A stretch of DNA of 64,000 nucleotides. It comes from Candidatus Gastranaerophilales bacterium (GTDB taxonomy: Bacteria > Cyanobacteriota > Vampirovibrionia > Gastranaerophilales > Gastranaerophilaceae). The DNA lies in the NCBI GenBank assembly GCA_944324905.1, contig CALUYB010000002.1, positions 81,834 to 145,833 of the forward strand, in the 5' to 3' direction. Under the pieces are notes generated by a model. It did no database searches, was not told where the DNA came from, and saw only the letters and a list, made by a program, of their open reading frames with translations. The stretch's first letter is position 1; the number at the start of each line of letters is the position of its first letter. Below, piece after piece: positions 1 to 64,000 of the stretch. A program made the position numbers and the translations under genes.

Positions 1-596
1 ATTTTGCTTAAAATATCCGGCGGAATGTCTTTTGTGTTTATATTTACACTAAAAACAAGGCTTTCTTTTGCCCCTTCAATTAAAACATTTATTTGTGTAT
101 TTTCATAAGCACGCGAAATGCACTCGGTTAAAATATTAACAATGGCGTGTTTTATTTTTCCTCTGTCTGCGTTAATTGTAATTTTTTTTGTTAAACACTT
201 TAGTGAAATATTTTGCCCTTTTGTGCTTGCAAAACAACTGTTTTCAATGCAACATTCTTTTGCAAGTATATAAAAATCAAAGCTGTCATTTAAAAGTAAT
301 GCCTGCTGATTTTCAAATTTATACGCGCAAAGTGCGTTTTTAATCATATTGTACATATACTTGCAAGATTCAAGAGTCTGAGAGAGTATTTCTTTTTGTT
401 CTTCGTTAAAATTCCCAAAAGCTCCGCTTAAAAGTAGCTCAAGCGAGCGAATTTGTGCTATTGTGGGCGTTTTTATGTCATGGGTTAATAACGATGTAAA
501 AACTTCCCTGTATGCTCTAATGGTTTCTTCTTTTTCTGAAAAAGCGTTTTTTCTTGCAAGCGCAGAATTTTCAAGATAAGGAATAACCTTTTTCAT
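1..596 (-). CDS. Sensor histidine kinase, C-terminal end cut by window edge
   Basis: I translated this open frame by hand from an ATG at 596 (preceded by GTGAGG) to the window edge; 198 residues are visible and no stop occurs. The H-box reads SLLTHDIKTP with the phosphoacceptor His at residue 39, followed by a dimerisation helix pair, and an N-box-like stretch ends in HAIVNILTE (Asn 154). Only about 30 residues precede the H-box and no membrane segment is seen, so this is a soluble kinase without an N-terminal sensor domain. The visible G1 region reads NINTKDIPPDIL, where the family normally has Asp-x-Gly-x-Gly, so ATP binding may be weak. It lies 78 bp downstream of the muramidase gene with no terminator between them. 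Confidence 0.85.
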   Translation of the reverse strand, partial: MKKVIPYLENSALARKNAFSEKEETIRAYREVFTSLLTHDIKTPTIAQIRSLELLLSGAFGNFNEEQKEILSQTLESCKYMYNMIKNALCAYKFENQQALLLNDSFDFYILAKECCIENSCFASTKGQNISLKCLTKKITINADRGKIKHAIVNILTECISRAYENTQINVLIEGAKESLVFSVNINTKDIPPDILSK

Positions 597-674
597 AATT
601 ACCTCACATTAATCAGATTGCAAGATAAGAATAATATTAAAAAAGGTGAATATAAATTGCCTAAGTGGGGAATT

Positions 675-2597
675 TTAACCTATATAATTTTCATATTGGT
701 GGCTTGGGTCAATGAAAGCATATACATTGTTCCATCTGTTTTGCCAGCCTTCTTCAAATACTGCTTGAGAGGGGTTATTTGCAACTATGCTTATGTATTT
801 TTGTTTTCTTATTTCCATAAATTTATCTACATCGCCACCAGCTTGCGAGTCCATTTTTTGCGCTGCTCCTACGCCATGGTTAACTGCTGCATCAAATACT
901 GCAAATGCATAAGCGCTGTCGCCATTTTTTGCGTATTCTTCAGCGCCTGATGCTTGATAGTAATTTGTATAGTAGATTTGCGCTGCTTCTTCTTTTGTTA
1001 TGTTCCTTACATCAGCGTTTGGATTTCCTGTGTATGCTCTGTATGTAGCTTCTGTAATACCGTAGTTTGTTGCACCGCCATTGTCGAGTGGGTGGTCTGA
1101 AAATCCGCCTTCATAGCCAAGCACTTGACCTAGCATTTCATCAAAATCTGCGTCAAATGAGTTTGTTGCCGATTTATTTGCTTTTTGTTCTTCATCTTCT
1201 TCAAGAGTTTTTAATTCTTCTTGAGCTTTATTAAGTTCTTCTTGAACACGTGAGAGTTCTTGAGCTTTTACATCTTCAACTGCTGATTTTTTGTTTTCGT
1301 AATTTTCCATCGCTTCTTTTGTTTCATCAGAGCAAGTTTTTTGTATTTTATCTGTTAATTCTTGTTTTTTTGCTAATAGCCCTTCTTTTGGGTCATTTAA
1401 TTCTTTTTCAAGTGCTTCTTTTTTCTTTTCAAGTCCGTCGTCACCACTAAGTTTTTCTTCAAGTTCTTCGTTAGCTTTTTCTTGTTCTTCTATTTGTTTT
1501 TCAAGTTCAGATTTTCTTTCCTCATACTTTTCAAGAGCTTCTGAGTCATCACCTTGCGGTTTTTCAAGACTTGAAAGAGCGTCTTTTAGTGTTGAGAGTT
1601 TATTTTCGCCTTGCGTAAGTTCAGATTCTGTTTGTGCGATTTCAGTTTCGCATTTTGCAATTTCGCTTTCCTTTTTAGCTATTTCATTTGTTACTTTAGT
1701 AAATTCTTCTTTTGTTTCTTTGTCTACTTTTTCATCTTTTTCAAGTTGAGCTTCCATCTCTTCTTTAGCAGCATCTCTTTCTTGAGCTGCTTCTTTGACT
1801 GCTTCTTGTTCTTCAGAGTTTATTTGTGAAATTTCTTCTTTGTAGTCATCAATTTTTGTTTGCAGTTCTTCTTTTGTTGCTGCAGTATCTTTTGTTTGAG
1901 TAGCGTTTGATGTAGTGTTTGAGCTATTGGATGAGCCAGTAGTATATGGGTTTGAGGCAATTCCTCCGCCTGTAGGCAAATTCATTGCGCCTTGATTATT
2001 TGCATTATTCATTTGTTCTATAATATTATCTTGAGCTTTTTCAAAGGCATTTTTCATATTTTCGCTCATTTTTTCAAAAAAGCTTTTTTCTTCTTCGTTT
2101 GCTTTTGCAACTTCATCAACAACGTAAGCAATGTCATTAAGTGAAAAATCTTCAGAATTTGAGTCCATGCCTTTAAAATTGCTGATTGCTTTTTTAGCTT
2201 CTTCATCACTTATTTCTCCGTCTGAATCAGCATCAAGAAAATCTTTTATTGTTTCGTTAGAATATATTTCATTTAACATGCTATAAAAGCCATAGTCTTG
2301 CGAATCTTCGTTTTTAGCCTCTTTTTCAACAGTTAGTCCGGATAAATCCATATTCATAAGCTTGTCTATAGAATTTGTAAAAATGGATTCGTCAAAACCT
2401 GTTTTTGATGTTATGTATTTTTTGAAGTTGTCGCCTGATGAGAAAATATCTATGTCATTTTGAGCTGCAAGTTTTGATAAATCTGAATCTAAATTATCAA
2501 TGTAGCTTGAAGCGTTGTTTATTGCGTTTTTTTCGTTTTGTGTACCAAATGAATTAAATGCTTCTGATATTAAACTTTTTAGCTTGTCTAATGACAT
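675..2597 (-). CDS. GH108-type muramidase with EF-hand and long coiled coil
   Basis: The 640-aa protein ends in a glycosyl hydrolase family 108 lysozyme domain: YEGGFSDHP carries the likely catalytic Glu at residue 496, followed by DNGGATNYGIT, and the last 45 residues look like the peptidoglycan-binding partner domain (PG_binding_3) usually found with GH108. Residues 1-115 are helical and unrecognised. Residues 122-133 form a canonical EF-hand loop (Asp 122, 124, 126, Gly 127, Glu 133). Residues 240-480 are a Lys/Glu-rich coiled coil. GH108 enzymes are usually short phage endolysins of about 170-250 aa, so this architecture is odd. There is no signal peptide and no phage gene nearby. It may be a secreted lytic protein or an autolysin exported by a non-Sec route; that is inference. 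Confidence 0.8.
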   Translation of the reverse strand: MSLDKLKSLISEAFNSFGTQNEKNAINNASSYIDNLDSDLSKLAAQNDIDIFSSGDNFKKYITSKTGFDESIFTNSIDKLMNMDLSGLTVEKEAKNEDSQDYGFYSMLNEIYSNETIKDFLDADSDGEISDEEAKKAISNFKGMDSNSEDFSLNDIAYVVDEVAKANEEEKSFFEKMSENMKNAFEKAQDNIIEQMNNANNQGAMNLPTGGGIASNPYTTGSSNSSNTTSNATQTKDTAATKEELQTKIDDYKEEISQINSEEQEAVKEAAQERDAAKEEMEAQLEKDEKVDKETKEEFTKVTNEIAKKESEIAKCETEIAQTESELTQGENKLSTLKDALSSLEKPQGDDSEALEKYEERKSELEKQIEEQEKANEELEEKLSGDDGLEKKKEALEKELNDPKEGLLAKKQELTDKIQKTCSDETKEAMENYENKKSAVEDVKAQELSRVQEELNKAQEELKTLEEDEEQKANKSATNSFDADFDEMLGQVLGYEGGFSDHPLDNGGATNYGITEATYRAYTGNPNADVRNITKEEAAQIYYTNYYQASGAEEYAKNGDSAYAFAVFDAAVNHGVGAAQKMDSQAGGDVDKFMEIRKQKYISIVANNPSQAVFEEGWQNRWNNVYAFIDPSHQYENYIG

Positions 2598-2668
2598 ATT
2601 TTTTCCTTTTTATATCTTATATATATAATAAGTATATACTAAGAAAAAAATTTACTTTTTTATTGGGT

Positions 2669-3328
2669 CTACTTAACATTTCGTAACATTGCTTCAATCG
2701 CCTGTTTTAGCTCTTGCGTATTGTCAACAACAATTTTGTTGTTTAAAAGCAGCCTGTCTTTATTGCAATATCCCCAAGATACACTTATGCAAGGAATTTT
2801 AGCGTTTTTTGCTGTTTGAATATCAACAAGCGAATCGCCTATGTATATCGCGTTGTCTTTATCGCAGTTAAAGTATTTAAGTATCTTTTCTACCCCAGTT
2901 GGGTCAGGTTTTTTAGGGCAGTTGTTTGATTCTCCAAGTGCAATTTCAACTAAATCATCAAAATACTTATGTGACAGGCTTTTTACAGCAGCATCATATT
3001 TATTTGAATTTAGCGCAATTTTTATTCCTGATTTTTTTAAATATTTTAAAAGTTCAATAATGCCATCGTATGGTCTTGTGTTCTTTTGAGCGTTTTTAGA
3101 GTAATATTCTTTAAAAATTTCAAGGCATTTTTGTATTTCTTCCTGACTTGAGTTTTCACCCATTGCACGCTCAATTAATTTTGCAACCCCATTACCTACA
3201 AAATTTCTTACCTCGTCAAGACTTCTTTTATCTCGTCCAACTTGCTCCAGCGCGTAATTTGTTGCGATGTATAAGTCTTCAAGAGTGTACAAAAGTGTTC
3301 CATCAAGATCAAAAATAACGCATTTCAT
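2669..3328 (-). CDS. HAD-family phosphatase, phosphoglycolate-phosphatase-like
   Basis: A 219-aa haloacid-dehalogenase phosphatase of normal family length. Motif I is DLDGTLL with Asp 7 (nucleophile) and Asp 9. A helical C1 cap occupies about residues 15-85. Motif II is Ser 108 in LNSNK, motif III is Lys 140 in KKPDP, and motif IV is GDSLVDI with Asp 165 and Asp 169. This set is typical of the Gph/PpaX group, which removes phosphate from phosphoglycolate or similar small molecules, but the true substrate cannot be read from the sequence. It lies between the muramidase and the hydrolase genes on the same strand with short gaps of 71 and 24 bp, so it could be cotranscribed with either. Confidence 0.85.
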   Translation of the reverse strand: MKCVIFDLDGTLLYTLEDLYIATNYALEQVGRDKRSLDEVRNFVGNGVAKLIERAMGENSSQEEIQKCLEIFKEYYSKNAQKNTRPYDGIIELLKYLKKSGIKIALNSNKYDAAVKSLSHKYFDDLVEIALGESNNCPKKPDPTGVEKILKYFNCDKDNAIYIGDSLVDIQTAKNAKIPCISVSWGYCNKDRLLLNNKIVVDNTQELKQAIEAMLRNVK

Positions 3329-3352
3329 ACTCTTTATAATAGCATATAAAGC

Positions 3353-4264
3353 TTATTTTAAGTTTTCTTTAAAGAATTTTTCTATCTTGTCAAAAGGAAT
3401 TTTCTCAAGATTGTCATATAAATCTACATGATTTGCATCTTTAACAATTAAAAGCTCTTTATTATCACCTTTTAATTTTTTAAATACATCTTCGCTAAAA
3501 TACCTGCTGTGTGCGTTTTCGCCATGTATCATTAAAACAGGCGTTCTTATTTCATTTGCATAGGCTAAAATAGGCAAATTAATAAGCGAAAGAGTTGAGG
3601 TTGCATTCCAATTTCCATTTGAGTTTATAGAATTTTTATGAAAACCTCTTTTTGTTTTGTAATAATTCCAATAATCTTTTACAAATTGCGGCTCATCCCC
3701 GTTTAATTTATCAGGTAATCCTTGAGCTTTAGCGTAAGTACCGTTTTTAAAGTCCAATGTTCTTTGCTTATTCAAGCTTTTTTTAAGCTCATATCGAGCA
3801 TTTTCATCAATACTATCGTTATAACCAAAAGCGCTTACCCTTGTCATATCATACATTGTAGAAGTTACGGTTGCTTTTATTCTCGTGTCAATTTGAGCAG
3901 CATTTAGTGCAAAACCTCCAAAGCCGCATATACCCAAAATGCCAATTTTTTCAGGGTCAACATTCTCTTGAATACTTAAAAAATCAACTGCAGCAGAAAA
4001 ATCTTCCGTATTAATGTCAGGCGATGCAATATTTCTTGGCATACCTTCACTTTCACCTGTATAGCTGGGGTCAAAAGCAAGAGTGATAAAGCCTTTTTGC
4101 GCTAGTGTCAGAGCATATAACCCTGAAGCTTGCTCTTTTACAGCTCCAAATGGACCTGAAATTGCAATGGCAGGATATTTTTCGCCTTTTTCTAAATCCT
4201 TTGGTAAATACATATTACCAGCAAGAACTATTCCGAAACGATTTTTAAAATTAACTTTAATCAT
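3353..4264 (-). CDS. Alpha/beta hydrolase, dienelactone-hydrolase-like
   Basis: A 303-aa alpha/beta-hydrolase. The nucleophile elbow reads GICGFGG, with Cys 113 where most members have Ser, as in dienelactone hydrolase. A C-terminal His at residue 279 (ANHVDLYDN) and the strand TPVLMIHGEN complete the expected fold. Related proteins of unknown substrate occur in many gut bacteria, often next to acetyltransferases and LysR regulators. The ATG at 4264 lies one base after the stop codon of the upstream acetyltransferase gene, so the two are almost certainly translated from one mRNA. Regulation by the divergent LysR gene at 5058 is likely from the layout. Substrate unknown. Confidence 0.8.
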   Translation of the reverse strand: MIKVNFKNRFGIVLAGNMYLPKDLEKGEKYPAIAISGPFGAVKEQASGLYALTLAQKGFITLAFDPSYTGESEGMPRNIASPDINTEDFSAAVDFLSIQENVDPEKIGILGICGFGGFALNAAQIDTRIKATVTSTMYDMTRVSAFGYNDSIDENARYELKKSLNKQRTLDFKNGTYAKAQGLPDKLNGDEPQFVKDYWNYYKTKRGFHKNSINSNGNWNATSTLSLINLPILAYANEIRTPVLMIHGENAHSRYFSEDVFKKLKGDNKELLIVKDANHVDLYDNLEKIPFDKIEKFFKENLK

Positions 4265-4265
4265 A

Positions 4266-4835
4266 TTAAACCTCTATCTTTTTTATTACCTTTGCAGGAA
4301 TACCGCCGACAATTGTATTTTTTTCTACATTTTTTGTAACAACCGCACCTGCTGCTATTATTGCGCCGTCTTGAATTTCAACACCGCCTAGAATTGTAGC
4401 ATTAGAACCAATCCATACATTATTGCCGATTTTAACCGGCTTTGGTAAAATTGATGCTCTTTTATTGGGGTCTTGATTGTGATTAAGGGTTGCAATTACT
4501 ACGCTATGCCCAATTAAAACATTATCGCCTATTACAATTCCGCCCTGATCTTGAAAATGACAGCAAGAGTTAATAAAAACATTTTTGCCAACTGTTATAT
4601 TTTTTCCACAATCAGTATAAAATGGCGGGAAAAGTTTAAAAGTATAGTCAACAGGCTTATTTATAAGCTTAAAAAATAACTCACAAACCACCTTTGGCGG
4701 GTTATATTTGTGGTTAAGTTCGTCTGATAATTTCATAGCTTCATCAGCTAAATACGACATATACTGATGAATTTCACTGTTTGCAATTATTTCTTTACCA
4801 GAGTTTAAATGTTGTAAAAATACTTCTAAATTCAT
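4266..4835 (-). CDS. Hexapeptide-repeat O-acetyltransferase (Maa/LacA type)
   Basis: A 189-aa left-handed beta-helix acetyltransferase of the maltose/galactoside O-acetyltransferase group, which moves acetyl from acetyl-CoA to sugars. An N-terminal helical part of about 70 residues is followed by hexapeptide repeats ([28 protein letters not shown]), the catalytic His in TLNHNQDP, and the closing [12 protein letters not shown] place the start at 4835 because AGTAGGTG lies six bases upstream; an in-frame ATG at 4859 would add eight residues and has no ribosome binding site. The ribosome binding site overlaps the stop codon of a 31-codon reading frame upstream, which suggests translational coupling. 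Confidence 0.88.
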
Positions 4836-4842
4836 TTTGCAC

Positions 4843-4938
4843 CTACTTATACTCGCCATCTAAAACAGGTTCTAACCAAGTTGTTTGATTATTTGTTTCT
4901 ATTGGATTAATTTCACACTGACTAAACGGTTGTTGCAT
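4843..4938 (-). CDS. Possible 31-aa leader peptide upstream of the acetyltransferase gene
   Basis: A short open frame begins with [20 protein letters not shown] and ends with TAG at 4843-4845. It is the first reading frame of the minus-strand operon divergent from LysR. Its stop codon forms part of the acetyltransferase ribosome binding site, so translating it would bring ribosomes to that start. I do not recognise the peptide. It could be a real coupled leader, the remnant of a larger deleted gene in this kind of cluster, or chance. No strong ribosome binding site precedes its own ATG. Confidence 0.35.
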
Positions 4939-4967
4939 AGCATTTTCTCTTGTAACTTATCTTGTTA

Positions 4968-4988
4968 TTATTTACCATGTTTAAATAA
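4968..4988. promoter_or_regulatory. Dyad in the LysR divergent intergenic region, possible operator
   Basis: TTATTTA and TAAATAA are perfect 7-bp inverted arms separated by 7 bp (4968-4974, 4982-4988). A second, imperfect dyad with a T-N11-A outline lies at 5000-5012. LysR-type regulators bind such dyads between themselves and the divergent target operon. The assignment rests on position and symmetry only. Confidence 0.4.
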
Positions 4989-5022
4989 ATAGCAAATACT
5001 TATATAGTATAATTTTATATGC

Positions 5023-5051
5023 TTGACAGGCATATAAAATATACTTATGAT
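5023..5051 (+). promoter_or_regulatory. Sigma-70-type promoter of the LysR gene
   Basis: TTGACA at 5023-5028 is separated by exactly 17 bp from TATGAT at 5046-5051. Transcription would start about seven bases later, at 5058, which is the A of the proposed LysR start codon, so the message may be leaderless. Confidence 0.6.
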
Positions 5052-5057
5052 GGAGCT

Positions 5058-5933
5058 ATGGAATTAAGGGTTTTAAAATATTTTTTAGCGACGGCACAGC
5101 AAGAGAGTATTTCAAAAGCGGCAGAATTTCTACATATAACTCAGCCGACGCTTTCTCGTCAGCTTATGGATTTAGAAAAAGAGCTTAAAACAAAACTTCT
5201 GATACGAGGCAAAAGAAATAAAAAAATTGCTCTGACAGAAGAAGGTAAACTCCTTAAAGCAAGGGCGCAACAAATCATTGAACTTGCAGATAAAACGGAA
5301 AACGAATTTATATATGATGAAAAAGGCATAACAGGCGATATTTATATTGGTGGCGGTGAAACAGATACTATGAGAATTGTTGCTAAGGCAGCAAAAAAAA
5401 TTGCTTGTAAATATAAAAATATTAAATTTCATCTCTACAGCGGAAATGGCGAAGATGTCAAAGAAAAACTGAACAAGGGATTGTTAGACTTCGGACTTTT
5501 TATTGAACCTTTTGATAAAAAAGAGTTTGACTTTATTAACCTTCCTCAAAAAGACAAATGGGGATTGCTAATGAAAAAAAGCTCCCCTCTTGCAAAAAAA
5601 GAATACGTAACTCCTCAGGATTTAAAAAATATTCCAATTCTTTCATCAAGGCAATTTCTTGTAAAAAATCTTATATCAGGTTGGCTTGGGCATGATTTTG
5701 AAAAACTTAACATTGTTGGCACATACAACCTGTTGTTTAATGCTTCTATTATGGTAGATGAGGGCTTTGGATATGCTCTTTGTATAGATAAATTAATTAA
5801 TTTTACAGGTGAAAGTAATCTTTGTTTTAAACCACTAAAACCAACACTTGAGGCAGGAATTTTAATAGCCTGGAAGAAAAATGCACCACTTTCTAAGTGT
5901 GCAAAATTATTTTTAAAAGAGCTGAATACTTAA
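5058..5933 (+). CDS. LysR-family transcriptional regulator
   Basis: A 291-aa LysR regulator, full length for the family. The winged helix-turn-helix at the N-terminus reads MELRVLKYFLA, then SISKAAEFLHITQPTLSRQL, and the remainder is a periplasmic-binding-protein-like effector domain. The start at 5058 matches the usual LysR N-terminus; an in-frame ATG at 5019 would add 13 unrelated residues, has no ribosome binding site, and lies upstream of the best promoter. It is divergent from the acetyltransferase-hydrolase operon, its most likely target, and ends convergent with the glgX-like gene, overlapping it by 4 bp. Effector unknown. Confidence 0.9.
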   Translation: MELRVLKYFLATAQQESISKAAEFLHITQPTLSRQLMDLEKELKTKLLIRGKRNKKIALTEEGKLLKARAQQIIELADKTENEFIYDEKGITGDIYIGGGETDTMRIVAKAAKKIACKYKNIKFHLYSGNGEDVKEKLNKGLLDFGLFIEPFDKKEFDFINLPQKDKWGLLMKKSSPLAKKEYVTPQDLKNIPILSSRQFLVKNLISGWLGHDFEKLNIVGTYNLLFNASIMVDEGFGYALCIDKLINFTGESNLCFKPLKPTLEAGILIAWKKNAPLSKCAKLFLKELNT

Positions 5934-8050
5934 AATTCCCTAAATAAAACAATTGAATTTGGGTTTAGTTTATACTCTAAACCAAAAAACTCTTTTAAAT
6001 TAAAATCTTTATGCTCCTTGTTGGACGTATCAAAAACAATGTACCAGTTTTTGTTATCTTTTGCTTTTGGCAGTTTAAAATTGTAGTCAAATTGGTGTTT
6101 TGAAAAGGCTATAAAGTAGTCACCACCGCTATTTTCTACCCTTATTCCAATATAGTTTTTATTGTAGTCTGATTTTAGATTTTCGCTTTTTGTATCGATA
6201 ATTTGAGAGTGTTCATTGTAATATGTCAGTTTTTTGTCGTAATCTTTTGATGAAAATACGGGGTTTTCTTTTCTAAAGTTGATTAAATTTTTGCAAAATT
6301 CAAAAATACGATTTTCAAAAGTTCCACTTTTGTTTGCTTTTGTATAATTGTAATAATTTATTTCGCTATCGCGATTGTAGCTGTTGTTGTTGCCTTCTTT
6401 TGAGTGCATTATGATATCGCCAACTTGCATCATAGGTACACCTTTTGACAAAAATAACATTGCAAGCTCTTTTTTTATAGAGTTTTCTTTAATTTCTTCA
6501 TTATTATGATTATCAAAACATATTTCCCATTCTGAACCGCCAGTGGTGTTTGGATTTCGTTTTGAATAGCTGTTGCAGTCGTATAAGCTAAAGCCGTCAT
6601 GACAGCAGATGTAGTTTATTGCGCCGTATTTGTCTTTAAATCTTGTTTTTGTGCCTTCAAAAATATTTATTACATCGTATAAGTTTATATGATTTCCAAA
6701 GAGTGCTGCGCGCCTTATAGTGTCGCGCGAGACATCATTCCACTCCATCCAATTATTTGGGAAATTACCCAGTTGATAACAATTTGCACCCCCGCAAGTC
6801 CAAGGTTCGGCTATAAGCATAATGCCTTCTTGTGCTTGTGTCGGGTCTGAAATTACTTTAACACCCCTTTTTTCTAATTCATTTGTTAAGTTTGCGCAAA
6901 GGCTTGTGTGTGAGCAATACTGAGCGTCATCCTTTTGCGATATGTCCATAAGCGATACTGCAAGGTCAAAGCGAAAGGCATCAACCCCTTGTTTTGCCCA
7001 AAATGCAACAGAATCCGCCACCATATCGCAAAAACCTTTATTTGTAGAATTTGTATCGTTGTGACAGCCTGAATTTTGTCTGTAGTATTTTTTGTTGTTT
7101 AGCTTGTAATAACTTTTATTATCTATTAAAGCGTAAGACATTAAGCTTGCGTCGTTATTGTCGTTGTAGTGTATCCTTGCTTCTCCTGTGTGGTTATACA
7201 CAACATCCATGCAGACTTTCAGCCCGTTTTTATGGTAAGCGTCAACCATTTGACGAAATTCATCCAGAGTTTTGCCATATTCTTTGCTATAGGCGTAGTG
7301 TCTGGCAGGCGAGAAAAAGTTAAGCGTCATATAGCCCCAGTAATTTTGCCCGTCCTCTCTAAAATCAAACTCTTGCAAGGGTAAAAATTCAATCATTGTA
7401 AAACCCATCCTTTTTAGGACAGGTGCAAATTTTGCAGCACCCAGGTATGTTCCGCGCTCATCAATAGGCAAGTGATAAGTAAGGTCTTTTATATGCACTT
7501 CGCCTATTATTTCGCTGCTAAACGGGCGAGGCTCAAGCATTGTAATTTCTTTAGGATTGTCTTTAAAAAACACTGACTTTGGCGCGTATTTTGCGTTGTC
7601 TTTTAGATATTCATCTTTACTTGAGCGAAAAATTTCAAGACCGGGGCAAACATCAGAAGGCAGGTGACTTATTTCTTTTGAATACGGGTCGTATGCAAGT
7701 TTATTAGGGTTAAAGCGATTACCGTTTTCATCTACTCTTGAGATAAAACCAATGTCGCTGTTGGGTTCAAAAGAGTCGCTATAGTGCCAATTTGGGCCAA
7801 AAAGCCTGTATCCGTAAAATATTGGTTCTTTTAGTTCTTTCAGGGCGTAAGTTTTAACTGATGTTTCCCAAATGTCGTTTTCAACCTTTTTCATAACAAG
7901 ATTCATAACAGGGTCTTGTCCTTTTGGTTCTTCAAAAATACACAAAATTACTTTTGTTGCATTTTTTGAATACAACCTAAATATAACCTCCTTGCCGTTG
8001 GGGGCTATGTTTGCACCGAGATTTGTTTTTGAATCCGGAATATGAAACAT
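5930..8050 (-). CDS. glgX: Glycogen debranching enzyme / isoamylase, GlgX-like
   Basis: A 706-aa GH13 enzyme that should cut alpha-1,6 branch points during glycogen breakdown. An N-terminal CBM48-type beta domain (residues about 8-110) precedes the barrel. The conserved regions are MDVVYNHTGE (region I, near 281), DAFRFDLA with nucleophile Asp 362, LIAEPW with acid/base Glu 415, and CCHDGFSLYD with Asp 485. Length fits GlgX/TreX. It lies 12 bp downstream of the DUF1015 gene, suggesting cotranscription. Together with the ROK glucokinase at 14.2 kb it suggests that this organism stores or uses glycogen-type polymers. It could alternatively be a plant-type isoamylase; substrate preference cannot be read directly. 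Confidence 0.88.
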   Translation of the reverse strand: MFHIPDSKTNLGANIAPNGKEVIFRLYSKNATKVILCIFEEPKGQDPVMNLVMKKVENDIWETSVKTYALKELKEPIFYGYRLFGPNWHYSDSFEPNSDIGFISRVDENGNRFNPNKLAYDPYSKEISHLPSDVCPGLEIFRSSKDEYLKDNAKYAPKSVFFKDNPKEITMLEPRPFSSEIIGEVHIKDLTYHLPIDERGTYLGAAKFAPVLKRMGFTMIEFLPLQEFDFREDGQNYWGYMTLNFFSPARHYAYSKEYGKTLDEFRQMVDAYHKNGLKVCMDVVYNHTGEARIHYNDNNDASLMSYALIDNKSYYKLNNKKYYRQNSGCHNDTNSTNKGFCDMVADSVAFWAKQGVDAFRFDLAVSLMDISQKDDAQYCSHTSLCANLTNELEKRGVKVISDPTQAQEGIMLIAEPWTCGGANCYQLGNFPNNWMEWNDVSRDTIRRAALFGNHINLYDVINIFEGTKTRFKDKYGAINYICCHDGFSLYDCNSYSKRNPNTTGGSEWEICFDNHNNEEIKENSIKKELAMLFLSKGVPMMQVGDIIMHSKEGNNNSYNRDSEINYYNYTKANKSGTFENRIFEFCKNLINFRKENPVFSSKDYDKKLTYYNEHSQIIDTKSENLKSDYNKNYIGIRVENSGGDYFIAFSKHQFDYNFKLPKAKDNKNWYIVFDTSNKEHKDFNLKEFFGLEYKLNPNSIVLFREF

Positions 8051-8062
8051 TTTAGTTTGTCC

Positions 8063-9343
8063 TTATTTTAGCGGGTTTATAACAATTCCGCTTAATAGTT
8101 TTGGGTAGAAATACGTCGATTTTTGAGGCATCCTGTACCCTTGAGATGAAATATCTAAAATATCTTTCATTTTAGGATACGCCATAATAAACGACGCTTC
8201 AGCTTTGCCAAGATCTACCATGTCAAACGCTTCAAACTCTTGTTTAATGTATTTGATACCGTTTTGTGCCATTTGATCTTGTGCGCTGTAGCCAAGTTCT
8301 TTGGTGATGATTAAATCGTGCAAGACTGTTAAATCAAGCTTTTTAAGTACATCAGGCGCGTCAACTAAATCTGTCATACCTTCTTTTAATTTAAGCAGAT
8401 AAAATTTGTTGACATTTTTCATATAAAGCCCCATTGAAATAACTTTTTCATTGCTTTTTTCAATAGAGGCAAGGAATTGTTCCTTTACTTTAGCTTTGTT
8501 TGCACTGTTGAAAGTAAATTCCTCTAAATCAAAATACTTTTTAACAGCTTCTAAAAGTATATATGGCTCGATGAATTTTGTAATTATCCTGTGAGTTGGG
8601 AAAATGATTAAATTTTCATCATCTGCATTTGTAAAATAACTCATTACATACTGTGCTTCAGGATTGTTTGAAATTTCAGAGTACGCCATAGCTGTTTCAT
8701 ATCTGTGATGACCGTCAGCAATAAGAGTTGTTTTGCCCTTTAGTGTTTGTTCAAAAACTTTTATATCTTCAGGGTCATCTATTAAATAAACGATATTTTG
8801 AACGCCATTTGAATCTGTTGCGTCAATAAAAGGTTTTTGAGGCAAGTATTTTGGCAAAATTTTATTTTCAATTTGTTTTTCAGGGTCGTTATATACAAGG
8901 AAAATTTGACTAAAATTAGCCTCAGCTGCCTTTGTAAGTTTCAACCTGTCTTCTTTTGGACCGCCCATTGTATATTCATGGGGCAGGATTTTTTTAGTTT
9001 CAAATTTTTCTATTTTATTTCTTGCAATAAAACCTTTTCGCTCGATTTTTTTGCCATTTTCAGTTGTGTATTTTTGAATTAGGTAAAAAATGCAAGGCTT
9101 GTCAGTATGTTTTAAAACCCCTTCGCTTTGCCACTTTTCAAAAAAGTTTTTAGCATCTTCATAACGATTATCGCCCTTTGTAAGAATTAAACGAACAATG
9201 TTGTAAGGTGATTTTTTATACAACTCATCTTGTTGCGCGCTTGTAATAACATCATATGGCGGCGCAATAACATCGTTAATATCAACTTTTTCTTGATTGT
9301 AAACAATTGCGTTTATAGGTTTAATATCCAAAACATCCTCCAA
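8063..9343 (-). CDS. DUF1015 family protein
   Basis: A 426-aa member of the DUF1015 (COG4198) family, which is widespread in anaerobes and has no established reaction. The conserved N-terminus with NDVIAPPYDVI and the signature DGHHRYETAMAY near the middle are both present, and the length is typical. The many conserved His, Asp and Tyr residues of the signature suggest an enzyme, but I cannot name a substrate. It is the first gene of a probable two-gene unit with the GlgX-like gene, although such neighbours need not share a pathway. The promoter must lie in the 160 bp shared with the divergent gene at 9504. Confidence 0.85.
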   Translation of the reverse strand: MEDVLDIKPINAIVYNQEKVDINDVIAPPYDVITSAQQDELYKKSPYNIVRLILTKGDNRYEDAKNFFEKWQSEGVLKHTDKPCIFYLIQKYTTENGKKIERKGFIARNKIEKFETKKILPHEYTMGGPKEDRLKLTKAAEANFSQIFLVYNDPEKQIENKILPKYLPQKPFIDATDSNGVQNIVYLIDDPEDIKVFEQTLKGKTTLIADGHHRYETAMAYSEISNNPEAQYVMSYFTNADDENLIIFPTHRIITKFIEPYILLEAVKKYFDLEEFTFNSANKAKVKEQFLASIEKSNEKVISMGLYMKNVNKFYLLKLKEGMTDLVDAPDVLKKLDLTVLHDLIITKELGYSAQDQMAQNGIKYIKQEFEAFDMVDLGKAEASFIMAYPKMKDILDISSQGYRMPQKSTYFYPKLLSGIVINPLK

Positions 9344-9503
9344 AATAAAATATCATCGTAAGTTTATTGTAGTAAATATCAAGCTTGATGTAAAGCGACT
9401 TTCGGGATTGTAAAAAAATATTAAAATTTGCATTTCTTTAGCAATTTGTTTGAAAAAAAATACTTTATTTATTTGTGGAAAGGTTTTAAAGGTTAGTATA
9501 ACT

Positions 9504-10133
9504 ATGGGCGTTTGCGCTACTGCGATATTCGACATAAGAAATATGGATAAAGTAGGTCATGGAGATACAGGCAGAGTAGGGGCTGTGGCTGCTCAAACTA
9601 CAAATCTTGTAAATGCTGCTTCAAGGTCTTCAATTGAGCCTGTACAAAAAGTGGCAAATACTGCGCTTAACTATATCGATGATGCCGGAAATGTAGTAGG
9701 GGTGACAAATGCCGCTTCAAAAGTTACAGGGTTTGCTTCAAAGGCTGTAAATCCGCTTTTGTGCGTTGCTTCAGGTGTCAGAGTTTTAAAGGATGACGAT
9801 CAATACGCTGCTTTAATTGAAGAAGGTTGCGCAATGGGCGCGATGTTTGCAGGTGAAAAGTTGTTAAAAACATTGGTTGCAAATCCCATTGCTCAAAAAG
9901 AGGTTAAAACAACTTCAAAGTGGGCAACAAAAATTGCTTCAACTATTCAAGATGCAACAAAAAATTTAACGGGCGCTAAAAAAGTTCTGGCGACAATTGC
10001 TGCAGATTTAGCCCTTGTCGGGGTTTCGATTTTAAGTTTTGATATTGGTAAAAAAATCGGCAAAAAGCTCTCCGGTAGAGATGAACAAGATACAATCAAC
10101 ACAAGCCAAAGTGGCTTAAATTATAATTCTTAA
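9504..10133 (+). CDS. Hypothetical protein, 209 aa
   Basis: I do not recognise this protein. It begins MGVCATAIFDIRNMDKVGHG and is rich in Ala, Gly, Val and Thr. A stretch near residues 85-110 and another near 165-190 (LATIAADLALVGVSIL) are hydrophobic enough to associate with a membrane, though neither is a clear spanning helix. The tail KKIGKKL is basic and is followed by a polar end. An in-frame TTG at 9450 would add 18 residues (KKNTLFICGKVLKVSIT), giving a basic-hydrophobic N-terminus, so that longer form cannot be excluded. The gene stands alone on the plus strand and overlaps the convergent SDR gene by 4 bp. Confidence 0.7.
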   Translation: MGVCATAIFDIRNMDKVGHGDTGRVGAVAAQTTNLVNAASRSSIEPVQKVANTALNYIDDAGNVVGVTNAASKVTGFASKAVNPLLCVASGVRVLKDDDQYAALIEEGCAMGAMFAGEKLLKTLVANPIAQKEVKTTSKWATKIASTIQDATKNLTGAKKVLATIAADLALVGVSILSFDIGKKIGKKLSGRDEQDTINTSQSGLNYNS

Positions 10134-10828
10134 GCCCCGCAGCTTAAACCTGCACAAAGATTTATGTTTTGCCCTGTAAGACCTTTGGCGTCTTCAGATA
10201 TAAGGAATTTGCACAGTTTTGCAACCTCAATAGGTTCAATAAAGCGTTTTTGAGGAATTATATCAAGCGTTTGCTCTTTTTCTTCCTCATTAAGCGCATT
10301 ATTTGTTAAATTTGTCTCTACCCAGCCTGGGTTTATTTGATTAACCGTAATGTTATACTGCGCAAGCTCAAGCGCTAAGGACTTTGTTAGACCTGATAGT
10401 CCTGACTTTGTAGCGCTATACAATGAGGCATACGCCTCGCCTACAACGCCTGAAATTGAACCTATGTTTATAATTCTTCCGAAATTATTTTTTTTCATGT
10501 CCTCGCTGACATAAGAACATAGCAGGCATGGAGTTATAAAGTTTAAATTAATAAGTTTTCTAACTTCTTCTTCGTTAATTTTTTCAATGGGGCTGTAGAA
10601 AAATTGTCCTGCGTTGTTTATTAAAATATCTATTTCGCCAACGGCTTCTTTTGCCTTATTGTAAAGCACTTTTGCGTTATTTGTGTCAGATAAATCAATG
10701 CTCAAATAATTATCTTGAATTAGTTCGCTTCTTCCTGAGCCAAAAACCCTGTAGCCTGATGATTCTAATTCATTTTTTATTGCAAGCCCGATGCCCTTTG
10801 TAGTGCCTGTTATAAGGACATTTTTCAT
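10130..10828 (-). CDS. Short-chain dehydrogenase/reductase, FabG-like
   Basis: A 232-aa classical SDR. The cofactor loop TGTTKGIG is at residues 8-15, NNAG is at 71-74, and the catalytic triad Ser 124, Tyr 137, Lys 141 (YSATK) is complete. Such enzymes reduce 3-oxoacyl or other carbonyl substrates with NAD(P)H. The sequence resembles 3-oxoacyl-ACP reductases, but there are no fatty-acid genes nearby, so the substrate remains open. Its ATG overlaps the stop of the upstream 107-aa gene (ATGA, 10825-10828), so the two are translationally coupled. Confidence 0.85.
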   Translation of the reverse strand: MKNVLITGTTKGIGLAIKNELESSGYRVFGSGRSELIQDNYLSIDLSDTNNAKVLYNKAKEAVGEIDILINNAGQFFYSPIEKINEEEVRKLINLNFITPCLLCSYVSEDMKKNNFGRIINIGSISGVVGEAYASLYSATKSGLSGLTKSLALELAQYNITVNQINPGWVETNLTNNALNEEEKEQTLDIIPQKRFIEPIEVAKLCKFLISEDAKGLTGQNINLCAGLSCGA

Positions 10829-11148
10829 ATCTGTTCTTCCGTATGCTTTATAACAATGTCAGATATTTGATTTATTAAGGTTTCCCTTTGTTGCTCGTCT
10901 AAATCGCGAAATGCCTCGACAGCTGCATGAAGGTTTGGATTTTTGTCATACCATCTTTTGTATTCTTTCGGGTCAAAATCCGCAATGATTTTTATAAATT
11001 TTTCGTAATCTTTTTCAATAATTTTTGGCACTTTTAGGATAATATCCACCGCAACTTCACATTGTGTTTGGGGGTCTAAATCCTCTAAAAGTCGCATAAA
11101 AGCGCTTAAATACTGATCTTTATCATACCATCTGATATACTTTTTCAT
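10825..11148 (-). CDS. Hypothetical protein with an internal duplication, 107 aa
   Basis: I recognise no family. The protein consists of two related halves: residues 5-45 start with RWYDKDQYLSAFMRLLEDLD and residues about 67-105 start with RWYDKNPNLHAAVEAFRDLD. In each, RWYDK, a leucine-rich helix, the sequence DLD and a second helix follow in the same order. It is small, acidic and predicted helical, with no signal peptide or membrane segment. It is the first gene of a coupled pair with the SDR gene. A role as an adaptor or regulator is possible but unsupported. Confidence 0.75.
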   Translation of the reverse strand: MKKYIRWYDKDQYLSAFMRLLEDLDPQTQCEVAVDIILKVPKIIEKDYEKFIKIIADFDPKEYKRWYDKNPNLHAAVEAFRDLDEQQRETLINQISDIVIKHTEEQI

Positions 11149-11212
11149 ATCTTTATTATATCAGAATTTTTAAAAAAATTGCACAAAATGTAGTAAATAT
11201 TAAAAAAAGTAC

Positions 11213-11241
11213 TTGCCACATGTCAAAAAGCCTTATATAAT
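11213..11241 (+). promoter_or_regulatory. Sigma-70-type promoter of the HU gene
   Basis: TTGCCA at 11213-11218 and TATAAT at 11236-11241 are separated by 17 bp. Transcription should start near 11248, giving a leader of about 23 bases that carries GGAAGGAG. Confidence 0.75.
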
Positions 11242-11270
11242 CACTTATGATAAAGGAAGGAGTTCACAAA

Positions 11271-11549
11271 ATGAACAAAGAAGAATTAGTACAAGAAGTT
11301 GCAAAAAAAGCTAAAGTTACTCAAAAAGAAGCAGCAGAAGTTTTGAACGGTTTCGTTGAAACTGTACAAAAAGCAGTTTCTAAAGGTGAAAAAGTTACTT
11401 TAGTTGGTTTTGGTACTTTTGAATCAAGAAAAAGAGCAGCTAGAACTGGTCGCAACCCTCAAACAGGTAAAGAAATCAAAATCGCTGCAAAAACAGTTCC
11501 TGCTTTCTCAGCTGGTAAAAAATTCAAAGAACTTGTTAACAAAAAATAG
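11271..11549 (+). CDS. hup: HU-family nucleoid DNA-binding protein
   Basis: A 92-aa HU protein, the normal length. It shows the helical N-terminus NKEELVQEVAKKA, the GFGTFESRKRAAR strand-turn, and the DNA-gripping arm RTGRNPQTGKEI with its conserved Pro that intercalates in the minor groove. HU bends and compacts DNA as a dimer. The start at 11271 is chosen because a strong GGAAGGAG lies nine bases upstream; an in-frame ATG at 11247 lies before that site. The gene is monocistronic, with a strong promoter at 11213-11241 and a terminator at 11571-11599, as expected for a highly expressed nucleoid protein. Confidence 0.95.
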   Translation: MNKEELVQEVAKKAKVTQKEAAEVLNGFVETVQKAVSKGEKVTLVGFGTFESRKRAARTGRNPQTGKEIKIAAKTVPAFSAGKKFKELVNKK

Positions 11550-11570
11550 TTTTTTGAAATTAAAACGTGT

Positions 11571-11599
11571 AAGGCGAATTCATTTGAATTCGCCTTTTT
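11571..11599 (+). terminator. Rho-independent terminator after the HU gene
   Basis: AAGGCGAATTCA pairs with TGAATTCGCCTT (11571-11596), followed by a T-run. It lies against the 3' end of the convergent small gene at 11602 and can act in both directions. Confidence 0.8.
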
Positions 11600-11601
11600 A
11601 A

Positions 11602-11796
11602 TTATTCATTGAATTTATTATTATCTTCTAAGTATTTTAAAATCCAAGCTTCTATTAATTGAGTAACTTTGATATTGTTTTCTTCAGCTGCACTCTTAAA
11701 TAACTGGACTAGTTTTTCATTTAACATCAATGTTAATTTTTTGGTTTTGTCCTTTGTTAAATATTTTTTCTGTAAATCTTTGTCAATATTTTTCAT
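11602..11796 (-). CDS. Ribbon-helix-helix-like DNA-binding protein, 64 aa
   Basis: A 64-aa basic protein whose second half fits the CopG/Arc ribbon-helix-helix pattern: a short strand KKLTLMLNEKL followed by two helices, VQLFKSAAEENNI and KVTQLIEAWILKYLEDN, joined by the turn before the second helix. Such proteins bind DNA as dimers and often repress their own gene. No toxin gene is adjacent: the next gene on this strand upstream is thrS, beyond its terminator. A 14-bp perfect palindrome lies 60 bp upstream of the start and could be its operator. Family assignment is by pattern only. Confidence 0.65.
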   Translation of the reverse strand: MKNIDKDLQKKYLTKDKTKKLTLMLNEKLVQLFKSAAEENNIKVTQLIEAWILKYLEDNNKFNE

Positions 11797-11855
11797 TTCA
11801 ATTAAATATTGGCATATTTTATACCTATTTTCTATAATATAATTCTATAGGAGTA

Positions 11856-11869
11856 TTTACACGTGTAAA
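11856..11869. promoter_or_regulatory. 14-bp perfect palindrome upstream of the RHH gene
   Basis: TTTACACGTGTAAA is its own reverse complement. It sits in the promoter region of the minus-strand ribbon-helix-helix gene, next to several TATA-rich elements, and could be an autoregulatory operator. The related sequence TACGTGTTAAAA follows within 15 bp. Confidence 0.4.
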
Positions 11870-11960
11870 AATACGTGTTAAAATTTTTGTACAAAAGTTA
11901 ATTTGTAACAATTAAGTTTTGGTAAAAATTTTAAAAACGCCTGAGATGTTTGGAATATGA

Positions 11961-11996
11961 AAAATCCCGATTTGACAATTGTCTTATCGGGATTTT
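11961..11996 (-). terminator. Rho-independent terminator after thrS
   Basis: AAAATCCCGAT (11961-11971) and ATCGGGATTTT (11986-11996) form an 11-bp stem just after the thrS stop codon and end in a T-run on the minus strand. Confidence 0.8.
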
Positions 11997-12000
11997 AAAG

Positions 12001-13773
12001 TTATTCAACGATTTTTTTACCTTTTGTTTTTATTTCTTCCTCAAGCATTGAAATAAACTCATCAAGCGGTTTTGTACCTATTTGACCACGTCCGCGCGCA
12101 CGAATTGCAACGGTTTTGTCCTCAATTTCTTTATCACCTACAACAAGGACATAGGGGATTTTTTTCTGTTGCAAGTTTTCTCTTATTTTGTAATTCATGC
12201 TCTCTGATCTGTCATCAAGCAGCGCTCTTATTCCAAGGGCTTTTATTTTGTTTGTAATTTCAGCTGCAGCATCAGCGTGTCTGTCTGCAATAGGAACAAT
12301 TGCCACTTGATGTGGTGCAAGCCAAGTTGGGAAAGCGCCTGCATAGTGTTCGATTAATATACCATGGAATCTTTCCATAGAGCCAAAAATTACCCTGTGT
12401 AACATAACCGGAGTTTTTAGTTGTCCGTCTTTGTCTTGATATTTAATCTCAAACCTTTCAGGCAAGTTGAAATCAAGCTGAATGGTTGCACACTGCCAAG
12501 TTCTTCCAATGGCGTCTTTTACTTTAAAGTCAATTTTTGGACCGTAAAATGCGCCGTCGCCTTCGTTGATTTCATATTTCATGCCACGTCTGTCCATAGC
12601 CTCTTTTAGCCCTGCCTCAGCTAATTCCCAGTTTTTAAGGTCGCCAACGTAGCTTTCAGGGCGGGTGGATAATTCTACTTCAAATTTCATATTGAAAATG
12701 TCCATAGTATCAGCCACAAAGTCAATAATAGCGTTAATTTCATCTACAAGCTGCTCGGGTGTGCAGAAAATGTGTGCATCATCCTGTGTAAAGCCTTGTA
12801 CACGTGTTAAACCTGAGAGTGCTCCTGATTTTTCTTTTCTGTAAACAGTTCCTAATTCTGCCATTCTAAGAGGTAATGAGCGGTAAGAGTGTCTGTTTGC
12901 CTGATAAATAAGGATATGGAACGGGCAATTCATTGGTTTTACAATGTATTGGTCGTCTTCCTCGTTTTCTTTTTGAATAAAGAACATATTTTCCTTGTAG
13001 TGGTCAATGTGTCCTGACAATTCCCAGAGTTTAGACTTTGCAATTTGAGGAGTGTTAACTATTACATAGCCTCTTTTTCTGTGTTCTTGTCTCCAATAGT
13101 TTTCAATTTCTTCTCTTACAACTGCTAAATTTGGGTGCCAAAGTACAAGCCCGCCGCCTATTTCATCTCTTACAGAGAATAAATCAAGCGCTGCACCGAG
13201 TTTCCTGTGATCTCGTTTTTTTGCTTCTTCAAGCATTGTTAAATATTCATTTAATTCTTCTTTTGTAAAAAATGCAGTTGCATAAATTCTTTGCAGCATT
13301 TTATTTTTTACATCCCCTCTCCAGTAAGCACCTGCAACAGAGAGGAGTTTAAATGCTCTGATTTTTTTAGTATTTTCAAGGTGAGGGCCTGCGCAAAGGT
13401 CGTTAAATAAGACATTTCCGTCTTTGTCTTTTGTTAAGTACAAAGTCGGGTTATCGTTTCTGTGTTCTTCTAAAAGCTCAGCTTTATAAATTTCACCTTG
13501 TGATTTAAACTCGTCAATTTGTTTTTGAACATCCGGAATTACATATTTTTCAAAGGTCAAATTCTGCTCGACAAGCTTTCTCATTTCTTTTTCAATATCT
13601 TTTAGGTTGTCTTCATTGAGTGTTGTGCCTTCAATATCAAAATCGTAATAAAAGCCATTTTCAATAGCAGGGCCTATTGCAAGTTTTGCATTAGGGAAAA
13701 GGTTTTGCACTGCTTGCGCCATAATGTGCGAAGTTGAGTGTCTTAAAATTTGTAATTCTTCGTGTTTTTCCAT
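12001..13773 (-). CDS. thrS: Threonyl-tRNA synthetase lacking the TGS domain
   Basis: This 590-aa class II synthetase charges tRNA-Thr. It begins directly in the N2 editing region (HSTSH, His 12 and His 16, the zinc-like editing site), so the roughly 60-residue N-terminal TGS domain of the 640-aa E. coli enzyme is absent. The catalytic core is intact: MNCPFH contributes the zinc-binding Cys, and motif 2 lies at TVYRKEKSG to RVQGFTQDDAH. The C-terminal anticodon domain (QVAIVPIADRH onward) is also present. ThrS proteins without TGS are known in several bacteria, including cyanobacteria, so this is probably normal for the lineage. GAGGAAG precedes the ATG. The gene is monocistronic with its own terminator. 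Confidence 0.95.
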   Translation of the reverse strand: MEKHEELQILRHSTSHIMAQAVQNLFPNAKLAIGPAIENGFYYDFDIEGTTLNEDNLKDIEKEMRKLVEQNLTFEKYVIPDVQKQIDEFKSQGEIYKAELLEEHRNDNPTLYLTKDKDGNVLFNDLCAGPHLENTKKIRAFKLLSVAGAYWRGDVKNKMLQRIYATAFFTKEELNEYLTMLEEAKKRDHRKLGAALDLFSVRDEIGGGLVLWHPNLAVVREEIENYWRQEHRKRGYVIVNTPQIAKSKLWELSGHIDHYKENMFFIQKENEEDDQYIVKPMNCPFHILIYQANRHSYRSLPLRMAELGTVYRKEKSGALSGLTRVQGFTQDDAHIFCTPEQLVDEINAIIDFVADTMDIFNMKFEVELSTRPESYVGDLKNWELAEAGLKEAMDRRGMKYEINEGDGAFYGPKIDFKVKDAIGRTWQCATIQLDFNLPERFEIKYQDKDGQLKTPVMLHRVIFGSMERFHGILIEHYAGAFPTWLAPHQVAIVPIADRHADAAAEITNKIKALGIRALLDDRSESMNYKIRENLQQKKIPYVLVVGDKEIEDKTVAIRARGRGQIGTKPLDEFISMLEEEIKTKGKKIVE

Positions 13774-13844
13774 AACTTCCTCATCTTATAGTATTTATAT
13801 AAAAATTTTACCACTAACCTTATTTATTATAAAGAAAAATTTAA

Positions 13845-13873
13845 AACCCCGATACCATTACCGTATCGGGGTT
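13845..13873 (-). terminator. Rho-independent terminator after the 58-aa gene
   Basis: AACCCCGATAC and GTATCGGGGTT form an 11-bp stem with a short loop. On the minus strand it follows the stop codon at 13901 and ends in TTTT. Confidence 0.75.
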
Positions 13874-13900
13874 ACATCCTTCGTCCAATTTTATATTTAA

Positions 13901-14077
13901 TTATGCAATTCTTTTTGTTTGGAAGTTGATTACTGCTTTGTTGTTGATTGCGATTAATTCCATTGAGCTCCAAAATTCGTTTGGTGAAAGAGTAGATTTT
14001 GCATCTAGATTTACAGTAACTTTTTCTGAATAAAGTTGTGCTAGTTTTTGATCTAAATCGTTTACTGCTGACATCAT
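13901..14077 (-). CDS. Small hypothetical protein, 58 aa
   Basis: I do not recognise this protein. It starts MMSAVNDLDQKLAQLYSEKV and contains LSPNEFWSSMELIAINNKAV, a mix of one helix and probable strands. Two adjacent ATG codons (14077 and 14074) are possible starts, with AGAAAGAAGA upstream; an upstream ATG at 14149 would add a hydrophobic, unrelated sequence without a ribosome binding site. The gene has its own strong terminator at 13845-13873, which supports its being real and expressed. It is divergent from the glucokinase operon. Confidence 0.6.
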   Translation of the reverse strand: MMSAVNDLDQKLAQLYSEKVTVNLDAKSTLSPNEFWSSMELIAINNKAVINFQTKRIA

Positions 14078-14237
14078 AATTATTATCTTCTTTCTTATTA
14101 ACTCGCTGCTTACATATATATAAAGTATATAAAAAGTATCTAATTTCAAGTTGTTTAAATATTGTTACATTCCTTTACAAATATTTTTTTGTTTGTGCTA
14201 AAATTGCCTTATTATAAGACAATTAAAGGATAGTAAC

Positions 14238-15188
14238 ATGAAAAAATACAGAATTGGCGTTGATATAGGCGGAACTAATATTAAAATAGCTCTTGTAGAT
14301 ATGCAAGGTAAAATTGTTTATTCAAACACTACCCCAACGCGTGCGGATATGGGTTATGAGTATTCAATTGCAAATATTAAACAGGCAATTGCTGATTTAA
14401 TGAAAGAAACGAATTCTGATAAAACTACAATCGAGGCAATCGGTTTTGGTTTTCCGGGGCAAGTTGACTACAAAGAAGGCATTGTGCGTCTTTTAACAAA
14501 TATGCCCGGCTGGGTTGAAATACCTTTTGCACAAATTATTGAAGATGAGTTTAAAATTCCTGTTCGTCTTGATAATGATGTTCGTGTTGCAACTTTAGGT
14601 GAGCTTAAATACGGAGCCGGCAAAGGTTGCGAGAACCTTGTTTGTATTACAGTTGGTACAGGTATTGGTTCAGGTCTTGTTATGAACGGAAAACTTGTTC
14701 GTGGTGCAAAAAATGCTGCAGGTGAAATAGGCCACATTAAAATGACAATGGGCGAAGGTCCTTTATGTGGATGTGGTGATTTTGGCTGTTTTGAGGCTTA
14801 TGCGTCAGGTCCTGCTATTGTTGCAATGGCAAGAGATTACATAAGAGGCGGTAAATCATCTAAATTTAAAGAGCTTGCAACAGAAGAATTAAGTCCATAT
14901 ATTGTTGCTCAAGCTGCACTTCAGGGCGATGTTGTTGCAAAACAAATTTATAGAAAAATGGGCGAAATAATTGGTATTGGCTTGACTTCAGTTATTAACC
15001 TTTTAAACCCTGAACGTGTTATAATTGGCGGCGGTGTGGCTGATGCAGGGGATATTTTAATTGATCCCATTAAGGAAACAATTCAAAAACGTGCTATGCC
15101 AATTCAGGCTGCAAGTGTTGAAATAGTCCATGCGCAACTTGGCAATACTGCAGGCGTAATCGGCGCAAGTCTACTTATAGAAAGCTAA
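14238..15188 (+). CDS. glk: ROK-family glucokinase
   Basis: A 316-aa ROK kinase, likely phosphorylating glucose to glucose-6-phosphate. The ATP-binding motif GVDIGGTN is at residues 8-15, the catalytic DNDVRVATLGE follows near 113, and the zinc motif CGCGDFGC is complete within GPLCGCGDFGCFEAYAS. Length and motifs match bacterial ROK glucokinases; another hexose or an acetylamino sugar is possible. It opens a plus-strand operon with holA, holB, DUF3326 and a prepilin gene, with gaps of only 12, -4, -4 and 3 bp. With the GlgX-like enzyme at 5.9 kb it fits sugar-polymer use, although the operon partners are unrelated to sugar metabolism. Confidence 0.88.
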   Translation: MKKYRIGVDIGGTNIKIALVDMQGKIVYSNTTPTRADMGYEYSIANIKQAIADLMKETNSDKTTIEAIGFGFPGQVDYKEGIVRLLTNMPGWVEIPFAQIIEDEFKIPVRLDNDVRVATLGELKYGAGKGCENLVCITVGTGIGSGLVMNGKLVRGAKNAAGEIGHIKMTMGEGPLCGCGDFGCFEAYASGPAIVAMARDYIRGGKSSKFKELATEELSPYIVAQAALQGDVVAKQIYRKMGEIIGIGLTSVINLLNPERVIIGGGVADAGDILIDPIKETIQKRAMPIQAASVEIVHAQLGNTAGVIGASLLIES

Positions 15189-15200
15189 AAAGGAAATCTC

Positions 15201-16184
15201 ATGCCCTTATATTTTTTCTGGGGTGAAGAAGACTATTTAATTGAAAAAGAAGTGAAAGCACTTAAAAATAAAGTTTTGGGCGACAATTTTGACGCCCTTA
15301 ACTTTAGGGTGCTTGATAATCCTGATTTTATGACATTTGATGAAGCTTTAAGGTCTTCACCAATGTTTTTTGGCAATATTTTTTATGTAATAAAGTGTGA
15401 TAAATATTTTTTGGAATCAAAAAGTAAAATAAAGATTGATGACAAGCAAACTGCAATGCTCTGTGAATCGCTAGAGCATGTGGCTGATGGTGTTTGTGTC
15501 GTGCTTTTGTGCCAAACTCCACGAGGTGAAAAGAAAAAGCCAGACAGCAGAAAAAAAATATATAAAACAGTTGCAAAAGTGGCTCAAGTTAAGGAATTTC
15601 CTGCGTATAGGGCTTATGAAGATTATAAAATCGCGCCAATTATTAAAAATCTGGCAAAAGAAAAAGATGTTACAATCTCAAATGATGTAATTTCGCTTTT
15701 AATCCAGTATTGCGGGGCTTCTATACGTAATCTTGATATGCAACTGGAAAAGCTTAAAATATCTTGTTACCCAAAAAAAGAAATTACCTCCGAACTTGTA
15801 AAAGAAGCTTGCTTTGCAGGTGATGACATATTTTTATTGCCTGATTTAATTTTAAAGAAAGACTTTACATCTGCTTTGGAGCAAATAACAAAAATGCTTG
15901 AAAAATCGCACTATCTTGAGATTTTAGCGTTTTTGCAAACAAGTTTTACTAATCTTTTAAAAACAAAAATTTTCTCTAAAAGCTTATCCTCCTTTGATAT
16001 TTCAAGAAAAACGGGGCAAAATGAATTTGTTGTGAAAAAAAATATTGAAAAACTGAGAAATATTAATTTGGACGAGCTTTTGAGAATTAAATTAAATCTT
16101 ACAGATGCAGAGTATTTACTAAAAAGTGGTCAAATTGAGCCTATTAGTGCATTTTGCAATGTTTTTTACAAGGAGGCAAAATGA
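15201..16184 (+). CDS. holA: DNA polymerase III subunit delta
   Basis: A 327-aa protein matching the clamp-loader delta subunit, which opens the beta sliding clamp. The N-terminus LYFFWGEEDYLIEKEV is the family hallmark, followed by the poorly conserved AAA+-like domains and the helical collar (SHYLEILAFLQTSF region). AAAAAGGAAA precedes the ATG. Its stop codon overlaps the holB ATG. Having delta and delta-prime side by side is uncommon in model organisms, where they lie apart, but makes functional sense since both belong to the same clamp loader. Confidence 0.88.
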   Translation: MPLYFFWGEEDYLIEKEVKALKNKVLGDNFDALNFRVLDNPDFMTFDEALRSSPMFFGNIFYVIKCDKYFLESKSKIKIDDKQTAMLCESLEHVADGVCVVLLCQTPRGEKKKPDSRKKIYKTVAKVAQVKEFPAYRAYEDYKIAPIIKNLAKEKDVTISNDVISLLIQYCGASIRNLDMQLEKLKISCYPKKEITSELVKEACFAGDDIFLLPDLILKKDFTSALEQITKMLEKSHYLEILAFLQTSFTNLLKTKIFSKSLSSFDISRKTGQNEFVVKKNIEKLRNINLDELLRIKLNLTDAEYLLKSGQIEPISAFCNVFYKEAK

Positions 16185-17131
16185 TTTCTAAAAAATTATC
16201 AAGTTATTTTCCTTTTTTGGCAAAATATTTTTCTTTGTATTTTGAAGATGGGGATAAAAAATTTCCTCAATCAATAGTTTTTGAAGGACTAGACCCCTAT
16301 GCTCAATGCTTTTTTGCTCTTGAATTGGCAAGAAATTTAAATTGTTTAGAAGACTCAAGGGAAGACTGCAGTTGCCTTAACTGCCGCTGGATAAGGGAAA
16401 ATAAGCACCCTGCAATTAATTTTGTTTCACAAATTCATTTTAAACCTCAGGAAGATGAAACAAAAACGGTTATTTCAGCACTTCAGGCAAAGGCTATAGA
16501 AAAATCCTTAAGGGAAACATCTGACTACCACAGGTTTTTTATATTTTTCGATGCAAAAAATGCCCCTTTGAACGATAACCAGCTAAAATCTCTTGAGAGA
16601 TATTCGCCTGAATTGTATGATATTTGCCCTGATAAAGATTGGTCAATAAACCACATAAATTCTAAAACTTTTAACCCGCTGACACCTAATATTTTATTAA
16701 AATCCGTAGAAGAGCCGCCTGAGAGGACAACTTTTGTTTTTCTTACTAAAAATCGCTCAGATTTAATAAATACAATAGTTTCGCGCTCGCAGTGTTTTAG
16801 GGTTCCCTCCCCTGTCCAAAAAAATGATGTGTCAAATATTTCTTGGGTTTTTGAAAAATATCCAAACATGACACTTGAGGACGCTTTTTCCTTGAGTGAG
16901 TCACTGAGGAGCTATATAGCTGAAAATGACGCAGATTGTGATTTTATTTTAGATTCAATACTTGCTTATTTGATAAACGAACTAAAAGCTGCAAGTGATG
17001 TTAATTATATTCAAAAACTAAAGTGTGATATTGAAAATGTGTCAAAGGCAAAAAGACATTTAGCGGCTTCTATGCAGGATAAAATTGTTTTTGATACCTT
17101 GTTTTTAAAATTTGCAAGGGGTGTAAAATGA
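16181..17131 (+). CDS. holB: DNA polymerase III subunit delta-prime-like
   Basis: A 316-aa AAA+ clamp-loader protein. Residues 15-60 carry a degenerate P-loop region (SIVFEGLDPYAQCFFALELA) with no Lys-Thr, as expected for the non-hydrolysing delta-prime subunit. The zinc cluster is recognisable as CSCLNC plus an upstream Cys. TTFVFLTKN and VSRSQCFRV correspond to the strand and the SRC-like sensor that supplies the arginine finger. The start at 16181 is preceded by AAGGAGG and overlaps the holA stop as ATGA. It overlaps the next gene by 4 bp as well. The sequence is divergent, so this call is somewhat less certain than holA. Confidence 0.8.
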   Translation: MISKKLSSYFPFLAKYFSLYFEDGDKKFPQSIVFEGLDPYAQCFFALELARNLNCLEDSREDCSCLNCRWIRENKHPAINFVSQIHFKPQEDETKTVISALQAKAIEKSLRETSDYHRFFIFFDAKNAPLNDNQLKSLERYSPELYDICPDKDWSINHINSKTFNPLTPNILLKSVEEPPERTTFVFLTKNRSDLINTIVSRSQCFRVPSPVQKNDVSNISWVFEKYPNMTLEDAFSLSESLRSYIAENDADCDFILDSILAYLINELKAASDVNYIQKLKCDIENVSKAKRHLAASMQDKIVFDTLFLKFARGVK

Positions 17132-18081
17132 AGCATATTGCGTTTTCTTTGCCAACCGGTATTGGTGCTCAAATAGGCGGTTTTGCAGGTGATATAGGGT
17201 ATATTGTAAGGGAATTTGCAAAATATTTTAAAGTTATTGTAAACCCAAATGCTGTAAATGGCGGGATATTAAGCGCGATTAACTCTAATATGTATTACGT
17301 TGAAGGTTACGCTTTTGATGAATTTTTGTGTGGCAATTTAAATCTAAAATATCCTCAAAAACCTAATAAAATTGGGGTTTTGTTTGATTGCGAAATACCT
17401 GAAAATATTTTAAATGTTCATATAAATACAATTAATGCACTAAAAGTTGTGCAGGGGCTTGATATTATGCAGTCTGTAATGACTAAAGAGCCTGTCGGTG
17501 TTGAGTTTTCAATTCAAAATAACATTTCATCAGGTACAATTTTAAATCCAAAAACCTTGCTTGATGGTGCAAAAGAACTTATAAACAAGGGCGCACAAGC
17601 TCTTGCAATTGTATGTTTTTTTGGGGAAGATGCTGATGATGAGGAATATTCAAACGGCACAGGTATTGACCCTATTGGTGGCGTAGAGGCTATAATATCT
17701 CATCTTGTTGTAAAAGAGTTAAAAATCCCTTGTGCACATGCGCCAGCTTTTTTTCAAATTGATATTTCTCAAAAAATAGAAAACAAAAAAGTGGCATCTG
17801 AGTGTATTTCATCCACTTATTTACCCTGTGTGTTGCAGGGGCTCGAGTTTGCGCCGAGTTTTTCTGATAATGGCACAAGCTATAAGGATATTGAATATTT
17901 AATTGTACCTAATGGTGCTTTAGGCTCTAAGGCGGTTTTGGCTGCGCTTGAAAATAATATAAAAATTTGCGCCGTAAATAATCCTTCTAAATTAGATGTA
18001 GGATGTGACAAGCTAAAAAGTAGTGATATACTTTGCTTTGATAGCTACATAGAATGTCTTGATTTTATAAAAAAGGATTAG
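17128..18081 (+). CDS. DUF3326 family protein
   Basis: A 317-aa protein with the DUF3326 signature: an N-terminal LPTGIGAQIGGFAGD, then NPNAVNGG and YYVEGYAFDEF, and a central GIDPIGGVEAIISH. To my knowledge this family is found mainly in cyanobacteria and plants and has no assigned function. The repeated Gly-rich loops suggest a nucleotide- or phosphate-binding enzyme, which is inference. It is embedded in the operon between holB (4-bp overlap) and the prepilin gene (3-bp gap). Its presence is one of the stronger hints that the organism belongs to the cyanobacterial-melainabacterial branch. Confidence 0.82.
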   Translation: MKHIAFSLPTGIGAQIGGFAGDIGYIVREFAKYFKVIVNPNAVNGGILSAINSNMYYVEGYAFDEFLCGNLNLKYPQKPNKIGVLFDCEIPENILNVHINTINALKVVQGLDIMQSVMTKEPVGVEFSIQNNISSGTILNPKTLLDGAKELINKGAQALAIVCFFGEDADDEEYSNGTGIDPIGGVEAIISHLVVKELKIPCAHAPAFFQIDISQKIENKKVASECISSTYLPCVLQGLEFAPSFSDNGTSYKDIEYLIVPNGALGSKAVLAALENNIKICAVNNPSKLDVGCDKLKSSDILCFDSYIECLDFIKKD

Positions 18082-18084
18082 TTT

Positions 18085-19059
18085 ATGAAAAAATATATAA
18101 ATGGCTGGACGATGGCAGAACTTGTTGTTGCAATGATTGTCCTTGCTATATTAATGCTTTTGTCAATTCAGGCAATAAAACCTAAAAAAATAAAAACACT
18201 ACCTTTTGCGTATGCTGCCGTTAAAAATTTAAGCGATGCGGCAGGATATGTGCTTGAAAAAGACGGAGGTGGCTCTTTGCCTGACGGGCCTGTTGACTAC
18301 CCTGTAATTAATTCAAATAAAACTTGCGTAGATATGGCAGAGTCTATGAGCCTTTTGGGTGATTATACTTGTGTTAAAACCGCTAATTGTAAGCCTGCGG
18401 AAGGTAGAGGTAAAACAGGCAAACCTAACTTTCAAACATCAAATTTAATAGCGTACTATGGACTTGAAAAAGATTTTACATCAAGTTTTCGCGGTGTAGC
18501 AACAGATACGGCTAAATGCGCTACTGCAGCAGTTGGGATGAAAGATATTATGTTTGATATAGATGGAGATGATGGGCCAAATGAAATCGGAAAAGACCAA
18601 TTCCCGATGAAACTATTAGCTACAGGGGAAGTAATCCCCGGGACTTGTGCTAACATTGCACCGGGCGCAACTCCTACTGATTGCGATGGTGAAACATTTG
18701 ATAATCCAACTTTTTCAAGGCATCCTGATTGTGGTACAGATACAACAATGTATATAAATGAAAAAGAACCCTTTGCATACACTGTTTATAAATCTCGTCC
18801 TGCAACTCAGGCAGAAATTGATACAGGTTCATACGATGAAAGTTCAAGAATAACAGAAGTACTTGTGGTGGATGATGAAACAAAGGCAGAAATTAGTTTT
18901 GCTGAGGCTGACTGTATTGCAAGGAATAATGTTTTAACAAGAACTCAATGTGCAAAGCTTGGTTATAAACCTGTCGACAAGTGCATGGAAGAAGGGTCTT
19001 ATTGTATTGTATTGCAGTCAAAACCATTTTCCATGAATTTGTTTGCACTACCCTACTAG
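18085..19059 (+). CDS. Type IV pilin-like / pseudopilin protein
   Basis: A 324-aa prepilin. The class III signal reads NGWTMAELVV: cleavage is expected after Gly 7, leaving an aromatic +1 residue and the conserved Glu at +5 (Glu 12), followed by a 20-residue hydrophobic helix to about residue 31. The large globular part contains eight or more Cys residues, which could form disulfides, and the segment FDIDGDDGPNEIGKDQF (157-173), a pattern shared by many large pilin-like proteins and perhaps a calcium loop. It would be exported and assembled by type IV pilus or type II secretion machinery, none of which is in this window. It ends the glk-holA-holB-DUF3326 operon. Confidence 0.85.
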   Translation: MKKYINGWTMAELVVAMIVLAILMLLSIQAIKPKKIKTLPFAYAAVKNLSDAAGYVLEKDGGGSLPDGPVDYPVINSNKTCVDMAESMSLLGDYTCVKTANCKPAEGRGKTGKPNFQTSNLIAYYGLEKDFTSSFRGVATDTAKCATAAVGMKDIMFDIDGDDGPNEIGKDQFPMKLLATGEVIPGTCANIAPGATPTDCDGETFDNPTFSRHPDCGTDTTMYINEKEPFAYTVYKSRPATQAEIDTGSYDESSRITEVLVVDDETKAEISFAEADCIARNNVLTRTQCAKLGYKPVDKCMEEGSYCIVLQSKPFSMNLFALPY

Positions 19060-19400
19060 CATGAAATTTTTAAAATCGGCATGGGAAATGCGCAGTTTTT
19101 GTTAATAAAATTATAAATGTTTATTTTTTGAAATAATAGTTATATTTACTCAAAACGCGCGTTTCAAGTATATTTTAAGAATGTTAAAGAATTATTTATG
19201 TTAATTTTGTTGAATTTTTTGAAATCCTCTAATAAATGGAGGTAAGGCAATTTCTACAAGTGTAAAATGTAAATAAAAGGGAAAAAATAAAATTATCCAT
19301 TGCCTAAAGTACCAATTTTGTTTTACTATATAAGTGTAGTTAAAACACATATACGAATTAGTTAATTGCGGTAAGGTCAGATGACCTTGTGGAGGCAGAA
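19060..19400 (+). promoter_or_regulatory. 340-bp intergenic leader region upstream of cobO
   Basis: This gap has no convincing gene. It contains a 12-bp palindrome AAACGCGCGTTT (19153-19164), a pair of arms AGGCAAT and ATTGCCT about 60 bases apart near 19246-19315 bracketed by GGTA and TACC, and a hairpin AAGGTC/GACCTT at 19373-19388 just before the cobO ribosome binding site. I see no cobalamin-riboswitch B12 box. A structured leader of unknown kind is possible. Confidence 0.4.
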
Positions 19401-19934
19401 TTGTTAGAAAACGGTTACATTCAAATTTACACAGGAGACGGAAAGGGCAAAACTACTGCATCTTTGGGATTAGCACTAAGAGCTTTGGGTCATGGCTGGA
19501 AAGTTTTAATTATCCAGTTTGCAAAAGGCGATCAAGGCACAACTTATGGTGAAATTGCGTCTTCTCACCGTTTTAGCGATAATCTGGAAGTTAAACAATT
19601 CGGTCTTGATAGAGTTTGTTATTCCCACAATATGAATATTGATGATTATAAAGAAGCAAAACGCGGCTGGGAATGCGCTAAGGAAGCTATTATGAGTGGT
19701 AAGTACGGCCTTGTTATTCTTGATGAAATTAATATTTGTATTGATATGGGCATGATTAAAGTTCAAGATGTTAAAAACACTCTTTTAAATAAACCTAAAA
19801 ATCTTGAAATTGTTTTAACAGGCAGAAATGCTCATCAAGAGCTTATTGCAATGGCTCATCTTGTAACAGAAATGCAACCTGTTAAGCATTACTTTAACAT
19901 TGGAGTAATGGCAAGACGCGGTATTGAATATTAA
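19401..19934 (+). CDS. cobO: Cob(I)yrinic acid a,c-diamide adenosyltransferase
   Basis: A 177-aa BtuR/CobO-type corrinoid adenosyltransferase, which transfers adenosyl from ATP to reduced corrinoid to make the B12 coenzyme form. The P-loop GDGKGKTT is at residues 12-19, followed by SLGLALRALGHG, LVILDEIN (Walker B-like) and TGRNAHQEL. I choose a TTG start at 19401 because GGAGG lies exactly five bases upstream; the GTG at 19389 would place the ribosome binding site inside the gene. No other B12 genes are near, so this is probably used for salvage. A hairpin directly upstream of the ribosome binding site may regulate it. Confidence 0.9.
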   Translation: MLENGYIQIYTGDGKGKTTASLGLALRALGHGWKVLIIQFAKGDQGTTYGEIASSHRFSDNLEVKQFGLDRVCYSHNMNIDDYKEAKRGWECAKEAIMSGKYGLVILDEINICIDMGMIKVQDVKNTLLNKPKNLEIVLTGRNAHQELIAMAHLVTEMQPVKHYFNIGVMARRGIEY

Positions 19935-20007
19935 GAATAGCAAAAACTTGTTGTATTATTTATTTGTGATACAATACTAATTGGAAAAGATTTTTTAATG
20001 GGGAAAT

Positions 20008-20035
20008 GGGGGTTTTGTTAAACTCCCTTTTTTTT
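20008..20035 (+). terminator. Rho-independent terminator after cobO
   Basis: GGGGGTTT (from 20008) pairs with AAACTCCC (to 20027) with one G-T pair, followed by eight T residues. It lies between convergent cobO and the GIY-YIG gene. Confidence 0.75.
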
Positions 20036-20276
20036 ACCCAGAAATTAATTTTAGCTTTTCCTCTTTAGATAAATGTTTTATGCGATATTCTTCTTTTTGC
20101 GCTTCGCTTCTGTTTTCAAATTCTTTTGTGTAGACAATTTTAACAGGCTTATGCGCGCGTGTGTATTTTGCACCTTTACCGCTTAGGTGCTCTTGAAATC
20201 TTTTTTGGACATCGCGCGCAATGCCGCAGTATAGCGTGTTATCTTGAGTTTGCAAGATGTAGAGATAATATTTCAT
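20034..20276 (-). CDS. GIY-YIG nuclease superfamily protein (UPF0213-like)
   Basis: An 80-aa single-domain GIY-YIG protein. The paired motif appears as YYLYILQ and LYCGIA, followed by the conserved Arg in DVQKRFQEH, the His of the same helix, and Glu in SEAQKEEYRIK. Proteins of this size (YhbQ/UPF0213 group) act on nucleic acids, probably in repair, though their role is not firmly known. Its ATG lies 38 bp inside the 3' end of the dus gene, so it is the third member of a TPR-dus-GIY-YIG transcription unit. Confidence 0.85.
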   Translation of the reverse strand: MKYYLYILQTQDNTLYCGIARDVQKRFQEHLSGKGAKYTRAHKPVKIVYTKEFENRSEAQKEEYRIKHLSKEEKLKLISG

Positions 20277-21192
20277 CTAAAACCTTTAAAACTTCGTCCA
20301 AACTTTCTATCCTAACTAAAACTTGACGGTATTTCGATGCATCTCTAACAGATGATATGTAAAAGTTGTAAAATTTTCTCATAAATTTTATACCATTTAT
20401 TTCGCCACGCAAGTTAACTTCGCCTATAATGTGCCTTTTTAAAATTTCAATTTTTTCTTCAAGTGTTGCTTCTTTTAAAATTTCACCTGTTTTAAAGTAA
20501 TGCTCAATATGCCCCGCAAGAAAAGGATTGCCCATAAGCCCCCTACCTATGCTTATTCCGTCAGCTTTTGTTATTTCAAGACATTTTATTGCATCTTGAA
20601 CAGTTTTAATATCTCCGTTTGCATAGTAGGGTATGTTTATTTCATTTTTCAGTTGTGCTAATTTTTCCCAATCTGCGCTTCCTGAATACATTTGAGAGCG
20701 AGTGCGAGCATGTACGGTTATAAAATCAACACCTGATTCTTCCATTGTTTTTGCAAATTCTACAAAATTAATTTCATCTAAACTCCAGCCTAAGCGGAAT
20801 TTTGCACTTAGCGGAACATCAATTACATCTTTTATGGCTTTTACTATATCTGAGGCAAGTTTTGGATTTCTCATCATAGCAGCCCCGTCTGTTCCTTTTA
20901 CAACTTTATTTACGGGGCAGCCAAAATTTATATCAATTGAGCTTGCTCTTTCGTTTAAAAACTTAGCCGCACGTGCCATTATATGCGGTTTATGTCCGCT
21001 CAGTTGAAAAGAAAGCGGATATTGTGATTTGTCGTATTCTATAATAAGTGTTTTTTGGTTATTAACAAGCGCTTCAGAGGAAATCATCTCTGTTGTTAAA
21101 AGAGTTTCTTTTGATTTTTCTCTTACAAGTTCTCTATAAATTGTGTCTGAAATGCCTGCAAGCGGTGCTTGTATTATTTTTATGTTCTTCAT
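20239..21192 (-). CDS. dus: tRNA-dihydrouridine synthase
   Basis: A 317-aa flavin enzyme that reduces uridine to dihydrouridine in the D-loop of tRNA. QAPLAGISDTIYRE is the N-terminal FMN strand, NFGCPVNKV carries the catalytic Cys 92, VHARTRSQMYSG contains the typical HxRT-type FMN-contact motif, and GISIGRGLMGNPF closes the barrel. The C-terminal helical domain (residues about 240-310) contacts tRNA. Which of the DusA/B/C positions it modifies cannot be told. It overlaps the TPR gene upstream by 4 bp and the GIY-YIG gene downstream by 38 bp. Confidence 0.92.
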   Translation of the reverse strand: MKNIKIIQAPLAGISDTIYRELVREKSKETLLTTEMISSEALVNNQKTLIIEYDKSQYPLSFQLSGHKPHIMARAAKFLNERASSIDINFGCPVNKVVKGTDGAAMMRNPKLASDIVKAIKDVIDVPLSAKFRLGWSLDEINFVEFAKTMEESGVDFITVHARTRSQMYSGSADWEKLAQLKNEINIPYYANGDIKTVQDAIKCLEITKADGISIGRGLMGNPFLAGHIEHYFKTGEILKEATLEEKIEILKRHIIGEVNLRGEINGIKFMRKFYNFYISSVRDASKYRQVLVRIESLDEVLKVLDEILSLHLANSR

Positions 21193-23357
21193 TTTTTAGC
21201 GTTTAAAAATTCTCTTAACTGTCCGACTCTTTCTTTTGCAAATTTTGTATACTCATCTTGAGCATTTTCCTTTAATTTTAACTCAAGAAATTTGTCGTAA
21301 TTTGTAACTGCTTCTTGATATTTTTCAAGATTATCAAGCCCTAAGGCGTAGGAATAATAACCAAGGGCAAAGTTTGGATCTGAATTTATTGCAAGTTTAA
21401 ATTGCTCATTTGCGTCTTTTTGATTTTTTTGTTCTTCAAAAATTAGCCCCTTATAGTAAAGTGCATAAGTGTTTTTAGGTTCTTGAGCAAGTACTTTATT
21501 TAAAAGCGAAAGTGAGGTGTTAAAGTCTTTTTTCTCGTATTGTTCTATTGCTTTTTCAAGATTTTGAGCTAGCTCGCCCTCTTGAATAGCGGCAATTGCT
21601 TCTTTTGCATTTGTATTTTGCGGATTTATTGCAACTATTTTATTTAAAAGTTCAAGTGCTTTTGTTTGATTTTTTAACTCGTTGTATGACATAGCGCAAA
21701 CATATAGTACGTCTTGATTTTTCGGGTCTTTTTGCAAAACTTTTTCGTAATTTTGAACTGCTGCTTGATAATTTTTCATTTCATAGTAGCAATTTGCAAT
21801 AGCAAGGGTAACTTCAGGTGTTTGCTGCGGGATTTTTAAGTAATTTTGCAGTGCCTGCTGGTAATTTCCTGCTTCATAAAGTTTTGTAGCATTTTCATAA
21901 ACTTGCCCTGCTTGAGATTTTTCAAGTGTGTCTTTTTGTGCTAAAAGTTCTGCACCATAAGGAATTTGTGCTATACCTTGATTTAAAATTGCAAGTGCGC
22001 TTGCATAATCGTTTTTAAGTGTATAAATTTGTGCAATGTTTATATAGTTTTCTTGTTTTTTAGGATTTAGTGCCATTGCTCGCTTGTAGTAATTTATAGC
22101 CTCGTCATACCTTTTTTGTTTGTGCATTTCATAAGCGTAAGCGTACTGCAAGTCATAGTTATTAGGGCTTGAGTTTGCCTCAACCATCATATAGTTATAT
22201 TTATCTTCAGGGCTGAACTTATTTGTTACAATGTCTGCTATAGCATTTTTTGCGTCATTGTCATCAGGTTTTATTGCAAGAATTGCTTTGTATTGCGCAA
22301 GTGCATTTTTATAGTCTTTTTTGCCTTCATAAGTTGCAGCTTTGTACCTTATAATTTCAAGGTCATTTGGGTTTTTGGCAAGTAATTTGTCATATTGCGC
22401 TATTGCCATAGTGGTCATATTTTGCGCAGTGTATAGTGACGCTAAATTTAAAAGAGCTGTTCTGTCATTAGGTTCAAGCGAAAGGGCTTTTAGATATTGG
22501 TTTTTAGCTGAAATTAAATCGCCTTTCATTTGAAAAACTGTGCCTAAATTAATGTAGGCCTGAACATCATTTTTGTTGTTTGTAATTCTTGAGCGCCAAA
22601 GATTTTCAAGAATATCAAGCAATTCAGGGTTTTTCTCTCCGTACTTAAGTGCAAGATTATATTCTTCGGCTGCTGCGTCTTGATTATTAACTTCATCAAG
22701 AATTGTTGCATATTTAAAGTGAATTTTTGCATCTTTGGAATCTGCTTTAATGGCTTCCCTGTAGCAGTTCATGGCTTCACCTTTGTTATTTAAGGCTTTA
22801 AAAATATCTCCTGCTTTTTCATTTGCGCTTTTTGCATACTGTGCATTGTTTAATGTTAAAAAGTCGTAAGCAGCTGCAGGCAATTCCCCTTGAGCCCTTA
22901 GAGTATTAGCATTTTGGAATTTTTGAGCAGGTGTTAAATTTGCTTCATATTTTTTTTGTAGCGATAAAAGACTGCTTTGGGTTGAATTTACCATTGAGGT
23001 AAGCTGGGGGGAATTTTGCTCGCTTTCCCAATATTTCATATAAAAAAGTGCGCTTTTTAAATCAGTAATTGCTTTTTTTGGATTTTTTTCTTCATCCAAG
23101 TAATATTGTGCGCGTGCTAAATATGCGCTGCATAAGGATTGTCTGACTGTTGCATCATATGGTTGGAATCTTAAAACTTTTTTAAATTCTATTATGGCTG
23201 ATGTGTATCTTTTGTTTTTCAGATAAGAAACGCCATTGTTAAAATACAAATTATATTTTTGTATTTCCTCTTGTGTGGGCTGTTGGGCATAAGTTAAATT
23301 TGTAAAAAACATCATCGCCGCAAATGCTACAATCAGCCTTTTTCTCATATTTTGCAA
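21189..23357 (-). CDS. Exported tetratricopeptide-repeat protein, 722 aa
   Basis: The N-terminus MQNMRKRLIVAFAAMMFFTN is a signal peptide, with likely cleavage after TYA near residue 24. The rest is almost entirely TPR repeats, about 15-17 units of 34 residues, recognisable by A-L/I-x-Y-x-x-A-L and P-x-x-x-x-A patterns such as YKKALAQYKAILAIKPDD-type units. TPR superhelices bind other proteins; in the periplasm they often serve outer-membrane or pilus assembly. The partner is not visible here. TATAAT lies about 55 bp upstream on the minus strand (around 23385). It is translationally coupled to dus, although the functions look unrelated. Confidence 0.85.
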   Translation of the reverse strand: MQNMRKRLIVAFAAMMFFTNLTYAQQPTQEEIQKYNLYFNNGVSYLKNKRYTSAIIEFKKVLRFQPYDATVRQSLCSAYLARAQYYLDEEKNPKKAITDLKSALFYMKYWESEQNSPQLTSMVNSTQSSLLSLQKKYEANLTPAQKFQNANTLRAQGELPAAAYDFLTLNNAQYAKSANEKAGDIFKALNNKGEAMNCYREAIKADSKDAKIHFKYATILDEVNNQDAAAEEYNLALKYGEKNPELLDILENLWRSRITNNKNDVQAYINLGTVFQMKGDLISAKNQYLKALSLEPNDRTALLNLASLYTAQNMTTMAIAQYDKLLAKNPNDLEIIRYKAATYEGKKDYKNALAQYKAILAIKPDDNDAKNAIADIVTNKFSPEDKYNYMMVEANSSPNNYDLQYAYAYEMHKQKRYDEAINYYKRAMALNPKKQENYINIAQIYTLKNDYASALAILNQGIAQIPYGAELLAQKDTLEKSQAGQVYENATKLYEAGNYQQALQNYLKIPQQTPEVTLAIANCYYEMKNYQAAVQNYEKVLQKDPKNQDVLYVCAMSYNELKNQTKALELLNKIVAINPQNTNAKEAIAAIQEGELAQNLEKAIEQYEKKDFNTSLSLLNKVLAQEPKNTYALYYKGLIFEEQKNQKDANEQFKLAINSDPNFALGYYSYALGLDNLEKYQEAVTNYDKFLELKLKENAQDEYTKFAKERVGQLREFLNAKK

Positions 23358-23471
23358 CCTTTCAATAAACTTTCCTCTTTGTTTGATTATAATACAACGA
23401 TAAATTTTTTCATACCCTTTAAAGCTATTTTTGGTATTATTTATTTGTGGTCAATTATTTGAGGTAAAGTT

Positions 23472-24134
23472 TTGAAAACAGAATTTATTTCTCATAATAA
23501 AAATTCTCTTATAATTTTTTTCTGTGGTTTTTATACTGATGCAAACTGCTTTATAGAGTTTGACAATGGCAAAAGCGATTTGCTTTTTGTTTATGATTAT
23601 TCAGATATGCAAACCAATCCGCTTGAATACTTTGATTTTTTGGGATATACGCAAATAAGCGTTATAGCTTATTCTTACGGTGTTTGGGCGCTTAATTATG
23701 TATATAATCAGGATTTACTACCTCAAGTAGATTCAAGTTGCGCGCTGTGCGGCACTTTTTGCCCTATTGATAACGAGTATGGGGTGAATGAAAAAGTATA
23801 TGAAATTATGATGCGCTCGCTAAATGCTGATACTATTGATAAATTCGAAAAAAAGATGGCAATAGGCTCAAGCTCTCCGCTTAATATTAAAAGTGCAAAT
23901 CGAAAAATAGAAAATCTTTTAGACGAACTTTTGAATATAAAAATTGTTTCAAAAAATACTTGGTTTAAAAAGAATTTTGATTTTGACAAAGTTGTTTTAG
24001 CTAAAAAAGACAGAATTTTCCCATATTCTTCTCAGGCAAACTTTTGGGCAGCGCACAGAAATAAAGTAGAGCTTGAGTGTGGGCATTTTCCGTTTTTTGA
24101 ATTTAGAGATTTTGATGAAATTCTTGCAGGTTAA
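23472..24134 (+). CDS. bioG: Pimeloyl-ACP methyl ester esterase, BioG type
   Basis: A 220-aa alpha/beta-hydrolase of the BioG (DUF452) group. These enzymes remove the methyl group from pimeloyl-ACP methyl ester and so end the disguised fatty-acid stage of biotin synthesis. The nucleophile is Ser 68 in AYSYGV, the acid is probably Asp 180 in AKKDRIFPY, and the base is His 205 in ECGHFPFFEF. The start is TTG, preceded by GAGGT at suitable spacing. bioC follows 2 bp later, which strongly supports the assignment. The later biotin genes (bioF, A, D, B) are not in the window. Confidence 0.9.
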   Translation: MKTEFISHNKNSLIIFFCGFYTDANCFIEFDNGKSDLLFVYDYSDMQTNPLEYFDFLGYTQISVIAYSYGVWALNYVYNQDLLPQVDSSCALCGTFCPIDNEYGVNEKVYEIMMRSLNADTIDKFEKKMAIGSSSPLNIKSANRKIENLLDELLNIKIVSKNTWFKKNFDFDKVVLAKKDRIFPYSSQANFWAAHRNKVELECGHFPFFEFRDFDEILAG

Positions 24135-24136
24135 TT

Positions 24137-24847
24137 ATGGATAAGGCGCTTGATTTTTCAAAGGCTTCAAAGTCTTACAGGGATAATGCGATTGTGCAGA
24201 AACAAATGGCAAGGAGCTTATGTTTATTGTGTGAAAAGTATTTTGGAAAAAAATATTCTAAAATATTTGAAATTGGCTGTGGCACAGGACTTTTGAGCGA
24301 AAATATAGTTAAAAATTTTATATTTGATGAGCTTATTTTAAATGATATAACTGATAATTTTACTGGTTTAAATTACCCGTTTTTAAAAGGCGATGTTACA
24401 AAGATTGATTTAGCTAAAAACTGTAATTTAATAATTTCAAACGCTTGTTTTCAATGGATTTTGGATATTGAAAAATTTTTATTAAAAATAAAAAACTCCC
24501 TTGCAAATGATGGTGTACTTGCTTTTTCAAGTTTTGGCAAAGACAACTGCATTCAGTTTAAAAGTATTGAAAATACAGGGCTTTTTTATGCTGACTATTT
24601 AAAAATTTTGCCTCAGTGCGGATATGAAATTATTGAATATGAAAAAGAAATTCAAACTATTTATTTTTCTTCCCCAATAGAGGTTTTAAGGCACATTAAA
24701 TCAACAGGTGCGATGGTTAGTGATAATCATAAGTGGAACAAAGAGCGCCTTAAAACCTTTGAAGCTAGGTATAGAGAGCTTTTTGGGGATGAAAACGGGG
24801 TTGCACTTACTTATAATCCTGTTTATGTGCTTGCAAAGGCTAAATAA
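24137..24847 (+). CDS. bioC: Malonyl-ACP O-methyltransferase
   Basis: A 236-aa SAM-dependent methyltransferase. FEIGCGTGLLSENI near residue 45 is the SAM-binding motif I, and IISNACFQWILDIEKFL is the post-I/II region characteristic of BioC. BioC methylates malonyl-ACP (or CoA) so that fatty-acid synthase can extend it to a pimeloyl chain. The pairing with bioG in a two-gene operon is a known arrangement. The 3' end overlaps the convergent sigma-factor gene by 8 bp. Confidence 0.9.
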   Translation: MDKALDFSKASKSYRDNAIVQKQMARSLCLLCEKYFGKKYSKIFEIGCGTGLLSENIVKNFIFDELILNDITDNFTGLNYPFLKGDVTKIDLAKNCNLIISNACFQWILDIEKFLLKIKNSLANDGVLAFSSFGKDNCIQFKSIENTGLFYADYLKILPQCGYEIIEYEKEIQTIYFSSPIEVLRHIKSTGAMVSDNHKWNKERLKTFEARYRELFGDENGVALTYNPVYVLAKAK

Positions 24848-25739
24848 CGTAGCTTATTAACATTTCTCTGCAAGCTTTTGTAGAGTGGATTTTTGACAGT
24901 GCGCGCTTTTCAATTTGCCTTATGCATTCTTTTGTAACACCATAAATGTTGCCTATTTCCTCTAGTGTTTTTCTTGCGCTTTCATTTAGTCCAAATCGCA
25001 TTGTAAGGACTTCTTTTTCCCTTGTTTTAAGACACTCTAGCGCGCAATTAATGTCATGTTTTAACTGTTCATCAAGAACATATTTTTCAACATTTTGTTT
25101 TTCGTCTTCAATTATTTCACTAAGGCTCATTTCGCGTGTACCTTTTGAATCATTTTGTGTTTCAAAGCCTGTTTCAAGAGACAGTGCCTTGTTAAATGCA
25201 TTTAAAAATAAATCAATTTTTTCTTCACTATAGCCAATTTTTTCTGCTGCTTGAGAATTTTTTACGCTGCAACCATATTTTTGTTCTAAGCTGGTTTTTG
25301 CTTTTTTGTATCTTGATAGTGTTTCTTGAATGTAGACAGGAATTTTCATTGAATAAGATTGTTCTGAAATTGCTTTAAACATTGCTTGTTTAATCCACCA
25401 GGTGGCGTAAGTAGAAAATTTATAGCCTAGTTTCCAGTTGAACTTGTCAGCTGCTGCCATAAGCCCCATATTGCCTTCTTGAATAAGGTCGCACATACTT
25501 AATGTTGTTGTGTGGATTGATTTTTTTGCTACGTTAAAAACAAGCCTTAAGTTAGACTGTACTAATTTTTTCTTTGCGTCTAAATCGCCTTGAGCCATTT
25601 TTTGTGCCAGCTCTTTTTCTTCGCTTGAGCTTAAAATAGGATATTTTGCAATTTTTCTTACGTACTCACCTAAATTTTCATCAAAGTTTGCAATTTTCGC
25701 GCAGTTAAAATAATTTTTGTTGTTAATTGTTTTTTTCAT
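24840..25739 (-). CDS. RNA polymerase sigma-70 factor, group 2-like
   Basis: A 299-aa sigma factor without region 1.1. Region 1.2 is seen as GEYVRKIAKYPILSS, region 2 as DLIQEGNMGLMAAADKF and the -10-binding TYATWWIKQAM, region 3 follows at YSMKIPVYIQETLSR, and region 4 is EVLTMRFGL with the helix-turn-helix TLEEIGNIYGVTKECIRQIE. All regions needed for -35/-10 promoters are present, so it is either a compact primary sigma or, more probably, a group 2 alternative as is common in cyanobacteria. I prefer the ATG at 25739, nine bases after AGGAG; the ATG at 25748 directly abuts that site. The leader contains two hairpins. Confidence 0.9.
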   Translation of the reverse strand: MKKTINNKNYFNCAKIANFDENLGEYVRKIAKYPILSSSEEKELAQKMAQGDLDAKKKLVQSNLRLVFNVAKKSIHTTTLSMCDLIQEGNMGLMAAADKFNWKLGYKFSTYATWWIKQAMFKAISEQSYSMKIPVYIQETLSRYKKAKTSLEQKYGCSVKNSQAAEKIGYSEEKIDLFLNAFNKALSLETGFETQNDSKGTREMSLSEIIEDEKQNVEKYVLDEQLKHDINCALECLKTREKEVLTMRFGLNESARKTLEEIGNIYGVTKECIRQIEKRALSKIHSTKACREMLISYVI

Positions 25740-25979
25740 AAAAGACATCTCCTAAATATTTCTAACCATAATTTTTGACAATAAAGTATTTGGCGTTTTG
25801 CACGCCACGCCGAGCCTTTTAGGGCTTAATTTTTGCGAATAAAATTTAATAAGATATAACAGGAATTTTTAGCGAATTTTTATGCTTCGCTAAAACAATG
25901 ACCGTATGTAGATAACAACAACTGATATATTTTGTATATCTTTAATATATCACTCGATATAAAAAATAACAAGTCTATT

Positions 25980-26035
25980 GTTAAGAAATATTAAGATGAA
26001 TTTAAAAAATAATTCTATTCTTAATATTTCTTAAC
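25980..26035. repeat. 17-bp perfect inverted repeat with TTAAGA direct repeats
   Basis: The left arm (25980-25996) starts GTTAAGAAATATTAAGA and the right arm (26019-26035) is its exact reverse complement. Each arm contains TTAAGA twice at a 10-bp spacing. GAATT/AATTC inside the loop extends the stem. The same 16-bp core recurs upstream of the gene at 39851. Confidence 0.7.
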
Positions 26036-26154
26036 ATGCAAGTAAAACTAAAAAACACTTGCAGTGGAGCTGATTTTTACCAATTGTTAAGTTTTGTAAA
26101 TAAAAAACAAAAACGCGCAATTTTTTAAAAGTGAAATACTTTATATATATGTAA

Positions 26155-26286
26155 GCGATAACCAAGATATAACAAACATAAAAGATATACTTTCTAACCA
26201 ACACACACTAACCTTCACTTCACACACGAGGAATTACTAAAACAAGTATTCCGAGAGGCTTTTGATAATCAAAAGCCTTTTTCTTT
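26155..26286 (+). ncRNA. Candidate small RNA upstream of ribH
   Basis: A TATATAT element near 26150 is followed by about 75 bases poor in G and rich in A and C, then a hairpin GGAATTACT/AGTATTCC (26230-26252) and a strong 11-bp terminator. No reading frame of useful length or ribosome binding site with ATG is present. This looks like a free-standing transcript of about 130 bases. The 5' end is a guess. Confidence 0.35.
26256..26286 (+). terminator. Strong rho-independent terminator upstream of ribH
   Basis: AGGCTTTTGAT and ATCAAAAGCCT form an 11-bp stem followed by TTTTTCTTT. No gene lies upstream on this strand for more than 1.4 kb, so it must end a non-coding transcript or act as an attenuator before ribH. 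Confidence 0.8.
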
Positions 26287-26341
26287 ATGTAAAATTATTT
26301 TTGTGCTAATATCCTTTTGTAAAGGTTAAAGGGGATATTTT

Positions 26342-26812
26342 ATGCCAAACATTATAGAAGGTAATTTATATGCATCGTCATCAGATAAATTTTGCATTAT
26401 TGTTTCAAGGTTTAATGAATTTATAAGCTCAAAACTTTTAGCAGGTGCACTAGACTCATTCTTGCGTCTTGGTGTATTTGAGGATAATATTGATGTCATT
26501 TGGGTTCCGGGCTCTTTTGAAATTCCTTTAATGGCAAAAAAAGCGGCTCAAACAAAAAAATATTGCGCAATAGTTACTCTTGGTGCGGTTATTAAAGGTT
26601 CAACCAGTCATTATGATTACGTTTGCGCTGAAGTTTCAAAAGGCGTTGCTTCAGTTTCACTCTCAGAAGGTCTGCCTGTCATTTTTGGCGTGCTTACAAC
26701 AGACAATATTGAACAAGCGATTGAGCGTGCTGGTACAAAAGCAGGTAATAAAGGCGCTGATGCTGCAAAATCTGCTATTGAAATGACAAATTTAATTGCG
26801 AATTTAAAGTAA
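26342..26812 (+). CDS. ribH: 6,7-dimethyl-8-ribityllumazine synthase
   Basis: A 156-aa lumazine synthase, the penultimate riboflavin-synthesis enzyme, which joins a ribitylaminouracil to a four-carbon phosphate. Conserved segments include [40 protein letters not shown]-like [33 protein letters not shown] and the Lys/Gly-rich end [13 protein letters not shown]. Length is standard for the icosahedral type. AAAGGGG precedes the ATG. No other rib genes are near and no FMN riboswitch is visible upstream. The gene is followed by a small hairpin region before the AMIN-like gene. Confidence 0.95.
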
Positions 26813-26859
26813 AAAATCAATCTTTAGATTGATATGTATTTTAAACCTCAAGATTGATG

Positions 26860-26923
26860 ATACTCTCCCAAAAAAACGCTATTGTTTAATTATAAACTTT
26901 AAGCAACGGATTAGGGAGAGTAT
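26860..26923 (+). promoter_or_regulatory. Inverted repeat that would hide the next ribosome binding site
   Basis: ATACTCTCCC (26860-26869) is perfectly complementary to GGGAGAGTAT (26914-26923), which contains the ribosome binding site of the gene at 26924. RNA read through from ribH could fold to block translation; RNA started between the arms could not. Confidence 0.5.
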
Positions 26924-28051
26924 TTGAGTATTATGCAATGGACATGTGTGTTCGATATTAAAAAAATATTTTTAACAATAGGCGCTTTTTTGTTTTTGTG
27001 TTTGGCATCTGCTGCACAAGAAAGTCTTATAACTGCAGTTTCAATTTCACAACCAAAGGATTTAAATGGCGCTTACCAACTTACTGTTAAGGCTGATAAA
27101 CCTGTAGAATATAAAGAAAAAACAGAGTCTTCAGATAGCATTTACTTTGATTTCAAAAATGCCGTAGCTGTTGATAGCTTAGATACAATTTACGATAATG
27201 TTTCAGGAATTGACGCGGTTATTGTTCAACAGCTTGAAAACAACAAAGTAAGAATTTATGTTAACGGTATTAACACAAACAATACAAAACTTGTTTTAAA
27301 AACAAAACAACAAACAGGTTCTAACGAGTCAAAACAAATAACTTTAAACAGGCCAATGAGAGAGTATCGTCCGACAAATGATATAAATGAAATCGGCGAA
27401 GAAAATATTGACTGGGATGACAATTCTTTCAATCCTGAGCATTTATTTTCATCATTCTTTGGATTATTTGGAGAGAAGTCTGATGCAACGTTGCCAATTT
27501 GCATAGTCTTGCTTGTAGCATGTGTTATTGTTTCAAAAAAAGTTTTTGCGAAAGTTAAATTGCAGGATGAGCCTTTAATTGGTCTAAGTTCTACTTTAAA
27601 AACTGAAAAAGATGAACAGTTTGAGCAGCCTGTATTTACTGCTCCAAAGAGAGAAATGCCGCCAATGCGAGCTGCGCAAAGTAATTTATCTGCTTATGCA
27701 CAAAGACCCTACCAGCCCAAAAGACCGCAAGTACAACCTCAACAAAGTGCAATTAAAACTAATTATGCACTTAATGCTTATCAAAACTCGCAAAAAAATC
27801 CATATGTTACAAGAGGTGTGCAAAATAGACCCATTCAAAGTGTTTCATATCAAAAAAGAGTTCAAAGACCAACAAATGACTATGTTTCAAGGGTGCAAAA
27901 AAATGATATTTCTGCACCTAAAAAACAGGGTGCAAGTGTTGAAAGTATTAAATTTCTTGAATCTGTAACAAAAATATATGAGCAAAGCGGAAGAAAAGAT
28001 CTTGCTCAAGGTTTAAGAGATGGTATTAACAAAAGGAGATCAGCAGTTTAG
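26924..28051 (+). CDS. Membrane protein with AMIN-like exported domain, 375 aa
   Basis: The N-terminus contains a signal-like hydrophobic segment (residues 14-31, ending ASAAQ). Residues 35-142 resemble the AMIN domain, an exported beta-rich module that targets cell-wall or secretion proteins (TVKADKPVEYKEK, SIYFDFKNAVAV). A single membrane helix lies at 188-205, and the remaining 165 residues are Gln/Pro/Arg-rich and mostly disordered, with a short conserved-looking helix SIKFLESVTKIYEQSGRKDL near the end. The start is TTG with AGGGAGAG upstream; an in-frame ATG at 26933 is also possible. Function unknown; a link between envelope and cytoplasm is suggested by the topology. A terminator follows at 28081. 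Confidence 0.7.
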   Translation: MSIMQWTCVFDIKKIFLTIGAFLFLCLASAAQESLITAVSISQPKDLNGAYQLTVKADKPVEYKEKTESSDSIYFDFKNAVAVDSLDTIYDNVSGIDAVIVQQLENNKVRIYVNGINTNNTKLVLKTKQQTGSNESKQITLNRPMREYRPTNDINEIGEENIDWDDNSFNPEHLFSSFFGLFGEKSDATLPICIVLLVACVIVSKKVFAKVKLQDEPLIGLSSTLKTEKDEQFEQPVFTAPKREMPPMRAAQSNLSAYAQRPYQPKRPQVQPQQSAIKTNYALNAYQNSQKNPYVTRGVQNRPIQSVSYQKRVQRPTNDYVSRVQKNDISAPKKQGASVESIKFLESVTKIYEQSGRKDLAQGLRDGINKRRSAV

Positions 28052-28080
28052 TTTATTGATAAAATAATACTCAACCAATA

Positions 28081-28106
28081 GCCTCACTATTTTGAGGCAT
28101 TTTTTT
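28081..28106 (+). terminator. Rho-independent terminator after the AMIN-like gene
   Basis: GCCTCA (28081-28086) and TGAGGC (28093-28098) flank a six-base loop and are followed by A and seven T residues. Confidence 0.75.
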
Positions 28107-28122
28107 AGAAAGTTGCCCCCTG

Positions 28123-28151
28123 TTGTCTTGAAATTGGGTTTAATATATAAT
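28123..28151 (+). promoter_or_regulatory. Sigma-70-type promoter of the 28178 gene
   Basis: TTGTCT at 28123-28128 and TATAAT at 28146-28151 are 17 bp apart. It follows directly after a terminator and precedes the gene by 26 bp, so it probably drives the unit that includes rseP. Confidence 0.65.
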
Positions 28152-28177
28152 TTAAAAGTTAGCATTACGGGAATTAA

Positions 28178-29341
28178 ATGGATACTAAGGTCTACAGTAA
28201 AAACGATATATTACAAAAACTGGCACAAGATGGTTTTTTTGTGGACTATCTTACACTTGATTCCTTTTTTAAAAAATACAAAATTGAAGCAATTTTTGAA
28301 GATGAAAACGGAAGTGAATTTTTTGATAAAAGTGCATACGATATTTTAGTTACAAACGTTTTAAAAAAACCTTTGACTCCCCCTAAAGAAGAACTTTTTG
28401 AAGAACAAAGTGTTGAGCAGACAACAGATAGTACTATTTTTAGCGACCTTGCTGAGACTCCCGTACAAGAAAATATCCCAAATGCTACACAAGAGGATTT
28501 ACCTGCACAGGAACATCAGGAAGCTGCAGATACTGCGGATTTTAATTTCGAAACAAGCACAAATGATATCCCGCAGGGAAAAAAAGTTTCTCTAGAAAAT
28601 ATTAAATGGTACAGATGGGACGATGTTTCTGCCGATTTAGCTGACGATAACAATAAAAAAGAAGACGTTGAAATAATAGATTCTGAAAATACTCAAAATG
28701 TTGTTACAACTAAAAATACAGCTGAAGCCGAACCTATGGAGTCTCTGCAATTTGAAACACCCTCAGCAGAGCCACAGGAACATGTGCCCCAAACTCAGGA
28801 AAGCTATTGGAATGCTCAACCTGAAGTACAAAATGTTCAAAATCAATCCCAAGTGCCAGAAACGCCGGAAAACGAGCAAAGCATTGATGATAATTCTATT
28901 CAGCCTGCTCCCCCTGTTCCACCTGAGGAAGATTTTGATGACATTAATCTTTTGTCTGATTCATTAGAAGCGCAGGAAAAATTCCAAAAGTATATTGTAA
29001 GTGAGCTTGCAAAGAAAAATATAGACCTTAGTTTGCAAAAGCCTGAAAATGCTTTTAAATTTGATATTTCAGAAAAAACTCTAAATATGATAGCGCGTGC
29101 TATAGCGAAAAAAATTGCAAAACAGGTTAGTGCCGTCCTTTCAAACAATGACGGAAATAATACAAAATTAATTCAAGCAGAAAAGAAATCCGAAATTTTA
29201 GAGCAAAAGATTGCAACACTTGAGGAGCAAAATAAAAAATTAAAGTTATTGCTTGTTGAGTCAAATAAAAATTTAAACTCGTACAAGCCTACTTTCTTTG
29301 GTCTGTATAGATTTGTCAGAAGAAAAACTAAAAAGAGATAA
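28178..29341 (+). CDS. Acidic coiled-coil hypothetical protein, 387 aa
   Basis: I recognise no family for this protein. Residues 1-65 form a small alpha/beta domain (SKNDILQKLAQDGFFVDYLT). Residues 70-265 are very acidic, rich in Glu, Gln, Pro and Thr, and probably disordered. Residues 275-320 are helical, with a basic AIAKKIAKQV stretch, and 325-370 are a coiled coil. The end is strongly basic (RFVRRKTKKR). There is no signal peptide or membrane helix. GGGA precedes the ATG. It is 5 bp upstream of rseP and so cotranscribed. A scaffold or DNA-associated role would fit the charge pattern, but this is speculation. Confidence 0.7.
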   Translation: MDTKVYSKNDILQKLAQDGFFVDYLTLDSFFKKYKIEAIFEDENGSEFFDKSAYDILVTNVLKKPLTPPKEELFEEQSVEQTTDSTIFSDLAETPVQENIPNATQEDLPAQEHQEAADTADFNFETSTNDIPQGKKVSLENIKWYRWDDVSADLADDNNKKEDVEIIDSENTQNVVTTKNTAEAEPMESLQFETPSAEPQEHVPQTQESYWNAQPEVQNVQNQSQVPETPENEQSIDDNSIQPAPPVPPEEDFDDINLLSDSLEAQEKFQKYIVSELAKKNIDLSLQKPENAFKFDISEKTLNMIARAIAKKIAKQVSAVLSNNDGNNTKLIQAEKKSEILEQKIATLEEQNKKLKLLLVESNKNLNSYKPTFFGLYRFVRRKTKKR

Positions 29342-29346
29342 TAAAA

Positions 29347-30720
29347 ATGAATATCATAATAATGTTAATTTTAATAAGCTTGCTTGTTTTGGTACATGAA
29401 CTGGGTCATTACCTTGCAGCAAGAGCTTTTGGTATTCAAGTTTCTCATTTTGGTATTGGTCTTCCAATAGGCCCAGTTTTATACGAAACAAAATGCGGCG
29501 ATACAAAAATTACAATCCACGCATTTTTATTGGGCGGCTATGTTTCTTTTCCTGATGATGACGAGGATAACGAGGATATAAAAGATCTCCCTCTTGATTC
29601 ACCAAAGAGATTTAAAAATAAAAAACCTTGGCAAAAGGCAGTAGTTGTGTCAGCAGGCGTATTTGCAAATGTTGTATTTGCAATGTTTCTTGTGATGTTT
29701 TGTGCAGCTTACTACCATAAATTGCCAAGCAGCAAGTATGACGTTTATGTAAACGACTTTTCGCCTGAAGTTAAGTCAAATGTTATACATTCAGGCATAA
29801 AAAAAGGCGATAAAATCGTTAGTGTCAACGGTTCTGATATTACAAATTCCTACCAATTTATATTTCTTGTCCAAAAAAGCAAATATTTTGACGGCTTAGT
29901 TTCAAAAGAAACAGTTGAAAATAAGTTAAAAGAATTAAAAAAACTAAACCCAAATGTTGGTGAAAATATAAAAGCTGGCGAGAAAATCATACTTCCAAAG
30001 ATGACTGCCGAAAAACAGCTAAATGTTTCTAATAATGTTCTTTTGGGGATTGAAAAATATGAAACAAATGAGCTTGAGCTTTCAAAAGAACAAAAACAGC
30101 TTGCGCACTTACTTGAAAATAAAAGCGAATTTGTTGCAGATAAAAATTATTCTCTAAATGATATTGCATATGCTTTGTCAGATAGCTATAAACCTTTGAG
30201 TATAACTGTTTTGCGCGACAATAAACAACTTACTTTTAATAATTTAAAAACATCAAAAGATGGACTTTTGGGTGTAAAACTTCAAGTTAATGAAATTTTC
30301 GTACCTGTTAAAACTCCACTTGATGTTATTACGCATTCTTGGGATTATCTTGTAGTGAACACCAAGCTTATGCTTTTGGGTCTTTGGCAGCTTGTGAGCG
30401 GCAAAATACCACTGAGTGATATGCATGGCATTGTTGCAATTACAAAAGTTGGCGGTGATATAATTGAAAACTCCGGTATGCTAAAAGGGCTTTTGCTAAG
30501 CGCGATTATAAGCATTGACCTTGCAATAATAAATCTTTTACCCATTCCTGCACTTGATGGCGGACATTTAATGTTTTTGGCATTAGAAAAAATAGTAGGC
30601 AGAGAGCTGGACGAAAAAATTGTAGAAGGTATTTCAAGAGTATTTTTTATGCTTTTGATACTGCTTATGATATATGTTGTTTTTAATGACATTTTTGCGC
30701 TTGTAACAAAACAACTTTAA
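29347..30720 (+). CDS. rseP: RIP metalloprotease RseP-like (site-2 protease) with an inserted segment
   Basis: A 457-aa M50 membrane protease that would cleave anti-sigma factors or other membrane proteins within the bilayer. HELGH at residues 17-21 binds zinc, and the third ligand is in [11 protein letters not shown] near residue 398. Membrane helices lie at 2-16, 98-120, about 375-395 and 430-450. The PDZ domain begins at [13 protein letters not shown] (152-164) but is interrupted by about 100 residues (176-274) before resuming at [13 protein letters not shown]. Part of the insertion, [20 protein letters not shown], looks like the second half of a LysM motif. It follows the coiled-coil gene by 5 bp. 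Confidence 0.9.
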
Positions 30721-30734
30721 AAGCCTCTCTAGAC

Positions 30735-30763
30735 TTGACGAGCGTTTTAGTGCGTGTTATATT
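30735..30763 (+). promoter_or_regulatory. Sigma-70-type promoter of rpsU
   Basis: TTGACG at 30735-30740 and TATATT at 30758-30763 are separated by 17 bp, 41 bp before the rpsU ATG. Confidence 0.65.
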
Positions 30764-30803
30764 AAAGCATATTGTTACAAAAAGCTTTAAAGGAGGTGAA
30801 AAT

Positions 30804-30977
30804 ATGCCTGAAGTAAGAGTTCGTGAAAACGAAAGTATCGAAAGCGCTCTTAAAAGATTTAAGAAAAAAATTCAAAAAGCAGGAATTTTATCTGAAATCA
30901 AACGCAGAGAAAGGTATGAAAAACCTTCAGTAAAAAGAAAACGCAAATCAGAAGCAGCGCGTAAAAGACGAGTTTAA
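30804..30977 (+). CDS. rpsU: 30S ribosomal protein S21
   Basis: A 57-aa S21 protein. It begins with the family start [20 protein letters not shown] and ends in the strongly basic tail [12 protein letters not shown] typical of S21. S21 binds near the 3' end of 16S rRNA and helps initiation. The ATG at 30804 is preceded by AAAGGAGGTG, an almost perfect Shine-Dalgarno sequence; the frame stays open upstream but has no better start. It has its own promoter and a terminator immediately after the stop. Confidence 0.95.
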
Positions 30978-30983
30978 TTTTTT

Positions 30984-31006
30984 GGGGGATTAATTTCCCC
31001 CTTTTT
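30984..31006 (+). terminator. Rho-independent terminator after rpsU with possible alternative fold
   Basis: GGGGGA (30984-30989) pairs with TCCCCC (30996-31001), followed by five T residues. The same CCCC and T-run can instead pair with AAAAAGGGG at 31007-31015, which holds the yajQ ribosome binding site. Confidence 0.7.
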
Positions 31007-31021
31007 AAAAAGGGGTGTAAA

Positions 31022-31522
31022 ATGGCAAAAGATTGCAGTTTTGATGTAGTATCCGAATTTGACAGGCAAGAGCTTGTTAACGCTGTTGATCAAGTTAAGC
31101 GTGAACTTAATTCAAGATTTGACTTAAAAGGCTCAAATTCTGATGTCGTTTTAGATGGCGACAAGTCAATAACAATTACTACAAGTGATGATATGAAGCT
31201 AAGAAATATTTTGGACATTTTGCAAAGTAAAATGGTTAAAAGAAACCTTAGCATTAAGATTTTAGATGCGCAAACCCCTGAAGCAGCACTTGGCGGAAAT
31301 GTTAGACAGGTGTTTAATCTTAAAAAAGGGCTTTCTCAAGAGCTTGCAAAAAAGATTACTGCAGCAATTAAGGATTCAAAATTAAAAGTCCAAGCCTCAA
31401 TTCAAGGAGAGCAAGTGCGCGTTAGCGGAAAAAGCAAGGATGATTTGCAAGCTGTCATCAAGCTTTTAAAAGACAAAGAAGACAGTTTTAATATACCATT
31501 GCAGTTTACAAATTACAGATAA
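31022..31522 (+). CDS. yajQ: YajQ family nucleotide-binding protein
   Basis: A 166-aa YajQ (UPF0234) protein of full length. The N-terminus AKDCSFDVVSEFDRQELVNA and the pattern RFDLKGSNSDVVLD are diagnostic, and the C-terminus ends in the usual NIPLQFTNYR. The fold is two ferredoxin-like halves; members have been reported to bind cyclic di-GMP or RNA. AGGGGTG lies six bases before the ATG and is overlapped by a possible hairpin with the rpsU terminator. It is followed after 1 bp by nadK and then recN, so the three form an operon. Confidence 0.93.
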   Translation: MAKDCSFDVVSEFDRQELVNAVDQVKRELNSRFDLKGSNSDVVLDGDKSITITTSDDMKLRNILDILQSKMVKRNLSIKILDAQTPEAALGGNVRQVFNLKKGLSQELAKKITAAIKDSKLKVQASIQGEQVRVSGKSKDDLQAVIKLLKDKEDSFNIPLQFTNYR

Positions 31523-31523
31523 A

Positions 31524-32327
31524 ATGGAAATAAGTTTAAAAAATATAGCGGTAATTTACAACCCTGAAATAGACGGTACAGCAATAGTTGCAAAAAGCAT
31601 TGCGCAGAATTTTGATAATGCCTGTACTTATACGCTGGATAAAATGCCTGATAATACAGACTTTGTAATTGTTGTCGGTGGTGATGGTACATTATTAAAG
31701 TGTGCCAGAAAGTATAGCGTAAAAGACGTTCCTATTTTTGGTTTTAATATGGGCAGATTGGGTTTTTTAGCGCAAGCAATGCCTGATGAGATTGATTTTG
31801 TAACAAATAAAATCAAGCAGGGTGATTTTAGAATTGAAAAAAGAATAATGCTAAAATGCCCAACAACAGGGGCCGTTGCGCTAAATGATATGGTAATTCG
31901 CGGGGCAACTTTCTCTCGTACCTCTACTCTAAATTTGTATATAAACGGAATAAAATTATGTTCTTATCTTGCAGACGGGCTTATAATTTCAACGCCTACA
32001 GGCTCAACCGCCTATGCTCTTTCAGCAGGGGGGCCGATTATTTCGCCAAATATTGAGTGTTTTGTGGTCGTTCCGATTTGTCCGCACACACTTAACGCCA
32101 GACCTATTGTAATTCCTGCAAGTGAGTATATTAAAATTACAACGCCTGACGCGCCAAAGGATTTCCAAATTACGGCTGACGGGCAGGATGCAAAGATTAT
32201 TAAGAGTGAAATTTGCGTAGAAAAAAATGAAAAGTACGCAAAATTGTTGCTTTTAAACAATGAAGGCTCTCATTTTTATGATGTTTTAAGGGAAAAGCTG
32301 CACTGGGGAATGGCACCAAATAAATAA
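31524..32327 (+). CDS. nadK: NAD kinase
   Basis: A 267-aa NAD kinase, which phosphorylates NAD to NADP. The catalytic and nucleotide-binding motif VVGGDGTLL is at residues 50-58 (Asp 54), the second conserved block is LNDMVIRG, and the Gly-rich TPTGSTAYALSAGGPI is complete. Length is in the usual range. Its stop codon overlaps the recN start by one base (TAATG). The nadK-recN pair is frequent in bacteria. There is no strong ribosome binding site because the start lies one base behind the yajQ stop, so translation is probably coupled. Confidence 0.94.
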   Translation: MEISLKNIAVIYNPEIDGTAIVAKSIAQNFDNACTYTLDKMPDNTDFVIVVGGDGTLLKCARKYSVKDVPIFGFNMGRLGFLAQAMPDEIDFVTNKIKQGDFRIEKRIMLKCPTTGAVALNDMVIRGATFSRTSTLNLYINGIKLCSYLADGLIISTPTGSTAYALSAGGPIISPNIECFVVVPICPHTLNARPIVIPASEYIKITTPDAPKDFQITADGQDAKIIKSEICVEKNEKYAKLLLLNNEGSHFYDVLREKLHWGMAPNK

Positions 32328-33964
32328 TGATTAAATCTGTATTGATTAAAAATTTTATATTAATTGATGAGCTGTTTTTAGAATTTGAAAACGGTTTTAA
32401 TGTTTTAACGGGTGAAACCGGCGCAGGAAAAAGCATAATTTTAAAAGCAATAGATACTGCTCTTGGCGCAAGGGTTTCAAAGGATGTCATTCTTGATAAA
32501 ACAAAACCGGCGCTTATTGAACTTACTTTTTTGCACTCAAAAAAAGATTTAAAAAATCTCTCAAAATTTGACTTGTGCGAAGAAACGGTTATTTCAAGGG
32601 AAATTGGTTTAAATTCTCAAAAATGCCGTTTAAACGGCGCACTTGTAAATCTTGATACCTTGAAAGAATTAAGAGAGTACCTCGTTGATATCCACTCTCA
32701 AAATCAAAGCTATACTTACGTAATGCCTAAGTATCATATTGAGTTGCTTGATGCCTATTGCGCAAGTGTAGATGCGGATTTTTTAAACAGTTATGAGCAT
32801 TATAAAAATGTGTATTCTAAACTGTGCGAAATTTCAAAAAAACTAAGTTCGCTAAAGGAAAATAATTCCAAAAATTTGCAAGAGATTGATTTTTTGAAGT
32901 TCCAACTAAATGAAATTGACTCCGCTGAAATTTATGAAAATGAAGAAGAAGAACTAAATTCTGAACTTGAAGTTTTATCAAATGTCCAAACTCTAAAAGA
33001 GCTAACTTACGGTGTTTATTACTCTTTGGGTGATGACGATGGTATAAATAACGCTCTTAGCAAGTTAAATGCGTCACTATCAAATGCCGTAAGTTACGAT
33101 AAAAAGCTTGAAGAAGTTCAGGGAAGTTTTATTGAAGCGTATGAAAATCTAAAATACTGTTGTGATTATTTAAGAGAGTATTCACAAAATCTTGAGGACA
33201 ACCCCCAAAGGTTAAATGAAATTAACGAAAGACTTTCTTTGATTTTAAAATTAAAGCGCAAATACGGTGATATTTTTGAAGCAAGAGAAAAATTTGCAGC
33301 ACAATTAAGCGAGATTGAAGGCGATTTTTCTTCCGTTGATGAACTTGAAGCAATGCAAGTTGAGCTTTCCAGGGAAGCGAATGAACTTTCTTGCAAGATT
33401 TCAAATGTTAGAAAAAAATGTGCAACTGATTTATCAAAATTAATAGTTGAACAACTAAGAAAACTAGAGCTTTCAAAGGCCGAGTTTGAAATACGGGTAA
33501 AAGAAAAGGCGCCTGATTCAAAAGGGGCTGATGATGTGGAATTTTTTATAACAACAAATGTATCCTCCCCTCTTGCGCCCCTTGCTAAAGTTGCCTCAGG
33601 CGGTGAAATTTCTCGTGTAATGCTTGCAATAAAAACTGTTTTTGCAAATGTTGATATGGTTTCATCAATTATTTTTGATGAAATTGACACAGGAATCTCG
33701 GGTAAGGCCTCAAATGCTGTGGCGCAGGCGATTTCAGAGCTTTCAAACAATATTCAAGTCTTTGCAATTACGCACCAGCCAATTATTGCAGCAAGGGCAA
33801 ATGCGCATTTTGTTGTATCAAAAAGTCAAAATGAAAAAACAAAAGTTTGTGTTAAAAAATTGCAAAATGAAAGCGAAAGACTGGAAGCTATTGCCTCACT
33901 TGCTTCAGGTGAAGTAAATAGTATTTCTGTGTCTTTTGCAAAAGAGTTGTTGAATATTAATTAA
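32327..33964 (+). CDS. recN: DNA repair protein RecN
   Basis: A 545-aa SMC-like ATPase that acts at double-strand breaks. The Walker A motif GETGAGKS is at residues 29-36, a Q-loop region follows (DIHSQNQSYTYV), two antiparallel coiled-coil arms span about 150-370, and the C-terminal head has the signature KVASGGEISRVMLAIK, Walker B IIFDEIDTG, and the terminal ITHQPIIAARA. The family is usually 550-570 aa, so it is complete. It is coupled to nadK by a one-base overlap and followed by a separate promoter for the next gene. Confidence 0.95.
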   Translation: MIKSVLIKNFILIDELFLEFENGFNVLTGETGAGKSIILKAIDTALGARVSKDVILDKTKPALIELTFLHSKKDLKNLSKFDLCEETVISREIGLNSQKCRLNGALVNLDTLKELREYLVDIHSQNQSYTYVMPKYHIELLDAYCASVDADFLNSYEHYKNVYSKLCEISKKLSSLKENNSKNLQEIDFLKFQLNEIDSAEIYENEEEELNSELEVLSNVQTLKELTYGVYYSLGDDDGINNALSKLNASLSNAVSYDKKLEEVQGSFIEAYENLKYCCDYLREYSQNLEDNPQRLNEINERLSLILKLKRKYGDIFEAREKFAAQLSEIEGDFSSVDELEAMQVELSREANELSCKISNVRKKCATDLSKLIVEQLRKLELSKAEFEIRVKEKAPDSKGADDVEFFITTNVSSPLAPLAKVASGGEISRVMLAIKTVFANVDMVSSIIFDEIDTGISGKASNAVAQAISELSNNIQVFAITHQPIIAARANAHFVVSKSQNEKTKVCVKKLQNESERLEAIASLASGEVNSISVSFAKELLNIN

Positions 33965-33979
33965 AGTTTTGTTAAAAAC

Positions 33980-34008
33980 TTGACAAATATAATTGTATAT
34001 TTTATAAG
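33980..34008 (+). promoter_or_regulatory. Sigma-70-type promoter of the 34062 gene
   Basis: TTGACA at 33980-33985 and TATAAG at 34003-34008 are 17 bp apart, placing the transcript start near 34015, about 47 bases before the ATG. Confidence 0.65.
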
Positions 34009-34061
34009 TTCTTGTTAAAATTTTGTCGTATATTGCCAAATTAGGTGTGAAGGATTTTAAG

Positions 34062-34967
34062 ATGAAAGTCAATTTTAGTGTTGCAGGTATACCTGTAAAA
34101 AGTTTTACAAACAATAATGTTTCAAATTCTTTTGCTAATTTTAAGTTAGCAAATCAACCCTTGCAAAGAGATGTTTTTGTAAAGTCAACCCCGGCATTTA
34201 AGGGTGATATTGATAAGGATATAAGACCTGAGGTTGTAGAAAGTTCTATAGACGGTATTGCATCTAATCTTGCAATTTATGCAAATGTAAGTGCACATGC
34301 TATGGGACATAAAATGCCTTTGAAACCTGATTTTGATTACTGTATGGAGAATTTTTTCTTGCTTTGCTGTGCTGCTTCTTCAAGCCATGCTGTTTCAAAG
34401 GGTGATGTAAGATATCCAAACGAGCCTGAGTTTATTGAAATTCTGCAAGCTCTTTGGGGCAATAGTAAGGGCTTAGAGGGTGCAAATGAGCAAGAATACC
34501 TTACTGATTCTATTTTAGATTTGCCTGAAAACAAAAGAAAATATCATATAAAAGATTTTGTAAAAGATGATATAGCGCGTGCCATGAATGTTTATGCTCA
34601 AAACAGATACGGCATTGAATTAAACGACAGAGATGATGTTGCAGAGTTTGCTTCAAGAGTTTACAATGATGAGTCAACAAGGACAATAAAAGAGTCTGTT
34701 TCTCACGCTGCTGTTAGAAAAGCACAAAAAGGTAAATTGAGCAGGCATGTCAATGAACTTGCTGATTTTCCTGATACAAAATCAATGATTGAGCATATGT
34801 TTGCAAACAAAAAAAGATATTTTAGTTCTCCAATGAGCTTAAGAGAGCGCTTTATTATAACAAAACCTGTTGAATATGAGCCATTTTTTACAGACGGTGA
34901 CCCTTATGAGGATCATAGAACACCGGCAGAAAAAGCGGTTGATCAAATGAACGGATGGCCTTGGTAA
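34062..34967 (+). CDS. Hypothetical protein with N/F-rich leader ending in F-x-G, 301 aa
   Basis: I do not recognise a domain. The first 45 residues (MKVNFSVAGIPVKSFTNNNV onward) are low in acidic residues and rich in Asn, Phe, Lys and Gln, ending in PAFKGD with Phe 46 and Gly 48. The unrelated protein at 55674 has the same leader style with Phe 46 and Gly 48. The rest is a mostly helical globular domain with several Cys and His residues in FFLLCCAASSSHAVS. There is no classical signal peptide. The ATG at 34062 follows AAGGA; an upstream TTG at 34023 lacks a site. It has its own promoter and abuts convergent ftsY with no gap. Confidence 0.72.
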   Translation: MKVNFSVAGIPVKSFTNNNVSNSFANFKLANQPLQRDVFVKSTPAFKGDIDKDIRPEVVESSIDGIASNLAIYANVSAHAMGHKMPLKPDFDYCMENFFLLCCAASSSHAVSKGDVRYPNEPEFIEILQALWGNSKGLEGANEQEYLTDSILDLPENKRKYHIKDFVKDDIARAMNVYAQNRYGIELNDRDDVAEFASRVYNDESTRTIKESVSHAAVRKAQKGKLSRHVNELADFPDTKSMIEHMFANKKRYFSSPMSLRERFIITKPVEYEPFFTDGDPYEDHRTPAEKAVDQMNGWPW

Positions 34968-35903
34968 TTAACTAAAAATTGCCTCAATAAATTCAGTTCT
35001 ATCAAAGTTTTTAAGATCTTCAATTTTTTCGCCTATTCCTACAAGTTTTGCAGGAAGGGCGAATTCTTTTGCAATGGCAATGATTATGCCGCCTTTTGCG
35101 GAACCGTCAAGTTTTGTTATTGCAACTGATGTTAAATTAAGCGCTTCTTTAAAAACCTTTGCTTGGGAAAGTCCGTTTTGACCTAAATTTGCATCTAAAA
35201 CAAGCATGCACTCTGAAAGTGAATCCGGCGCATTTTTGTCTATAACATTTTTGATTTTTTTCAATTCTTCAATGAGGTTAAATTTGTTTTGCAGCCTGCC
35301 TGCAGTGTCAATTATTATAATGTCAAAGTTTTCTTTTTTAGCGCGCTCAATTGCCTCGTAAACAACTGAAGCACTGTCTGCCTTGTCGCGCCTGATTATT
35401 TCAACATCCGCTCTTTTAGACCAAATGTCAAGCTGTTCTTCGGCTGCTGCGCGAAAAGTGTCCCCTGCTGCAAGCAAAACTTTTTTGCCTGAGTCCTTAA
35501 ATCTTTTTGCAAGCTTGCCAATAAGAGTTGTTTTGCCTGCACCGTTAACACCCGCTATAAAGTAAATGTTAAGCGAATTTTCTTTGTAATTCAGCTCATT
35601 TGAACCTGCGCTGGCAAGAATTTCTTCAAATTCTTTTCTCAAAAAATCCTTTAATTCTGATGATTTTAGATTTTTTGATTTAATTTTTTCAACTATTTCA
35701 ACGCTTAAATCTACCCCCAGATCGGCTTTAATAAGCGTTGCTTCAATGTCTTCAAGGGTGAACTCGTCAATTTCTTCGCTTGATGAGGCTATCTCTACAA
35801 CATTTTCGATAAGGGCTTTTGAGGTTTTTGAAAGAGCGTTTTTTAGGGCTTCAAAGCCTTCTGAAACGATATTTTTTTTGTCTTTTTTGAAAAAATTAAA
35901 CAT
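34968..35903 (-). CDS. ftsY: Signal recognition particle receptor FtsY
   Basis: A 311-aa SRP-family GTPase that docks ribosome-SRP complexes at the membrane. A helical N domain (residues about 12-100) is followed by the G domain with G1 GVNGAGKTT near 118-126, DTFRAAAEEQL, G3 DTAGRLQNK, G4 TKLDGSAKGG and the closing VGIGEKIEDLKNF. The membrane-targeting acidic A domain is nearly absent, as in many bacteria. I prefer the start MFNFFKKDKK at 35903, the usual FtsY beginning; an ATG at 35924 would add seven residues. It overlaps nusB by 8 bp and is probably coupled to it. Confidence 0.95.
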   Translation of the reverse strand: MFNFFKKDKKNIVSEGFEALKNALSKTSKALIENVVEIASSSEEIDEFTLEDIEATLIKADLGVDLSVEIVEKIKSKNLKSSELKDFLRKEFEEILASAGSNELNYKENSLNIYFIAGVNGAGKTTLIGKLAKRFKDSGKKVLLAAGDTFRAAAEEQLDIWSKRADVEIIRRDKADSASVVYEAIERAKKENFDIIIIDTAGRLQNKFNLIEELKKIKNVIDKNAPDSLSECMLVLDANLGQNGLSQAKVFKEALNLTSVAITKLDGSAKGGIIIAIAKEFALPAKLVGIGEKIEDLKNFDRTEFIEAIFS

Positions 35904-36549
35904 ATCTTTCAACCACTTTTGCAAGAATACCGTTTATAAAAGATGGCGAATCATCTGTTGAGTATTTTTTTGCAAGCTCAAGTGCTTCATCAATTACAAC
36001 CTTGTGTGGCGCATCTTTCATAAAAACAAGCTCTATAATTGAAATTCTTAAAATATCTTTGTCGATTTTAAAGAGCCTGTCTATATCCCAGCCAAAAGCG
36101 AGTTCTTTTATTATGTTATCAATATCTTGTTTTTTCTCTTTAAAAGTTGTTGCAATTTTGTTTATGTATTCTCTAACATCTGTTTTTTGTGAAAGTGTGC
36201 TCAACTCCGCTATTTCAAGCGCATTTACAGCTTTATCGCAAACAGAAAGTATTGTTTTAATTCTGCCTGACATATCGCTTGTGAGAGGTATTTGAACAGG
36301 TATATTGTTTGCGTCAATAGGTCTTTTTAAATTGTCAGGGTGATTGTTTTCATACTCGTCTACAAATTGCGCAATGTCGCTTAAACCGCTTGTAGCAAGG
36401 TTTAGTTCTTCTTGTGATGAACTAATTAGTGTCCTTACCGATTTTAAAACTATTTTTTCAAAGTCATTGTCTTGATAGTTATCCAGTTTTTTCTCTAATT
36501 GTGAAAATAATATAAGTGCCAGCTCTCTTGAAGCTCGTCTTGCTTGCAT
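35896..36549 (-). CDS. nusB: Transcription antitermination factor NusB, long form
   Basis: A 217-aa NusB. The N-terminus ARRASRELALILFSQLEK and the C-terminal half FGWDIDRLFKIDKDILRISI-like segment, followed by VVIDEALELAKKYS and FINGILAKV, are clear. NusB joins NusE (S10) on boxA RNA to keep rRNA transcription from terminating. Typical NusB is 130-150 aa; here about 70 extra residues are inserted after the first helices, a feature also known in cyanobacteria. It lies between the glycosyltransferase gene (51 bp) and ftsY (overlap) on the minus strand. Confidence 0.92.
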   Translation of the reverse strand: MQARRASRELALILFSQLEKKLDNYQDNDFEKIVLKSVRTLISSSQEELNLATSGLSDIAQFVDEYENNHPDNLKRPIDANNIPVQIPLTSDMSGRIKTILSVCDKAVNALEIAELSTLSQKTDVREYINKIATTFKEKKQDIDNIIKELAFGWDIDRLFKIDKDILRISIIELVFMKDAPHKVVIDEALELAKKYSTDDSPSFINGILAKVVERYV

Positions 36550-36600
36550 AATTGTTTCCTTCTTTATTGTCGTTAAGTTAATTATAGATGAAAAAATTTT

Positions 36601-37659
36601 TTATTTACAGATTTTTTTAATATTTTCTAAATAATTTTTTGCACATTTGTAATATTCAAGTTCTTGGGCAAGTTTAATTGCACTAGATGAAATTTTGCTT
36701 AATTCTTCCTTGTCCGTAGAAATTATTTTTTTTATGACTGCTGCAATATTTTCTTTACTAGGTTCTACAATAAAACCGTTTTTATTGTTTTGTATAAACC
36801 CATCCATACCGCTGTTTTTGCTGCAAATTACAATACAGCCCTTAGCTAGTGCCTCAAGGTAGCTTAAGCCAAAAGTTTCTTTCTTTGATGGCAAAATAAA
36901 AATTTGCGCTCCTTCAAGTGCTTCTAAAACTTCTTGCCTTGGTCTTTGTCCCATAAATTTTATATTTAAATTTTGTGCCATTTTTTTTAATTTTTTTTCT
37001 TCATATCCACTGCCATAAATTTCAAGAGGCACATTTTTAATTTCTTTCATTGCTAAAATCAGCTCTTTTAAATTTTTTCTTTTAATAAGAGATGACGCGC
37101 AAATAATTTTTAATTTTTTCTCTTTAAAAGGCGCACTTGTAATTTCTTCTTTTTTTATTCCTGAGGGGGCTAAAAAAACATTTTCAAAGGGTAATTTATC
37201 TCTAATCCAATATGAGCGCGCGCCAACTTTGTCTGCGTTTTCAAGCGCATTTTTTAAAGTTGAGGCAAAGTAAAATTTATATTTTTCAAGAACTTCAATG
37301 TCGCTTGAGTGGCAAATTGCAATGTGTGGCTTTTTAAATTTGTTTTTAATTTTTGCCCCACACATATTGCCTGATGGCATATGCGATACAATAACATCAA
37401 AGTCTTTAGGCACTTTTGGATTTAAATAAAAAGGCAATAAAAAGTTTTGATTATAAATTTTAATCCCATTGCGCTCATACCAGCCTTGTTTAAATGGTTT
37501 TCTGCCTCTTAGAATTGAGTTTAAAATTAAATCTGCCCTTAAAACACTAATTTCGCAGCCTAAATCTTTAAGTGCAAGCGCAAAATTTTCAATTGCCAAA
37601 GGTATGCCTTTGTGTTTTTCTTCAAGCGGATATAAGTCTGTAACTAAAAGTATTTTCAT
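36601..37659 (-). CDS. Glycosyltransferase family 4 (GT-B fold)
   Basis: A 352-aa retaining glycosyltransferase. The N-terminal Rossmann half starts LLVTDLYPLEEKHKGIPLAI, and the C-terminal half has the donor-binding region GSGYEEKKLKKMAQ and the E-x7-E motif in PSKKETFGLSYLEALAKG. GT4 enzymes transfer a sugar from a nucleotide-sugar to lipid or polysaccharide acceptors; donor and acceptor cannot be read. No signal peptide. The ATG at 37659 directly abuts the glyS stop codon, so it is translated from the glyS message. No other surface-polysaccharide genes are adjacent. Confidence 0.88.
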   Translation of the reverse strand: MKILLVTDLYPLEEKHKGIPLAIENFALALKDLGCEISVLRADLILNSILRGRKPFKQGWYERNGIKIYNQNFLLPFYLNPKVPKDFDVIVSHMPSGNMCGAKIKNKFKKPHIAICHSSDIEVLEKYKFYFASTLKNALENADKVGARSYWIRDKLPFENVFLAPSGIKKEEITSAPFKEKKLKIICASSLIKRKNLKELILAMKEIKNVPLEIYGSGYEEKKLKKMAQNLNIKFMGQRPRQEVLEALEGAQIFILPSKKETFGLSYLEALAKGCIVICSKNSGMDGFIQNNKNGFIVEPSKENIAAVIKKIISTDKEELSKISSSAIKLAQELEYYKCAKNYLENIKKICK

Positions 37660-39720
37660 CTACAGGTATTGAAAATCGCAAACTTTTGAGAATTTTTCTT
37701 TTAAAAGATTTAAAAGTGCAATTCTGTTGTTTTTGATTTTTTCATCTTTATCCATAACAAGAACTTTATCAAAGAAATTATCAATAGGTTCAACTAAATT
37801 TTCAAGATTTGTGGTGTATTCTTTGATATTTTTTTCATTAGCATTTTGTTTTTTTATGGCCTCAAAAAGCGCTTTTTCTTCATTTAGTATAAAGAGTTTT
37901 TCATCAACTTGCGCTACAGTTGCCTCTTTTGCAATTCTTAGCACCCTGTTTGCAGCTTCAGATAGCTTTTTGAAGCTTTCTTTTTGGGATTCTTCTTTTA
38001 TAAATTTTGCTCTTGATAAAAACTCCTCAAGGTTTTCAAGCGGATTGCTTATAGCGCTTGCCTTTAGGATGTTTTGACTAAATTCTTTTTCATACATTAT
38101 ATTTAGTCTGTTTAGAATGAATTCATATACATCATCTTTTGTTTCATTTTCAAGGGGTATATTAAATTCTCTAGACAATGTATCTAGTGAATTATCAATA
38201 AGGGTTTTTAAATTTAATTTTAAATTGTTGTTAATTAATATTCTTAAAATACCAATTGCAGCGCGTCTTGCACCAAGAGGGTCGTTTGAACCTGTCGGGC
38301 GTTTTTTCTTCATTTTACCCTGAGTAGAGATGAAAAGTGCGCAAATTGTATCAACTTTATCTGCAATTGAAACTACTTGTCCCTCAATTTTTGAAGGTGT
38401 TTCGCTGTATGCGCTTAATGGGAAATAGTGCTCTTTTATTGCAAGTGCAATATTTTCTTTTTCGCCTGATTTTAGTGCATAATTTTCGCCTATAAAACCT
38501 TGGAGTTCAGTAAATTCAAACACAAGTTGTGTGCTTAGGTCTGCTTTGCATAGTTTTGCCGAGCGTAAAATATCTGTGTCATTAATTTTTAATTGAGCGC
38601 AAATTTCCCTGCAAAGGCTTATTATTCTTTGTGTTTTATCGTATAAAGTTCCTAAGCCCTTTTGGAAAGTCATGCCCTTTAGTGCTTCAACCTTGTTTTC
38701 AAGAGATGTTTTGGTATCTTCTTTATAAAAGAATATACCATCTTCAAGCCTTGCACTAACTACTCTTTGGTTTCCTGCTTTAATATTGTCCATTGACTCT
38801 TTGTCTGTGCCGACAAAATTTGCCATAGTTATAAAATGGTTGGATAATTTTCCGTCACTTTGCCACAAAGGAAAATATCTTTGGTGTTTTGACATAACTG
38901 TTGTTGTAACAATGTCAGGAATTTCAAGATATTTTTTATCAAAATCGCACAATACAGGGATTGGATATTCTGTAATGTAAGTTACTTCTTCAAGTAAATC
39001 ATCTAAATTTTCAAAGTTAATGACTGTATTTATTTCTTTTGCGCATTTTGTTGCGCTTTCAATAATGACATTTTTTCTTTCTTCAACATCAACAATTACG
39101 TTTGCTTTTTTTAAGTCGTCAATATAAGTTTTTGCATTTGTAATTGTTACATTTTTATTTGGAGAAAATCTGTGACCAAGAGTTTTATTTGTTGAAGTTT
39201 TATCTAAAACTTTTAGCGGTAAAATGTCGTTATTGTAGAGTGCTACAATATTTTCAATAGGACGGGAGAATTTTTCGTCATGATTTCCCCAGCGCATAAA
39301 ATGCGGACCTTGCAGTTTGAAAATAATTTTTTCAATGTTTTCGCTTAAAATTTCTTTTGTGCTTTTGCCTTTGATTTCAATCTTTGCCCAAATGTAATTA
39401 TCTTTTTGGTATAAATCTTTTTCCTCTACATTATTTTTTTTAGCAAAACCTAATGCAGCAGGGGTGTACGCACCGTTAGTATCAAGTGCAATATTTAAAA
39501 TAGGGCCTTTTGCCTCTTTTAAAATATCCTTTTGTTTGTCTGTTAAATCAAAAACCATAACGGCAAGACGTCTTGGTGTTGCTTGAACATCAAGTTTTTT
39601 GTACTCTATGCCGTATTCGCTAAAAAGGTTTTCAAATGCGCATTTTAGTTGTTTTTGCGCTTCCGGTATAAATTTATATGGTAGTTCTTGAACCAATATT
39701 TCTAATAAAAAATCACTCAT
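37660..39720 (-). CDS. glyS: Glycyl-tRNA synthetase beta subunit
   Basis: A 686-aa GlyS, full length. The N-terminus LLEILVQELPYKFIPEAQKQ is diagnostic, as are RRLAVMVFDL, GPHFMRWG and the anticodon-binding C-terminal part. The alpha subunit gene glyQ is not adjacent and must lie elsewhere, which is less common than the glyQS pair. The gene leads a probable minus-strand unit glyS-glycosyltransferase-nusB-ftsY. Two copies of an AAGAAATATTAA element lie 20-55 bp upstream of its start on the opposite side of the shared divergent promoter region. Confidence 0.95.
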   Translation of the reverse strand: MSDFLLEILVQELPYKFIPEAQKQLKCAFENLFSEYGIEYKKLDVQATPRRLAVMVFDLTDKQKDILKEAKGPILNIALDTNGAYTPAALGFAKKNNVEEKDLYQKDNYIWAKIEIKGKSTKEILSENIEKIIFKLQGPHFMRWGNHDEKFSRPIENIVALYNNDILPLKVLDKTSTNKTLGHRFSPNKNVTITNAKTYIDDLKKANVIVDVEERKNVIIESATKCAKEINTVINFENLDDLLEEVTYITEYPIPVLCDFDKKYLEIPDIVTTTVMSKHQRYFPLWQSDGKLSNHFITMANFVGTDKESMDNIKAGNQRVVSARLEDGIFFYKEDTKTSLENKVEALKGMTFQKGLGTLYDKTQRIISLCREICAQLKINDTDILRSAKLCKADLSTQLVFEFTELQGFIGENYALKSGEKENIALAIKEHYFPLSAYSETPSKIEGQVVSIADKVDTICALFISTQGKMKKKRPTGSNDPLGARRAAIGILRILINNNLKLNLKTLIDNSLDTLSREFNIPLENETKDDVYEFILNRLNIMYEKEFSQNILKASAISNPLENLEEFLSRAKFIKEESQKESFKKLSEAANRVLRIAKEATVAQVDEKLFILNEEKALFEAIKKQNANEKNIKEYTTNLENLVEPIDNFFDKVLVMDKDEKIKNNRIALLNLLKEKFSKVCDFQYL

Positions 39721-39738
39721 AAGTTAATTTTATTACAA

Positions 39739-39775
39739 AAGAAATATTAAAAGCAAGGTTTAAGAAATATTAAGA
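39739..39775. repeat. Tandem AAGAAATATTAA elements in the glyS/39851 divergent region
   Basis: AAGAAATATTAA occurs at 39739-39750 and again at 39762-39773, an offset of 23 bp. The second copy is embedded in TTAAGAAATATTAAGA (39760-39775), identical to the core of the inverted repeat at 25980. TTAAGA repeats at a 10-bp spacing resemble sites for OmpR/PhoB-type regulators. Confidence 0.6.
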
Positions 39776-39850
39776 TTTGTTTAGCTAACTTATCATTCTT
39801 GAAATTATATTAATTATGTGTCATTTTATTATCTGAGAGGATGTATTTTG

Positions 39851-41359
39851 ATGTCACAATTCAATGATGCAACTTTAAAAATAAGTGACGAGCAGGCAAA
39901 TTATGCCAGAAAAATCAGCTCAAGAATGACCCAACCTTTGGCAAGACGCAAAGGTCTTGTTGATTTATTGGGTATTATGTGTGCGATTGATTACTTTAAA
40001 AATTCAGGTTTTAAAGTTAATAATTCAAGAAGCTTGCATAGAATTGCAGAGGTCTTTGAAGAATTTAAAATTAATGATATATACATTAATAATTATAGAA
40101 TTGATGTAATTTCAAGGTTTAGAGATTCAAAAATAAAAATCCCATCTATCCATAAAGAATATGGTTGTCAGCCTGATTATTACGTTGTTGTTGACCTGAG
40201 CGAAAGACTAAGAGAAGCAAAAGTGTTAGGATATTTCAAGGCTGCAGATGTTGCATTTTTAAATTATTCCGGTGATTACATAGAAGTTGATGATTTATAT
40301 TTAAAAAGCATGCGTGCGCTATGCTTGGAATTGAAAAAACCTGCTTACCCTAAGCAAATAATTGGTAAACATTTAGATTGCATGTCTTTGTTTTTAAGAT
40401 TTATAGATAATGAGCTTGTTGCAAGTAATAAAAAATTATTGATTCAGCACCTTGTTACCTGTCCTGCATGTACTAAAAAATTAGCTGATGTAATTGACTT
40501 TAACAGAACTGTAAATGCAATTTCAAATGTTTCAGAATTTTTGAGCGAAGGCAGCAGTCAAGAATTTAACGACGACGATGAGATTATGGCATCTTTTAAA
40601 AGAACGTCCATGAAGGCAAAAAAGAAAAGTGACCCCATTGGATTGAAAGATAGTGCAAATAATTTTGAAAAAGTTGAAAAAGAAAAATGCAATATTATTG
40701 ATGGTATTTTTAATAATGTTGAAAAAATAGAAGCTTCAAAATTTTTAGCAATTTTGGGCGGCAGAAAGAAAAAAATAATTATAACATCTGCAATTGTCTT
40801 AATATTTTTAATATCTTCAATTTTTATTGCAGTTAAAAATTCTAATTCACATATTTCTTCAATTTCAGATATTGATAGCGATTATTCTCAAGACATTGAT
40901 TACAATTCAAGGCAAAGAAATGAATTTACTTCATCTCAAAATTTACCTCAAGAAGTCTATGGCACAAATAATACACTGGACTACTCTCTTGCAACTCAAA
41001 CAACGGGTGAACCTCTTGTTGCAACGATAAATAAAATATCTTGGGAAGTTCCTGAAAATATTGCTAACAAGGCAAATTACGCAAGATTTTTGCAACTTGT
41101 GGGTAAAAATGTGAAATTGAATTTGCAAAATGATTTGCTGCTTTCTAATGATTTTGCAAAAAACAGTGTAATCAAGTTGAGTATTAGAATTTCAAGCAGC
41201 GGCGAGATTATAGATATGAAAATCTTGCAAAGTTCAGGTTCTGTACCGATTGACAATATAATTAAAAAAAGCGTGTCCGAGTCATTACAATACATGAAAC
41301 CGCCATCACATGGCTTAATTTCGCGTCCGTTAGAAGTTGTGCTTGTAATTAGCCTCTAA
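39851..41359 (+). CDS. DUF1822-like protein with zinc finger, membrane helix and TonB-like C-terminus
   Basis: A 502-aa protein with four parts. Residues 1-190 resemble the cyanobacterial DUF1822 family (KVLGYFKAADVAFLNYSGDY). Residues 200-207 (HLVTCPAC) match the H-x3-C-x2-C zinc-finger of anti-sigma factors. One membrane helix lies at about 308-329. The last 90 residues, exported if the N-terminus is cytoplasmic, resemble a TonB/TolA C-terminal domain (VIKLSIRISSSGEIIDMKIL). The layout suggests a transmembrane signalling or energy-coupling protein, which is inference. The ATG at 39851 has GAGAGG upstream; a GTG at 39818 is in frame. It overlaps recG by 11 bp, convergent. Confidence 0.7.
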   Translation: MSQFNDATLKISDEQANYARKISSRMTQPLARRKGLVDLLGIMCAIDYFKNSGFKVNNSRSLHRIAEVFEEFKINDIYINNYRIDVISRFRDSKIKIPSIHKEYGCQPDYYVVVDLSERLREAKVLGYFKAADVAFLNYSGDYIEVDDLYLKSMRALCLELKKPAYPKQIIGKHLDCMSLFLRFIDNELVASNKKLLIQHLVTCPACTKKLADVIDFNRTVNAISNVSEFLSEGSSQEFNDDDEIMASFKRTSMKAKKKSDPIGLKDSANNFEKVEKEKCNIIDGIFNNVEKIEASKFLAILGGRKKKIIITSAIVLIFLISSIFIAVKNSNSHISSISDIDSDYSQDIDYNSRQRNEFTSSQNLPQEVYGTNNTLDYSLATQTTGEPLVATINKISWEVPENIANKANYARFLQLVGKNVKLNLQNDLLLSNDFAKNSVIKLSIRISSSGEIIDMKILQSSGSVPIDNIIKKSVSESLQYMKPPSHGLISRPLEVVLVISL

Positions 41360-43778
41360 AAAGATTATGTTTTAGGACTTCTTCTCTAAGCCCTCTAAAG
41401 TTGTCAATATCATATTTTTTAACAAAATCAAGCGCACAAGCACGTGCTTTTTCAAGTATTTCAATGTCATTAACGACATCTGCAAGCCCGAAATCAGGAA
41501 TGCCGCTTTGTCTTGTTCCTAAAAATTCCCCTGGGCCTCTTAACTCAAGGTCTTTTTGCGCAATAATAAAACCGTTATTTGTTTGAGTCATTATTTTTAG
41601 CCTGTTTCTGACTTGTTTTGAGGCTGAAGTGCTTACAAGTATGCAATAAGACTGTTTGTCATTACGACCTACGCGCCCTCTTAGTTGGTGGAGTTGTGAA
41701 AGTCCGAATCTTTCCGCGTTTTCAATAATCATAACGGTTGAATTTGGTACATCTACACCCACTTCCACAACTGTTGTAGAAACTAAAATATCGTATTTTT
41801 TTTCTTTAAAATCAAGCATTACCTGCTCTTTTTCTTCTGCTTTTAGTTTTCCATGTAACAGCCCGATTTTATAATCCTTAAATTCTCCTTCTTGAAGTTT
41901 TTGCGCCTCTTGAGTAGCGTTTTTTGCACTTATTGTTTCGCTTTCATCAATTAACGGGTAGACAATGTAGGCTTGATGACCCATTGCAATTTGCTCTTTT
42001 ATCAACTTATAAGCCTCTTTTCGACCTTGCGCACCGACAAGAGTCGTGATAATCGGCAGTCTTCCCTTTGGCAGCTCGTCAATTGTTGTAATGTCTAAAT
42101 CGCCATGCATTGTAAGTGCCAGAGTTCGCGGTATAGGTGTTGCAGTCATAGTAAGCATTTGCGGATACTCACCTTTTGTAAGCAATTTTGAGCGTTGTTT
42201 TACCCCAAACCTGTGCTGTTCGTCTATTACAACCGCGCCAAGGTTATTAAACTCAACTCCTTCTTGAATAAGGGCGTGAGTGCCTACTGCAATGTGCATT
42301 TGTCCGTTTTTGAGCGATGTGAGCATTTCGTTTCGGATTTTTGTGCCGTGTTTACCTAAAAACAGCCCTACGCTTAAATTTAGTGGTGTCAGCCAGTTTA
42401 TAAAATTTTTGTAATGTTGTGTTGCAAGAATTTCTGTAGGTGCCATAATTGCCCCCTGATAGCCGTTTTCAATGGCACAAAGGAGCATAATGCAAGCTAC
42501 AACTGTTTTTCCGCTACCAACATCTCCTTGTAAAAGTCTTTGCATAGGTTCTTTAGAATTTAAATCGTTTGTAATTTCTTCAACTGCTTTTTTTTGCGCG
42601 TCGGTGAGTTCAAAAGGCAAACTTTCTATAAATTTTCTAACAAGCCCGTCACGCTTGATTTTTAGCTGAATAGAGGTATTTTTTCTGTTTGCTTCGCGAA
42701 CAAGTGCCAAATTTAACTGCAAGGTAAAAAGCTCGTCAAAAACTATTCTGTAGCGTGCTTTATCGGCTTCTTCACGCGTTTTTGGCAAATGTATTTTTCT
42801 TATGGCTTCACTTTTTTCTATTAAATTATTTTCTTCTTTTATGTATTGCGGCATAAAATCTTGAATTTTTGAACAATGTTTTTCAATTGCGCTTTTTATA
42901 GCGTTAGTCAAAGTTTTTGAGCTTAAATTTTCGGTGAGCGGATACACCGGAACTATCTTTCCACTGTTTATGAGTTCGTCATCTTCATAGCAAAAATCAC
43001 AAGTCATAACTTGCACTTCAGGTTTATCTATTGTTATTTTATTTGTGTAGGAGTCCTTTTTCACTGTTCCAAATACTAAAACACTGGAGCCAAGCGGGTA
43101 TTGTGCTTTATACCTTTCAAGCATTCTTCTGTTTTTTAATTTATAGAAAAAACTCAAAGTAATTTCGCCTGTACCATCGCCAATTGTAAGGTTTAGGACG
43201 GTTAATTTTTTAAGGGTTAAATAAGCACTTACCTTTTTAATTGTTGCAAAAACCGTTACCTGCTCGCCTATCTTAAGATTTGCAATTTTTACTCTGCCTT
43301 GATAATCCACGTATCTTTTAGGGTAGTATTCAAGCAAATCTTTAACGGTAAAAATTCCAAGCTTGTTGAAAAGCGGCGCGGTTTTAGGCCCAACACCTTT
43401 TACAAATTGCACATCTATTTCAGATATATCATCAGTGTAAGGTTTTTTAACTTCAGGCACATCTTCTTTTTTGGGTATTCTAACTTGCGGTTTAATCAGT
43501 TTTTTAAAGTACGCAAAAGTTTCTGCCAAAAGCTCAACACTGTACATTCTTGCACTTACTGAATCGATGTGGTATTGCTCAAAGTGCGCAATTAGCTTTT
43601 CTACCCTATGGCGTTCTGTTTTGTTGATTTTCCTTAAAACTGTATTTAGGGTAGAGAGTACAAACTTTGAAAAACAAGTTTTTTTGCCCACAAAATCTAT
43701 GTATTTGTGTTCCATTTCTATTTTGCAAGAGGCAATAATTTTTTTATGAATTTCATCAAAGCTTGAAAACTTATTCAT
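41349..43778 (-). CDS. recG: ATP-dependent DNA helicase RecG
   Basis: An 809-aa RecG, which drives fork reversal and branch migration. The wedge/OB region contains FVKGVGPKTAPLFNKLGI and the helicase core has Walker A GDVGSGKT near residue 417, DEQHRFGVKQR (DExH box), TATPIPRTLAL, VVEVGVDVPN and QLRGRVGR. E. coli RecG has 693 residues; the extra 110 at the N-terminus (helical, basic) match longer cyanobacterial and plant forms. It lies 8 bp downstream of the cyclase gene on the same strand, so the two are probably cotranscribed despite unrelated roles. Confidence 0.95.
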   Translation of the reverse strand: MNKFSSFDEIHKKIIASCKIEMEHKYIDFVGKKTCFSKFVLSTLNTVLRKINKTERHRVEKLIAHFEQYHIDSVSARMYSVELLAETFAYFKKLIKPQVRIPKKEDVPEVKKPYTDDISEIDVQFVKGVGPKTAPLFNKLGIFTVKDLLEYYPKRYVDYQGRVKIANLKIGEQVTVFATIKKVSAYLTLKKLTVLNLTIGDGTGEITLSFFYKLKNRRMLERYKAQYPLGSSVLVFGTVKKDSYTNKITIDKPEVQVMTCDFCYEDDELINSGKIVPVYPLTENLSSKTLTNAIKSAIEKHCSKIQDFMPQYIKEENNLIEKSEAIRKIHLPKTREEADKARYRIVFDELFTLQLNLALVREANRKNTSIQLKIKRDGLVRKFIESLPFELTDAQKKAVEEITNDLNSKEPMQRLLQGDVGSGKTVVACIMLLCAIENGYQGAIMAPTEILATQHYKNFINWLTPLNLSVGLFLGKHGTKIRNEMLTSLKNGQMHIAVGTHALIQEGVEFNNLGAVVIDEQHRFGVKQRSKLLTKGEYPQMLTMTATPIPRTLALTMHGDLDITTIDELPKGRLPIITTLVGAQGRKEAYKLIKEQIAMGHQAYIVYPLIDESETISAKNATQEAQKLQEGEFKDYKIGLLHGKLKAEEKEQVMLDFKEKKYDILVSTTVVEVGVDVPNSTVMIIENAERFGLSQLHQLRGRVGRNDKQSYCILVSTSASKQVRNRLKIMTQTNNGFIIAQKDLELRGPGEFLGTRQSGIPDFGLADVVNDIEILEKARACALDFVKKYDIDNFRGLREEVLKHNLFRG

Positions 43779-43786
43779 AAAAACAA

Positions 43787-45739
43787 TTATACATTAAGGA
43801 GTCTTAAAACCTCATAAATGTTAATTTTCTTTGCTTTACCTCGAATAGAAACTTCTCTTATTTTAATTACATCAACATGTTTTTGAACTTGTTCAAAGGT
43901 TTCCTGACTTATTAAAAATTTAGTTCGGTAAACTTTGTTGTAGTTTTCAATTCTTGAGGCTGTGTTTACAGTGTCGCCTATAACTGTGTATTCAAGTCTT
44001 TCTTCAGAGCCGATGTTGCCAACAAAAGCCTCTCCTGTTGAAATTCCTACTCCTATTTCAATTTTAGGTTTACCCTCATCCAGCCATTTTTCTTGCAATT
44101 GTTTTACTTTTTTTAGCATATTGTCTGCGCACTTTACAGCGTCAAGCGCGTGGTGATTGTTTTCAATGGGTTCGCCAAAAACAGCTAAAACCGCATCGCC
44201 CATAAATTTATTTAAAATTCCGTTGTGTTTTTCGATAATGGGTACGATTGCCGTAAAATATTCATTTAAAATTTTTGTAACTTCTTCTGCGCTCAGTCTT
44301 TCACTTATTGATGTAAAGCCTCTAATGTCTGCAAAAAGCACTGTTACATTTGCCCTTTTGCCGCCAAGTTTAACCGAGTCAATATTATTTACAACATTTT
44401 GCATAACGTCGCGCGACAGGTATTTGCTCATTGCGGATTGGATTTTTTCTTTTTTTCTGCCTTCAAGTAAATATCTGTACAGATAAGCGCACCCTATTGC
44501 AAAAAGTATAAAAATTTCAGGCAAGATTAAATTTATTGCAATTTTGTTGCTGAACATAAAAAATGCAAAAATTAAATACATAAACATCAAACAAGCGCAG
44601 GAAAGTATAGCTATTGGTATTGGTAGTGCGCAAACAAGTACAAAAGCTATAATAAAGACAAGAGCAACATTTAAAATGTTATAAAGTTCGCTTGTGTTTT
44701 TGTAAAATTCATTATTTATAATGTTATCAAGATTTGTAGCTTGTATGTCGACACCTGAAAAAGTGTCTGAAATTGGGGTTCTTTTAACATCTTGCAGGGC
44801 TTGAGCATTGGCATTTGCGCCGACAAAAACAATTTTATCTTTAAAAATTTCACTGTCTAATATTGGTGTTTCGCCATTTTTAATGGCTTCCAGTGACTTT
44901 ATAACGTCAGATGCGGAGATTTTTTGGTGCGAATACAGACCGTCATCGGTTTTGTAAAAATAAATATTTGAATAAGCTATCCCGTATTTATTTGTAATGG
45001 GCATTTTAAGGGAATATTCATTGTTTTTCGCAAGCAAATATTTGTCTGTCAGTACAAAATGCTTAATTCCTGTGTGTTTAGAGTACATTAAAAGCCCCAA
45101 AGACGGGTATAGCTTGCCTTTGTAGTTTATTACCTGATCAACTTTTCTTATATAACCGTCGTTGTCCAAGTTGGTATTAACTGAGCCTAAGCTTTTTATG
45201 TTTGTAAAATAGTCCTTTTGAAAAGTGCTAAAACTCTTGTAATCGCTTTCTTTTTTGTATTTTGCACTTCTTTTGTCTTCGATAACTATGTCATTTTTTT
45301 CAAAAAGTAATTTTTCATATTCTTTTTCATCTATGTTTTTAAACGGGGTGTTCACAAAACCAACGCCCGCGCTTAGAGTATTCAATTGTGCAATTTGATT
45401 AAAGAATTTTTTATCAGCAAGCGGATTTTCTGTATCAGGTGCCACTATTATTGCGTCATAGCCTATTTGTTTTGCTTTGGTGTAATTTTCAATATATTCA
45501 AAAATCTCACCGTAGCGAGTTCTTTTCCAGGGCCAACGACCAAGCTGATGGAGCGATTTATCATCTATAACAACCATTATAATGTCATCTGACGCTTTTG
45601 CACTTTGGGTTGTCATTTTGACCAAAAAATTGTAAGACTTTGGTTCAAATATTGTCACACCAAGAAAATAAACGATAAAAAATATTAATATCGAAGAAAA
45701 AGCAAGTAATATCAGAGATTTTTTGTGTGAGATTCTCAT
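43787..45739 (-). CDS. Adenylate/guanylate cyclase with CHASE2 sensor domain
   Basis: A 650-aa class III cyclase. A membrane helix at about 8-28 leads into an exported CHASE2 sensor (residues 30-345), then three helices at about 356-373, 376-396 and 403-422, then the cyclase domain. Metal ligands are Asp 471 (FADIRGFT) and Asp 515 (NKFMGDAVLAVFG); Lys 511 and the YTVIGDTVNTASRIE segment give the base-recognition and transition-state residues (Asn 592, Arg 596) expected for ATP. It should make cAMP in response to an extracellular or periplasmic signal. This architecture is common in cyanobacteria. It precedes recG by 8 bp. Confidence 0.92.
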   Translation of the reverse strand: MRISHKKSLILLAFSSILIFFIVYFLGVTIFEPKSYNFLVKMTTQSAKASDDIIMVVIDDKSLHQLGRWPWKRTRYGEIFEYIENYTKAKQIGYDAIIVAPDTENPLADKKFFNQIAQLNTLSAGVGFVNTPFKNIDEKEYEKLLFEKNDIVIEDKRSAKYKKESDYKSFSTFQKDYFTNIKSLGSVNTNLDNDGYIRKVDQVINYKGKLYPSLGLLMYSKHTGIKHFVLTDKYLLAKNNEYSLKMPITNKYGIAYSNIYFYKTDDGLYSHQKISASDVIKSLEAIKNGETPILDSEIFKDKIVFVGANANAQALQDVKRTPISDTFSGVDIQATNLDNIINNEFYKNTSELYNILNVALVFIIAFVLVCALPIPIAILSCACLMFMYLIFAFFMFSNKIAINLILPEIFILFAIGCAYLYRYLLEGRKKEKIQSAMSKYLSRDVMQNVVNNIDSVKLGGKRANVTVLFADIRGFTSISERLSAEEVTKILNEYFTAIVPIIEKHNGILNKFMGDAVLAVFGEPIENNHHALDAVKCADNMLKKVKQLQEKWLDEGKPKIEIGVGISTGEAFVGNIGSEERLEYTVIGDTVNTASRIENYNKVYRTKFLISQETFEQVQKHVDVIKIREVSIRGKAKKINIYEVLRLLNV

Positions 45740-45806
45740 TAAAATATTTTACTTTATATGGCGTAAAAATAAAATACATAATTAATACGGGATTTATAAA
45801 TAAATT

Positions 45807-45835
45807 TTGGAAATTAAAAAATACTTTGTTATAAT
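45807..45835 (+). promoter_or_regulatory. Sigma-70-type promoter of the ctpA gene
   Basis: TTGGAA at 45807-45812 and TATAAT at 45830-45835 are separated by 17 bp, 21 bp before the ATG, which has GAGGAGAG as its ribosome binding site. Confidence 0.7.
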
Positions 45836-45856
45836 ATCTATTAAAGAGGAGAGATT

Positions 45857-47104
45857 ATGAAAGACATATTAAAAAGAGCGTCAATATTTGTTTTAATGTT
45901 TGGACTTTTTTATGTAAGTTCGTTTATGAATCCTGTTTTGGCGCAAACCCCCCAATCTTTGTATGATAGAGCTTGGAAATTGGTTAATTCAAAATTTGTT
46001 GACCAGACAAATAACGAGCAAGATTGGTCAAGGTGGCGTCATCGCTATGATAATGTAATTAAAGACGATGAAGACGCTTATGTTGCTATAGAGTCAATGG
46101 TGTCCAGTTTAAATGATGTTTATACAAAGTTTTTAAACCCTAAAGATTTTAAAGAAGAAAATGAGTCTATTCAAGGTTCGCTGCAGGGTATTGGTGTACA
46201 AATAGGTGTGCGCGACGGTAAATTGCTTGTAATTGCACCGATTGAAGACACCCCCGGAGAGCGTGCAGGTTTAAAAGCTGAGGATGAAATACTTGAAATT
46301 AATGGCAAAAGCACAAAAGGCATAACAGTTGACGCTGCAGCAGAACAGATAAGAGGGCCGGAAGGTACAAAGGTTACTCTCCTTGTAAAAAGAGGCAAAG
46401 AACCAGCAAAAACATATACAATTACAAGAGAAAAAATCGAAATTAAATCTGTTTCGACAAAAGCGCCAGAGTTTGTAAAAATTCCTGATAATTTAGGCTA
46501 TATTCGCTTAAGCTCTTTTATAAGCCGAAATGCTACATCTGAATTTGAACAAGCACTTGTTGAAAATTTTGACAAAGACGGCTTAATTATAGATTTGCGT
46601 TCTAACCCGGGCGGCTTGTTGACTAATGCGATTTATATTGCCGATATGCTTTTAGATTCAAAAGTTATAGTTTCAACTGTCGATAGAGAAGGTTACAAAG
46701 ACACAACGCGTGCTAACCAAAGAACGCTGACAAATCAGCCCATTGTGGTTATTATCAACGGTGGTTCTGCTTCTGCCAGTGAAATTTTAAGCGGCGCGCT
46801 AAAAGATAATAAAAGAGCAATTATTGTTGGTAAAAAATCTTTTGGCAAGGGTCTGGTACAGGAAATTAACAGACTTCCGGGTGGTTCTGCTATGCACATT
46901 ACAATTCAAAAATATTTAACGCCAAATGGAACGGATATTAACAAAAAAGGTATTAAGCCCGACTATGAGGTTGATTTAACCGAAGAAGACGTTAAAAAAG
47001 AGCGCGACCCTCAGCTTGCAAAAGCGATAGAGCTTTTAAACGGGCAAGCAGTTGCAAATAAGGAAAACATTAAAAAAGATGACATAAAAGTCATTGTAAA
47101 ATAA
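45857..47104 (+). CDS. ctpA: C-terminal processing peptidase (S41)
   Basis: A 415-aa exported serine protease. Residues 1-30 form a signal peptide ending in VLAQ. A PDZ domain at about 105-185 (GSLQGIGVQIG, AGLKAEDEILEINGKS) binds substrate C-termini. The protease domain has DLRSNPGG, the catalytic Ser 306 in NGGSASASEI and Lys 331 in GKKSFGKGLVQ, forming the Ser-Lys dyad. Such enzymes trim or degrade proteins in the periplasm; cyanobacterial CtpA matures the photosystem protein D1, which this organism would not need if it is non-photosynthetic. Single gene with its own promoter and terminator. Confidence 0.94.
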   Translation: MKDILKRASIFVLMFGLFYVSSFMNPVLAQTPQSLYDRAWKLVNSKFVDQTNNEQDWSRWRHRYDNVIKDDEDAYVAIESMVSSLNDVYTKFLNPKDFKEENESIQGSLQGIGVQIGVRDGKLLVIAPIEDTPGERAGLKAEDEILEINGKSTKGITVDAAAEQIRGPEGTKVTLLVKRGKEPAKTYTITREKIEIKSVSTKAPEFVKIPDNLGYIRLSSFISRNATSEFEQALVENFDKDGLIIDLRSNPGGLLTNAIYIADMLLDSKVIVSTVDREGYKDTTRANQRTLTNQPIVVIINGGSASASEILSGALKDNKRAIIVGKKSFGKGLVQEINRLPGGSAMHITIQKYLTPNGTDINKKGIKPDYEVDLTEEDVKKERDPQLAKAIELLNGQAVANKENIKKDDIKVIVK

Positions 47105-47108
47105 AATT

Positions 47109-47131
47109 AAAACCCGCATTAAGCGGGTTTT
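47109..47131. terminator. Bidirectional terminator between ctpA and the PFL-family gene
   Basis: AAAACCCGC (47109-47117) and GCGGGTTTT (47123-47131) form a 9-bp stem with T-runs on both strands, between convergent genes. Confidence 0.8.
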
Positions 47132-48499
47132 TTAATTGTTTAAACTGTGTATTGGGGCAGGAATTCTTCCGCTCCTGTTTATAAAAGTTGAACTGTCCAG
47201 TTTGCTCATTGGCATGATGGGAGCTTCTCCTAAAAGTCCGCCGAATTTTACCCACTCGCCTTCTTTTTTGTTTGGCACAGGAATAACTCTCACTGCTGTT
47301 GTTTTTTTGTTTATCATACCAATCGCCATTTCATCGGCTATCATTCCTGCTATCGTTGTGGTCGGGGTATCTCCGGGGATTGCTATCATATCAAGACCGA
47401 CTGAGCAGACAGAAGTCATTGCTTCAAGTTTATCTATTGTAAGAACTCCCTGTTTAGCTGCTTCAATCATACCGGCATCTTCAGATACGGGAATAAAAGC
47501 GCCAGATAATCCCCCAACATAGGATGACGCCATAATTCCGCCTTTTTTAACAGCGTCGTTGAGCATTGCAAGGGCTGCCGTTGTGCCATGTGCGCCTGCT
47601 TGCTCTAAACCCATTGCTTGAAAAATCCCTGCAACAGAATCACCCTTGGCTGGAGTTGGCGCAAGTGATAAATCTATTACGCCAAATGGAATGTTTAATC
47701 TTTGCGCAAGTTCTCTGCCGATGAGTTCGCCAGTTGTTGTAATTTTAAAGGCAGTTTTCTTTATTACATTTGCAACTTCTCCAAGTGGTGCGTCTTTTGG
47801 CATGTTTTCTATTGCCCACCTTACAACTCCGGGACCGCTAACACCTATGTTTAGCGCGCATTCAGGTTCGTTTATACCGCAGTATGCGCCTGCCATAAAT
47901 GGGTTATCTGATACAGAATTACAAAAACATACGAATTTTGCCGCTCCAAGACCGTCTTTATCTGCGGTTAATTCTGCTGATTTTTTAATAATGTTGGCAA
48001 CTTTAAGCACGCCTTTCATATTAATTCCTGCTTTTGATGTTGCAAGATTAACGCTTGAACACAATTTTGAAGTTTTAGCTAACGCTTCAGGGATCGATTC
48101 AAGGAAAATTTCATCTCCTTTTGTGCAGCCTTTTTCAACAAGGGCGGAAAAACCGCCTATAAAATCAACCCCTACTTCATTTGCGGCTTTGTCTAAGACT
48201 TCAGCCAAATAAACGTAATCAGGATTTTTTGCGCTTTCGCCAATAAGTGAAATCGGTGTTATTGCAATTCTTTTATTGATAATAGGGATTGAAAATTCAT
48301 TTTCTAAATCATCTGCATATTTTTTTAGGTTTTTTGCGTATTTGATGATTTTTTCATATATTTTTTCGCCAGTAACTTTTATATCTTCGCTTATACAATC
48401 ACGAAGCGACAGTGCGAGGGTTGTTGTCCTAATGTCAAGGTGATGCACCTTAATCATCTGAATTGTTTCTATAATATCTTTTTCGTTAAAATCTGCCAT
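47132..48499 (-). CDS. PFL family protein (UPF0210 / DUF711)
   Basis: A 455-aa member of the UPF0210 family, annotated as PFL-like from distant similarity to pyruvate formate-lyase. Conserved segments include [17 protein letters not shown] near the N-terminus, [24 protein letters not shown] and [17 protein letters not shown]. The reaction is not established. The gene is preceded by the ACT-domain gene with a 9-bp gap; this ACT-UPF0210 pair is conserved in many bacteria and archaea, so the ACT protein probably regulates it by binding a small molecule. The C-terminus ends just before the shared terminator at 47109-47131. Confidence 0.9.
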
Positions 48500-48508
48500 T
48501 TTTACCTT

Positions 48509-48787
48509 TTAAATAGTGTGCATTTTGTCAAAAATTTCTTTTCTTTGAACCCAAACTTCCATTCCAATTTCTTCACCTGATTTTATAAGTTCTTCTTTTA
48601 TTGTTTTAAAAGAATTTTGAGATTTTGAAATGTCACATAACATCATCATTACAAAGTGATCTTGCATAATTGTTTGTTTAATGTCTTCAATGTTTACACC
48701 TAATTGCGCAAGAGAATTTGAAATCGCTGCAACAATTCCTACTTTATCAAGTCCTGAAATGGTAATTAAAACTTTGTCTTTGCTCAT
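48509..48787 (-). CDS. ACT domain protein (UPF0237)
   Basis: A 92-aa single ACT domain, LITISGLDKVGIVAAISNSL followed by GVNIEDIKQTIMQ and MMMLCDISK. ACT domains bind amino acids or related ligands to control enzymes. This UPF0237 type nearly always sits next to the UPF0210/PFL-like gene, as it does here with a 9-bp gap. The start overlaps the stop of the preceding 61-aa gene by 4 bp (ATGA). Confidence 0.92.
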   Translation of the reverse strand: MSKDKVLITISGLDKVGIVAAISNSLAQLGVNIEDIKQTIMQDHFVMMMLCDISKSQNSFKTIKEELIKSGEEIGMEVWVQRKEIFDKMHTI

Positions 48788-48969
48788 TTTACATCTTCCT
48801 TAATGACAATTAGATTATTCATGATTTTCATTGCAACAGTAGGCAGAACAACATGCTCTAAGCCATCTGCTATGCTTATAACGCTCCCTGCTTTAAGGGT
48901 GGTTTCTTCTCCTTTGTACAAAAATGAATAATCAGTGTCCCTGTCTGAACGAATGGTAATTTTGTCCAT
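48784..48969 (-). CDS. Small hypothetical protein, 61 aa
   Basis: I do not recognise this protein. It starts MDKITIRSDRDTDYSFLYKG and appears to be a small beta-rich domain (strands around TTLKAGSVISI and LPTVAMKIMNNLIVI), somewhat like a single SH3-type or cupin-fragment fold. GAAAGG lies before the ATG. It is coupled to the ACT gene by an ATGA overlap and sits 14 bp after deoC, so it belongs to the deoC-ACT-PFL unit. The tight coupling argues that it is a true gene. Confidence 0.65.
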   Translation of the reverse strand: MDKITIRSDRDTDYSFLYKGEETTLKAGSVISIADGLEHVVLPTVAMKIMNNLIVIKEDVK

Positions 48970-48983
48970 TGTAATGCCTTTCT

Positions 48984-49640
48984 TTACTTTTGGGGATTAA
49001 CAATTGCAACTCCGCTTGATGTGCCAAGTCGTGTTGCGCCTGCTTCAATTAGTTCTTTTGCTTGAAATCTTGTTGAAATTCCGCCGCTTGCTTTTACGCC
49101 CAAGCCTCGTTTTTCAACTGTTTGCGCCATAAGCCTTACAAAATCAGGCCTTGCGCCAAGACCATTTTTAACAAAACCTGTTGATGTTTTAACAAAATCT
49201 GCTCCACCGCTAATGCAAGCAAGGCAAGCTTTTTTGATTTCGTCATTTGTAAGCAAATCTGTCTCAAGTATAACTTTTAAATTATTTTCAGGGCATACGT
49301 TTTTTGTTGCTCTTATATCATCTGTTACCTTTTTATAGTTACCTTCTTTAAGCGCGCCCAGATTAATTACTGTGTCAATTTCATCAGCACCATCGGTTAA
49401 CGCTTGATGGACTTGTACAAGTGTTGAGTCTATTGCATTTGCGCCAAGTGGAAAGTTTACGACTGTTACAACTTTTATATCTGCACCTGAAACAATATTC
49501 TTTGCGTGTTTTACATAAACAGGGTTAACACAAACACCAAAAAAGCCATATTTAATTGCTTCTTCAACTAATTTTGTTATGTTTTCGGTAGTTGCAGCCG
49601 GTTTTAATAATGTATGTTCTATATATTTTGCCAGTTCCAT
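48984..49640 (-). CDS. deoC: Deoxyribose-phosphate aldolase
   Basis: A 218-aa class I aldolase that splits 2-deoxyribose-5-phosphate into acetaldehyde and glyceraldehyde-3-phosphate in deoxynucleoside breakdown. The Schiff-base Lys 151 lies in FVKTSTGF, the proton-relay Lys is in GVKASGGI (near 183), and Asp 89 in EIDTVINLG is the third catalytic residue. Length is typical of the short DeoC group. No other deo genes are near. It lies 8 bp downstream of the 2-hydroxyacid dehydrogenase gene and starts the deoC-61 aa-ACT-PFL segment. Confidence 0.94.
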   Translation of the reverse strand: MELAKYIEHTLLKPAATTENITKLVEEAIKYGFFGVCVNPVYVKHAKNIVSGADIKVVTVVNFPLGANAIDSTLVQVHQALTDGADEIDTVINLGALKEGNYKKVTDDIRATKNVCPENNLKVILETDLLTNDEIKKACLACISGGADFVKTSTGFVKNGLGARPDFVRLMAQTVEKRGLGVKASGGISTRFQAKELIEAGATRLGTSSGVAIVNPQK

Positions 49641-49648
49641 ATAAGAAA

Positions 49649-50659
49649 TTATAGCAAAATCACATTTTTTGCGCCAGTCTTAGGATTAAAATTTAAGCAA
49701 CTCATAAGATTTTCTTCTGTCATGAACAAAATCCTCTCAATCGCTTCTTTTGTATTATATGCCATATGTGGCGTTATTGTTACGTTTGGCAGTTTTAAAA
49801 GTTTTTGATTTATGTAAAATTTTTCAAGGCAGAAATCTTTTATATTTTGCAAGTCTTTGCATTTTTGATTTTCTGCGCATAATATTTCTTCACACTCTAT
49901 TACATCGAGTGCAGCGTATGCAGCTTTTCCGCTCAAAAGTGCATCGTAAAGTGCCTGTGTGTCTATTATCTCGCCGCGAGCAACATTTACAATAATTACT
50001 CCGTATTTCATTTTTGCAATTGTGTCTTTGTTTATAAGATGATAAGTCTGCGTTGTAAGCGGTGAATTTATTGAAATAATGTCTGATTTTTGGATTAGTT
50101 CGTCAAGTGTGCAGTAGTTATAGTCCCCATTTTGGAATAAATCATAAGCAAGGGTGTTCATTTTAAAACCCTTTGCAATGTCTAAAACTTTAGCTCCTAT
50201 TGAGCCTGCGCCTATTACACCTATGGTTTTGTTAAAAAGTTCAACTCCAATGTAGTCGTTCATTATTATGTTATCATTTTGTATGTCATTTTGAGCTTTT
50301 TTAATTTTTCTAATTGTGTAAAGTAAAAGCGCAAAAGTGTACTCTGCAACAGTGTAATCTCCGTAATGCGGAGTGTTAAAAGCGTAAATTTCGTGCTCTT
50401 TGCAATATTTCATATCAATGTGACTAAAACCAACGCTCCTTGTGAGTATAAATTTTAGTTTAGGAAATTTTTTAAGCACGTTTTCACTAAGCGTTGAGGT
50501 GATAAAAACACTTATAATTTCCGCGTCGTTTATTTTCTCATCAACAACATAGTTTTCATCTATGGGTGAATTTATAAACACTGTTTCAAATTTGTCTTTT
50601 ACTGCCTTTTTAAGAAATTCTTCTTCGTAAGGCTGAACATCAAAAAATACTGTTTTCAT
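49649..50659 (-). CDS. D-2-hydroxyacid dehydrogenase, D-lactate dehydrogenase-like
   Basis: A 336-aa NAD-dependent D-isomer-specific dehydrogenase. The Rossmann loop is GAGSIGAKV, the catalytic Arg lies in NVARGEIID, the Glu in the ALDVIECEE region, and the His in TPHMAYNT. The sequence pattern at the N-terminus and the substrate loop (RSVGFSHIDMKYC) fit D-lactate dehydrogenases, so pyruvate to D-lactate in fermentation is likely, but a related 2-keto acid is possible. It is followed by deoC after 8 bp. Acetaldehyde and triose-phosphate from DeoC feed the same fermentative end of metabolism. Confidence 0.88.
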   Translation of the reverse strand: MKTVFFDVQPYEEEFLKKAVKDKFETVFINSPIDENYVVDEKINDAEIISVFITSTLSENVLKKFPKLKFILTRSVGFSHIDMKYCKEHEIYAFNTPHYGDYTVAEYTFALLLYTIRKIKKAQNDIQNDNIIMNDYIGVELFNKTIGVIGAGSIGAKVLDIAKGFKMNTLAYDLFQNGDYNYCTLDELIQKSDIISINSPLTTQTYHLINKDTIAKMKYGVIIVNVARGEIIDTQALYDALLSGKAAYAALDVIECEEILCAENQKCKDLQNIKDFCLEKFYINQKLLKLPNVTITPHMAYNTKEAIERILFMTEENLMSCLNFNPKTGAKNVILL

Positions 50660-50698
50660 ATTAACAGTTTATTTTGTTTTTAAAAAAGCTAAATAACC

Positions 50699-52006
50699 TT
50701 AGTGTATAGTCTTATCGGTTAAAATATTTTTTTGTTCAACAAGAGTTTTTTCTTTTTTCTTGTTTTTTATTGATTCTAAAAATTTATTCATTTTATCGTA
50801 GTCAAATTCATCTTCCCATTTTGCAACAACTGTTGTTGCAATGCAGTTACCCACAAGGTTTATAGTTGTTCTGCCCATATCAAGAATTTGATCAATGCCC
50901 AAAAGTATTGCAACCCCTACAACAGGAAGCCCAAAAGTGTGCAGTGTGCCTGTTAAAACTACAAGGGAAACCCTTGGAACGCCTGCAACACCCTTTGATG
51001 TCAACATTAGTGTTAGCATAATTAAAATTTGTTGTTCAAAACTCAAGTTAATACCTACAACTTGAGCACAAAAAAGTGTTGTAAGTGTTAAATATAGTGT
51101 AGTTCCGTCAAGGTTAAAAGTGTAACCTGTGGGCATTACAAAGCTTACAATGTTTTTTGGCACACCTAACTTTTCCATAGCTTCCATACCTTTTGGTAGT
51201 GCAGCTTCTGAGCTTGCTGTTGAAAAAGCAAGTAGTGATGGTTCTTTTATGGCTCTTAACATACCCCAAAATGGAATTTTTGTTATTTTGCACACGATTG
51301 CAAGAATTGTAACCACAAAAACTATTAACGAAAGGTAAGTTACACCGATTAATTTTGCATAACTTGAAAGTATTCCTATTCCGTTTTGCCCGATGGTTGC
51401 TGATATTGCGCCAAAAATACCCATCGGAGCAAAATACATTACATATTCTGTGAATTTAAACATAATATCGCAGGTACTTTGCATAAAATCTAGCACAGGA
51501 CGGGCTTTTTGACCTACGGCACAAATTGCAAGCGAGAAAAATATTGCAAAAACAACAATTTGCAACAAGCTGCCATCTGCCAGTGCTTTAAAAATGCTTG
51601 TTGGCACTAAATCTAAAAGCATATGAGAAAAGGAGTGATCAACTTTTACATTTCCCATGTTCTCTACAGCAGTAGTCGAAACAGAATTTAAATCTATGTC
51701 AAAACCTGCTCCTGGCTGGAAAATATTTGCGCTTACAAGACCAATAATAAGGGCAAAAGTTGTTGCAATTTCAAAGTAAATAATTGTTTTTAAGCCTATT
51801 TTACCAAGGCTTTTAACATCCCCATGGCCTGCAATACCAACTACAAGTGTTGCAAAAATTAATGGCGCAATAATCATTTTTACCATTTTTAAAAAGACAT
51901 CCGCAAGAGGCTGCATTTTTACTGCCCAAGATGGCGCAAGCCAGCCAAATAAAATGCCTGCAGCAAGAGCTAGAAATATAAACGTTGTCAGCTTTGAATT
52001 TTTCAA
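50699..52006 (-). CDS. Dicarboxylate/amino acid:cation symporter (DAACS family)
   Basis: A 435-aa secondary transporter with about eight membrane helices and two re-entrant hairpins. The signatures are the serine-rich ASSEAALPKGMEAMEKLG (hairpin 1), the NLDGTTLYLTL motif in helix 7 that binds sodium, and LTSKGVAGVPR (hairpin 2). These match the GltP/DctA/GltT group, which takes up glutamate, aspartate or C4-dicarboxylates with sodium or protons. The exact substrate is not certain. The C-terminus is a charged cytoplasmic tail. It stands 39 bp upstream of the dehydrogenase gene on the same strand. Confidence 0.92.
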   Translation of the reverse strand: MKNSKLTTFIFLALAAGILFGWLAPSWAVKMQPLADVFLKMVKMIIAPLIFATLVVGIAGHGDVKSLGKIGLKTIIYFEIATTFALIIGLVSANIFQPGAGFDIDLNSVSTTAVENMGNVKVDHSFSHMLLDLVPTSIFKALADGSLLQIVVFAIFFSLAICAVGQKARPVLDFMQSTCDIMFKFTEYVMYFAPMGIFGAISATIGQNGIGILSSYAKLIGVTYLSLIVFVVTILAIVCKITKIPFWGMLRAIKEPSLLAFSTASSEAALPKGMEAMEKLGVPKNIVSFVMPTGYTFNLDGTTLYLTLTTLFCAQVVGINLSFEQQILIMLTLMLTSKGVAGVPRVSLVVLTGTLHTFGLPVVGVAILLGIDQILDMGRTTINLVGNCIATTVVAKWEDEFDYDKMNKFLESIKNKKKEKTLVEQKNILTDKTIH

Positions 52007-52077
52007 CTACTCTCCGATTAATGGTAAAAATTGCCTGAGTACAATTGTAATATAAAAAAAATTAAAACTTAATCTCT

Positions 52078-52668
52078 TTATATATTCTTTACCTTGTCTA
52101 AAAGCTCGTTGTATACATCAATTGTTGTTTTGCAAATTTTAAGTTCACGATTTACAAGGCTTTTTATTGTTTCGCTAAAACACCTGAAAAGTGCCATATC
52201 AAGCCCTTTTTCACCTTCATTGTTATCTAAAATCTGCCAAATTTCTTCGCTGTATTTTTCATCTCTTGTATTTTCTTCAATCTTATCTGCCAGAAAAATA
52301 ATTTTTTCAAAAAGACTCATACCAACTCTGCCTATTGTATGGTATCGAATGGCATCTAAAATTTCTCTGTCGTCTATGTCATAAATTGTCTTTGCAAAAT
52401 ACTCCCCAACAGGCGCATGTAGGGTTTTATAGTTTTGTAATTCACCCTCGTCAATATTTTTTAGTTCTTCTTTTATTATTTTTAAAAGCTCGTCGTTGCT
52501 TTTGCACTTTGCGCAATCGTGTAAAAGTCCTGCTAAAAATGCTTTTTGCTCATCAAGTTTATATTTTTGTGCAAGCTTAATGGCACAATGCGCTGTGCCT
52601 AGAGTGTGTGAGTATCTTTCCTCAGTTAAACACTCTTTGAGTCTTTTCTTTATACAATCTATGTTCAT
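52078..52668 (-). CDS. yqeK: HD-domain hydrolase YqeK
   Basis: A 196-aa HD-domain protein. SHTLGTAHCAIKLA supplies the first His, LLHDCAKCK the HD pair, and DAIRYHTIGR the last His, all fitting YqeK, which splits symmetric diadenosine tetraphosphate into two ADP. Its start lies 47 bp inside the 3' end of nadD, a pairing (nadD-yqeK) conserved in Firmicutes and others. Both act on adenine dinucleotides or their precursors. Confidence 0.92.
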   Translation of the reverse strand: MNIDCIKKRLKECLTEERYSHTLGTAHCAIKLAQKYKLDEQKAFLAGLLHDCAKCKSNDELLKIIKEELKNIDEGELQNYKTLHAPVGEYFAKTIYDIDDREILDAIRYHTIGRVGMSLFEKIIFLADKIEENTRDEKYSEEIWQILDNNEGEKGLDMALFRCFSETIKSLVNRELKICKTTIDVYNELLDKVKNI

Positions 52669-53218
52669 AAATATATTCCTCTACTTTTTTTGGTACAAGA
52701 CCTGTTATTTCTTCATTATTTTGTACTTTATCTCTTATCATATTGGATGAAATGTCCATAAAATTAATGTCTGCTATTTTATAGTTCCAGCCCTTTTGTT
52801 TTAAGTGTTCAAATGAAATATCGGAAATATTTCCGCAGTGGCGCGGAATAATTATAAAATTAACATTTTCTTTTAAAATTTGCGGATTTTTCCAGCTTTC
52901 AATTTTAATAAAGGAATCATAACCCATAATAAAATTAATTTTATCTGTTTTATCTCTTTTTTTAAGTTCCAAAATCGTATTGTAGCTGTAACTTGGAATG
53001 GGTAAAAAATATTCTATGTCATCAACATTTTTCTTGCCTGCTCCCAACTGTGCCATAAAAAGCCTGTCAGATGGTGTTGTGTCGGGAATTTTATGTGGCG
53101 GAGCATAAGCAGGTACAAAAATAACCTCGTCAAAGTTGAACTGCTCTTTGATTTTTTTTGCAATTTCAAGATGAGCGTTGTGTAAGGGGTTAAATGTTCC
53201 AAAAAAATAACATTTCAT
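52622..53218 (-). CDS. nadD: Nicotinate-nucleotide adenylyltransferase
   Basis: A 198-aa NadD that joins nicotinate mononucleotide and ATP in NAD synthesis. The nucleotidyltransferase motif GTFNPLHNAHLEIA contains the required H-x-x-H, and ISSNMIRDKV corresponds to the usual ISST-x-IR motif, with Asn replacing Thr. I prefer the start MKCYFFGTF at 53218, which matches the family; an ATG at 53257 would add 13 residues and overlap the divergent NFACT gene. It is coupled with yqeK. The window thus holds nadD and nadK, both steps of NAD(P) formation, in separate units. Confidence 0.93.
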   Translation of the reverse strand: MKCYFFGTFNPLHNAHLEIAKKIKEQFNFDEVIFVPAYAPPHKIPDTTPSDRLFMAQLGAGKKNVDDIEYFLPIPSYSYNTILELKKRDKTDKINFIMGYDSFIKIESWKNPQILKENVNFIIIPRHCGNISDISFEHLKQKGWNYKIADINFMDISSNMIRDKVQNNEEITGLVPKKVEEYIYEHRLYKEKTQRVFN

Positions 53219-53251
53219 AATTGGTTTAATTATATTACAATATTTTTTGTT

Positions 53252-54820
53252 ATGCATAGTTTTGATTCATTGAGTTTAAAAAATTTTGCAAAGGCTAATT
53301 ACGACTTTTTAAAAAATGCCTCTGTCCAAAAGGTTCAGCAGCCTTCAAGAAAAGAGATTATTTTAAATTTGCGATCATGTGGTGAGAGTCGCAAACTCTA
53401 CATTAATATAAACCCAAAGTATCCTCATATTTGCTTTATAAATCAAAAAACTTTTTCTATGCGTGCGCTTGAAAATCCAAAAAGTCCTCCTATGTTTTGT
53501 ATGCAGCTAAGAAAATATATTGAGGGTGCAAGGATTAAAGAAATTACAATCCCTGATTATGAAAGAATTTTAGAGCTGCACTTTGAGGTTTACGATGAAA
53601 TAGGTCAACTTGCAAATTTGTGTCTTGCAGTTGAAATTATGGGCAGACATTCAAATGTAATTTTGTATGATTTTCGCTCTAAAAATATTTTAGGCAGCGC
53701 ACATAATATTTCACCTGAAAAAAGCTCTGTGCGTGAGGTTTACGGTGGAATACCCTATATTTACCCGCCAAAACAAATAAAAACAGATATCCTGAAAACA
53801 AGCTATGGTGCTTTTTGTGCTGTTGATAAGGATGTGAAATCATTATCAGGACATTATTATATGCTCTGCGAACCTCTTTTAAAAATTATAAAAGACAAAA
53901 GCAAAACAAATGAAAACCTTTTTGAAAATTTGCAAAAAACCGTTGCCCTCGAAGATACAAGTGCGCTTTTAGAATTGTGGCAAGGTAGTGATTTTAATAC
54001 TGCGCTTGATGAGTACTTTGCAAATGCAATGTTTAAAGACATTTTTTCAAATAAACAAATGCAGCTGCAAAGGCTTTTGAAGGCTGAAATTAAAAAGCTT
54101 GAAAATATTTTAAAAAATGAACCAAAGGAAGAAAAAGCTCAAGGTTACAAGCAAAAGGGTGATTTAATTTTTCAATATATTTATTTGATTAAAAACGATG
54201 AAATTTTTATAACGCCTGAAGGGGTTGAAATTGCCCTTGATACAATGCTTACACCCTCTCAAAATGCCCAAAATTATTATAAGCTCTACACAAAAGCAAA
54301 AGGTGCTTATGATTACCAGAAACAAAAATATGATGAGGCATTGGCAAAAAAAACTTATTACGATGAAATTTTATTCAGCATTGAAAATTCAAAAACATTT
54401 GTTGAACTTGATGAAATAACCTCTGAGCTAGAGCAGTGTGCCATAATAAAAGAAAAAAGTGCAAAAAAACAAGAAAAAATTGAACTTACCAGATTTGATT
54501 TTCAAGGTTATGAAATATTTTTAGGCAAAAACAATAAACAAAATGATTACCTGATTTCAAAAATTGCGAATGCTGAAGATATTTGGTTTCATGCGTACAA
54601 TTGCCCTTCATCACACGTACTTGTGAGAGTTCGAAACGATGAAAAAGAGCCACAGCCAAAAGTTTTAGAGTATGCAGCAAAGCTTGTAAAAGAAAATTCA
54701 CCTATGAAAAATTCTACAAAGGCATCGATAATTTATACAAAAAGAAAAAACTTAAAAAAGCCTCCGGGTGGCGTTTTGGGGTATGTTATTTACAAAAATG
54801 AAAAAGAAATTGTGATATAG
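53252..54820 (+). CDS. rqcH: NFACT protein, RqcH/FbpA-like
   Basis: A 522-aa NFACT protein. The N-terminal NFACT-N domain begins with SLSLKNFAKANYDFLKNASV, a coiled-coil hairpin lies at about 270-400, and the C-terminal NFACT-R domain has EDIWFHAYNCPSSHV and KPPGGVLGYVIY. In Bacillus, RqcH recruits tRNA-Ala to stalled 50S subunits to tag nascent chains with alanine tails. The initial part lacks the usual first D residue order, so the start may be slightly off. It is divergent from nadD, with only about 33 bp between the starts. Confidence 0.88.
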   Translation: MHSFDSLSLKNFAKANYDFLKNASVQKVQQPSRKEIILNLRSCGESRKLYININPKYPHICFINQKTFSMRALENPKSPPMFCMQLRKYIEGARIKEITIPDYERILELHFEVYDEIGQLANLCLAVEIMGRHSNVILYDFRSKNILGSAHNISPEKSSVREVYGGIPYIYPPKQIKTDILKTSYGAFCAVDKDVKSLSGHYYMLCEPLLKIIKDKSKTNENLFENLQKTVALEDTSALLELWQGSDFNTALDEYFANAMFKDIFSNKQMQLQRLLKAEIKKLENILKNEPKEEKAQGYKQKGDLIFQYIYLIKNDEIFITPEGVEIALDTMLTPSQNAQNYYKLYTKAKGAYDYQKQKYDEALAKKTYYDEILFSIENSKTFVELDEITSELEQCAIIKEKSAKKQEKIELTRFDFQGYEIFLGKNNKQNDYLISKIANAEDIWFHAYNCPSSHVLVRVRNDEKEPQPKVLEYAAKLVKENSPMKNSTKASIIYTKRKNLKKPPGGVLGYVIYKNEKEIVI

Positions 54821-54833
54821 AAAAGGAATTAAT

Positions 54834-55613
54834 ATGAATTTTTTCTCAAAATACAAACATGTTTTAAGTCTTGGTGGCGGTTGTTATGTTTCAATGAACC
54901 TAAACAGATGCAGGCTTAGGAAAATAGCCTATGTTTTTGACTGGGTTTGGAATCAAGATTACGGTTTGTATGCAATTGCTGATATTGTAAAAGATAAGTT
55001 TCAAAAAATGTCAAAAAGGGAAAATTTTTCAAAAACCAGCCATTACAATTGGGACAATGGTCAAAAAGTGATTATAAATAAACAATACCCTCACATTGCC
55101 TATGTTCATCATAATTTAGTAGACAGTGATGAAGATTACGAGGCTTTTTTAAGAAGGGTAAAAAGGTTTTTAGAACTTTTTGAAAATAAAAAAGATAAAA
55201 TTCTTTTTATTTTTTATCGCGATCAGGGAAGAATCGAGCAAACCCCAAAGGAGCAGCTAAAATATTGTGATTTTACAAAAATTTTAGAAGAAGAATCAAT
55301 TTATTTTATAGAAGAAATTCAAAAACTTTACCCTGATTTAGATTTTGATTTACTTTCATTGTATGCCTCGCATCAAGATAATCTTGACGATATAAAATTG
55401 CCCAAAAATCACAGTTTTAATAAAACAAATCTTATTTTTGATAAATTGCCTGCTGTTAAAGATGATACAAAAGAAGCACTTGAGGTGTGGAATGAAAACC
55501 TTGATGAGATTTTTTACAGGCATGGTATTTATGCTGATTTTAATACTTTTGTAAAAAAATATAAAAAAATTACACGTTCTTTGGGTCATTTTATAAAGAA
55601 AATAAAAATATAA
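54834..55613 (+). CDS. DUF1796 putative papain-like cysteine peptidase
   Basis: A 259-aa protein of the DUF1796 family, proposed from fold comparison to be a papain-like cysteine peptidase. The N-terminal LSLGGGCYVSMNLNRC contains the likely nucleophilic Cys 18, followed by YVFDWVWNQDYG; a His in the AYVHHNL segment is a candidate base. Members often occur in capsule or glycan clusters, and some are fused to glycosyltransferases. Here it follows the NFACT gene by 13 bp. Activity has not been shown for the family as far as I know. Confidence 0.75.
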   Translation: MNFFSKYKHVLSLGGGCYVSMNLNRCRLRKIAYVFDWVWNQDYGLYAIADIVKDKFQKMSKRENFSKTSHYNWDNGQKVIINKQYPHIAYVHHNLVDSDEDYEAFLRRVKRFLELFENKKDKILFIFYRDQGRIEQTPKEQLKYCDFTKILEEESIYFIEEIQKLYPDLDFDLLSLYASHQDNLDDIKLPKNHSFNKTNLIFDKLPAVKDDTKEALEVWNENLDEIFYRHGIYADFNTFVKKYKKITRSLGHFIKKIKI

Positions 55614-55623
55614 GCAAAAAATA

Positions 55624-55652
55624 TTGTTCAGGCTTTTTGTATTTGTTATCTT
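55624..55652 (+). promoter_or_regulatory. Probable promoter of the 55674 gene
   Basis: TTGTTC at 55624-55629 and TATCTT at 55647-55652 are separated by 17 bp; transcription would start near 55659, fifteen bases before the ATG and just including AAAGGA. Confidence 0.4.
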
Positions 55653-55673
55653 GAAAAACAAAAGGATAGCACA

Positions 55674-57359
55674 ATGCGAATAACACCTGTTTTTAATTAT
55701 AATTTTTCACAAACAAAACAAAATTTTAAAAAGCAAACAAATAATTTTCAAAATTTTGATAAATCCCAAAAGTTCCCTATAGCCCCCTTTTATACCTATA
55801 ACATTAATTTTATGGGTGGTTATAGTATGGATTTATCTGAAACGCTCAGAAATTTTGATGAGTATGAAAAAAGAGGTGTGGCTATTTATCCTCCAGATAT
55901 TCGCGAATTAATTGTTGATGAGCTTGCAAAAGGTAATCCTGATAACAAAACCCTTATTGATATTCACAAGAAAAAATACGCGCCAATAAAAGATTGTTAC
56001 GATTTAAATGAGGTTAAGGAAAAATTTCCAGAATTTAAAGATGTTTTAAGTGATACACAAGTTGATTATATGGCAAATTCTTTTGTTGACGATGTAAAAC
56101 AGGGTAAGTCTTTATATTTTAACAAAGATGAAGATTTAGCCTTTCAACTTTTAAAATTATATTGGTCAGAAGGGCTTTCAGCAAACGGACTAAAGAATTA
56201 CACTGATGGTAAAGATGTTAAATACGCAATGAGTAAATTTGCTATTCCATTGGTACAAAAGGAATACGGGAAAATTTTAAAGCTTTCGGATAAAGAATAT
56301 AACAAGCGCTTTAGTGAGTATATGTCTGAAAAAGCACTGGAAGCAAGGGATAGAAAATCTCAGGCAGAAGACGGAGAGCCTATTTATATACCGCGTGGTC
56401 CGCTTAGTGAATCGCATAAAAAGCATATTTCAGAGGGGCTAATAAAACACTATGCCCAACATCCAGAAAAAAGCGGACAGATTTCAGAAAGACAAAAACA
56501 GTATTTTGAAGATAACCCAGAGCAAAGGCTTAGAATGCAAAAAGCATTGCTTTTTGCTTGGAATAAAACTCAAGAAGGCAGAAGCATAAAAAAACATATG
56601 TCAAAGTTCTTTAAAAAAGCAGGTATAAAGTTTGATTTTATTCAAGAAAATGAAATTAAAGAACAAACTCCTGAACAGAGAAAAACCTTTAGGGAATTTT
56701 GGAAAGCAAATGCATGGGCTAAAAAACAAATGTCTATAGCTACCCTGAAGGGTTGGGAAAAAGTTAAGCAGGATGAACTAAAGGCTCAAGAAACTGTACC
56801 TGTAAAAGAAGAAAAAGCAGCTGAAGAAGTTAAATCAACATATAAAATCTTACCGCAAGGATTAATTGACAAAACCGTTAAAATGATTGAAGAAAAATTG
56901 GGTCAGGTAAGTGTAAGCGATGCTAACATTGATTTAACAAAAGATATTGCTGAAATTTTGCAACCTAAGGAAGATGTTGACATAGAAGACTGCTGCGGAT
57001 TGTATTTTTCAGAGGAACTTCAAACAATCCAGTGGATGAGTGTTTTGAGTATGCGTGATAATTTTTCAAGAAGAAAATTACCACCAAGAACGCTTAATGA
57101 TAAGAAATTTTTTAACGAAATATATGCAGATTTGTTACCTGCTTTTGAAAGAGTTGCAAGTGCAAACAAAGGAAATTTAAAATTTGATTCTGTAGGTATT
57201 TCAAGGTCAATGCGCACAATTGCAAAAAAATCATATGACAAAAATCATCCTGAAATGATTGAATACCTTGAAAAAAAGTTTGAAAGAGCTTATGAAATAT
57301 ATAATATTGCTGATGAGAAAAAACGCAAAGAAATGACTTTGAAATTTATAGGCTCATAG
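55674..57359 (+). CDS. Hypothetical protein with N/Q/F-rich leader ending in F-x-G, 561 aa
   Basis: I recognise no enzyme domain. The first 45 residues (MRITPVFNYNFSQTKQNFKK onward) are rich in Asn, Gln, Phe and Lys and end in NINFMGG with Phe 46 and Gly 48, exactly where the protein at 34062 has Phe 46 and Gly 48. The body is helical and charged. Two segments near 245-300 (PLSESHKKHISEGLIKHYA and the ERQKQYFEDNPEQ region) resemble short DNA-binding repeats of the NUMOD or intron-nuclease type, but I am not certain. No signal peptide or membrane helix. The terminal 130 residues form a separate helical domain. Stands alone with its own promoter. Confidence 0.7.
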   Translation: MRITPVFNYNFSQTKQNFKKQTNNFQNFDKSQKFPIAPFYTYNINFMGGYSMDLSETLRNFDEYEKRGVAIYPPDIRELIVDELAKGNPDNKTLIDIHKKKYAPIKDCYDLNEVKEKFPEFKDVLSDTQVDYMANSFVDDVKQGKSLYFNKDEDLAFQLLKLYWSEGLSANGLKNYTDGKDVKYAMSKFAIPLVQKEYGKILKLSDKEYNKRFSEYMSEKALEARDRKSQAEDGEPIYIPRGPLSESHKKHISEGLIKHYAQHPEKSGQISERQKQYFEDNPEQRLRMQKALLFAWNKTQEGRSIKKHMSKFFKKAGIKFDFIQENEIKEQTPEQRKTFREFWKANAWAKKQMSIATLKGWEKVKQDELKAQETVPVKEEKAAEEVKSTYKILPQGLIDKTVKMIEEKLGQVSVSDANIDLTKDIAEILQPKEDVDIEDCCGLYFSEELQTIQWMSVLSMRDNFSRRKLPPRTLNDKKFFNEIYADLLPAFERVASANKGNLKFDSVGISRSMRTIAKKSYDKNHPEMIEYLEKKFERAYEIYNIADEKKRKEMTLKFIGS

Positions 57360-57431
57360 AATATCGCACTTTATTTTTAACTTTTTTGTACTAAAATATT
57401 CTTGTTAAAAAGTTAAAAATGAGGATTTAAA

Positions 57432-59900
57432 ATGCAGGTTTCATACGAGTGGTTAAGCGAATTTGTTGATTTAAGCGGAATAGAACCGAAAGAAATTGCC
57501 CACAGGCTTACAATGAGCGGTCTTGAGGTTGAAGAAATTGAATACAAAAAGCCAAAATTTACAAATATTATCACTGCAAAAATCCTTAAAATTGATAATC
57601 ATCCAAATGCGGACAAATTACATCTTGTAACAGTTGATACAGGAAATGCAACAAAACAGGTTGTCTGCGGTGCGCAAAATATACAAGAGGGTCAAATTAT
57701 TCCCTACGCAAGTGTCGGCTCAAAAGTTTTTTCAAGAAAAACAGGTGAGCTTTTTGAACTTACCCCTGCGGTTATTCGTGGAGTTGAATCTCAAGGTATG
57801 CTATGCTCTTGCGATGAATTAGGGCTTGAAGGCATGCAAGATGAGGACGGTATCTTTATTTTAAACAGAATATATGACACTGTTCCCTTGGGTGAACCCC
57901 TTGAAAAAATAATGAATTTAAGCGAAGAAATTATATTTCACGTTGCACCTACTGCAAACAGGGGTGATCAAATGTCTGTTATAGGCATTGCTCGAGAAGT
58001 AAGCGCACTTTTTAACAGAAAACTTAACTTTAATCCTAAAGAATTAAAAGAGCTGCCAAAAACAAGTAATTTTGATGTAGAAATTAAAGATGATGAAACT
58101 TGCAAATATTATTCAATAGGCGTGTTTAAAGATATCGAAATTAAACCCTCACCTGCCTTTATGCAAAAAAGAATTGAAGCTTGCGGAATGCGTGCTATTA
58201 ATAACGTTGTTGATATTACAAACTATATTCTTTTGGAATACGGTACGCCATTGCACGCTTTTGATTATGATAAGTTAGATAATTACTTGTGCGTCAGATA
58301 CGCTAAAGAAGGTGAAAGCCTTGTTACAATTGATGAAACAGAAAGAAAACTTACAAATCAAAGTGTGGTTATTGCTAAAAAAGACATCCCTGTTTGTATT
58401 GCAGGTGTTTTTGGCGGTTTAAACTCTGAAATAGATGACAATACAAAAAATATTGCGCTTGAGGCAGCACATTTTACATCGCACACAAACAGAAAATCAT
58501 CTCGCTCAGTTGGTTATCGTTCTGAAGCAAGCGCAAGATTTGAGCGTGGAGTAGACAGCGAACTTGTGCGCTATGCACAATTTAGAGCTGCAGAACTTTT
58601 GCAAAAATATGCTAACGCTAAAGTTGAAGGTATGGTTGAAATTGGCAATTCTTGTGCGCCAAATATTGAAATTACACTGAGAAACAGTGAAATTAAAAGG
58701 ATTTTAGGAATAGATATACCACAACAAGACTCAATTTCGATTTTAGAAAATCTGGGTTTTGAGCTTTTAGGTAAAAATGAAGCTGCCGCAAAATTTAAAG
58801 TGCCAAGCTGCAGAGTGGCTGATGTTTATCGTGAAATTGACTTGATTGAAGAAGTATCAAGAATCTACGGATATGATAAAATTACCCCTGTTTTGCCTCA
58901 GATTGATGAAGGTGCAAATATCAGTTTTGAGAGCAGAACGCTAAAGAAAATTAACGAACTTTTCTTGGGCTCAGGGTTCGATGAAATTGTTACATCATCT
59001 CTTGTTGGCGATAATTTATATAAAACCTATATGCAAAAACTTGATGATAGCACATCTGTTAAGGTTAAAAATCCTCAAAGTGAAGATTGCACAACACTAA
59101 GGCAAGTACTTATGCCCAGTCTTTTAAATGTTGTTAAATATAATTTTGACAACGGACAAAAGAATTATAGATTTTATGAAATAGGAAAAGTGTTTAACAT
59201 AAAATCTAAGCCTGATGAAAATAATACAGGAGTTGAGGAGCAAAGAAAACTCTCGGGTGCAATTTTTGGTAGTGTAAATAATGAACTTTGGAGAGATAAA
59301 ACGCCTGTTGATTTTTATACAATAAAAGGAGTTTTGGAAAATCTTTTTGCCCGGCTTAATTTAACAAAAAGAATTGTTTTTGCACCTTTTGATGAAAACG
59401 ACTCAAAAACTTATGAGTTTATGCACCCTGCTCAAAGTGCAAAAATTTCTCTTATGGGTAAAAACTTTACAACACTAGGATATGTAGGTAAAATTCACCC
59501 TATTTTAAAAGATAATATGAAGTTTAATCAAGATTTGTTTGTTTTTGAATTAAATCTTGAGGCGATTTTAGAGGCTGTTTCTCAAACTACGGTAAAATAC
59601 AAAAAATTACCCGTATTTTTACCTGTTACACGTGATATTGCTTTTGCAGTTGATAAAGATGTTACAAATGAAACTATTTTAAAAGCAATTAAGAAAATTG
59701 CCGACAAAAACATTTTTAAGGGCGCAAAAGTATTTGATATTTATCAGGGTGAACACATTGAAGCTGGAAAAAAATCCATGGCATACAGAATTATTTTGCA
59801 GGATGAAAACCAAACCCTTACAGATGAAGTTATTGATAAAGAAATGACAAAAATTAGAGAAGGGCTTGTTAAGTCTGTTTCAGGTTTAGTTCTAAGGTAA
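57432..59900 (+). CDS. pheT: Phenylalanyl-tRNA synthetase beta subunit
   Basis: An 822-aa PheT of bacterial length. The N-terminal EMAP-like tRNA-binding domain (residues about 40-150: KILKIDNHPNADKLHLVTVD), the B3/B4 editing domain (RIEACGMRAINNVVDITNY), the B5 domain, and the C-terminal FDX-ACB domain (PVTRDIAFAVDKDV) are all present. The alpha subunit gene pheS is not adjacent, so the complex is encoded at two loci. The gene leads an operon with an RNA pseudouridine synthase (3-bp gap), serS (no gap) and a carbonic anhydrase (1-bp overlap). Confidence 0.96.
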   Translation: MQVSYEWLSEFVDLSGIEPKEIAHRLTMSGLEVEEIEYKKPKFTNIITAKILKIDNHPNADKLHLVTVDTGNATKQVVCGAQNIQEGQIIPYASVGSKVFSRKTGELFELTPAVIRGVESQGMLCSCDELGLEGMQDEDGIFILNRIYDTVPLGEPLEKIMNLSEEIIFHVAPTANRGDQMSVIGIAREVSALFNRKLNFNPKELKELPKTSNFDVEIKDDETCKYYSIGVFKDIEIKPSPAFMQKRIEACGMRAINNVVDITNYILLEYGTPLHAFDYDKLDNYLCVRYAKEGESLVTIDETERKLTNQSVVIAKKDIPVCIAGVFGGLNSEIDDNTKNIALEAAHFTSHTNRKSSRSVGYRSEASARFERGVDSELVRYAQFRAAELLQKYANAKVEGMVEIGNSCAPNIEITLRNSEIKRILGIDIPQQDSISILENLGFELLGKNEAAAKFKVPSCRVADVYREIDLIEEVSRIYGYDKITPVLPQIDEGANISFESRTLKKINELFLGSGFDEIVTSSLVGDNLYKTYMQKLDDSTSVKVKNPQSEDCTTLRQVLMPSLLNVVKYNFDNGQKNYRFYEIGKVFNIKSKPDENNTGVEEQRKLSGAIFGSVNNELWRDKTPVDFYTIKGVLENLFARLNLTKRIVFAPFDENDSKTYEFMHPAQSAKISLMGKNFTTLGYVGKIHPILKDNMKFNQDLFVFELNLEAILEAVSQTTVKYKKLPVFLPVTRDIAFAVDKDVTNETILKAIKKIADKNIFKGAKVFDIYQGEHIEAGKKSMAYRIILQDENQTLTDEVIDKEMTKIREGLVKSVSGLVLR

Positions 59901-59903
59901 TTT

Positions 59904-60635
59904 ATGAGAATAAATAAATATATAGCCTCAAGCGGATTTTGCTCACGTCGAAAGGCGGATGAGCTTATTGAAGCAGGTCGTGTACAAGTAAACGGAAAAA
60001 CCGTAACACTTTTGGGTTACGAGATAAGAACAAAAGACAAGGTTGCAATTGATGGCAAAACTTTGCGTATGATGAAGCTTGAATGTTATCGTTTTTATAA
60101 ACCTACAGGCTATATTACAACAAGTGATGATGAAAAAGGCAGAAAAACAATTTATGATATTTTGCCTGACGAGCTTAAACATTTAAAACCTGTTGGCAGA
60201 CTGGACAAGGACTCATCAGGACTTTTAATTTTAACAAATGACGGGAATTTAGTTTATGAACTTACTCACCCCTCGATTAAGGTTGCAAAAGTCTACAGGG
60301 TAACGGTTGACGCTTTTTTAAAAGTGGAAGACTTAGAGAAACTTGCAAAAGGTATAGAAATAGAAAAAGGCAAAATTGCATATTGTGATTGCGAAATAAT
60401 TGAGCGAACCAAAAACGAAACCCTGCTTGAAGTTACGCTTTATCAAGGCTTGAACCGTCAAATCAGAAAAATGATTGAACACATTGGGCATAATGTTGTA
60501 CACTTAAAACGTATCAGGCATGCTACAATAGATTTAGTCGGGCTAAAGAAAGGTCAATATAAGCCTATTAAGCCAAAACAAATAAAAGAATTAAAAACAT
60601 ACTTGGATAAAATTAAAGAGAAGGAAGGTATATAA
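59904..60635 (+). CDS. RNA pseudouridine synthase, RluB/RsuA family
   Basis: A 243-aa pseudouridine synthase. An S4 RNA-binding domain at residues 1-48 (MRINKYIASSGFCSRRKADE) precedes the catalytic domain, whose Asp 101 lies in VGRLDKDSSGLLIL. The ending segment GLNRQIRKMIEHIGH is typical. RsuA modifies 16S and RluB/RluE/RluF modify 23S rRNA; the short length and S4 domain favour RluB, but the target is not determined. It is 3 bp after pheT and its stop codon abuts the serS ATG. Confidence 0.9.
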   Translation: MRINKYIASSGFCSRRKADELIEAGRVQVNGKTVTLLGYEIRTKDKVAIDGKTLRMMKLECYRFYKPTGYITTSDDEKGRKTIYDILPDELKHLKPVGRLDKDSSGLLILTNDGNLVYELTHPSIKVAKVYRVTVDAFLKVEDLEKLAKGIEIEKGKIAYCDCEIIERTKNETLLEVTLYQGLNRQIRKMIEHIGHNVVHLKRIRHATIDLVGLKKGQYKPIKPKQIKELKTYLDKIKEKEGI

Positions 60636-61901
60636 ATGCTGGATATTAAGCTAATAAGAGAAAACCCTGAAAAAATTAACGAGCTGCTAAAACGCAGAAA
60701 CCCAGAGCTAAGCATTGATGCGGTTTTAGAAGTTGATGAAGAAAGAAGAAAAATCCAGTTTGCAACAGATGAACTTCGTGCAAAAAGAAAAAATGAATCT
60801 CAAAAAATCGGCGAGATGAAAAAAGCAGGGCAAAATACTGATGAAATTCAAGCTGAAGTTAAAAAAATCGGTGACGAGATAAAAGAGCTTGAAGAAAGGC
60901 AAAATGCACTTGATGAAAAACAAAGAAATCTTCTTTTAAATATACCAAATATTCCGGATGAAAGTACTCCTATAGGCACAAGTGAAGATGATAATGTTGA
61001 AGTGTACAAATGGGGTGAACCAAGGAAATTTGATTTTGAATTTAAACCTCACTGGGATTTGTGTGAGCAAAAAAATATTGTAGATTTTGAGCGTGGTGTT
61101 AAGCTTTCTCAAAGCAGATTTACCCTGTATCGTGGCAAAGGTGCAAAGTTAGAGCGTGCTATTATTAACTTTTTTCTTGATATCCATACTCAGGAGCAGG
61201 GCTATGAAGAAATCCTACCTCCTTTTATGGCAAATGCAGCAACAATGACAGGAACAGGGCAGCTGCCAAAGTTCGCACAAGATATGTATAAATGCGAAGA
61301 CGAGGATTTGTACCTTATTCCAACGGCAGAAGTACCTGTTACAAACATTTACTCAGGCGAAATTTTAAGCGAAGATATGTTGCCTATGTACATGTGCGCT
61401 TATACTCCTTGCTTTAGGCGTGAAGCAGGCTCCGCAGGTAAAGACACAAGAGGCTTAATAAGAGTTCACCAGTTTAATAAAGTCGAGCTTGTAAAACTCT
61501 GCACACCTCAAACAAGCCCCGAGGAGCATGACAAACTTACAAAAGATGCTGAAAAAATGTTGCAAATGCTTGAACTGCCATATAGGCGAGAAGCTTTGTG
61601 CAGCGCAGATATTGGATTTTCGGCTAATAAATGCTGGGATTTAGAAGTTTGGATGCCATCCTATGGCACTTATAAAGAAATTTCAAGTTGTTCAAATTAC
61701 GGCGATTATCAGGCACGACGTGCAAATATTCGCTATCGTGATAAAGAAAGCGGAAAAGTTCAATTTGTCCACACAATTAACGGTTCAGGACTTGCCGTCG
61801 GCAGGACTTTTGCGGCAATTGTTGAAAATTATCAAACCGCAGACGGCGATATTATAATCCCTGAAGTACTTAGAAAATATACAGGATTTGATAAAATTTA
61901 A
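60636..61901 (+). CDS. serS: Seryl-tRNA synthetase
   Basis: A 421-aa class II synthetase of standard length. The N-terminal antiparallel coiled coil (residues about 27-105) grips the long variable arm of tRNA-Ser. The catalytic core has motif 1 around [33 protein letters not shown], motif 2 [15 protein letters not shown], and motif 3 [26 protein letters not shown] precedes the ATG, formed partly by the end of the pseudouridine synthase gene. The stop codon overlaps the carbonic anhydrase start by one base. Confidence 0.96.
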
Positions 61902-62494
61902 TGAAAAAAATAGACAGTGAAAAATATAGCGCAGATGAGCTCCTTGAGATTTTGCTCGAGGGCAATCGGTGCTTTAAAAATAATACTCCGCGTGTTAAAA
62001 ATCATTGTTTTGACGAGATGAAACGTACTCTTGTTGATGGGCAAAAACCTTATGCAATGATTTTAGGTTGTTCGGATTCAAGGACAGCGCCTGAAATTAT
62101 TTTTGATACAGGTCTGGGCGAGCTTTTTGTTGCACGCACTGCAGGCGGTACAATAGGCCCAAATGTTCTTGAAACGCTTGAGTATGGAGTGGCGCATCTT
62201 AAAATTAAGCTGCTTGTAATTTTAGGGCATCAAGACTGCGGTGTTATGAAATATGCAATGAATGCGCCTTTGTACAATGACGAGCTGGAAAATTTAATTT
62301 GCCATGCGCAATGTGTAAAAATGCAAATGGGAACAGATTGTTTTAATGAACTTGCAAAGCATTACTGCGATTTTGCTAAACACAGGCTGCTTGCGAAGTC
62401 AAAAATAATTAAAGATGCTTATGAAAGCGGCAAATTAAAAATTGTTAAAGCATATTTCACTCTTGAAAACGGCGAAGTAGAGATTTTAGACTAA
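61901..62494 (+). CDS. Beta-class carbonic anhydrase
   Basis: A 197-aa beta carbonic anhydrase, interconverting CO2 and bicarbonate. Zinc ligands are Cys 57, His 110 and Cys 113 (CSDSR and GHQDCGV), and the Asp 59-Arg 61 dyad is intact. The segment [10 protein letters not shown] is also typical. It is the last gene of the pheT-RluB-serS-CA operon and overlaps the convergent yidD gene by 4 bp. Bicarbonate is needed for carboxylations such as fatty-acid synthesis, whatever the energy metabolism. No signal peptide, so it is cytoplasmic. Confidence 0.94.
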
Positions 62495-62736
62495 GGGAGC
62501 GGGTCATATCCGCCGGGGTGAAAAGGGTGGCATTTTAAAATTCTCTTTAAGCCTAAAAAACAGCCTTTTAAAACCCCATACTTTTTTATGGCGTCATAAG
62601 TGTATTTTGAACATGTCGGGTAAAATCTGCATGTTGAGGGTGTATATTTTGAAAAAAATCTGTAAATTGAGATTAATTTCAGACAAATTTTTTGCCCTAA
62701 ATTTAGCTTTTCTGCATTAATTGTTTTTCTATGCAT
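62491..62736 (-). CDS. yidD: Membrane protein insertion efficiency factor YidD
   Basis: An 81-aa YidD. The Cys-containing core [16 protein letters not shown], the [19 protein letters not shown] ending, and the amphipathic N-terminus [16 protein letters not shown] are all conserved. YidD helps YidC insert inner-membrane proteins. In most bacteria it sits between rnpA and yidC; here it lies alone behind a sugar-nucleotide gene, whose 3' end it overlaps by 34 bp. It is convergent with the carbonic anhydrase gene. Confidence 0.94.
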
Positions 62737-63398
62737 AAAATGTCTTCCTCGGTGTCGATGTCTACAACCCTTTTAGTCAGATAGATTGCAGGATTATAGC
62801 CGATAAAATCGTTTAGTTCAAACATTGTTTCATATTTTAGCGCATAAAAAGCGCCATTTTCGCAAACCATTTGATAATGCTCGTTTTCATCCTGTCTGCG
62901 TGGGCGTGTTCGATAATCATAAAGCCCTTGAGCTTTCCCGTCGTGCAAAATTCTCCATTTGGCATGTGTTGTACCTATGGAAAATGCGCTAAAGCAACTG
63001 TCAAAGCCCTCTTTCTGTTTTTGAAAATAATATTCAAAGGCATTATCTATATAATTTGAATCGCGCAGCGGGCATGTCGGCTGCAAAAGCACTACATAAT
63101 CGGGTTTATAGCTTTCGTTTTCTTTCAAAAATTCTGCAGCATGCAGCATAACGGGAATTGTTTTTGTTTCATCCTGCGCAAGTTCCATTGGACGCTTAAT
63201 TACTTGTGCGCCAAAGCTTTTTGACACTTGTGCAATTTCATCGTCCTCTGTTGAAACAATAGTTTTTGTTATATATTTTGAATTTAGAGCTGCTTCAATC
63301 GAGTACGCTACAAGTGGTTTTGAGCAAATCGGGCGCAAATTTTTTCTTTTAATTCCTTTAGAGCCGCCTCGGGCAGGGATTATGGCTAATATTTCCAA
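62703..63398 (-). CDS. neuA: Acylneuraminate cytidylyltransferase-like protein
   Basis: A 231-aa CMP-sugar synthase. The motif [14 protein letters not shown] at residues 6-19 binds CTP, followed by [19 protein letters not shown] and LLQPTCPLR. The C-terminal half contains [19 protein letters not shown], the substrate-binding region. The family activates sialic acid, pseudaminic or legionaminic acid, Kdo or phosphonates; the exact sugar cannot be told. The expected synthases for nonulosonic acids are not in the window but could lie beyond the right edge. It overlaps the upstream ATP-grasp gene by 13 bp and yidD downstream by 34 bp. Confidence 0.85.
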
Positions 63399-64000
63399 AA
63401 TTTTAATGCCTCCTCAATTTCGCTTTTATTTGCACCTTCATCATACAATATTTTTCTTGCCTGGTTAAAGGTTTTTGCTTGAGCACAAATGTCTTCTTTT
63501 TTGCCATTTTCGTAAAATTCGTATGCTAGAATATAGTCTTGAGATAAGTTGATTTCTGTAAAGTCAGAGCATAATGTCCCTGAAATTGCGCTTTCAAAAA
63601 GTTTTTCCCAGTCTTCTTTTACTCCTTTGATTGCAATCTGTGCGTCAATATCTTTAAAAAATGGGTTGCAACTTATAAGATATGTTTTATCTTTTGTTTT
63701 TATAAAATTAAAACCTAAAATACCCGTATATTCCCCGTTTTCTTTTGTTAGTGAGTTTAGAAAAGGTGTTATGATTTCATTTTTTAAGCTCTGCTTTTCC
63801 GCGTTACTTAAAAAATCTACGCCAAGGCTTGCAAAAGTGTTTTGATATTTTGAAATTTCGCACAAAATCAGCGGGTTGTAACCGTCGCAAATTGTATAAA
63901 CGATAAACTCTTTACCCCAAATGTATTCTTCTATAAGAATTTTTTTAAAACCATTATCAAAGAATTCTTCTATTGCGCTTTTTGCTGCTCCAAAAGTTTC
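63386..64000 (-). CDS. ATP-grasp enzyme, PurD-like, N-terminal part cut by window edge
   Basis: The frame is open to the window edge; 204 residues are visible. FGAAKSAIEEFFDNGF and KILIEEYIWGKEFIVY match the ATP-grasp region that precedes catalysis, and GILGFNFIKTKDKTYLISCNP is the metal-binding strand usually written as E-x-N-x-R; here the ligand position reads SCNPFFKD. The pattern is close to phosphoribosylamine-glycine ligase, but the strictly conserved GDGDTGPNTGGMG loop of PurD is missing and the segment around ICDGYNPLILCE is shortened. Adjacent to a CMP-sugar synthase gene, it is more likely a ligase of a small specialised pathway. A TTG at 63865 is an internal codon, not the start. 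Confidence 0.7.
   Translation of the reverse strand, partial: ETFGAAKSAIEEFFDNGFKKILIEEYIWGKEFIVYTICDGYNPLILCEISKYQNTFASLGVDFLSNAEKQSLKNEIITPFLNSLTKENGEYTGILGFNFIKTKDKTYLISCNPFFKDIDAQIAIKGVKEDWEKLFESAISGTLCSDFTEINLSQDYILAYEFYENGKKEDICAQAKTFNQARKILYDEGANKSEIEEALKFWKY

Follow-up and report, generated by a model that had tools for sequence, protein, structure and literature searches.

What is the role of a long, perfect inverted repeat lying between two divergent genes, and which factor, if any, recognizes it? The question is raised by a repeat found between a sigma-factor gene and ribH in the window, the 64,000-nucleotide stretch of DNA from a Candidatus Gastranaerophilales bacterium that was analysed. 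Its left (TGTTAAGAAATATTAAGA) and right (TCTTAATATTTCTTAACA) arms have 18 nt each, are 100% complementary and are separated by 22 nt (Table 1). An earlier note on this DNA correctly described the arms as perfect and gave them 17 bp, one less than their actual length. The repeat probably represents (about 0.7) divergent candidate boxes at which a response regulator of the OmpR family would bind; the RpaB orthologue is the likeliest one. The OmpR/PhoB type of site in promoters that the earlier note had suggested is supported by repeats with a 10-bp period, each box featuring two half-sites, by a position conserved across genera and by interchange with the known site of RpaB.

Table 1. Genes, promoter elements and boxes of the window, in window coordinates
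Feature	Position	Strand	Remarks
Best HLR1-type box, TGTAAAGGAATGTAACAA	14162..14179	-	Score 23.4; same promoter class as the small-RNA promoter, before a small ORF
Sigma-70 family factor gene (regions 1.2, 2, 3, 4)	24840..25748	-	Divergent from the ribH side
-10 element TATATT, sigma-gene promoter	25944..25949	-	17-bp spacer from -35; conserved
-35 element TTGTTA, sigma-gene promoter	25967..25972	-	Aligned in 15 genus genomes
Left arm, proximal RpaB-type candidate box	25979..25996	-	HLR1 orientation on - strand, TTAATATTTCTTAACA; about -50 of sigma-gene promoter
Right arm, distal candidate box, inverted	26019..26036	+	40 bp from left arm; about -90 of sigma-gene promoter
Third candidate box TGTTAAGTTTTGTAAATA, small-RNA promoter	26085..26102	+	Score 17.0, ranking second in the window
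GCAATT element of the promoter class	26117..26122	+	Near the -35 place
-10 region TTTATATATATG, small-RNA promoter	26140..26151	+	
Predicted small-RNA gene, class A (start predicted)	about 26157..26288	+	Own box, promoter and terminator
ribH (lumazine synthase)	26342..26812	+	Downstream of small-RNA gene
Further 16-mer copy TTAAGAAATATTAAGA	39760..39775	+	Between glyS (-) and DUF1822/TonB_2 gene (+)

Exchange with the HLR1 box and the encoded regulators

The sigma-70 family factor has orthologues in 55/60 family genomes and scores below every NCBIfam equivalog cut-off. Counted from the start near 25937 that the -35 and -10 elements predict, the centre of the proximal arm falls at about -50 of its promoter. 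Cyanobacterial RpaB activates from positions -45 to -66 and represses when it overlaps the start (PMC13421787). In most other genera the -35 element TTGTTA is replaced by C/GTTGA, and most of the promoters examined there align without gaps, with the box ending a few bases before this element (29 sigma promoters were examined, no promoter being recognized in 3 of these). The proximal box consensus KTWAYAWWTCKTWAYAWW, built from 18 promoters, one per genus and chosen among those with a recognized promoter, amounts to 16.3 bits, and none of 2000 row shuffles exceeded 6.1.

The HLR1 site of RpaB is KTTACAWW-N2-KTTACAWW (PMC13421787; PMC11633204). The sigma-promoter consensus matches it column by column, with two positions relaxed per half-site. 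In one genome (G049) a perfect HLR1, TTTACATTTCTTTACAAA, occupies the proximal slot where the window has TTAATATTTCTTAACA. The two box types also replace each other in the coaX-side promoter between coaX and a 139-aa gene: CTTAATATTTCTTAA or a near form is present in 4 genus genomes (one intermediate) and the HLR1-like TATTAAGTTTTGTTAA or a near form is found at the same place in 11 genomes, both preceding a shared promoter, GGCAATTTTATATA...TATATATA. The published HLR1 consensus, which is external and not derived from these genomes, is enriched 8-fold family-wide (1182 sites versus 149 for the reversed pattern in 60 genomes, each of which exceeds its own control).

The arms themselves do not match the published consensus, as they carry TTAAY in place of the TTACA cores. 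The only HLR1-type form that they fit is the relaxed family consensus TTAAYA-TTTC-TTAAYA (KTWAYAWWNNKTWAYAWW), which describes the site better than the pair of TTAAGA hexamers noticed earlier; the 10-bp period of that pair stands. On a matrix of the small-RNA type of promoter the arms score 4.7, which ranks them about 50th in the window (p 2.5e-4), while the site beside glyS scores -1.5. The promoters of this matrix had been selected with the box as part of the model or pattern, so that box-like sequences are favoured; the sigma-promoter alignment and the count of published HLR1 sites are free of this bias. Judged by their sequence, the arms fall outside canonical HLR1, and it is by position and shared columns that they are equivalent to it.

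Four OmpR-type DNA-binding domains are encoded in the organism's own genome. The protein encoded at L096:1003-1749 passes the RpaB equivalog NF045944 with 365 bits (cut-off 330). L097 and L098 have RpaA as their closest solved relative and pass none of the NCBIfam equivalog cut-offs listed for them. The boxes could thus be sites of one of these two RpaA-like OmpR-family regulators, or be shared with RpaB: both proteins are encoded, the arms are not canonical HLR1, and RpaA and RpaB are reviewed to compete for shared promoters in cyanobacteria (PMC13421787). The column-by-column agreement with the RpaB consensus argues against it, as does the finding that HLR1-type boxes take their place at orthologous positions. 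Since the arms depart from canonical HLR1 while being equivalent by position and shared columns, RpaB is the preferred binder and an RpaA-like one an unlikely second candidate. Note also the 167-aa product of L099:1195-1698, encoded next to a histidine-kinase-like gene; it has no NCBIfam match, and its OmpR-type DNA-binding domain is weak.

Pairing of the arms and recurrence of their core

The 58-bp block aligns without gaps in 15 genus genomes, with a constant arm spacing of 40 bp. Identity is 0.79 and 0.87 for the arms versus 0.56 for the stretch between them, and 10 to 18 of the 18 arm-to-arm pairs are kept. An RNA hairpin would require co-variation of the arms. Because they vary independently while the 40-bp spacing is fixed, the arms look like protein-binding DNA boxes, that is, candidate sites. 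The repeat as RNA does fold to -22 kcal/mol (z -9.3), as would suit a hairpin, terminator or processing site, but the stem has no T run and is not G+C-rich, one arm is absent in many genera and single arms recur elsewhere without a partner. A function as RNA is therefore very improbable, and it was rejected because the pairing, which decays to 10/18 in relatives, is not kept. The distal inverted box is found 40 bp from the proximal one in about ten genomes, in forms that differ by genus (TTAAGAAATATTAAGA, TTAAGAAATATTACA, TTAAGAAATGTAACA, GTAAAGAAATGTAAAA), and is missing in many genera.

The 16-mer core recurs beside glyS, accompanied by AAGAAATATTAA (39739-39750) at 23 bp from the matching letters, both as noted before. 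The gene that follows this copy has DUF1822 and TonB_2 matches, which agrees with its earlier description as TonB-like; its description as a zinc-finger gene found no match in the domain search. The exact 15-mer is present 3 times in the window, and 5 times with up to 2 mismatches versus 1.2 expected. The organism's genome (1.66 Mb) has 4 exact copies and 3 with one mismatch. The exact ones are all intergenic and belong to three regions: sigma gene/ribH (two copies), glyS/DUF1822-TonB_2 gene, and a glycosyltransferase/122-aa gene pair. In the genus, 13/15 genomes carry 2-4 exact copies each (reversed control 0), nearly all of them intergenic and at a few orthologous loci, with the exception of L061, which is in a coding frame. 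The family has 99 exact copies versus 5 of the reversed pattern (78 genomes), and 21 of the 27 copies inspected are intergenic. This excess, the mostly intergenic location and the frequent orthology of the loci bear out that the recurrence is not due to chance, as the earlier note had held. The genome-wide scan located matches mainly between genes rather than evenly through coding DNA, and comparison of orthologous regions found the 15-mer and its sites conserved in genus and family genomes. Every mismatch-free TTAAGA-N4-TTAAGA of the own genome has AATA as spacer, and the unit is therefore the whole 16-mer. Loose TTAAGA-N4-TTAAGA pairs are not enriched (33 versus 80 for the reversed control), so that they are uninformative and only the full 16-mer is enriched.

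Similar TTAAG repeats are found in the CiaR system of streptococci, in which one OmpR-family regulator with TTTAAG-N5-TTTAAG sites (consensus NTTAAG-N5-TTTAAG) drives several related small RNAs (PMC3091779). The system is treated as an analogy and no homology is claimed. That a CiaR-like system operates here is even less probable than an RNA hairpin: the period of the window boxes is 10 bp, not 11 as in the CiaR site, and the encoded regulators are of the RpaB and RpaA types. A mobile or repetitive element (MITE or REP-like), which the palindromic unit and its partial copies elsewhere might evoke, is scarcely credible, since only the 15-16-mer recurs, and does so at loci that are orthologous between genera but have diverged flanks; it was rejected because no copies of the 58-bp unit were found. 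Note that one-mismatch 15-mers are found directly after yidC and lysS (L005 and L006, near 1501), beside terminator-like hairpins.

A predicted small-RNA gene and its promoter class

The setting between the sigma gene and ribH had been recognized in the earlier note, which missed an unannotated, predicted small-RNA gene positioned between the repeat and ribH. The segment 26157-26288 has its own promoter, no conserved reading frame and an intrinsic terminator, whose hairpin (26256-26278) and T run (terminator to 26283) end the gene. The 3' half of the transcript region is almost invariant among orthologues. These differ by single-base indels, which speaks against a coding function. Its core CTAACCTTCMCTTC has 35 occurrences in 21/78 genomes (control 0), which fall in two classes; among 30 family matches the terminator is found in 28 and the -10 region in 27. 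A search of Rfam gave nothing at the gathering threshold in the window, and over the small RNA only weak chance matches. These genes appear to form an undescribed, predicted small-RNA family of two classes. Members of the two classes, at window 26157-26288 and at L087:1576-1696, feature C-rich unpaired stretches (CTAACCTTCACTTCACAC; CTTCCTAACCTTCCCTTCCTAT).

With E values of up to 0.1, a model of this type of promoter, R1, identifies 7-15 sites in each genome of the genus. Sites of R1 are present in 78/78 family genomes and 41/41 genera. As the model contains the box, motif statistics derived from it are partly built in. In the own genome such promoters precede the gene directly upstream of rpaB, CHAP and LysM/EF-hand genes and several small ORFs. 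A promoter pattern that also contains the box, with the same effect on motif statistics, was run over 84,980 genomes and retrieved only records titled Gastranaerophilales, cyanobacteria or unnamed bacteria, as well as three loci titled Acinetobacter. The latter (L177, L178 and L198) are from metagenome-assembled genome records that are probably mis-titled. Together with the RpaB match, this outcome points to a placement of the organism in Gastranaerophilales.

The GCAAT motif of the promoter class is also associated with the 15-mer in other genera, often at 16-18 nt and in either orientation. It is present within 40 nt in 13/27 cases versus 11% at random positions; this was a second attempt, the stricter GCAATT with an extra leading base having given 5/27 versus 7%. 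Distances between the box and the -10 anchor fall into two groups, 35-36 and 46-48 nt, which are roughly one helical turn apart and stem from differently selected promoter sets.

Proposed control by RpaB

RpaB most likely controls the sigma factor and the small RNAs through these candidate boxes, and a switch of the light type may thus run a non-photosynthetic regulon. Phosphorylated RpaB would bind each arm as tandem head-to-tail protomers. The 40 bp between the arms correspond to about 4 helical turns, which would place both on roughly the same helical face. RpaB on the proximal arm, just before the -35 element, would activate the sigma gene from about -50. The small-RNA gene ahead of ribH would have the third box as its driver.

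The arrangement resembles the HLR1/RpaB system in its 18-bp direct repeat with a 10-bp period at about -50 of predicted promoters, in the presence of an RpaB gene, and in its targets, predicted here to include a sigma gene and a small RNA; RpaB of cyanobacteria controls the sigma gene rpoD3/sigD and the small RNA PsrR1 (PMC13421787). It differs in that the window arms have TTAAYA-N4-TTAAYA half-sites instead of KTTACA-N4-KTTACA, form an inverted repeat with a spacing of 40 bp, and belong to a lineage reported to lack photosynthesis. The likeness to PsrR1 of Synechocystis is in the promoter with its RpaB-type box; the small RNAs of the window's family form two C-rich classes with no Rfam family at threshold.

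According to a report of 2013, Melainabacteria lack photosynthesis yet retain RpaA, RpaB and NblS, which may serve another function (PMC3787301); the function of these proteins was reported as unknown (PMC3787301; PMC4040986). It is conceivable, although doubtful, that in this non-photosynthetic sister lineage of cyanobacteria RpaB, acting on both HLR1 and an altered box, runs an ancestral regulon. Equally tentative is the extent of such a regulon, which would include the sigma factor, the two C-rich small-RNA classes, the operon of RpaB itself and many small proteins. If so, the wiring of RpaB to a sigma factor and small RNAs would predate photosynthesis. The boxes provide candidate targets for the RpaA/RpaB question in Melainabacteria, which is now testable with purified protein and short DNA, and the analysis reveals an apparently undescribed small-RNA family in uncultured gut bacteria.

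The strongest HLR1-type promoter of the window is found upstream of a small ORF (13901-14077, - strand) whose product, without Pfam match, begins with MSAVNDLDQK and features FWSSMELIAINNKAVINF. In other genera (L138, L149, L161), ORFs resembling it are preceded by that promoter as well.
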